Made by a program: the position numbers and the translations under genes
The notes under the pieces: generated by a model
What the model was told of the DNA's origin: nothing
The model's input: the letters and a program-made list of their open reading frames with translations, nothing else
The model's database searches: none
Shown: piece by piece, positions 1 to 64,000 of the stretch
Numbering within the stretch: position 1 is the first letter of the stretch
How the letters are laid out: every line of letters starts with the position of its first letter
NCBI GenBank assembly: GCA_021292105.1
Contig: CM037869.1
Location: forward strand, 12,978,471-13,042,470
Direction: 5' to 3'
Length of the DNA stretch: 64,000 bases
Source: Anadara kagoshimensis
Lineage: Eukaryota > Mollusca > Bivalvia > Arcoida > Arcidae

Positions 1-3000
1 AATTTAATGGGAGTGTCTATAGAAAACAATGACAAAACTGTTAAGACATTTGAAATGTGCAAAAAGAAGCTAGTTATAAGAGTAGTTTTTAAACCACACA
101 AGGTTTAATTTGAATAACAGTATCATATTATAGCAATTTTAAGTGGTATTCGTTTTATTTTAAAGAAACTTGCTTTCCGATAAACTATATGATCATCTTA
201 CACCAAATTGATGGAAATTTAACCTATAACTATGGTACTTGGTAGTATTGCCTAACAACTTTGACATGTTTCATTATCATTCTGGTTCAAATGACACTGT
301 ACGTTACCAGACCAGGTTGGACTGACTTCCAATGTGATGAATTTTATAACAATAACATTTAACAAACACTTTAACACTGTAAGTATGGGATAAGCTGAAT
401 TGGATACTAGGATGACGATAACAGCTTTCTCAAGACATTTGTCCAAAAACTACATTTACATTAATCACAACAAATATGACAAAGGCAACATCTATTTCTT
501 AAATATGGGCTACCTCATAAAGATTGAATATTTTGCCAAAGTTCCATGGACTTAGAGCTGTTGAAGTTCTACTGTATAACAATGACAACATCTATTCTGA
601 CATTAAACATGGGCTACCATGTAAAGCTACATTAACTTTTTTACCATTAAATAATTCCAACATGAAGAAAATGGTCATGTTGGAATTATTCAATGGTAAA
701 ACATTGACTGATTTATTTACAAGATTTATTTATTTTTCAGTCAAGTCTGGTTTTTCTGACATTTAAATCACTCTTAAAAAATTCAGAAATATTTGCTCTG
801 TCATACCTGAAAATCCTAAAATAAATGTCTAAAATCTGCCACGAAAATTAAAGCAATTCCAAAACCTGACTATACATGCCAACTATAAAAGCTACAAATT
901 TACTGACAAAATACATCAAAATGACAAAACAGGAAGGGAGGGTTTTAAAACAGCAAAGGGGAGGTAATAGCTAAATATTGTATTAACCTTGTTCTTCTTC
1001 CTCTTCTAAAATAAAAGGAAATGAAACAACAAAATCAATGTTAATTTTATGAATGGAAAATGAAACAAAAATGAAATGTTAATTTTCTGACTGGAAAATG
1101 GAAAGAAAATCAATGTTAATTTCAATGACTGGGAAATAAATGTTAATTTAATGGTCTGAAAAGGTTATTTTTACAAAGTTTCCACAATTCTGAATTTACT
1201 TGTTACCAAATTTCCTAAATTTGTGAAAATATATTCTGTATTAAAATATTTTTTTTTAATTAGTTAAAATAGGTTTCAATGTAGATATGCTGACAATTGT
1301 TATAATAGAACAGTGAATGTATCATTACATATTTATTTTTTTTTATTTTGGTATTTGAAAAATAATGGCTACATCCTCAAAATGATAATGTACATGATTG
1401 TAAATATAAAGATTGGCACTTTGCAGTTTATGTGATTTATGTGATTTACCCCCATTGCCTCCTTAACAGTTTATACCTTGGTGACTGATTAAAACACATG
1501 CCAATCCTTTTAGGCATGTCAAAATAAAATACAAGTAGTTTGTTGAGGTTTTTCATTTGCTAGCAGTTCAAATCAAAAAGATTCCACTGTGATCTTGATG
1601 TCAATTTAATACACAATCTTCACACTTGCAAATATTGTTTTTGTTGACGAAAAACATGATAAAAACTGTAACATATTGTGGATAGCAAAAACACCAAAGA
1701 CAAGGAAAACCTTCAAAATGCCATTCTTGTCCCAAAATGCCAATATGCTTAACAAGATACTTATGTAAGTATTCAATAAAAAATCCTTTGAAAAACACCT
1801 CTTCACGTACACCCCTTTCCACACAAATCACATGCACATGCTTAAACTTTTGTACCACACCCACACTACACACGCTTTTATTGCATAAGAACCCATATAT
1901 ACTGGAATATTTAGAGTTTGAAAAAAAGACTTAGAAATTGATACACGTACAGTAATGTACATTTAATCAAATTCAGAATTAAAGTAAAGCAAAAAATTGC
2001 TTAAAAGATATAAATTTTGTGTTAATGAATTTCAAAAAGTTACAGAGATTATACACAGTAAGTGTCAATGATCAGTGTACATTAAATATATATATTATAT
2101 AAGTAACATGCTAAAACATTTATATTTTTCAGTTCTGCATGTAAAAGATTGAAACATGGTTCACACAGGTTTTCCACAAAAATCAAGAAATTCATGCTTG
2201 GCTTCCCTCTGTCACAGACATACAATGGAAATGTTTTTGACTGTTCATATGAGAAATGAGCATGTATTTACATGCATTAACATTTTTTACTCCAGTCAAT
2301 TATCTTGTGGCAAATATAACTTTTAGCAGTCTCAAATTTAAATTCACAGACCCATTTTTGAAAATTTTGGGCCTGGCAGCTAGGACCAGATAAAACACAT
2401 TCCTCAACATTGTCCTCTTCTTTTGAAGTGCTACAAGCATAAGTTACCACATTTCCCTTTTCTTTGAAAACAGCTTTTAACTCTTAATATACAAACATAC
2501 TAGGTATACATGATTGAGATTCCGAAATGGTGTAAAGTACAAGATAGAGCAGATTAAACAGATTGAAACAGATGATTTTTATTATTATTATTTTTTAAAG
2601 ACTTGTGCGAACCATGTGACCTGTGCTAACCATATGTAATGTTAAAACTATGTTATGTAATTATTCATGCATAAATAGAATGTTTCTGTAAATGGCGGTA
2701 TTATTTTTATAATCACATTTTAACCCCTCTTAATTAAGTTTTATTTAATTTATATTTGGACTCCAAAAATAAATCAGTATTACTAACACTCACTGAAATA
2801 ATGACACTTTGTAATTTCAGGACCAAAGAGAAGATGTTCAGAAATTTTACACTTTTTTTTGCTACTATACTCCCATTCTTTTCCCATAAATAAAACTTTC
2901 ACCTTTGATGATTCAACATGATACCATGACTCAAGAATTATGCAATTTCCTCAGAATTTCTATCACCAAATCAAAATGCACCAAAATTCAAAACCAACAA

Positions 3001-3021
3001 ATGCCTCAGTAAAAGATTTAC
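1..3021. other. Kinase-gene intron beyond exon 15; no secure exon
   Basis: No family-recognisable exon was found. Contents: a 26-bp-arm hairpin (639-701), a decayed MITE copy around 1176-1280, an in-frame Glu-rich microexon candidate (988-1005) and an open stretch on the minus strand (2277-2483). Otherwise AT-rich intron-like DNA. Confidence 0.5.
639..701. repeat. Near-perfect hairpin with 26-bp arms
   Basis: Arms 639-664 and 676-701 are inverted copies with one mismatch around an 11-base loop. The left arm begins TTTTACCATT and ends AACATG. Possibly a tiny foldback element or an expressed hairpin. Confidence 0.8.
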
Positions 3022-27355
<24,334 letters not shown>

Positions 27356-27700
27356 TTTGGGATTCATATATCAAGTGCTCCCGTTTCCTCTTTAGGATTA
27401 GGTATGCATAGAGGTCCCAAAAATGACTATCGTTCGATTTTCCTGCCTATATAGACTTAAGACAGGTCAATCTACACACTAATTACTCATAATCCAATGC
27501 AACATGCTAAATCCAAGAAAAATTGTTATGAATTTCAGGCCGTCCGATCGCGAAATTGTCTGTGACAGATGCGGTGCATTGTGGGTAACATATCAAGGGG
27601 AAGTCACTGAGTTGGAAATGCTCTGACTCAGCTGGTGAATGAGGTCAGGGCATAAAACGGGAAGGGTTTTGCATAATATACAATAGACCTAGCTAGCTAA
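27356..27700 (-). promoter_or_regulatory. Presumed promoter/5' region of the kinase gene
   Basis: Lies upstream of the start codon on the minus strand. It has no clear TATA box but is more GC-rich than the introns. At 27574-27587 it contains GTGCATTGTGGGTA, whose reverse complement resembles the CCCA-AATGCA core of ZNF143-type sites. Assignment is inferred from position and one motif. Confidence 0.3.
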
Positions 27701-28856
27701 GGCTTGGCTTTACTTCTCCCACATGTATAAAATTATGTGACATTTTACCATTTAACTTGTGAATATGTTTAAAAAGTGAATTCAGTCAAGTTTAACTGAA
27801 CTGATAAAAACCGAATAAAACTAGAAACTTAATTTGAAAACTGAGTGACATTTTTAATTATAAAGAGTGAAATATTTAAAAAAAAAATTAAATTAAATTA
27901 AATTAAGAATAAAATACAGAGGGTTTTCGAAACAAAGTCATCAAAATGTTTCTTTTTAAGCCTCAGACATTCATTTTGAACCGTGGGTGTAACAACCGTG
28001 ACATTCTGGACCAGATTCACAACCATTCCTTGAGGGTCATCTACTGAGATCAGATCTAAGTAGGGAAATTCAAGTGAAAACCATTTGGTTGAAAAACGTG
28101 AAAAGGGGGTACAATCACAAGTATGAAGATTTCAGTATAGATAAAAAATGAAGCAGGAATTGCTTATTTAAAAAAATTTAAAATATTTCATAGAAATTGT
28201 ACAAAATACACGTTTTGGGGGGAAATTGTTTTCACCTTGTATACCGAATTAATTTAAAAAATGAAAAGATATTAATTATTTAACGTCATAGAGCAGTGCA
28301 TAGGGGCCAGGGTTTGTTAGAGAAATACGAGGTTTTTTGAATACTCGACAATTTACGGTTGAGGTTTTTTACGATTTATTTTCCTTTTAAAATGCGAGTA
28401 CCATGCGTGATAGTTCACATTCTAAGGCTACCAACGATCCAAGTTAAGATTATAAAAGCCAAGTTTCGATATTAGAGGCATATTCGGCTGTATATAGTTC
28501 AGCATTGTTCAAACCAAACCTGGTAATATTCACCTCGATACATTGTGTGACCGTGCCCTTTTTATGACTTGTTGTATTTTGGTTTATTAGTGGCCTTAGA
28601 ATATGAACTATCACGTCTGGTTTTTCAGATTTTTAGAATATATCCCATTGTGAAACTGGGATCAGTAACAAAGAATATGTTTTTTATTCCGGGATTGTAA
28701 TTTTACCATTTTGTGCACATAAAATAGTTTAATGTTCATTTAGTTAAAAACTGAAACCTGTGAATCAGTTTCAATAATGATTACGTTCTTCACTATTAGC
28801 ACCAACAGACATTTCTTTGGCAAAACTAAACGGTTTGATTTGTAGGTCTATTGGCC

Positions 28857-28915
28857 ATGTCATATACCATTTTTTTAATTTAATCATAAAATACATTTTA
28901 AAAATGGTATATGAC
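28857..28915. mobile_element. Short palindromic MITE (GTCATATACCATTTTT)
   Basis: Ends GTCATATACCATTTTT and AAAAATGGTATATGAC surround an AT-rich centre. Related palindromes at 39195-39260 and 56535-56650. Confidence 0.7.
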
Positions 28916-28946
28916 AACCACCATAATTAAAACAACCCCGATTTTT

Positions 28947-31492
28947 TAGCTCACCTGGCCAAAGACCATGTGAGCTTTTGCCATCACTTAGCGTCCGTCG
29001 TCTTCCGTCGTTCGTCCGTAAACTTTTCACATTTTGACTATCTCCTCCGACACCACTAGAGCAATTTTAACCAAACTTTACAGGAATGATGTATGGAAGG
29101 CCCTTTACTTAGATTGCCGATTTTTTTTGATCTGCCAAAAAACATGGCTGCCAACGCAGAAGATAGTTTAACATTGGACCCTATGGGAAAAATGCATTTT
29201 TGACTATTTCCTCAGAAATGACTGAAGCAAATTTAACCAAACTTTACAGGAATGGTGTAAGGAAGGTCCTTTACTTAGATCGCCAAAATTTTTCTGATCC
29301 GTCAAAAACATGACCGCCAGCGCAGAAGATAGTTTAACATTAGACCCAGTATGGGAAAAGCATATATTTGCTATCTTCTTTGAAACCGCTGAGCCAATTT
29401 GAACCAAACTTTACAGGAATAATGTATGTAAGGTCATTTACTAAGATTGCCCAAATTTTTCTGATCCGCCAAAAAAATGGCCGCCAGGGCCAAACAAAGT
29501 TTAACATTGGGCCCTATGGGAAAACGCACATTTTGGCTATCTCCTCTGAAACGACTGAAGCGAATTCAATTAAACTTTACAGGAATATGTATGGAAGGTC
29601 TTTTGCAAAGATTGCCGAAATTTTTCTGATCCGCCTAAAAACAGGCTGCCAGCGGGGAACATAGTTTAACATTGGACCCTATGGTAAAAACACATTTTGG
29701 CTATCTCCTCTGAAACTACTGAAGCAAACTTAACCAAACTTTAGAGGAATGATGTATAGAAGGTCCTTTACTTAGATTGCCAAATTTTTTCTGATCTGCC
29801 GAAAAACATGGCCGCCAGGGCAGAAGATAGTTTAACATTGGACCCTATGGGAAAATGCACATTTTGGCTATCTCCTCTGAAACGACTGAACCGAATTCAA
29901 CCAAACATTACAGGAATGATGTATGGAAGGTCCTTTACAAAGGTTGCCGAAATTTTTCTGATTAGCCAAAAAACATGGCTGCCAGCGCAAAAGATAGTTT
30001 AATATTGGACCCTATGGGAAAAACGTATTTTTGGCTATCTCCTCAGAAATGACTGAAGCAAATTTAACAAAACTTCACAGGGATGATGTATAGAAGGTCC
30101 TTTACTTAGATTGCCAAATTTTTTCTGATCTGCCGAAAAACATGGCCGCCAGGGCAGAAGATAGTTTAACATTGGACCCTATGGGAAAAGCATATATATG
30201 CTATCTCCTCTGAAGCTAGTGAAGCAAATTGAACCAAACTTTACAGGAATGATGTATAGAAGGTCCTTTACATAAATTGCCAAAATTTTTCTGATTGGCC
30301 AAAAAACATGGCCACCAGGGCAGAAGATAGTTTAACATTGGACTCTATGGGAAAAACGCATTTTTGACTATGTCCTCAGAAATGACTGAAGCAAATTGAA
30401 CCAAACTTTACAGGAATGATGTATAGAAGGTCCTTTACATAGATTGCCAAAATTTTTCTGAGCTGCCAAAAAACATGGCTGCCAGCGGAGAACATAGTTT
30501 CACATTGGACCCTATGGGAATAGCATATATATGCTATCTCCTGTGAAGCTAATGAAGCAAATTGAACCAAACTTTACAGGAATGATGTATAGAAGGTCCT
30601 TTACAAAGATTGCCAACCATTTTCTGATCTGCCAAAAAACATGGCTGTCAGCGCAGAAGATAGTTTAACATTGGACCCTATGGGAAAACGCATTTTTGGC
30701 TATCTCCTCAGAAATGACTGAAGCGAATTAAACCAAACTTTACAGAAATGATGTATAGAAGGTCCTTTACTTAGATTGTCAAAATTTTTCTGATCCGCCA
30801 AAAAACATGGCCGCCAGGGCAGAAGATAGTTTAACATTGGACCCTATGGAAAAAGCATATATATGCTATCTCCTCTGAAGCTAGTGAAGCAAATTGAACC
30901 AAACTTTACGGGAATGATGTATAGAAGGTCCTTTACATAAGTTGCCAAAATTTTTCTGATTGGCCAAAAAACATGGCTGTCAGTGCAAACGATAGTTTAA
31001 CATTGGACCCTATGGGAAAACGCATTTTTGACTATGTCCTCACAAATGACTGAAGCAAATTTAACAAAACTTCACAGGAATGATGTATAGAAGGTCCTTT
31101 ACTTAGATTGCCAAAATTTTTCAGATCCGCCTAAAACATGGCCGTTGTACAGAACATAGTTTAACATTGGACCCTATGGGAAAAGCATATATATGCTATT
31201 TCCTCTGAAGATACTAAAGCAAATTGAACCAAACTTTACAGGAATGATGTATGAAAGGTCCTTTACTTAGATTGTGGACGTTTTTTTTTGATCCGCCAAA
31301 AAAGATGGCTGCCAGCAAAGAACATACTTTACCTATGGGAATAGCATATATTTGCTATCTCCTCTAAAGCTACTGAAGCAAATTGAACCAAACTTTATGG
31401 GAATGATGTATGGAAGGTCCTTAACTTAGATTGACAAATTTTTTTCAAATGGAATACGAATTTGCTTTAAAAGCATTTTAGTCAGGTGAGCG
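28947..31492. mobile_element. 2.5-kb element with about fifteen 165-bp tandem units
   Basis: Begins AGCTCACCTGGCCAAAGACC and ends CAGGTGAGCGATACAGGCTC, so the termini are inverted. Between them about fifteen diverged units carry GGAATGATGTATAGAAGGTC, CTTAGATTGCC, AACATGGCCGCCAG and GACCCTATGGGAAAA. The spacing of the AGGTCCTTTAC motif averages near 166 bases. Short reading frames inside are by-products of the repetition. The start motif is recalled from many bivalve sequences. No protein machinery seen. Confidence 0.85.
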
Positions 31493-31799
31493 ATACAGGC
31501 TCAGCCACACTAAGCCTCTGGTTATCTTTTAGTTTACGCTAAAAATTACAAGGGATATAAAAACTTCCTGGTACCAGGTAATCTGGCAAAAATGGAGATG
31601 CATGATATTGTTATGTCATACTTTTGAATTTTTTATGAAATAATAGTATTATTTCATAATAGTCTATAAAAATCAAAAGTAGTAAACATGGCATTATTAA
31701 ACATTCAAAAGTAGCACATCATCATGCCAATATTACCAAGGAAGTAACATGTAGTTACATTTTTGCCCTTGATATATTTGACATCCTATTGTTCTATGT

Positions 31800-31925
31800 T
31801 CATTTGGGTGTAGCTAGCTTAGCAGAAGTTGCTTGCCTTTCCGGAGCACCCGACCTATCTTTATTGGTGAAAGTTCACATTTTTAACCTAATTTGTCAGG
31901 TTCAAAGTTTTTATTTTGCTTTGGG
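31800..31925. repeat. GGAGCACC dispersed repeat, copy 2
   Basis: GTGTAGCTAGCTTAGCAGAAG, TTTCCGGAGCACCCGACCT, then GTCAGGTTCAAAG. Same order as 33005-33130. Confidence 0.65.
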
Positions 31926-32529
31926 GGTGATTTGCACATGTTTGTTTTTGATAATTACATTTTGAATAATAATCTTTGAGAGGGTTGGAGTAATCGTTAA
32001 ACCCCCACCCCACCCACCCCCACCGACCTCAGTCAGTAAGCGAACTCACATCAACAAATATTTTATTCCTAAGCCTAAGTTGGGGGTAGGAGTGGGAGGG
32101 GCTGTGATTCGTCCCCGGATGCTTCAAAACGATCTTTATAATTTTGAAATCCACATCAATCATAAACCAATTTTATCATTAAATTGCCCAACGCAACTAA
32201 AAAGGGTATTCTTATAATCGGGTATGTTTATTCATTTTTTATTTTGGTCGTTCACATATGGGATGTTCTCGATTACTTTGACTACTGTCAAATATACAGG
32301 TTTTCAAGCTACAAATACTTACATTCAGAAATATGGTCCACCAGCGTATCACTTGGCATTTAATACGCCATAGTTTATACGGAACATTCCGTAAAACGTT
32401 TACGTCGCCAATTCCAAGAATAATGTTATTTGGGTTTTTTGATTTGTTTTTTTTAAAAGCGCCAAATTATGAAGTATACGATTCTATTATCCGATGTAGT
32501 GTAACAGGAAAGGAAAAATACAACGACTA

Positions 32530-32605
32530 AACCGGGACTCGTACCCGTCACCTCCCAAATACAAACGGGACCTACGGACTGAGCTACCTGGACAAATATT
32601 GAGCC
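32530..32605 (-). mobile_element. Isolated tRNA-like SINE head
   Basis: On the minus strand: CCAGGTAGCTCAGTCCGTAG (A box) followed by GGGTACGAGTCCC (B box, one mismatch). It resembles a SINE promoter more than a tRNA gene: the acceptor arms do not pair and no body of the other family is attached. Confidence 0.5.
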
Positions 32606-33004
32606 CGATTTGCCACACCACATATGTAGTAGTTTGGTGGCTGATTTGTACCATTTCATCTTTTGCAGTAGTATGGTGTTGATTTGTGAAAAAAATTGAG
32701 TTTTGAACATTGTCCAGTTTGGTTTCAATTTTGATTTTATTATTATTATTTATTTTATTTTTTTTTTTGGGGGGGGGTTATATGTCAGATATCGATAAAG
32801 GTCAATGTGGTGAAATACTATTAATTGCAATATATGCACAGGAAACACAGGTGTTAATTTCGTCTACATGATGCATCATCGTTTATAATAATAAAAGGTC
32901 CAGCAGACATGCAATGTTGTTTGCTTTACGAGGTGTCATTTTACCACTATTTATATTTTAAATACTAGCAACAATTTAATTTTCCATGTTCCTTTTATTC
33001 TAGT

Positions 33005-33130
33005 TTCGATTACACACGTGCGGGTGTAGCTAGCTAAACAATAAGTGCTTACCCTTTCGGAGCACCCGGTCTCACTTCTCTGGTAGAAGTCCCGCGTGTT
33101 CAACCTGGTTTTCCAGTTTCAAAGTTAAAA
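33005..33130. repeat. GGAGCACC dispersed repeat, copy 3
   Basis: GTGTAGCTAGCTAAACAATAAG, CTTTCGGAGCACCCGGTCTC, then CCAGTTTCAAAG. Direct-orientation partner of 31800-31925. Confidence 0.65.
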
Positions 33131-33416
33131 CGTTTTATATTCTTTGGGAATCATTGTGATTTGGACATGAATTGGTATGTTTGTTTTTGATCTGATCTAT
33201 CCCTAAATCAAACTTCATTAGTAATGGTATCACTGATTCGAATTAATTTCTTCTACCATCCTAGAACTGAACAGAAAAACCTTAAAATACACATTATTAA
33301 ACTAATAAACCACACCAGCGAAAGTACGAAGGCGAGGGTACATAACTAAAGTTGTTACGACGCCAAGTTTACTATATCCATAAGAGTTTACTCCCTTTGA
33401 ACCACGAGTTGAGAAA

Positions 33417-33670
33417 TTGGTGTTTAAAATAATTTCCCAGTCAAGAATATTTCACGTATATCGAGACGTCGCCAGCTATAGGAGAAGGTGTAGCCATTTT
33501 GCATGTGCTTATGGCATTATACAACAAGGTTCTTTATCATGCCAAGCATACTGTGACACGGGGTCCCGAACCTCGTTTATTTTAAGTTCCTATCCGAAAG
33601 AATCGCGAATTTCATTCGTAATGCGTAGTGTTTGGCGAAAGAACAGTCACTACCCACATTAAAGTCTTGA
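33417..33670 (-). mobile_element. SINE truncated at the foldback palindrome
   Basis: Plus-strand text ATATCGAGACGTCGCCAGCT through TTTGGCGAAAGAACAGTCACTACCC matches the intact SINE in reverse. It stops before the tRNA-like head, immediately next to the left arm of the palindrome at 33671. Confidence 0.8.
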
Positions 33671-34305
33671 AGATGTGACGGGTGGAAAGACGTGATTGAA
33701 ATATCCCGTAGACTTAACACGGGGACCTTTCGGGTTCGATTCTGTGGAAATTACTAGATCTAGCACCATACAGAGTATACCATGATACGCGTCTGGTCAA
33801 GACGAATACGTAGACACCTCGATCATAAAGATCGGTTGAGTCATAAGAAAGTTATAACAATGATACAATTCTCTATGGGAAATCCCGTGTTAAAATTTCT
33901 CCATAGACTTATATATAGGGAAATTGACAGATCGCCTTAACGCACGAACCACTCGACCTCCAGTAGAACTGAATACATTTTCAGATAGGTGTCATAAAAT
34001 CGAGCATTTCGATATAAACGTCGTCGAAATCCATACAGAATTAAGTAAGATATTTAAGTGTTAGAAGTTGGAAATTTTACGTCTTTGTTTACGAAAATTT
34101 GAATTTGAAATGCTGCAATCTGATTGGTCGAGAGGTTTTATGCCCATAATTTCGTTATTATTCCACTTAGAGAGACGAAGGAGGTAGCGTTGGACTCGGA
34201 AGATCGAGCCTCATACGTTGATGATAAAAGTCGAACTCGAAAAACGGACACGGACCGGATATAGTCCGGAATGCGCCGCCGCTCCCCTTCCCCTTACCCT
34301 TCCCC

Positions 34306-34502
34306 TTAGGAGGAGGAGGAGGAGGAGGAGGGAGACGAGGAGGAGGAGGGAAGAGGAGGAGGAGGAAGGAGACGAGGAGGAGGAGGAGGGAGACGAGGAG
34401 GAGGGAGATGAGGAGGAGGAGGGAGAGGAGGAGGAGGAGGAGGAGGAGGCGAGTGAGGAGGAGGAGGAGGTTGAGGAGGAGGAGGGAGAAGGAGGAGGAG
34501 TA
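34306..34502. repeat. (GGA)n purine tract
   Basis: Almost pure GGA/GGGA repeats. Open frames here on both strands are low-complexity artefacts. Pairs with (CCT)n at 34794-34877 and 35018-35106. Confidence 0.95.
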
Positions 34503-34605
34503 GGAGGGAAAAACAAACAAACAAACTAATGTATACTTTCTATTATTTTTTTTTTACACATAGCAATGGTTAACAATGATCTGCAACTACCCTAACAGAT
34601 GACAT

Positions 34606-34694
34606 TCCTTGCTTGGTAATTTCGAGTGGGTGGTAGACGGTTCTCACAGTTAAGGTCTCTAATGCACGGCGTTTCGCCGTGGGTTAGACACTCG
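34606..34694. repeat. Spacer of the palindrome with an inner hairpin
   Basis: Unpaired centre of the foldback. It contains CACGGCG TTT CGCCGTG (34664-34680), a 7-bp stem with a 3-base loop. Confidence 0.85.
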
Positions 34695-34882
34695 ATGTCA
34701 TCTGTTAGGGTAGTTGCAGATCATTGTTAACCATTGCTATGTGTAAAAAAAAAAATAATAATAGAAAGTATACATTAGTTTGTTTGTTTTTCCCCTCCTC
34801 CTTCTCCCTCCTCCTCCTCAATCGCCTCCTCCTCCTCCTCACTCGCCTCCTCCTCCTCCTCCTCTTCCTCCTCACTCTAGGC

Positions 34883-35003
34883 TAACGACGGGGTAACTGT
34901 GGGGTAACCGTGGGGTAACGACGGGGTAACCGTGGGGTAACGACGGGGTAACTGTGGGGTAACCGTGGGGTAACGACAGGGTAACCGTGGGGTAACCAAG
35001 GGA
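34883..35003. repeat. 11-bp minisatellite (GGGGTAACNNN)
   Basis: Eleven units of TAAC-NNN-GGGG. The variable triplets run gac, tgt, cgt, gac, cgt, then the same five again, then caa. It is absent from the left arm of the palindrome. Confidence 0.93.
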
Positions 35004-35738
35004 TCTGCTCTGTCTCTCTTCTCCCTCCTCCTCATCCTCCCTCCTCTTCCCTCATCCTCCTCCTCCCTCCCTCCCCTCCTCCTCCTCCCTCCCTCCTCCT
35101 CCCCCCTCTAAGGGGAAGGGCAAGGGGAAGCGGCGGCGCATTCCGGACTATATCCGGTCCGTGTCCGTTTTCCGAGTTCGACTTTTATCATCAACGTATG
35201 GGGCTCGGTCTTCCGAGTCTAACGTTACCTCCTTCGTCTCTCTAAGTGGAATAATAACGAAATTATGGGCATAAAACCTCTCGACCAATCAGATTGCAGC
35301 ATTTCAAATTCAAATTTTCGTAAACAAAGACGTAAAATTTCCAACTTCTAACACTTAAATATCTTACTTAATTCTGTATGGATTTCGACGACGTTTATAT
35401 CGAAATGCTCGATTTTATGACACCTATCTGAAAATGTATTCAGTTCTACTGGAGGTCGAGTGGTTCGTGCGTTAAGGCGATCTGTCAATTTCCCTATATA
35501 AGTCTATGGAGAAATTTTAACACGGGATTTCCCATAGAGAATTGTATTTCGTTATAACTTTCTTATGACTCAACCGATCTTTATGATCGAGGTGTCTACG
35601 TATTCGTCTTGACCATACACGTCTTTTGGTATACTCTGTATGGTGCTAGATTTAGTAATTTCCACAGAATCGAACCCGAAAGGTCCCCGTGTTAAGTCTA
35701 CGGGATATTTCAATCACGTCTTTCCACCCGTCACATCT

Positions 35739-36230
35739 GCATTTTTGGACGGATCTGTACAAATGAAGTATCTACGTATCCGGGCGATTGAGGACTATCC
35801 TTCTATGCTATTAAACCGCAGAAAGACTAAGTGGTTCACGCGGTGGGTCCGGATACGCGAAATTCCTTTCAAGGGCGATAACTCTGTCACGGTCCGTTTG
35901 ATCACCTCGGCAGTAGCGCCGAACGATTCCTCTCTTTGAGCCGGACACGACGGTATATCACATGTCGACTTTCGGTTAAGAGATTGTGGCCCGGCGCGCA
36001 TTTTCGCTATTCCGGCCCTTCGGGGGTTACCCCAGACGTGGGGGTACTTTACTTTGATCCGGTTTTCCCGAACTCTTTTTAGACTTAGGGATTCCCTTCC
36101 GGTATCCTCACATCCGGGACCTTTCCCTCTTTCTTTACCACCTCCATGTGTGACCCTGTAACCTCTGACGTCATGCATATTTAATGAATCCAGCAGCCAG
36201 CAGCTCAACAAGGTAGGATTCTGCTTAGAC
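35739..36230. other. GC-richer unique segment beside the palindrome
   Basis: Clearly higher GC than its surroundings, with open frames on both strands (35640-35939 plus, 35795-36271 minus) that match nothing I recognise. May be the rest of the element whose end was duplicated to make the palindrome. No coding claim is made. Confidence 0.3.
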
Positions 36231-36379
36231 ACTACTACTGTTAATGTAATTCCACGTTGCCCTGATAACATTGCATGGCAAATGTACAGATATGTGCAAC
36301 TTCTAATACAGCTGGCAACGCCTCGATATTAGTGACATACGTGTATCACTGACTGTGACATAAAATCTAATTTTCTTTA

Positions 36380-36570
36380 CTACTTGGTGGCGAAGTGATC
36401 TAAAGCACGTGCCTAAAAACTACCGCCTTTGTTAGAATCCTACTGGGGACAGATTCTTGTGTGAGAAAGTTTGTCAGTTTGGTTGTGATTTTCTCCGGGG
36501 AATCCGGTTTCCTCCACCACCCCAGAACATTTAAAATGAAAATGAAGTCTGGTTTTACAGAACTGCTGGC
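36380..36570 (+). mobile_element. tRNA-derived SINE, GTGGC-head type
   Basis: CTTGGTGGCGAAGTGATCTAA head, B-box-like GTTAGAATCCTACTGGGG, then TGAGAAAGTTTGTCAGTTTG as in other copies, here on the plus strand. Confidence 0.65.
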
Positions 36571-36761
36571 CAACCATCTAAGGTAAGACTTCAACTTGTA
36601 CTATCCACTAAATAAATAATTTATTACAAACACTTGTATCTTATTTTTAAAATTTATTAAATTAAATAAATATTCTTACACCAGGTAAAAGGGTCACACA
36701 TAAAACAAAATTTATGCCAACGCCAAATTAAAATATCGAAAACTATCCTGCTGAAGTTGTT

Positions 36762-36960
36762 GGACATGGAAAATTTCCATTTGAAGAATTAAAAGTTTTT
36801 ACGAAGTGTGTAGACTTTTTAGAATAAGATTTTGAGCAGATACTGACATTGTACATTAGGTCACTTTCTAATGAAATGATACGGTTAGAAAAATTGTAAA
36901 TTGTTGTAAAATGTGGCCATTCTAAAAAAACGGGGTTTTAGTATTAATGAATATGGTTTA
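36762..36960. repeat. Dispersed repeat, copy A (partner at 54432-54618)
   Basis: Shares AGCAGAtACTGACATTGTACATTA, AGAAAAATTGTAAA and TTTTAGTA-TAATG with 54432-54618 in the same order and orientation. Lies downstream of the stop of the repetitive secreted protein gene, possibly in its 3' UTR. Confidence 0.65.
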
Positions 36961-37087
36961 GTTTCGATTTTTTGCATCAGGCTGGTGTGGTTTAGTTTTG
37001 TCTCTATGTGTTAGTTGGTTCAAATCGGGTGCAATAAATTATATAAAAAACATGTTCAGTTAATGCAATATTGACAGGGCTTACAAA

Positions 37088-38769
37088 TTATTTCCAACGT
37101 CGCCAACGTCTTCCTCTATTTCGTCGTCTTGTTTGTCTCCCGAGCCATCGACTTGGTTTTTGAGTCGGTGGTGGAGGTGGAGGTGGTGGTGGCGGCGGGG
37201 GTGGACGTGGAGGTGGTGCCGGTGGTCTTGGTGGTGGCGGCGGCGGTGGTGGTGGAGGTGGCGGAGGAGGTCTGGTCGTTGTAGTGGTGGTGGTAGTAGG
37301 CGTGGTTGTGGTAGTTGTAGGTGTGGTCGTTGTCGTTGTGGGCGTGGTTGTTGTCGTTGTGGGCGTGGTTGTCGTTGTTGTAGGCGTGGTTGTTGTGGTA
37401 ATTTTGGATTCTGGTTCTGGTTCAGGTTCAGGTTCAGGTGCAATGAAAACAGGTTCCGGTAAGGAACTTAAATCTATAGGGTTTCCAAATTCATCCAATT
37501 GTACGAAACCAAATATATTAGGTTGATGTGTTGGTTGTGGAGTTGTTGTCGTTATACCAAGTTGTCTCTCAAGTGCTAATAGCTGTGCTCTCAGCCTTGC
37601 TAATCTTCTTCTGTCCCTACGTTCTTGTCTTAATTGCCTTGAAAATTGTCTATTGACAGTTCGTTCTACATTTGAAGTGGACGGGACAAGCTGATTATCT
37701 TTCCTTGCACCTGATCTAGTTGTCACGCTAGTTCCACCCAAATCTTGTCTCCGTCTACCTTGTCTACCTAATCTATCTATTGTAACACCAGTCCTACCTA
37801 AATCTTGTCCTCCTACTCTATCTATTAAATTATTTCTTCTGTTCCATCTATTCCGTCTTCTTTGCCACTTTCTATTCCTCCCCCTGTTCCGTCTATCTAG
37901 CGGATCCAGACTTTGGGTTCCACCCGCGTCTAATCTATTAACTCTCCTCCCAACATCCGTGACCTCATTCAAGCCAAACGAATTATCTAACAGGTTGCTC
38001 CCCTTGTCCAATGGACCAAGTGAAAGAGGATCATTCGACAAAGAACTCCCGGAATCTAAGGACCCAAGAGGGTCATTCCAAGATGATCTTCGACCAGTAT
38101 TTCGTCCTCGTCTGCGTCCAACCTGTCTTACATCATTCAAGCCGAACGAGTCCCCTGTTTGACTGCTTCCTAGATCCAATGGACCGAGTGAATGAGGATC
38201 ATTCGACAAAGAACTTCCGGAATCCAAGGACCCAAGTGGGTCATTCCAAGATGATCTTCGACCAGTATTTTGCCCTTGTCTGCGTCCAACCTCTCTTACA
38301 TCATTCAAGCCGAACGAGTCCCCTGTTTGACTGTTCCCTAGATCTAATGGGTCGAGCGAATTAGGATCGTTTATAAGTTGATCATTCCTAGACGAACCCT
38401 GTTTGATATTACTGGCTCCCTGATCTAACGGACCGAGCGAAAGCGGGTCATTCCAATTAGAACCTCCGATATCACCACGACCATTTCTTTGGCCAATACC
38501 CGATACATCATTCAAACCCAACAAATTATCTGTTTGGCTACTTCCTTGATCTAGAGGGCCTAGCGAAAGAGGGTCATTCAAATTTGAACTTTTGATATCA
38601 CCATGGCGCTCTCTTGGTCCACCATTCAAGCCTAACGGATTTCCTGGTTGGCTGTTTCCTTGATCTAATGGACCAAGTGAAAGACGATCGTTCAAATTTG
38701 AACTTTCAAGATTTGGATTTAAAGATGGCGGCAACAAATGGTCCAAATTGATCCTTTGACTTTGAACTC
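37088..38769 (-). CDS. Repetitive secreted protein, exon 2 (whole mature protein)
   Basis: Acceptor TTTCAG just above 38769; 1682 bases open to TAA. A TTG at 38744-38746 is internal and not the start. Many SLGPLD units are near-identical at DNA level (for example around 38030 and 38200), so recent unit duplication is likely. Confidence 0.88.
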
Positions 38770-40856
38770 CTGAAAGATTGATAGAAAGATTATTTTAGTA
38801 AAGTGAAAAAAGAATCTTTTCCATTCGTCATATACAATTAAAATGTATTTAATGTAATAAACAAAATGTGTCCGACATATTTACAACGTACAAAAGCCAT
38901 CAGTCTCCCAGAAATACTCTTATACATGTAAGGTCGTGCTCATTAATTGTAAACATAGAAATTAAGACGATTGCTCTTAGTTTCCACTTTGACATTGTCG
39001 GGTTTTTATTAATTGTCTCAATATATTATTTGTTTATCTTGTTTTCTTATTTCATTCGTGGTGTTCTTCGTTACTGATAAATGCGCTTATGTTTTTAAGC
39101 TACAAAGCTAAAGGGTGTATTGCAGTTACAAGCAAACCGGATCGACGTTCTCATGTGTCATATATATATGCTTCTTGGTTTGTTTTTTTTAAAAAAAATG
39201 TCATTAACATTCACAATATATTTTAAAATGGTATATGACAGACAATGTCATTTTTAAAAATACATTGATCGTGAAAATTAAAAAAAAAAGCATATGGCAC
39301 GCATTATGAAAGATTAAAAGCAGCACATGACACCGTGTACACACAAAAGTAAAGACACTATTGTAGTTATACTGTTACTCCATAATCGACAAGTTGTCTT
39401 ACAACTTCTGTAATTGCAACATATATCGAAAAAGTTATTGAACTGCAATGATTCCTGTTTGTATTAATTTTAAAAAATAATGCATTTTTGCTAAAACCAA
39501 ATTGCAATACCTTTACATATCATGGACCGGCAAGCAAGCAAGACGGAATCCCTGTATAATAAATAGTGATAACGGACAGATTGATTGATTGGATGTGGTT
39601 TTATGTCACAACCGGTCAAGAATAATCCACTTATATCGAGACGTCACCTTTGCAGTGGGCCCAGGACAATGTACAGGGATGATTCTTTAACGTACGACGC
39701 CTGCCGTGACACGGGGCATCGGTTTTTAAGTTCTCTTCTGAAGGGCTCCGTGACTTTTATTTCTAAATGCCGAGTGGTTGGCGAAAGACCAATCCCAACC
39801 TTTTTTGAAGTCAGGCCCTGTCAGGATTCGAACCCATTACCCCCTGTCGGGATTCGAAAGCAATACCCCCCATAATACGAAGCGAGCAATCAATCAACCG
39901 AGTTACGATAACCAAGCGAAATGTACAACTTATTCAACACGGAAATGACAATTATTAACGTTATAGCCCTTGTTGAAGAGAGCCATTACGGTCATGTACG
40001 ACCATATGTACAACTTGCACAATCTTTGGAGGAATTAAAGAACTCGAACTTGGTAGAAAAATTTATTTTGTAAATGAAAGAGCTGTGCAGCTAAATATAT
40101 TTTGCTTAGGAATAACTATCACACAGCTGAAAACACTACAAAGCATGACGAGCGAAATAATATACCAGGCCCTTTTCCACAATCATTTCTTTTCCTTAAC
40201 TTAAATTTGGCAAATTTTAGCAATCTTTTTCGGAACTTTTTTTTAACATTTTAACAATACTGAATACAAATGTTATTGGCTTGAAGTGGTCTTCAAAATG
40301 ACATCTTAAATTTCCCAATATCTTACAAATTAACAAAATCATTTAAAAAAATTCAAATTTGCCAGATTTAAGTTAAAGAAAATCTTAGTTAAGGAATAAT
40401 TGTGAAACTGGGTCCAGACACAAGATTTGCTTACTGGACAACTTCGAACATGCGAAAATGTGCGACAATTAAAATCCGATCAAGTTTCCAAAAGCCTCAA
40501 ATATAGATCTATGCAATTGGACACGTGAAATTAAAAAAAAGAACCCGTCTCAGCACAATTACGTGTTTCTACTTAATGAGTCGCAATATGAGAAGAAGGC
40601 TTATACTAATGATTGCTTTCGCCATGCGACGAAGATAAAGAACAGGAAAAAATTGACATTAAATAAATCTTATATGTCCGGTGACGCCAAATGAAAGGTC
40701 AAGCGGTGTCAGTGACCATTGCCAAGCCTAAGGAATGTAATTGTAAAAATATTGCAACACGGATATGATAATACTAGTATATTGTAATAAAAAATTACCT
40801 GAATTCCATAGTAAAACGTTTAGGTTAATATAAATAAAAATCCAAAATTTCTTCAT
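37088..40856 (-). CDS. Secreted repetitive Leu/Gly/Asp-, Thr/Pro- and Arg-rich protein, 579 aa, two exons; unknown family
   Basis: Exon 1 (40856-40799) gives MKKFWIFIYINLNVLLWNS, a convincing signal peptide. Exon 2 (38769-37088) continues in frame (G-VQSQRINLDHLLPP) to a stop at 37088-37090. In order: six repeats around NDPLSLGPLDxG and SFGLNDV (about 45-290); inserted SSWNDPLGSLDSGSSL units; an Arg/Asn-rich block (about 308-365); a basic helix likely to coil (390-424); a short conserved-looking piece FGFVQLDEFGNPIDLSSLPE; PEPEPE; (PTTTTTT)n; two poly-Pro runs split by RPPAPPPR; and a basic tail ending RRRNRGRRWRRWK. The mature chain contains no Cys. Composition suggests an extracellular matrix, shell or mucus protein, but no family is recognised. 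Frame and splice assignment are strong; function is unknown. Confidence 0.85.
38770..40798. other. Intron of the repetitive secreted protein gene
   Basis: About 2 kb. It holds a short palindromic MITE relative (39195-39260) and a minus-strand SINE (39585-39915); nothing else recognised. Confidence 0.7.
39585..39915 (-). mobile_element. tRNA-derived SINE with duplicated B box
   Basis: Reverse of the intact SINE: ATATCGAGACGTCACC, TTGGCGAAAGACC, then two successive reversed B boxes (CAGGATTCGAACCCATTACC and CGGGATTCGAAAGCAATACC) before the degenerate A-box end. Confidence 0.8.
40799..40856 (-). CDS. Repetitive secreted protein, exon 1 (signal peptide)
   Basis: ATG at 40856; 19 codons plus one G, donor GTAATT. 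Hydrophobic core FWIFIYINLNVLLW, likely cleavage near NSG-VQS. The leftover G plus GA of exon 2 restores a Gly codon. Confidence 0.85.
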
Positions 40857-40901
40857 AATTTTAAAATACTTTACATTTCTAAGTTATCTACATTTTATGT
40901 A

Positions 40902-40908
40902 TTTATAC
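40902..40908 (-). promoter_or_regulatory. Candidate TATA box of the repetitive secreted protein gene
   Basis: TATAAAT on the minus strand about 46 bases upstream of the ATG at 40856, which leaves room for a very short 5' UTR. Positional inference only. Confidence 0.45.
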
Positions 40909-41069
40909 GTGTAAATACGCTCATTACTTTCTCATATGTCTTTTGTTTCTGGTTCGTTACGCAGTGATACGCATCGATGGAAAAACGTGAGTGATGCGTC
41001 TATATCGACGGGACAATTTGTCAATTACGCAATCAGAATTTGAAAATAAACGTCATCAAAAGGGTCTAA

Positions 41070-41287
41070 TTCTACGGTGACACAGAAGCGACATGGAATA
41101 CATTTTTTATATTACGTGCGCACACAATAGCTAGCACATAACTAATTGTAACTATTACGATCGCACGTCGAGTAATAAGTTTCTTCGTGCGCACGTAATA
41201 GGTTAAAACGTGCGCACGTGTGTTAGTTATTACGTAAGCACGTTATATAAAAATTATATTCCATGTCACTTCTGTGTCACCATAGAA
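41070..41287. mobile_element. 218-bp MITE with 31-bp inverted ends
   Basis: Ends TTCTACGGTGACACAGAAGC and its inverted partner GACACAGAAG at 41287 pair over about 31 bases with two mismatches. The interior is dense in TACGTGCGCAC-type palindromes. No clear target duplication. Confidence 0.82.
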
Positions 41288-41509
41288 CTCGGATTGATGA
41301 TGTTAACATGGAATAAATAAGACGATTAAACGTTATTGTGTCAATTAAGTCAAATCGAAACAGTACAGGTGTGGAATAATATGTAAAAAATATATTTGCA
41401 GAAGTGACGTCGATATCATTTAAAGATGCATAAAACAACCCTGTGGCATATGACTACCATTAAAACACCTGCTAAATTACCATTGGTAATACTTTGAACT
41501 AAAAGTCAT

Positions 41510-41860
41510 TCTCTGCGGTAGCTCAGTTGGTAGAGTGCTCGCTCCGTAAGTGGGAGGTCGTGGGTTCGAACCCCGACCGGGTCTGACCCAAGACTTGAAA
41601 GTGGGTAGTGACTGTTCTTTCGCCAAGCACTCGGCATTACGAAATGAAAGTCACGGTTCTTTCGGATGGGAACTTAAAATAAACGAGGTCCCGTGTCACG
41701 GTGGGCTTGGCACGCTAAAGAACCCTGCTGTATAATGCCATAAGCGCAGCGCACAGGCAAAATTTCTGCACTTTCGTCTATAGCTGGCAACGTCTCGATA
41801 TAAGTGAAATATTCTTGACTGGGACGTTAAACACCATTACTCACTCACTCAAACTAAGAT
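41510..41860 (+). mobile_element. Intact tRNA-derived SINE (reference copy)
   Basis: Head GCGGTAGCTCAGTTGGTAGA (A box TAGCTCAGTTG) and GTGGGTTCGAACCCCGACC (B box), then a body with GTGACTGTTCTTTCGCCAAG, AATAAACGAGGTCCCGTGTC and TCTATAGCTGGCAACGTCTC, ending GACGTTAAACACCATTACTC plus ACTC repeats. Transcribed by Pol III in known SINEs. Other copies are fragments or reversed. Confidence 0.9.
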
Positions 41861-41987
41861 TATTATAGGATAATGGGTGATGATGTTGGACATTTTTGTA
41901 AATTTGTATGAAATTTTTGATGATGATAATATTTATACAAAGAAACACACTGGGTTACTTTAATCGTGAAAACTATTAATTTTAAAA

Positions 41988-42733
41988 TTCGATCAATTTT
42001 AAATAAAAGGGTATCTTTAAATTATATATTTTCATAACAGAGTGGCGTCTTTGCTTTAAAATGAGAATTATGATCATTTATAACAACAATTTATGAAGTA
42101 AATGAAAAGCATTCAGTGTCTCAATGTGTTTTATTGGGTTGTACAGAAATAATTTCATATCGTATAATTTTAAATGATTCTATAGCGTTTTTCTTCAAAA
42201 ATTGAGTTTATGACGTCATGGAAACGTCATAGTAATAGCTACACCAATCAAGTTTGTACTTTATAAAAGCTGAAGCTGTTCCCTTTACAATGATAATAAA
42301 TATGATCTATATCTACATAATATCATCGACAACAAAGATAAAAACGTTCCCCTACCCTGTTTCGATCATTTTTTAAAAAAAAATTGGTATCTTTAATATA
42401 TTTTTTTCTAATAGAGTGGTGTCTTTTCTTGAAGATGAGAATATATGATCATTTATAACAACAACTCATTAAGTAAATGGAAAACATACTTTGTCTTAAT
42501 ATGTTTTATTATGCTGTACAGAAATAATTTTATAAAGGATAAATTGACACGATTTTATAGCGTTTTTCCTCAAAACTTGTTTATGACGTCATGGTGACGA
42601 CATAGTAGCAGCTACATCAACCAACTTTGTATTTTATAAAAGCTGAATATGTTCCCTTTACAATGATACCAAATATGATCTGTATCTGCATATTATTGAA
42701 AACAAAGATAAAAACGTTCCCCTAACCCTAATA
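41988..42733 (+). repeat. Tandem duplication (about 373 bp x2) with conserved CRE and TATA motifs
   Basis: Units 41988-42360 and 42361-42733, each starting TTCGATCA and ending AACGTTCCCCTA. Both keep TGACGTCA (42211-42218; 42584-42591) and TATAAAA (42262; 42635) exactly 51 bases apart although the surroundings have diverged. The first also has a CCAAT box (42244-42248). No downstream gene is seen on the plus strand. Confidence 0.8.
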
Positions 42734-42954
42734 GAGAATTTTACTGAAAACTTTCAGGTACTATTGTTACATGAAGAGCATCCCAATTTATATCTGGGAA
42801 CATCCTGATTCCATTACTAGACACCCTAAGGTACCAGAAAAAAAAGTGGTGTCGAAGGATCCCGGGGGGGGGGGGTGCATGGTGGGTCCACCTAGCCCAC
42901 GGACTACACTATTCGTATTTATACCCCCTGCTTAAAAAAGTGGGGGGTATATAT

Positions 42955-43200
42955 AGTGATAGGGGTGTCCGTCCGTCCGTCCTTCCATTACACCTTAGGG
43001 TACCTATCTCTTGTCCACAACTCCTCCTAAACCCTTCAATGGATTTTCATGAAACTTTCACACAATCTTTGTGATATAATGTAGATGTGCACCTCCTATT
43101 TAAAAATTTGATCCGATGGATTTTTTATGTGGGGGGAGCGGGGTGTATTTTTTGTGAGCTTGTGGCTCAAAGTTTTTCTAGTTTATTGTGGTCAGGACAA
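42955..43200. repeat. GTCCGTCCGTCC-type dispersed repeat
   Basis: GGGGTATATATAGTGATAGG, GTCCGTCCGTCC, then AACTCCTCCTAAACCCTTCAA and ATTTTCATGAAACTTTCACAC. This layout is common in invertebrate genomes. Non-coding. Confidence 0.6.
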
Positions 43201-43531
43201 CTATATAACATTTAATTTCTCAGTGCATCACTTTTGTTTTGGGAAATTCTGGTGAGCAAATTGGAAAATGTTATGCATTTTTCCCTAGGTGAAACAACCT
43301 TGTTTTGCCTAACTGAAACCTAACTTTTAACAAAAAAAAAAACCCACCATAATCACTTTTCAATGAAATAAATAAGAAAAACGCCAGTTATTTATAAATA
43401 TATGTTTTCAGCAGACAGCACATGTCCATGTTGTTCCGATCCACCACCAGTTCCAATAATTGCGATACTTACTACCATTTACATGAAACGCTGTTCCAAT
43501 TCTGATGTTCACGTTGTAATTTAATTTTAAC

Positions 43532-43537
<6 letters not shown>

Positions 43538-43567
<30 letters not shown>
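43538..43567. repeat. Poly-A run
   Basis: About thirty consecutive A, possibly a retroposed tail. Confidence 0.95.
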
Positions 43568-43569
<2 letters not shown>

Positions 43570-44260
43570 CATTTAGTTCCCCTTTCATTGTATAAATTGA
43601 CGAAGTTTTCGGGTTAAGCTAAAAGAAAAGGCATAATGCAATTTCATAGATTTAGATAAAACAATACATCATCATTTTAAACTTGTATAAAAACAAAATA
43701 ATTTGGATTTGATGCTTTATTCGTCATTAATATACAATAGAATCAAACGGCATACAAAAACATCAACTTTACAGAGTTAAACACCCAATGTTTTCTATCT
43801 GTCGTGAATCTTTTAATATAAGGGTAACGGAAAACAAAAAAGGTTACAATACACTTATTAATCCTTAAAACTGATGATCGCGGTGGACTAATCCCTTCAA
43901 TATTTTTCCATCGGCAAAATGGTCCACTGTAAATCGCGGTGGGCAGAAAATTCCCACCGGAATCCACCGGGAATTCTGCTGTCGCGGATTTAAAATAATA
44001 AACCCACTCCGGAGGGTTGAAATTCACGTATCCACTTGAGCTGTACTGTACGTACTCAGCCTCAGGTGAGCGTTAAGGCTCATTTTATTTATATGTTATA
44101 TTTTATTTTATTTTATTTTATGTATCATAAATACCAAGCACGGGTTATTTATTTTAATACCTTAAGCTGTTTTCAGTTTTTATAGTTGTATTGACGGTCT
44201 CAGCGCACAGTGGGCCACATATAGACGTTAAACTCCGACAATGATCGCCATTGTTTTGCA

Positions 44261-44266
44261 TTTATT
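44261..44266 (-). terminator. Polyadenylation signal of the C4-like gene
   Basis: AATAAA on the minus strand, about 60 bases after the stop codon. This implies a very short 3' UTR. Confidence 0.6.
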
Positions 44267-44324
44267 GTTATATGTGTTAGCGAAATACATTCATGACACA
44301 TTTTATATTGTGCTAAACTAGTAG

Positions 44325-44809
44325 CTACTTTGAACAAACAGCACATGTTACCTCACGCCCATGCACGTATTCAGGGCAAGGTAAAGAACCACACCTTGCT
44401 TCAACGATGTAAAATGTCGAACCAAGTTCATCTCTGAATCCGGCTTCAGTCGCTTCCGGTGCTTCGTCAACACAAATATATTCTGACGCCATTTTGTGCG
44501 TGTAATGACCCGCCATTAAATATCCCTGGTATTCTAACGTCCAACCTTTAAAGCAGTCGTTTCGTCCCGGAACCATCATAACTGTACTTCGAATGGCAGT
44601 TCTACAAACGGCACAAGGCATATTGGCAGCGTGGAATTTTGATGGATTATCTAAAGTAAAATGGCCCAACGGTGCCCTATATTCTGCTCCGTAGATCCAA
44701 GCCGCACTATTCGATGCGTCATCATATCTGTTCCATTTTGGTTCTCGTACCAAACAGAGTGGGTTACTTGCTGAACCAGTGTTAGAATACCAACCTCCAC
44801 CAACAATAC
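44325..44809 (-). CDS. C4-like membrane protein, exon 4 (rest of domain, stop)
   Basis: Acceptor CCTAG; from (G)IVGGGWYSNTGSASNPLCL to CAVCSK and a stop at 44325-44327. Nine of the ten domain cysteines are here. Confidence 0.94.
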
Positions 44810-47800
44810 CTAGGAAAATATTGAGATAAAGTACGTTATTGCGAGAAATAAAGACGTTATAACGGGAAGCGATAGGCGTAATATAACGTAAACTATCATG
44901 CAAACTGAAGACTTTATAAACGCCTTCCAATGTATAATGGCTTTTAAATCACATTGTAATTTCTATTTACGTGTTATTACGCCTTTCTTTGCGTTACAAT
45001 GCCATGAAACCGTTTATTTAATTTTTTATTCATGAACCTAAAGGATTTTCGCAATGTTGTACATGAATAAGCGTTCGTACATCTAACTTCTTTAATGATA
45101 TTATACTATCAATCATCCCATTGATGGGCTTATTGGTAAAACTTATTGGATCATGGGCTAGGGAACTAGCACATTAAAGGTACTTTAATTACGCGACTGG
45201 ATGTATTGTTATCAATATATCCAATGGCCGTCTGAAGTCTGTAGTTTATGATGATTGGTGACTCTAGTTGCTATATGGTGCCAAATTTCTAAACTGCGTC
45301 ATACACACCATCATATACTAACTCAGCAGTTGCGTCACAATCTGTTCTCCCCCATCTTGTGTACACGGCACCACCAACTGATCTCGTATCTTCTGAATAA
45401 AAAAAATTCCCAGAGATAAACTTTGTGGAATAAATTGTATCGAAGTAGTCGGTTCTGGGTTGGTGAAAGAAATCAACTGAAAGAACAAAAATCACCCGCA
45501 AGCGAGCTGGCAAACTTTTTTCGCCTCGAGTGGAATTTTCATGTCAGTGAAAAACAAATGATAACATTCCTTCTGGAAATAAAGTTAAACAAAATTCTGT
45601 AAAATACTGCAAACGTATTTTTTTGGGTGTACTTATTTCCACGTATTTTGCGGTCGTTTATTTTGCGCGAAATTAATACTTGATACCGAGAGAAAATGAT
45701 ATTATGCTTATTGTGTTATGATGCATATTTAAAAAAGCGCAAATTTAACTACGCGGATATATCTTAATTTCATATACCTCGAAAATATATACACGCTAAA
45801 TTTAAAACGTTAAAATTGCATTAATTGTTATAAGCTTATCGCCAAATGTGTTATTTATAATCTGTTTTAGTCGTTAATAGCTGAAATGATCCTTATGTAG
45901 CTTTTCAGTTGTCAGATGGCGAGACTTGTCGTTTCAGTATTCCGTACGTACCTTGACTTTGTGATATATCTGTCTGGTTATTTTCTTCATTTGACCGATT
46001 GATATTGTTAAACAGTGTTCTCCTATTTCTCTCCTACGATTAAAAAATATATAGATTAAACCAGAACAGACCGAAATACATACAAATAACTGTCACTTTA
46101 TAAACTTTTGAATATTCCGAATGAAATACAATGTGTTCAACAATTCTTACTAGTTGTAATTTATTATTTTTGGAGACGGATTAATATAATGGCATTTAAC
46201 CATTGTTTCCGAATCCATATATATTTATATATGTATGTTATTGTATAACAATTTACTGAATAAAATATTATTTACACCAACAATTCATAATGCAATTTTG
46301 GAACGATATACGAATAAATACTATACTAAAATACTTCATTAGAAAGCCTTGTATGGGTACATTTTAATCTTTTCACTGTGGTGCAATGTCATCAAGAGAT
46401 TACACAAGGCTACCTCGATGTAATCATATGAATGACAGTGTGTATTATGCATAAGCACACACTCGTGGTTACTTTTAGGTGCTATCTTACCGAGAAAGCA
46501 ACTACAGGAGTTGACTGCCCCACTGGTCCACTATGCTGACACTGGGTAAGTCAACAGCAATGTGAAATTAAGTAACTTGCTTAAAGTCACAAGATGCCCC
46601 CGCCGGGATTCGAATTTACGACTCTCTGATCTTGAATCCAACGGTCTACCAACTGAGGCACGTGTTTTCACTATTCTGATAAGGCTATCACTTATGTTCT
46701 TATTCGTTCTACTCAAACGAACATAAACTATTTATAAATCAAACTAAAACACTAAATAGGATGAGAAGCGCTTTGAGAGTGCAACATTTACTTGTTATAC
46801 ATCTGTCGAAAAACAAAAGTGATGAACATCATTATCAATCTACAATAAACAAAATGCATACATGAAAACTATAGGGCGGTTTGGGGATAAATGCGTGTTG
46901 CACTATAGAAGACAGAGCCTTCGAATGGCTATATAAGTTAAAAACCCGTGATACAGTGATTACTGAATCACCCGTGAATGTAAACAAACACACGTGCTTA
47001 AGTAGTAACACTTAATAAATTCATTAGTCAATTAGTTGTAAAGTCACGCGTATTTAGATTTTTTTGTACCAGTTATCAACTAGAATTGTCTCTTGAGAGC
47101 CAAATCCCCCGCCCCTAACATTTAATGTTTACCCGCGACCTGAAATTTACAATATGACCTTGGTTCACTGAGGTCATGACACACCTTTGGACCATGAAGA
47201 TTATCCATGTGAAGTTTTATGACAGTCGTCCAATTCATCAAAATTCTTACATAAATTCATTGGCTTTCTATACTCAAACAAAGATGTTAACATATGACAC
47301 TATCTATCATCTAAAAGCGTTAACAACACAACAACAGGTGATGAAAAAAGGTAACTTCTTATTGTTCTTAGGTATGTTTATAATGTATTAATTGCAAGGA
47401 GAACAACATTATGTGATTGACTGAATGACTGATTGATTGTTGTAAAAAATTAAATGTCCTTTTCGAAAAGAATAAAAAAATGCAGTTCAAAATAATTAAG
47501 AAAAATAGCATTAAATTTATCTTTCAAAGTTTGAAGGATGAAAATAACACTAAAACAATAATGTTCTTGATAATTGTTATTTCAGCAGTGAAATAGAAAA
47601 CAATTAATTTATTGTGTATACTAACCAGAAGTTCTGGAACTTCCTGACAAAATTCTCCTATCAGCCGTTCTGTAGCCATCACTCTGTTTATCTTTCCGTT
47701 CAGGTCTTTTCTCATTTCCTCTAGTTTATTTATTTGTTTGTTTACATGTGTTATAAATACGCCTAAACACAGACAACTGACCAAAACCAATAACAACAAA

Positions 47801-47841
47801 ATCCTGTATTTGACTTTAGTACTGACACCACTAGCAGCCAT
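44325..47841 (-). CDS. Type II membrane protein with short-chain-collagen-C4-like cysteine-rich ectodomain, 288 aa, four exons
   Basis: Exons 47841-47626, 46033-45952, 45392-45309 and 44809-44325 join with GT-AG borders and phases 0, 1, 1. Short cytoplasmic N-terminus, one membrane span (ILLLLVLVSCLCLGVFI, 14-30), a helical stalk (33-63, likely coiled coil), a hydrophilic segment with NRS and NQT glycosylation sites, then the domain from AVYTRWGRTDC (108-118) to VTCAVCSK (281-288). Ten domain Cys: 118, 146, 193, 196, 213, 240, 267, 272, 283, 286. PCAVCRTA, MMVPGR, CFKGWTLEY-GYLMAG and EARCGSLPCPEYVHGRE are hallmark pieces of the family named after sponge short-chain collagen C4; no Gly-X-Y repeat is present. 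Role unknown; a cell-surface binding or matrix function is inference. A Met at 47859 in the same frame is an alternative start; 47841 has the better context (AAAATGG). Confidence 0.92.
45309..45392 (-). CDS. C4-like membrane protein, exon 3 (start of the domain)
   Basis: Encodes EDTRSVGGAVYTRWGRTDCD then ATAELVYD plus one G; acceptor TTCAG, donor GTGTGT. YTRWGR is the family's opening signature. Confidence 0.92.
45420..45540 (-). mobile_element. SINE fragment in intron 2 of the C4-like gene
   Basis: Plus-strand text TCGGTTCTGGGTTGGTGAAAG and GCGAGCTGGCAAACTTTTTTCGC resembles the middle of the GTGGC-head SINEs. Short and decayed. Confidence 0.4.
45952..46033 (-). CDS. C4-like membrane protein, exon 2 (hydrophilic linker)
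   Basis: Encodes ERNRRTLFNNINRSNEENNQ then TDISQSQ plus one G; acceptor CGTAG, donor GTACGT. Found from phase and position; carries two N-glycosylation sequons. Confidence 0.85.
46480..46670 (-). mobile_element. tRNA-headed SINE in intron 1 of the C4-like gene
   Basis: Reversed B box CGGGATTCGAATTTACGAC and reversed A box GGTCTACCAACTGAGGCAC. The body (GTAACTTGCTTAAAGTCACA) differs from the 41510 family, so this is another SINE type. Confidence 0.6.
47626..47841 (-). CDS. C4-like membrane protein, exon 1 (cytoplasmic tail, membrane span, stalk)
   Basis: 72 codons from MAASGVSTKVKYR to CQEVPELL, donor GTTAGT. The lone Cys65 in the stalk could allow a disulfide-linked dimer. Starting at 47859 would add MFQHYK. 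Confidence 0.88.
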
Positions 47842-48250
47842 TTTGTAATGTTGGAACATCTCATGTAATATGTTGATAAGTATCCAAAAACAGAAAAACA
47901 GCCATGTAGTGATGCACGTAAAACGAAAATAGATCCCCTACTCCAGTTAAAGGTCAAAGACCAATACAATAAAAAATAATAATAAAAAATAAATAAAATA
48001 AAATAATAAAAAAAGGAGGACATGTATTTGAAATTTTTAATTGCCCGTGTATTGCAACAAAAAGTAAGTGGGTATTTATATATTGGTTTGGAACGTTTAT
48101 TTCAGTTACCATTATGCATGATGTCATATTGACGTCATTAATACTACCATCACTGTTAATACGTTATTTTCACGACGTACAAACAACGTGCGACCTGTAG
48201 TGCTGCAGAACTTGTCCAACACCCTGTTAATCGTGTATTAAAAAATTAAA
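47842..48250 (-). promoter_or_regulatory. Presumed upstream region of the C4-like gene
   Basis: On the minus strand upstream of the start. It contains a TGACGTCA site at 48130-48137 and CCAAT-like text near 47960. No TATA box was identified. Positional inference. Confidence 0.25.
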
Positions 48251-49172
48251 ACCCAGACGTCAGACTCGCGCAATATTGTGGAATCGTTAATTTTTGTGAT
48301 TTCCCAATTCCGTAAAACAACGTTGTTTTCGTGCACACTGGCAGCGACAAATTTACACGTCAAAGAAATAATGATAAGAGAATACAAAATCAAACGCACC
48401 TGTACATGATAAAAACACAATCCAACAAAGTTATGGGGTAAAAAATTGAAAACTTGCGAATTAAGTTAAACACGCGAACTTCTATCAGTGAGGTGAGATC
48501 GGCTGTTCCAGAAGGGTCAGCACCTCGGCTCCTACCCGCGAGAATTGAGAATGGTAGGAACATGGAAGTATATCCATGATAAAAATAGATACATCACAGT
48601 TAGCAACAATATTATTAGTCTGCTCGATTTGGCTCTACCTAGAAGAGAAGACAATGTTTGGTAGATCTTAAAAGAGGAAACCAATCTAACGCACAACCAC
48701 TGGAAGTTGTCAAATTCAACATGACAAGGACTTGGTAATTTTCACCATCAATGTTCAAGCTAATTATGAATAGAAAGATAGAACTGATAACTATTTTATC
48801 TCCTTGGGAGCATATTGATTCCCAAAATGACAACATTCTGACTAGCAGTACCACACCCGATCACAATAAGACATTTAAAATGTCCAAAAACCAAAAATAT
48901 CAGACTGTTGATTTTTCACGTCGATCAAAAATTTTTTGTCGGATATGTCCGGCAAATATGACCGTTTCCGAAACCCTGCTAAGTAACCCATAAAATCAAC
49001 ATAAATAAAGAACTTTCAAGTCCCCCTAAGCCCCTTTCATAGGGTTCTATTAAATGTGCCCAGAATCGATATCACAACAGCCTGAGAGGGTTTGCTCCAT
49101 TGGTCATTACTGCGCCAGTGTGCTAGCATTCTAAAAGTGCCCCCATCAATGCACCACATTCAACTTGTGTAT

Positions 49173-49335
49173 CAGAGATTAAGCTGAACTATTTTGAGCT
49201 TGGGACCCAGCTCACTTTAATTTAAAAAAGAAGTTGTAATAGTAACAAAATAGCAAAAAATGCCTAAAATTTAGGGGCACAGGCTAATTTTAAGTGGCCA
49301 TTGGCTACTGGGGCCCCTGCTTATCTTAATCACTG
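49173..49335. mobile_element. 163-bp hAT-like MITE, TSD TGTAT
   Basis: Ends CAGAGATTAAG and CTTAATCACTG, flanked by TGTAT (49168-49172 and 49336-49340). Same family as 5874-6029. Confidence 0.82.
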
Positions 49336-49924
49336 TGTATAGATTAATACTCAAGATAACTAGTATAAGGAAAAGATAAAAAATTACAATTAACATCGGC
49401 AGGCTAAAATATCTTTGAGAAAGTCTTTTTGTTGGTTTACCATGTGACCAAGTCCCGGTGACTTTTCCATCTCACCGTACGATATAATCTGTTTATAATT
49501 GAAAGAAATCAATTAAGTTTACTTTCATGTTCAAAACTCGACTTTGTAGCAGAAATTTATCACTAACTCGTTTGTATTTCAATTTTCACTTGCATACTTA
49601 CGGCTTTGGTTGACTAGCCTCCAGCTATCTTCTTCTTTCTCTGCCGTCTCTTCCATCCTCGTGGAAGTGTATGGAAGAGACAGAAGAGCTTCCAAAAACA
49701 TAAGATGGCCAATCGAACACTTCGTAAGAGCTCTTCCATTTTTGGAAGCTCTTCCACATTGCCAATGGAACAGACTACATGATCGTCATATCAGTATCAT
49801 TTCCAGCAGTGGGAACATGTATACCACAGCGTATTAACTGTTGCATAGTTGAAAGTCATGTTTGTCATATGGCGTCATAACTGAATATACATCAAATGTG
49901 AAACAGAACTTTGAATAGTGAGCC

Positions 49925-50305
49925 GTGTCTTTTATTTCAAGCTCACTATAGTCCATCCACCTACAAATCCAGGGTCTCTTACTGCTGTGAGTTCGAGCCC
50001 CGCTAAGACCATATATGGGAAAGTGAATTTCCCTTGCCGTTGGCCCTTACTGGTTCACACGGTGTCAGAATAATGTGACTCAGGGAGTGGTACGTTTGTC
50101 TGCAGCCTTCGGACTCTGTGAGCTAGCACGTTAAAGTCGCCCTGAGTGCGCGCTAGTACAAGACAGACCATAAAACGCACCCGCACTTCACATGCATACA
50201 CGAACATGTTCATAGATTGATCCATAGAGATTAATAAAATAGTTCTCGTCGCGAATGGCTGAAAAATTGCTGATGTGACGTTAAGCAACATTCAATCAAC
50301 CAACC
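49925..50305 (+). mobile_element. tRNA-like-headed SINE ending in CAAC repeats
   Basis: B box GTGAGTTCGAGCCCCGC, then a body with CTTACTGGTTCACACGGTGT and GCACGTTAAAGTCGCCCTGA, ending GACGTTAAGCAACATTCAAT and CAACCAACCAACC. A third SINE type in this window. Confidence 0.7.
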
Positions 50306-50325
50306 AACCGTCCATGATCTGATGG

Positions 50326-52556
50326 TAGTCCGACTAATCAGCCCACTAAACCCCATTTTAATTTTTTGACTTTTTGGAGGTTTGTGGTCTGACAGCTTCC
50401 ATTATTGAATTCTTGAAATTTCTGGCGAAAACGGCAGAAACGAAAACACGCGTCGATAATTTCCATTATTTCCTTACCTCGCTCTTGTTGACAACATGGA
50501 ACACTTCCTAAAACATTATTCTACCGATCCATGCTTAATTTTTAATTAAAATCCATCGATATCGGTAGAAATACAAGGTTTTCTGATGTCTCTTCAGCTC
50601 TCTGTCACTTTCACATCGTGAAGACATTACTAATTTGCATTGACCAATCAGATCGCGCGTTGCATTTGGATGGTGAAACTCGCAGTTCTATCTTTAGAAA
50701 GCACATGGCGATGTTTATTTACATTAACGATTCGGATTATTAATGATGTTTTCACGCGTATAACATATTATTTTAGTTAATTTATTTTTATCAATACCAT
50801 GTGAAGACATGTGTACTAATTGCAGTGAAGATTTCTCATGTTTTTTTCTCGTTTATATCTACATAGGCGTAGGAGCGGGGGGAGGGGGGGGGCAGGCCCC
50901 CGCAGTATATTGTGTGAAATTTTGTATCATAGTTTATGTTTATAGTGTAAGTGAAAAAAAACCAAAAGCTTTAACAGGAAATGTCCATCTGGTAACCAAT
51001 CAATTATCAATTCATTATTGTACTTGTAAAAGGGCGTCTTGAAATTTACCCTTAGAAACGGCTCACAGCATCTCCAATGGCAGGGACGGATCCAGGATTT
51101 CTTGAAAGGGTTGGTTGGTTGAGAATTATATCAATGCTAGGCCCATGGCCAACTTAATGATGTACATCAAAGGTAAATGTAGATTGGTGTGGTTAATTAG
51201 TTTATTTATATGGCACCAAACCTTAATCTCCATGTAGCCAGTAGTCGTGAGTTGAGTACCGTACGTTTGAAAATTAATCATTGGACTTAATTATGTCATG
51301 CAGTTATTTGTACAATTTTGTCTTAATATTTCACTGCTTTTCAGTCTCTCACTCAGAACGCTGCAAAATTTTCTGGGGTACCCCCATATCCATCTCCAAT
51401 GAGAGGGTTGATTATGGAACTTGCGTCATACGGTTATTGTTTTTAATCTTGCCTTGATATCACAGTATTTTAACCTATCAAAACGCTGCAAAATACATGG
51501 AAGATGCGTCTAGACAGGGGTTAGTTTTGAAAATTTTCCGGGGAAGGCCCCCTGGAGCCCTACCTATGCGAGGAGTTTAGCACCCATACTCTCCCCGCCT
51601 TGAGCCATAGGCACGAGGTCGTACCTGCGGCACGACATAGACATAGCTTCGGTCCCCCCTCTCCTACGCCTATAATCTAAATTATTTTTTCTTTCAAATT
51701 GGGTAATATTCTATCATATCTGGGATTTGCATGTTCTCCTGAAATGCTGTCAAGTTTTGTCCAATATTTTGTAGATCATAGAATTATAAGTTTTTAAACC
51801 AATTGTAATATATAAAGTTCAACACAAGAGTACTTGTCCGCAAGGTCATTAAAATTAATTCTCTTAAATTCATCCCGACCACACTGTAAATTTTGTCATA
51901 GGGTTCAATTTTAACTGTATTTTGCGTGAACATACATATATACAGTGAGGTGCTTAATTTTTTCTCTCCAAAATTACTGGAATAATATTTCTAGGATACT
52001 AGTTCAGAAAAATGAGAGGGGTCAAGAATATAAAAATATATAGAGATCACGACAACTACATATAAATTCTAAATATTTTTAATACATTTCAATGTTACCT
52101 TTTGTAAGTACATGTATTAAACACCACGTAAAACATCCTTAATAACGCGAATTACCAATGTAAATAAACATCACCATGTGCTTTCTAAAGATAGAACTGC
52201 AAGTTTCACCATCCAAATGCAACGCGCGATCTGATTGGTCAATGCAAATTAGTAATGTCTTCACGATGTGAAAGTGACAGAGAGCTGAAGAGACATAAAA
52301 AAACCTTGTACTTCTACTGATATCGATGGATTTTAATTAAAAATTAGCATGGATCGGTAGAATAATGTTTTAGGAAGTGTTCCATGTTGTCAACAAGAGC
52401 GAGGTAAGGAAATAATGGAAATTATCGACGCGTGTTTTCGTTTCTGCCGTTTTCGCCAGAAATTTCAAGAATTCAATAATGGAAGCTGTCAGACCACAAA
52501 CCTCCAAAAAGTCAAAAAATTAAAATGGGGGTTTAGTGGGCTGATTAGTCGGACTA
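50326..52556. mobile_element. 2.23-kb transposon with 400-bp inverted ends and 9-bp TSD (Mutator-like)
   Basis: Left arm 50326-50725 and right arm 52156-52556 are inverted copies with few changes, starting TAGTCCGACTAATCAGCCCA and ending GGGCTGATTAGTCGGACTA. Flanks are ATCTGATGG on both sides (50317-50325, 52557-52565). Long inverted ends plus a 9-bp duplication fit the Mutator superfamily. The interior holds a later insertion (50862-51674) and no transposase, so it is non-autonomous. Confidence 0.9.
50862..51674. mobile_element. 813-bp hAT-like element nested in the Mutator-like element, TSD ATCTA
   Basis: Ends ATAGGCGTAGGAG and CTCCTACGCCTAT, flanked by ATCTA (50857-50861, 51675-51679). 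G-rich and C-rich subterminal runs. No intact transposase frame. Confidence 0.85.
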
Positions 52557-52782
52557 ATCTGATGGCAGAGTCTTTATGAACACGGGCGGGGTTTAATTAC
52601 GCATATAAGTGTAAGTAGCTAATCATCGTATGTGTATAATCACGCCGGTGCACGCTTTATTTAAAATTGCCCTAATAGTATTAAAATAAACTCGCTGTAT
52701 ACATTGTCAGATCGTGGGCGACCTATAATGATAGATATTACATAGACTCTTCCATGTTTAGAAACAATCTGCCAAAACTATG

Positions 52783-52984
52783 TAGTGTGTCAAGTTTGAC
52801 CTGACGGTTTGACCTTTCATTTGAATAATAGATTGGGGTGAGAATACTGTATGGTTTAGGTAAGATAGCATGTCTATACTTTTATATACACTTCATATAC
52901 ATGTAGTCCTTAATTACACAATAGCTATGTCCGTTTGTATATTTAAATTAAAGGTCAAACGGCCAGGTCAAACTTGACGCACTA
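52783..52984. mobile_element. 202-bp TA-flanked MITE
   Basis: Inverted ends GTGTGTCAAGTTTGACCTG and CAGGTCAAACTTGACGCAC between TA dinucleotides, with a second matched segment GGTTTGACCTTT / AAAGGTCAAAC further in. Confidence 0.8.
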
Positions 52985-53676
52985 TACCCAGTTGTGTAGC
53001 TTAGACTCGTCCATGTTTATAAACACTGTCATCAGATCGTGGATGACCTATGATCTGACGACAATACTAACAACGCGTTTATTATAACATTAGGGTTATT
53101 GTGTCAAATAAAGCGTAGAATGGCATGATTTTATACTAACGCAACACGATATCATTACGGATTCATTACCGTAGCTACATTTCCGCCATGTATTGCCCCG
53201 GTAAAAACTTCACCAATAACATTACTACTGGTAAATTCATAAGATGATGAAAATATTTGAAATAATCATTATGATCCTTTAAGCCTTAGGCTTGGTTTTT
53301 TTTAAAGTTTTGTCGACAAGCTTGTTTTCTACGTTTCTTTTTCCATTTTATGATTACTTTGTTCTTATATACAGTCTTGGATTATTTTTGGGAGTACTTA
53401 TATAATAATGTTCCGATCACACTATGTAGATTTGATTCAACAGCACCATTCCAGTAATGTTGGGTTATGGTCGATGCATTAGATCAGTTGGTGCCATTTT
53501 TTTCGGTCGCCTTTAATGAAGGATCTGGCAACATGATCATCACCCATCACCACCGTATAAACGGTATGTCAGTGGCCGGATCACTACATCAGATCCGCTG
53601 TTGTGTGTCTATGGTGTTTTGAGGTTTTATTAGAGATGTACATCTAGTCAGTCATGGCAAATGTGTCCAATTTTCA

Positions 53677-53720
53677 AGGGGGGGGGGGGGGGCTTGTCCT
53701 CTGAACCCCCCCCCCCCCCC
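53677..53720. repeat. Adjacent poly-G and poly-C runs
   Basis: About fifteen G, then GCTTGTCCTCTGAA, then about fifteen C: a hairpin-capable relic of a transposon end. Confidence 0.8.
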
Positions 53721-54431
53721 AGGCAGGCGAAGCGCTGCCGCTTTGGTCTGATCCCTAAGACCATTTAAATATTTATTTTGAACGAGTGCGTTTATGTTTA
53801 TGTTAGGGATCGCGTGTGAATACTTCTTTACATAATATCAACACTTAACCATACATATATATGGTTAAGATGTTTCACAAAAAGACGAGAGGCAGTGATG
53901 AAAAAACCCTAACCTGTAAATATTACCAACCAATCCATGTATTTGTAAATTTATAAATTTGATGTCCATAGAATGAATAGTGACTTATAGGCCCAATGGG
54001 CCGGGTGTAATATTATGTATTATTGTTTATGACACTTGTATTAGATGTTATGCACAAGTCCCTTTAATAAAAAACTTACTTATATATTCATTATTACTAA
54101 AACCCGTTTTTCAGACATCGTGGCCACATTTTTACAAATATTTATAATTTTTTTCTAGTGGTATCATTTTATTAGATACAATGTCAGTCTCTGTTCAAAA
54201 TCTTTTTACAAAACGTCTGCACACGTCATAAATCTTCAATTTTATTTCAAATTGAAAAATTTCTATGTCTAACAAGAGTGGTTTTAAACACCATGTCACA
54301 CTGACCCAAGGTTGACAAGTGTTCAGTACCACTTTCTTTTATCATGCTAATTTGGTCAGGTAATTTGTGATGTGATCCACGTAACCAGCTATCAGTCATT
54401 GCTTTTAAAGATAAAAAGGTAGAGTTTTTGG

Positions 54432-54618
54432 GCATAGAAAATTTTCAGTGAAGTGAAATGGAACATTTTACGGAGTGTGCAGACTTTCTGAAATAAGATT
54501 TTTAGCAGAAACTGACATTGTACATTAATAAAATGATACCACTAGAAAAATTGTAAAAAAATTAAAATGTGGTCTCAATCTCTGAAAAATGTAATTTTAG
54601 TAATAATGGATAGGGCAT
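54432..54618. repeat. Dispersed repeat, copy B (partner at 36762-36960)
   Basis: See copy A; about 190 bases, direct orientation, clearly diverged. Confidence 0.65.
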
Positions 54619-54940
54619 AATCATGCATTATATAGGACCCGGAGCCCCCTCCACCAAGTGTTAAAAACACGCAGGGTGTAAAAAAATATTTCGTCTACGA
54701 GTATTTCCCCGAGAAAACCACTACAAGACGTGAAGGCGTCACTACTCATGCTTATTCAAAGGAAAATTTAAAAAAAAATCTATGTTTAAACTCTGCAATT
54801 ATCATATTTTATTGCAAACAATATTAATGTGTGTTTATTGGAATATACTCCCTCATGCAAAGTATTTCCTCAGCTAAATTTGGTCAAATATATTTTGGTC
54901 CTTTGGAAATATCTTCAACATCTTTAATAAAATTTTGGTC

Positions 54941-54990
54941 CAAGCACTACTGATGAGGAATTGTATTCCGAAACGGCCGTCTAGTGTTGT
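54941..54990 (+). ncRNA. Hammerhead ribozyme, type I layout
   Basis: All conserved parts are present in order: stem I 5' strand CAAGCACTA, core CTGATGA (54950-54956), stem II GGAAT-TGT-ATTCC, GAAA, a minimal stem III (ACGGCCGT), cleavage triplet GTC ending at 54981, then stem I 3' strand TAGTGTTG. CACTA pairs perfectly with TAGTG. Such minimal motifs are known from Penelope-like elements and retrozymes in invertebrates. No reverse transcriptase is visible nearby. Activity is inferred from sequence. Confidence 0.85.
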
Positions 54991-55066
54991 AAAATTAAAC
55001 GGGTAATGCTTATGTAAGATAATTATTAAATGTGCGTTTTAGCTTTTGTATATGGCAATATGCCAT

Positions 55067-55067
<1 letters not shown>

Positions 55068-55120
<53 letters not shown>
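55068..55120. repeat. (AT)n microsatellite
   Basis: About 26 AT dinucleotides, 80 bases after the hammerhead motif. Confidence 0.97.
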
Positions 55121-55122
<2 letters not shown>

Positions 55123-55949
55123 TTGCTGTTAATTTTAAATTACTTCTCCATTCAAGATTGGAAAAATTCGATTTGAATCTTCTTGAATCTTGGAAAAATT
55201 CGCATTCTCTGACTAAAATTGGGAAAATTTGAAAATAAAGTAAAAATGTAAAATCAAGATGCGATAGGTTGAGACATTCCAGACTGATAGACATTGGGTA
55301 AAAAAGTAATAAAAAATAAAAAAAATAAAAAAAAAAGATCGAAGGGTTGTAGGAAATTTGGGAGATTAAAGGCGAAAATTACCTAATTCGATAATCAATT
55401 TCATTGACATTTTGGTATGAATTTTAGGATAATTTAGTCTAATTTTGCCAGGGGAAACTACTGATATTAGGTAGTAATTCCTGGCAAATAAAATCACTGT
55501 ATGCGTTTCGAATTTTGTGAATATTTTGGATTTTATGTGCATTCTGGATTACTATGTGCGTTTACTTACTATCGGTAGTAATTTGGAAGGCCGATTTGTC
55601 TGCCCTAACGATAGTTAGTTATTTTCTTACTACCATGGTAGCAATAATAAAAATGTCTTACCTTTGTTAGGGCAGATGATCCGGCCTAGTATTATGGACG
55701 GATATACGTTTTTTTACTGCCACCATTAGTTAGATCAACGATAAGTTGTAACAAGTGTTTTAGAGCTAAATCAAATTATATTTAATGCACTGTAATAAAG
55801 TTATGAGTTTGAAAAATACTAATTTACGATCGAACCTGCCTTCAAAGCCATCTCTATGTGGGTCACCTTTTTCTAAGTAATGGTGTTTAACGTCCCAGTC
55901 AATAATATTTCACTTATATCGAGACGTCGCCAGCTATAAGGGAAGGTGC

Positions 55950-57413
55950 CAGTGGCGTAGCAGCTTCTCAGTATGCTTTCATGCTTAAGCATGCACATAA
56001 TTTTTTGGTTAAAAATCTTGGTTTGCATCAGTGTTCGAAATATTTGATTTATTTCTAACACTGCTTCCCATTATTCTTTTTTTCACTTTCGGATATTTAA
56101 CGTGAGATTGTTCAATTCCCCTTCTTTTTTAAAAAAAAACCTCTTTTAAATCGATTTAATATTATGTATGTTTGTTTCCTTCCTATTTGTTTTAGTATGG
56201 ATGGATTAGTATGTACTAGTATGTTTTTGATTTTGTACCACGATACAACAAAAAATTATTTGTTTCTTTTTTTTTTTGTCAAAAAAAACCCCACAATAAC
56301 AAACCACAGGACCATATATTGACATCATCGATAAAATACGAGAAAGGCACATCAATCATTAACGAAGCCCACAGCAGAGTATTCCCTCTTCATACTGTGA
56401 TATGGACTTCCTAAGGGTTGGAGATGCCACTGCAGCAAAAATGTTATTGTTGAAAACATTGTGGGAGAATGCCCATCTAATTACACTAATATATAGACCT
56501 ATGTGGAAGCTACGCAGATAGGAAATGATATACTAGTCATATATCATTTTTTTTAAATTTAATCATAAAATACATTCAAAAATGGTATGTGACAATAATA
56601 CATTTTTTATTTAATTTTTATGATTAAATTAAAAAATGATATATGACATACTGAATAAAATGTACTTACATATATATATATGCATGTACTTGGCAATGAC
56701 TAGACATATCGTAAAAACAATAGAAGAATGATTGAACAAACACAAGACATACTAAAAGATCCTCAAGTATTTTTAAATAAAAAAAAAAGAATACTAGTAA
56801 CTTAACGTGTGTTTAAAATTTCTATTTATGGATAATATATGCCTGTCATCGTTGGTTCGTGGTTTTAAATGGGGTTATTTTCGAATTGTTCGTTTAAAAT
56901 TACATGAATACTATTGAAATTGTCTAAAGTCGGGAGTTTTATAATAGTTGGTTTGTGTTTACGGCGTCAGTTTTGTTTTCCCGACTGTTTTTGTGAACAT
57001 GGTTATGGTGCGTTCTTAACTTCTTGGTGCTTATTGCTATTTCCATTTACTTTTTAGTTTCGATTTTTTAATGTTACTTAACATATTTTGAAGCACTAGA
57101 CGGCCGTTTCATGATAAAGTTCATATCCTTCATTTTTGAAAATATATTCTAAATAGTAACATACAAAAAAGTCTTACATGTCTGTCATGATTTGGACTAA
57201 ACATTCACAATTTATTTTAACATAATTATTAAAAATGTTATATTTTGAAGTATATAAAGTTGACAATTTTACTTGCCGGGGAGCAAGAGAACGCGTCTTG
57301 TAACTTGTTGAATTTTTTTCCAAGGAGCATGCCCCGGACCCCATAGCATTTCGGGGACTTCATCCCCTTACACGTTAAGCATGCACATTCATTTTACTCT
57401 AGCTACGCCACTG
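55950..57413. mobile_element. 1464-bp hAT-like element inside the SINE, TSD GGTGC
   Basis: Ends CAGTGGCGTAGC and GCTACGCCACTG, flanked by GGTGC (55945-55949, 57414-57418). Subterminal TAAGCATGCACA occurs at both ends. Contains a further palindromic MITE and a decayed hammerhead 3' half. No transposase frame. Confidence 0.9.
56535..56650. mobile_element. Palindromic MITE, innermost layer
   Basis: GTCATATATCATTTTTTTT ... AAAAAATGATATATGAC with an extra inner arm AAAAATGGTATGTGAC. Related to 28857-28915. Confidence 0.7.
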
Positions 57414-57575
57414 GGTGCAGAAATTTTGCCTGTGCATTGCGCTGATGGCATTTTACAGCAGTGTTCTTTATCGTGATAAGCCTACCAAGACATAGGACCT
57501 CGTTTATCATTTTAATTAAGTTCCTATCCGAACGAACGAACCGTGATTTTCATTTCGTAATGTCGAGTGCTTGGC

Positions 57576-57578
<3 letters not shown>

Positions 57579-57611
<33 letters not shown>
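57579..57611. repeat. Poly-A run inside a SINE body
   Basis: Over thirty A replacing the GAAAGAA of the SINE text TTGGCGAAAGAACAGTC. Expansion within the element, not its tail. Confidence 0.95.
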
Positions 57612-57612
<1 letters not shown>

Positions 57613-57927
57613 AGTCGCTACCAACTTTTTTTTAGTTTTTGGGTCAGACCCGGCGGGGGTTCGAACCCACGACCCCCACTTACGGAGCGAGCACTCTACC
57701 AACTGATCTACCGCAGTGGTGCCACCTTTTCTAAAGGCCAGTTGAATTTGATCTTATTTGCATTTTATTTGTGCTATTTAAACCTGTATGTAAGGGCCAC
57801 TTGTCCATAAAGACCACGTTTATTGAATCCTTTGGGTAGCCGCTATAGACAGGCTTGACTGTACTGCAAGTCCCGCAGTGTGGTTTAGGTAATTCTAGTA
57901 GGAAAAAAGGAATAAGTTTTAATATTT

Positions 57928-58412
57928 CAGGCCCGTAGCAACGTTTTTGAAAGTGGGGGGGGGCCACATTTTGTGTAATTCGACCTCGAGGGCACGAAGT
58001 GGCCGAGCCTACTAAGGGGGTCTGGGGGCATGCCCCCCCCCCCCCCCCCAGAAAAATTTTAAAAATCAGAAGGTCTGAGACGTCATTTCCTGCATTCTCA
58101 TATATCAATCAGCAGGTGGTTTAATCGGCACATTTTACACTCTAGAATGATAACACGCGGAATAGGAAACGGTACCGTATGTTCTCCAGTCCGGATTTGA
58201 CCTTTGCTTACACACTATTTAAACGACAATCACATGCTAGCTTCAGTAAAACTATCACAAAGATTAAAATTATATAGCTTACGCGTTCATGAAGTTATAC
58301 AAGTTTATTTTTAACAGGTTTTCATACATTTTTTCTAAAATATTTTATAAGTCCACAAAAAAGTGGGGGGGGGGGCCGGCCCCCCCTGGCCCCCCCGGAT
58401 ACTACGGGCCTG
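57928..58412. mobile_element. 485-bp hAT-like element, TSD TATTT
   Basis: Ends CAGGCCCGTAGC and CTACGGGCCTG, flanked by TATTT (57923-57927, 58413-58417). Subterminal poly-G/poly-C runs. Confidence 0.88.
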
Positions 58413-60760
58413 TATTTAGCTGCCACGGATATATTTTAACATTAGAAAATATGATGTTTCACAAAATTAACTTACGCATGGTCGTATGTATACCAAGTTG
58501 TGCCCGGCCTAGTCAGGTATCTAAACAGCTCTGTCGATGTCTAAATCTCACAAAAACCGGGACAGGCAAAAACGGATACAAATTCAAATTCAAATACAAA
58601 TATTTTTTATATAAAGTCGAAGCGATTACAATACGTAACATGCGCTCTATTGAGTTTTTAAAAATATTGAAAAGAATGCAATTTCAACTTGCTTAAAGAC
58701 ATAAAAAGAAAATGTTTATTGTTTTTGTGTAGGTCCTACATAAGGCATCAAATTCACTATAAAAGAAGTTTAAGAAAAGAAGAGAGAGAAAAAGAAGGAG
58801 AAAGAAAGGGGAAAAATCATTGACGATGTCTTTTTACCAGGCGGAGCTTTGGTTGTCTTCAAGGACCACGATGATTGGACAAGATGTTGCAATGTCTCCA
58901 AGGACCGTGGTGATTGGACAAGAAGTACCACGTGGGTTGCTGTAGTGATTATCAGTGTCATTGTACCCTCAGCTTCATTTAGACAGGTGCGTGTCGATAA
59001 AGTTGACTTGGATTATTAGTGAGTTTTATATTGCATTTAGCTGTGTATATTGGATTTAGCTGTGTAAGTTACTTGAATTATTCCTGTGACAATATTGGAA
59101 GAATTTAACGATCTGTAAAGGTCCAAGGTAAGTATATCTTTATTTATTTGATGTAATTCTCGCCTGTTTTCAAATCGTCAACCATGTTCGACAATTTATA
59201 TTTAAAATCACAGAAAATTACGGATTTATTCTAATTTAATTAGATTTTTAATTTAATCATATTAAGGGGGTAAAAGAGTTCCAGTAGAAGGATATTTCAT
59301 GTTTTTTGTTTTGTTTTTGTTTTTTTGTTTTATTTTTCTATTTTTTATTTGTATATCAAAAGCGTCCACAATCTGATGGCAAAGTATACAACAATTTTCT
59401 TTTAATATTATAATCCGATCACTTATTTAGTGAGGAATACGGATGTGGCCTAAAAAGATAAAGATCGTGGTTTACTTACCTCAAATTTCATGATCTCTTA
59501 TTTTTATGACATGCGTTAAAAACATTGGTAAAATTTCTCATATTAAGTCTTAAAATCAAATAAAATCATTTTATCAGACGCGTATCTGAAATTACGTAGT
59601 AAAATGCTTTATCGCCAAAAACATCTTTTGAGACAAAAACCTCAGCTTTTTTATGAGTTTTAAGATTTTGTAGTTTTAACACCTTCAATTGAAAAAAAAT
59701 TGTATCGCTTTAGGCCAAACAAGTGTCAAAACTATGTTCGCACGCTTTTACCTGTTGTTCATTCATAAACATGTACAAATGGGCTTGTCGTGACGTATAC
59801 TGGTAGGAATAATAATAGAAACACCTGTATAAACCCGTATTGCGTGAATACGTATTAGCCAATCAGAACCCAGTTCTGAATAACTTTTATGAATGAAACT
59901 GTCAAATATGCCGTATCAACATATCAGAGGGACAGCAGATACCTTTCAATTAATTGCTCAATTTTAACTCTCAAAAACTAAAACACTTCAGTGAATATTG
60001 AAAATTTAACCGTGTAGATAGAAAAATTAACCATGTAGATAGAAAAAACCATGTTGATAGAAAAAATTTTTTAAATACTTACCTTTAAAACAAAACAAAT
60101 GAACAAGTATTTATTTCTCAACAAACTTTTATCAAAAAATTTAATTAAAATTTATTCATATAAATTAAAAGCAAAAAATTAAAAAAGCTGAGAATATGTG
60201 CAAAAAATATTCAAAATATAAAAAAATATGTTCCTACAATATCTATTGAAGCTATCAAATTGAATCACACCATCCATTCTAAACATGTTTTTTCCTAAGT
60301 GAAAATGTGATCGGGCTGCAGGATAATTTTAATGAATAAAGCATGTGCAGGCGTGATTATGCACATAAGGAGCATACGCTTCTGACACCTATATGTGTTT
60401 TTAACCAGTCCTTGTTTATAAACACTCTGTCATTAGATCCTGGACAGATTATAAATTTTTCAAAGATATAAAGACAACTCTGTAATCAGTATTAATGTTA
60501 AAATCTGAAATATCATGACTGACTATGTATTTTGAAAGGTATCCAAGTCCCAGTGGACTAAATGATATTTTGTCCATTGATTGGTAAACTTTATTTTCAT
60601 TTTCCCCTAACCAAAGGTCACGTGAGCTTGTATTTAAGAGTTTGAATGTGACTGCGAGTGTACATGCTTGGCCGTTGACCCCATGACCTTTATATGTTGA
60701 GCCAATACCTACAATATTGTAATATATATGCCTATACAAAAAGCTGATAGTTTTCCAGAT

Positions 60761-63700
60761 TATATAGTGTAACAGTTTACATTAAAAGTTGTCGTCACTA
60801 GAATCTTCGGGACAGTGTCCAACCAGTGCGGAATGATGGAAATTACTTGTCAAACATGTCAGAAGTGGAATCGGTTGCGATCATAAAATCAGCTTATTGT
60901 ACTATAGAGTTATATAGGGAAATGCATTGTATATAGTGTACATGTTTACATTAAAAGTTATCGTCACTAGAATCTTCGGGACAGTGTTCAACCAGTGCGG
61001 ACTGATGTCAACTACCTGTCAAACATGTCAGAAGTGGAATCGGTTGCGATCATAAAATCAGCTTATTGTACTATAGATTTATATAGGGAAATGTACTGTA
61101 TATAGTGTAACAGTTTACATTAAAAGTTGTTGTCACTAGAATCTTCGGGACAGTGTCCAACCAGTGCGGAATGATGGAAATTACTTGTCAAACATGTCAG
61201 AAGTGGAATCGGTTGCGATCATAAAATCAGCTTATTGTACTATAGAGTTATATAGGGAAATGCATTGTATATAGTGTACATGTTTACATTAAAAGTTATC
61301 GTCACTAGAATCTTCGGGACAGTGTTCAACCAGTGCGGACTGATGTCAACTACCTGTCAAACATGTCAGAAGTGGAATTGGTTGCGATCATAAAATCAGC
61401 TTATTGTACTATAGATTTATATAGGGAAATGTACTGTATATAGTGTAACAGTTTAACATTAAAAGTTGTCGTCACTAGAATCTTCGGGACAGTGTCCAAC
61501 CAGTGCGGAATGATGGAAATTACTTGTCAAACATGTCAGAAGTGGAATCGGTTGCGATCATAAAATCAGCTTATTGTACTATAGAGTTATATAGGGAAAT
61601 GCATTGTATATAGTGTACATGTTTACATTAAAAGTTATCGTCACTAGAATCTTCGAGACATTGTTCAACCAGTGCGGACTGATGTCAACTACCTGTCAAA
61701 CATGTCAGAAGTGGAATCGGTTGCGATCATAAAATCAGCTTATTGTACTATAGATTTATATAGGGAAATGTACTGTATATAGTGTAACAGTTTACATTAA
61801 AAGTTGTCGTCACTAGAATCTTCGGGACAGTGTCCAACCAGTGCGGAATGATGGAAATTACTTGTCAAACATGTCAGAAGTGGAATCGGTTGCGATCATA
61901 AAATCAGCTTATTGTACTATAGAGTTATATAGGGAAATGCATTGTATATAGTGTACATGTTTACATTAAAAGTTATCGTCACTAGAATCTTCGGGACAGT
62001 GTTCAACCAGTGCGGAATGATGGAAATTACTTGTCAAACATGTCAGAAGTGGAATCGGTTGCGATCATAAAATCAGCTTATTGTACTATAGAGTTATATA
62101 GGGAAATGCATTGTATATAGTGTACATGTTTACATTAAAAGTTATCGTCACTAGAATCTTCGGGACAGTGTCCAACCAGTGCGGAATGATGGAAATTACT
62201 TGTCAAACATGTCAGAAGTGGAATCGGTTGCGATCATAAAATCAGCTTATTGTACTATAGAGTTATATAGGGAAATGCATTGTATATAGTGTACATGTTT
62301 ACATTAAAAGTTATCGTCACTAGAATCTTCGGGACAGTGTTCAACCAGTGCGGACTGATGTCAACTACCTGTCAAACATGTCAGAAGTGGAATCGGTTGC
62401 GATCATAAAATCAGCTTATTGTACTATAGATTTATATAGGGAAATGTACTGTATATAGTGTAACAGTTTACATTAAAAGTTGTCGTCACTAGAATCTTCG
62501 GGACAGTGTCCAACCAGTGCGGAATGATGGAAATTACTTGTCAAACATGTCAGAAGTGGAATCGGTTGCGATCATAAAATCAGCTTATTGTACTATAGAT
62601 TTATATAGGGAAATGTACTGTATATAGTGTAACAGTTTACATTAAAAGTTGTCGTCACTAGAATCTTCGGGACAGTGTCCAACCAGTGCGGAATGATGGA
62701 AATTACTTGTCAAACATGTCAGAAGTGGAATCGGTTGCGATCATAAAATCAGCTTATTGTACTATAGAGTTATATAGGGAAATGCATTGTATATAGTGTA
62801 TATGTTTACATTAAAAGTTATCGTCACTAGAATCTTCGGGACAGTGTTCAACCAGTGCGGACTGATGTCAACTACCTGTCAAACATGTCAGAAGTGGAAT
62901 CGGTTGCGATCATAAAATCAGCTTATTGTACTATAGATTTATATAGGGAAATGTACTGTATATAGTGTAACAGTTTACATTAAAAGTTGTCGTCACTAGA
63001 ATCTTCGGGACAGTGTCCAACCAGTGCGGAATGATGGAAATTACTTGTCAAACATGTCAGAAGTGGAATCGGTTGCGATCATAAAATCAGCTTATTGTAC
63101 TATAGAGTTATATAGGGAAATGCATTGTATATAGTGTACATGTTTACATTAAAAGTTATCGTCACTAGAATCTTCGGGACAGTGTTCAACCAGTGCGGAC
63201 TGATGTCAACTACCTGTCAAACATGTCAGAAGTGGAATCGGTTACGATCATAAAATCAGCTTATTGTACTATAGAGTTATATAGGGAAATGCATTGTATA
63301 TAGTGTACATGTTTACATTAAAAGTTATCGTCACTAGAATCTTCGGGACAGTGTTCAACCAGTGCGGACTGATGTCAACTACCTGTCAAACATGTCAGAA
63401 GTGGAATCGGTTGCGATCATAAAATCAGCTTATTGTACTATAGAGTTATATAGGGAAATGCATTGTATATAGTGTACATGTTTACATTAAAAGTTATCGT
63501 CACTAGAATCTTCGGGACAGTGTTCAACCAGTGCGGACTGATGTCAACTACCTGTCAAACATGTCAGAAGTGGAATCGGTTGCGATCATAAAATCAGCTT
63601 ATTGTACTATAGATTTATATAGGGAAATGTACTGTATATAGTGTAACAGTTTACATTAAAAGTTGTCGTCACTAGAATCTTCGGGACAGTGTCCAACCAG

Positions 63701-64000
63701 TGCGGAATGATGGAAATTACTTGTCAAACATGTCAGAAGTTGAATCGGTTGCGATCAAAAAATCAGCTTATTGTACTATAGAGTTATATAGGGAAATGCA
63801 TTGTATATAGTGTACATGTTTACATTAAAAGTTATCGTCACTAGAATCTTCAGGACAGTGTTCAACCAGTGCGGACTGATGTCAACTACCTGTCAAACAT
63901 GTCAGAAGTGAATCGGTTGCGATCATAAATCAGCTTATTGTACTATAGATTTATATAGGGAAATGTACTGTATATAGTGTAACAGTTTACATTAAAAGTT
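60761..64000. repeat. 169-bp satellite array, 19 full units, continuing off window
   Basis: Units start with ATTAAAAGTT at 60781, 60950, 61119, 61288, 61458, 61627, 61796, 61965 and so on to 63824, with a partial unit at 63991. Two variants mostly alternate: A (GTGTCC, GGAATGATGGAAATTAC, usually TATAGAGTTA, GCATTG) and B (GTGTTC, GGACTGATGTCAACTAC, usually TATAGATTTA, TACTG). Units near 61965, 62134, 62472 and 63148-63317 break the alternation as hybrids or repeats. Unit identity is very high, implying recent spread or ongoing homogenisation. Each unit has GGACAGTGTCC, a near palindrome. Confidence 0.97.

Follow-up and report, generated by a model that had tools for sequence, protein, structure and literature searches.

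A type I hammerhead ribozyme repeat of Anadara kagoshimensis, probably a non-LTR retrozyme, and the common 3' end of its copies

Metazoan non-LTR retrozymes, as described for coral, mussel and axolotl, carry a type I hammerhead ribozyme in units of a few hundred base pairs, have a low GC content and occur as head-to-tail copies (PMC7229834). In the mussel, the units measure ∼350 to 390 bp and ∼5,000 ribozymes were counted (PMC7229834; Cervera and de la Pena 2020), in a family that the same source describes as devoid of most of the canonical nucleotides for contact between loop 1 and loop 2. According to that source, target-site duplications (TSDs) of metazoan retrozymes, when present, are longer than 4 bp, a highly self-paired circular RNA is a usual trait of the predicted circles rather than a condition, closure by a host ligase was obtained in vitro with axolotl and mussel retrozyme RNA, and the newt and axolotl ribozymes with a short helix III are stated to pair (PMC7229834). 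As for their mobilization, a review states that metazoan retrozymes have revealed no conserved motif that would point to a mobilizing autonomous element, and it calls the role of the hammerhead in Penelope-like elements (PLEs) unknown (PMC7761336).

Two other groups come close. Plant LTR retrozymes are likewise non-autonomous and self-cleaving, with a proposed circular RNA intermediate (PMC7229834, PMC7761336); they are described with type III hammerheads, LTRs, a primer-binding site and a 4-bp TSD. In PLEs with minimal hammerheads, the ribozyme precedes a short tail, the 3' end is internal and fixed, and tandem and inverted neighbors also occur (PMC11167929, PMC3846280). A purified PLE protein was reported to start reverse transcription internally, which leaves a genomic tail of 30 to 40 bp that Frangieh et al. 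(2024) explain by two adjacent internal start sites; that system used mainly uncut RNA as its substrate and did not depend on cleavage in vitro (PMC11167929). The Penelope element of the rotifer Adineta vaga is given with a 31-bp tail (PMC3846280).

The repeat analyzed here combines a type I hammerhead, a unit within the 150- to 450-bp range with a GC content below 50%, and head-to-tail multimers, as metazoan retrozymes do. Its short stem III with a palindromic tetraloop resembles the one described for an amphibian ribozyme (PMC7229834), whereas most of the copies sampled are single and 5' truncated, with a common 3' end and no clear TSD. Unlike plant LTR retrozymes, it has a type I ribozyme and no LTR layout, and unlike PLEs it has a unit too short for a reverse transcriptase (RT) or GIY-YIG endonuclease gene, as well as a different core and tail sequence. 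It shares with PLEs the hammerhead, the short tail, the internal fixed 3' end and the tandem and inverted neighbors.

Hammerhead ribozyme motif in the window

The window, that is, the whole stretch of 64 kb that was analyzed, contains the following parts of a predicted hammerhead ribozyme.

54943-54988, + strand: predicted type I hammerhead ribozyme with inner stem I, core, stem II and stem III (descriptor scan, Rfam)
54943-54949 and 54982-54988, + strand: stem I, AGCACTA/TAGTGTT, 7 bp including one G-T wobble
54950-54956, + strand: hammerhead core CTGATGA (sequence)
54957-54961 and 54965-54969, + strand: stem II, GGAAT/ATTCC, 5 bp, with the 3-nt loop TGT (sequence)
54970-54973, + strand: GAAA, followed by CGGCCG (sequence)
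54973-54980, + strand: palindrome ACGGCCGT, a minimal stem III with a palindromic tetraloop, which could pair two ribozymes (sequence)
54981-54982, + strand: predicted self-cleavage site after C54981, at the end of GTC (standard hammerhead layout)

A preliminary description made from the letters of this DNA had claimed a complete hammerhead at 54941-54990, and its parts are indeed all present in order on the + strand. The pairing of CACTA with TAGTG, which it extended by further pairs, corresponds to the 7-bp stem I, beyond which an outer helix AATTTT/AAAATT is possible. Stem I has an internal loop, loop 2 (TGT) is present as well, and the minimal stem III consists of an A-T and a C-G pair around GGCC. 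A full descriptor, which required the core, UH and minimum lengths of 4 bp for stem II, 1 bp for stem III and 5 bp for stem I, matched 54943-54988 as the single site on both strands of the 64 kb, and none of 400 dinucleotide shuffles contained one.

The best Rfam family was Hammerhead_1, with 26.7 bits over 54944-54987 (E = 4.1e-5, 90-nt scan), below its curated gathering score of 34 bits. By the rule set out in the preliminary description, that a score below threshold refutes the motif, the ribozyme would formally be rejected, but the rule proved too strict, since the presence of thousands of related copies in the genome outweighs the low score. Larger Rfam scans, over 10 kb or the full window, did not list the ribozyme, and a scan of a 29-kb stretch missed a further copy of the repeat as well (locus L117, see below); because scans on this scale miss known copies, their silence is no evidence here. 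The exact ribozyme core was absent from viral contigs, and a looser pattern matched four bacterial records. Judged by homology within its own genome, which bears out the earlier claim, we take the motif to be a real type I hammerhead ribozyme.

A Pfam search of 8 open reading frames of the window gave no RT or endonuclease match, and only two weak matches below the curated cut-offs. Several other features lie in the same DNA. Upstream of the ribozyme, 54107-54589 is made of nested inverted repeats (arms 54177-54232/54467-54522, 54137-54174/54526-54563 and 54107-54132/54564-54589, 82 to 87% complementary) that form a palindromic element of ∼480 bp, perhaps a foldback or MITE-type transposon. 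An uninterrupted (AT)n microsatellite of ∼50 bp occupies 55069-55118, soon after the end of the retrozyme copy. Two tRNA-like stretches, at 41516-41579 on the + strand (30.9 bits) and 57652-57711 on the - strand (19.2 bits), share GTAGAGTGCTCGCTCCGTAAGTGGG and look like a tRNA-derived SINE; the second stretch is followed by a long T run on its own strand. At 53676-53722, a G run lies opposite a C run in a strong hairpin that draws weak microRNA matches in Rfam.

The repeat family and the ends of its copies

A 601-bp query around the motif gave at least 76 matches in its own genome (1.115 Gb, 36 contigs). Among the 75 non-self matches listed, 73 fell within 54843-55022 of the window, most of them within 54844-55006, and the other two belonged to the AT repeat near 55069-55120; the repeat therefore does not include the window flanks. 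Among the long non-self matches listed, the best covered 157 bp at 93% identity. The resulting features are as follows.

54844-∼55018, + strand: 5'-truncated retrozyme unit copy (own-genome search; nhmmer unit profile at 54844-55005, E = 5.8e-46)
54982-55018, + strand: 3' tail, from the ribozyme cut to the common 3' end of the element (copy ends; genome-wide tail pattern)
57086-57123, - strand: second relic, in which the 3' half of this ribozyme and a portion of the tail remain (nhmmer, E = 4.9e-4)

The 3' end of the window copy, ∼37 nt past the predicted cut, was set by eye from the tail ATGTAA at 55012-55017. The copy amounts to about half a unit and is devoid of a 12-nt block present in many other copies. 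Instead of the 54.6 to 55.0 kb suggested earlier as the extent of an element, a single truncated unit of a tandem repeat is thus found. The second relic includes an exact 17-nt match at 57094-57110 (0.02 expected window-wide at up to 3 mismatches) and lies 2.1 kb from the window copy, in the opposite orientation.

Genome-wide, the core pattern occurred 9,265 times (4,678 + 4,587), versus 127 (42 + 85) for the reversed control, and the tail pattern (the tail itself reads TAGTG..AATATGTAATT) occurred 7,062 times (3,556 + 3,506), versus 0 (0 + 0). Head-to-tail arrays were found at loci L009 to L015, at L030 and elsewhere. Twenty-two complete units from 11 arrays measured 325 to 378 nt, 16 of them 337 to 340 nt, and the GC content of the L009 unit was 33.5%. 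Mean identity within arrays was 99.9% for L010, 99.6% for L009, 98.8% for L030, 97.9% for L011 and 95.0% for L013 (one pair), while between arrays it averaged 94.0%, with a 95th percentile of 98.8% (212 pairs). Only the young arrays L009 and L010 clearly exceeded this percentile, and the uniformity of three of the five did not surpass that of the most similar pairs from different arrays. A second copy was present in the same region at 16 of 75 loci, and 8 of 22 neighboring pairs were in opposite orientation. The L010 array, which has several units, is immediately preceded by three TTAGGG repeats at ∼72.98 of 73.28 Mb of contig C5, near the contig end. Telomere-linked insertion is known for some PLEs.

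On ribozyme type, unit size, GC content and tandem layout, we assign the repeat to the metazoan non-LTR retrozymes as a new member, and the window copy is best described as a 5'-truncated copy of a non-coding retroelement with a unit of ∼340 nt and one predicted type I hammerhead in each unit. Of the two origins proposed in the preliminary description, Penelope-like or retrozyme, the latter stands; membership in the PLEs was discarded, since units of mostly 337 to 340 nt are too short for an RT or GIY-YIG gene. An LTR retrozyme was also discarded, as the best covariance model is type I and not type III, and the copies have no LTR-internal-LTR layout.

To describe how copies end, core matches on contig C1 were taken in the order listed, which avoids a choice by best match. 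The sample comprised 80 regions covering 93 of the first 100 places; the 7 left out were one in a region fetched before (L023), four chance-like matches and two members of the family (near 1.113 and 8.812 Mb). Unit BLAST yielded 105 extents; removal of 2 that were interrupted at the edge of a region and of 6 whose 3' flank recurred in another extent left 97. Positions are given as unit phase, where 0 is the first base after the ribozyme cut and phase 33 to 42 therefore means 34 to 43 nt past it.

The 3' ends fell at phase 33 to 42 in 73 of the 97 copies, with a mode at 36 (21 copies) and a Rayleigh R of 0.92; 7 more lay at phase 24 to 32 and 17 elsewhere. Among extents with a full core the proportion was 65 of 79, and in a first set picked by similarity it was 27 of 34 rows, a count that includes duplicates and the window copy. 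The 5' ends, for their part, were scattered (Rayleigh R 0.21), with a slight unevenness (p 0.012) that is at least partly explicable by the choice of copies that hold a core; only one lay within 5 nt of the cut (3.1 expected). Copies had a median length of 207 nt and reached 1,704 nt, 80 being one unit or shorter and 17 longer than one unit, and the latter run through the ribozyme cut. In the copies printed, no poly(A) or simple-repeat tail was evident at the 3' end, which is internal unit sequence. Since a cut linear RNA would end at the cut and not 37 nt beyond it, the template would have been either re-closed or uncut. The common 3' end past the cut, together with scattered 5' ends, appears to be a new observation for retrozymes; judged by titles and abstracts, which are no proof of absence, we recognized no earlier report of such an end.

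Clear TSDs were not found in the flanks of two sets of 41 and 30 extents. Flank matches scoring at least 16 numbered one in the set of 41 and two in the set of 30, and the re-paired controls had none. The one at L038 shows a 32-nt period and is probably an older tandem repeat, and the same may hold for those at L019 and L025. Matches scoring at least 10 were obtained for 6 of the 41 (two of them being one duplicated locus), versus 1.25% of controls, and for 2 of the 30, versus 27 of 861 controls; most of the shorter matches lay away from the extent borders.

Folding predictions were made for the window motif and for 68 aligned copies, in which 92.0% of the ribozyme pair cells can pair; these copies were chosen by the core pattern, so that their invariant core is so by construction. 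Covariation in the stems did not exceed that of shuffles in the 68 copies, as expected when copies decay neutrally. The single-strand folding energy around the motif was unremarkable (z = -0.38). So was that of one L009 unit folded as a circle (-63.1 kcal/mol, z -0.8; an energy as low was reached by 21 of 100 shuffles), which thus does not display the high self-pairing usual for such RNAs. For a 71-nt piece, the homodimer was predicted as a swapped double hammerhead (-32.7 versus -11.4 kcal/mol for the single strand), a structure that was not predicted for the homodimer of an 86-nt window piece. Among the 68 copies it was predicted in 23, and a full hammerhead in none of the single strands; the dimer energy gain and the dimer energy lay within the shuffle range (65/300 and 158/300, respectively). 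These folds give only partial backing to a pairing of two ribozymes through the palindrome ACGGCCGT, which analogy with the amphibian ribozymes suggests as a lead.

Penelope-like elements of the same genome

Fifty GIY-YIG matches were listed in the genome. In the frames at L119 and L125, RVT_1 and GIY-YIG occur together, both above the Pfam cut-offs. Sorting by eye and BLAST gave four PLE families, A (L117 to L120), B (L115, L121), C (L116, L122 to L124) and D (L125). Another locus, L113 (contig C22, 287804-288031), appears by eye to be a bacterial-type UvrC frame and not a PLE; it is open only with TGA read as W, giving 616 aa under code 4, and the contig may come from a mollicute-like associated bacterium.

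By pattern, hammerhead-like sequence is located just past the endonuclease frame in families B, C and D, while none was seen in family A. In L115, L116 and L121 to L125, these sequences read CTGAAGA..GAAAGCGCTA or ..TGAAAGTACTA, with a stem I of 8 bp in L115, 3 bp in L121, 10 bp in family C and 6 bp in family D, and with stem III palindromes AGCGCT (families B and C) or AGTACT (family D). Rfam scans of narrow PLE pieces returned nothing for L116 and L125 and 11.9 bits for L115, and we call these sequences hammerhead-like on the basis of the pattern and of the literature.

The copies of family C have a fixed 3' end. With L116 as the query, the ends of all 45 non-self rows fell 42 to 57 nt past the cut, with 21 at exactly 42. 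A single query could impose its own end, so the search was repeated with L122, an independent insertion of the family, and 43 of 44 non-self rows spanning the cut ended at 42 to 74 nt, 20 at exactly 42; the remaining row is a duplicate of the query locus, and the longer rows enter the AT repeat that follows. AT repeats frequently adjoin family C copies at this side. In family B, the ends formed two clusters ∼52 nt apart, 15 of 61 rows at 56 to 67 nt (8 at 64) and 17 at 106 to 119 nt (8 at 116), although duplicated loci account for some of the rows and the more distant cluster may reflect the end of the query itself. A further 24 rows ended at or before the cut, two exactly at it, many of them being short or at inverted junctions, and the other 5 ended between the clusters or shortly after the cut. 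A pair of nearby ends agrees with the two adjacent start sites described for the PLE system (PMC11167929).

A fixed 3' end a short distance past the hammerhead, as in PLEs, was thus observed for the retrozyme and also for family C (with two queries) and family B, at tail lengths of 42, or 64 and 116, versus 37 for the retrozyme. Of the 50 matches listed, 12 GIY-YIG loci (L113 being one of them) had their flanks inspected, together with one 7-kb region, and the retrozyme tail was found in none. Against the same 12 loci, unit BLAST gave nothing better than E 0.03, except for a retrozyme copy with an intact core at L117 131-346, ∼1.1 kb from the GIY-YIG domain of a family A PLE. Given the density of copies, this proximity may be due to chance.

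Possible routes of copying

The genome holds thousands of copies, among them tandem units that span the cut; most sampled copies share one 3' end, their 5' ends are scattered, and their end layout is similar to that of PLEs. We consider that the repeat is probably a non-LTR retrozyme copied by a PLE-type RT from a circular or multimeric RNA, and PLEs are its likely helpers; the PLE part of this proposal is put forward because the retrozyme ends resemble PLE ends and PLE RT starts internally. We infer self-cleavage, closure by a host ligase, PLE priming and multiple passages round the circle, and with them the RNA circle and the identity of the copying enzyme. Retrozyme arrays would be transcribed, and their hammerheads would cut the transcript once per unit, possibly acting as ribozyme pairs through the palindromic stem III. 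A host ligase would close the cut units into circles. An RT, most likely that of a PLE, would then begin at an internal position that is always the same, ∼37 nt beyond the cut, and copy backwards across the joined cut, in some cases making more than one round. As it would drop off at varying points, the copies would share their 3' end, differ at their 5' ends and include head-to-tail arrays.

That PLE RTs copy specifically the closed retrozyme circle, from this fixed start at ∼37 nt, across the joined cut and round the circle, is quite possible, and we offer it tentatively. Against the main proposal count the lack of a tail match in the PLE loci examined, the mismatch in tail length, the 24 of 97 extents that end elsewhere, the failure of Rfam to recognize the PLE hammerhead-like sequences, the mere 3 bp of stem I in L121, the absence of clear TSDs and the unremarkable fold of the circle. 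The stem covariation and the double-hammerhead energy, neither of which exceeds shuffles, and the three arrays of limited uniformity count against it as well. In addition, the need for cutting is weakened by the published PLE system, whose main substrate was the uncut RNA (PMC11167929). This last point also favors a different route, in which the retrozyme would be copied uncut by LINE-type machinery that reads the 3' tail, the ribozyme being a processing device only and the arrays deriving from array transcripts. LINE and SINE insertions, too, typically share a 3' end and are truncated at the 5' side, and both single and array copies are present. However, the 3' end is internal to the unit, and no poly(A) or simple-repeat tail is evident there in the copies printed; the units within L009 and within L010 are almost identical, as if derived from one circle (unequal exchange could also account for this); and frames of the PLE kind for RT and endonuclease are present in the genome. 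We regard LINE-type copying as rather unlikely.

Two further readings dispense with a separate retrozyme or with an RNA step. The repeat could be a 3' fragment or pseudo-LTR family of a PLE, as the order of parts (hammerhead, short tail, fixed end) is the same, the tail of PLE family C is of similar length, and one copy sits beside the family A PLE in L117; nevertheless, the arrays are built of units of mostly 337 to 340 nt, the unit search against the 12 GIY-YIG loci gave at best E 0.03 apart from that copy, and the PLE cores differ in sequence (CTGAAGA..GCGCTA), which makes such an origin very improbable. Less probable still is a satellite DNA spread by recombination with the hammerhead as a relic: tandem arrays with alike units do exist, but the 80 of 97 sampled copies that are no longer than one unit are dispersed, and their common 3' and scattered 5' ends are a mark of reverse transcription.

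With the common 3' end and its likeness to the ends of PLEs, the question of what mobilizes retrozymes becomes directly testable. The finding also bears on what hammerheads do in PLEs. If copying by PLEs is true, a module of ribozyme plus tail would mark RNA for Penelope-type insertion, which would name the helper of metazoan retrozymes.
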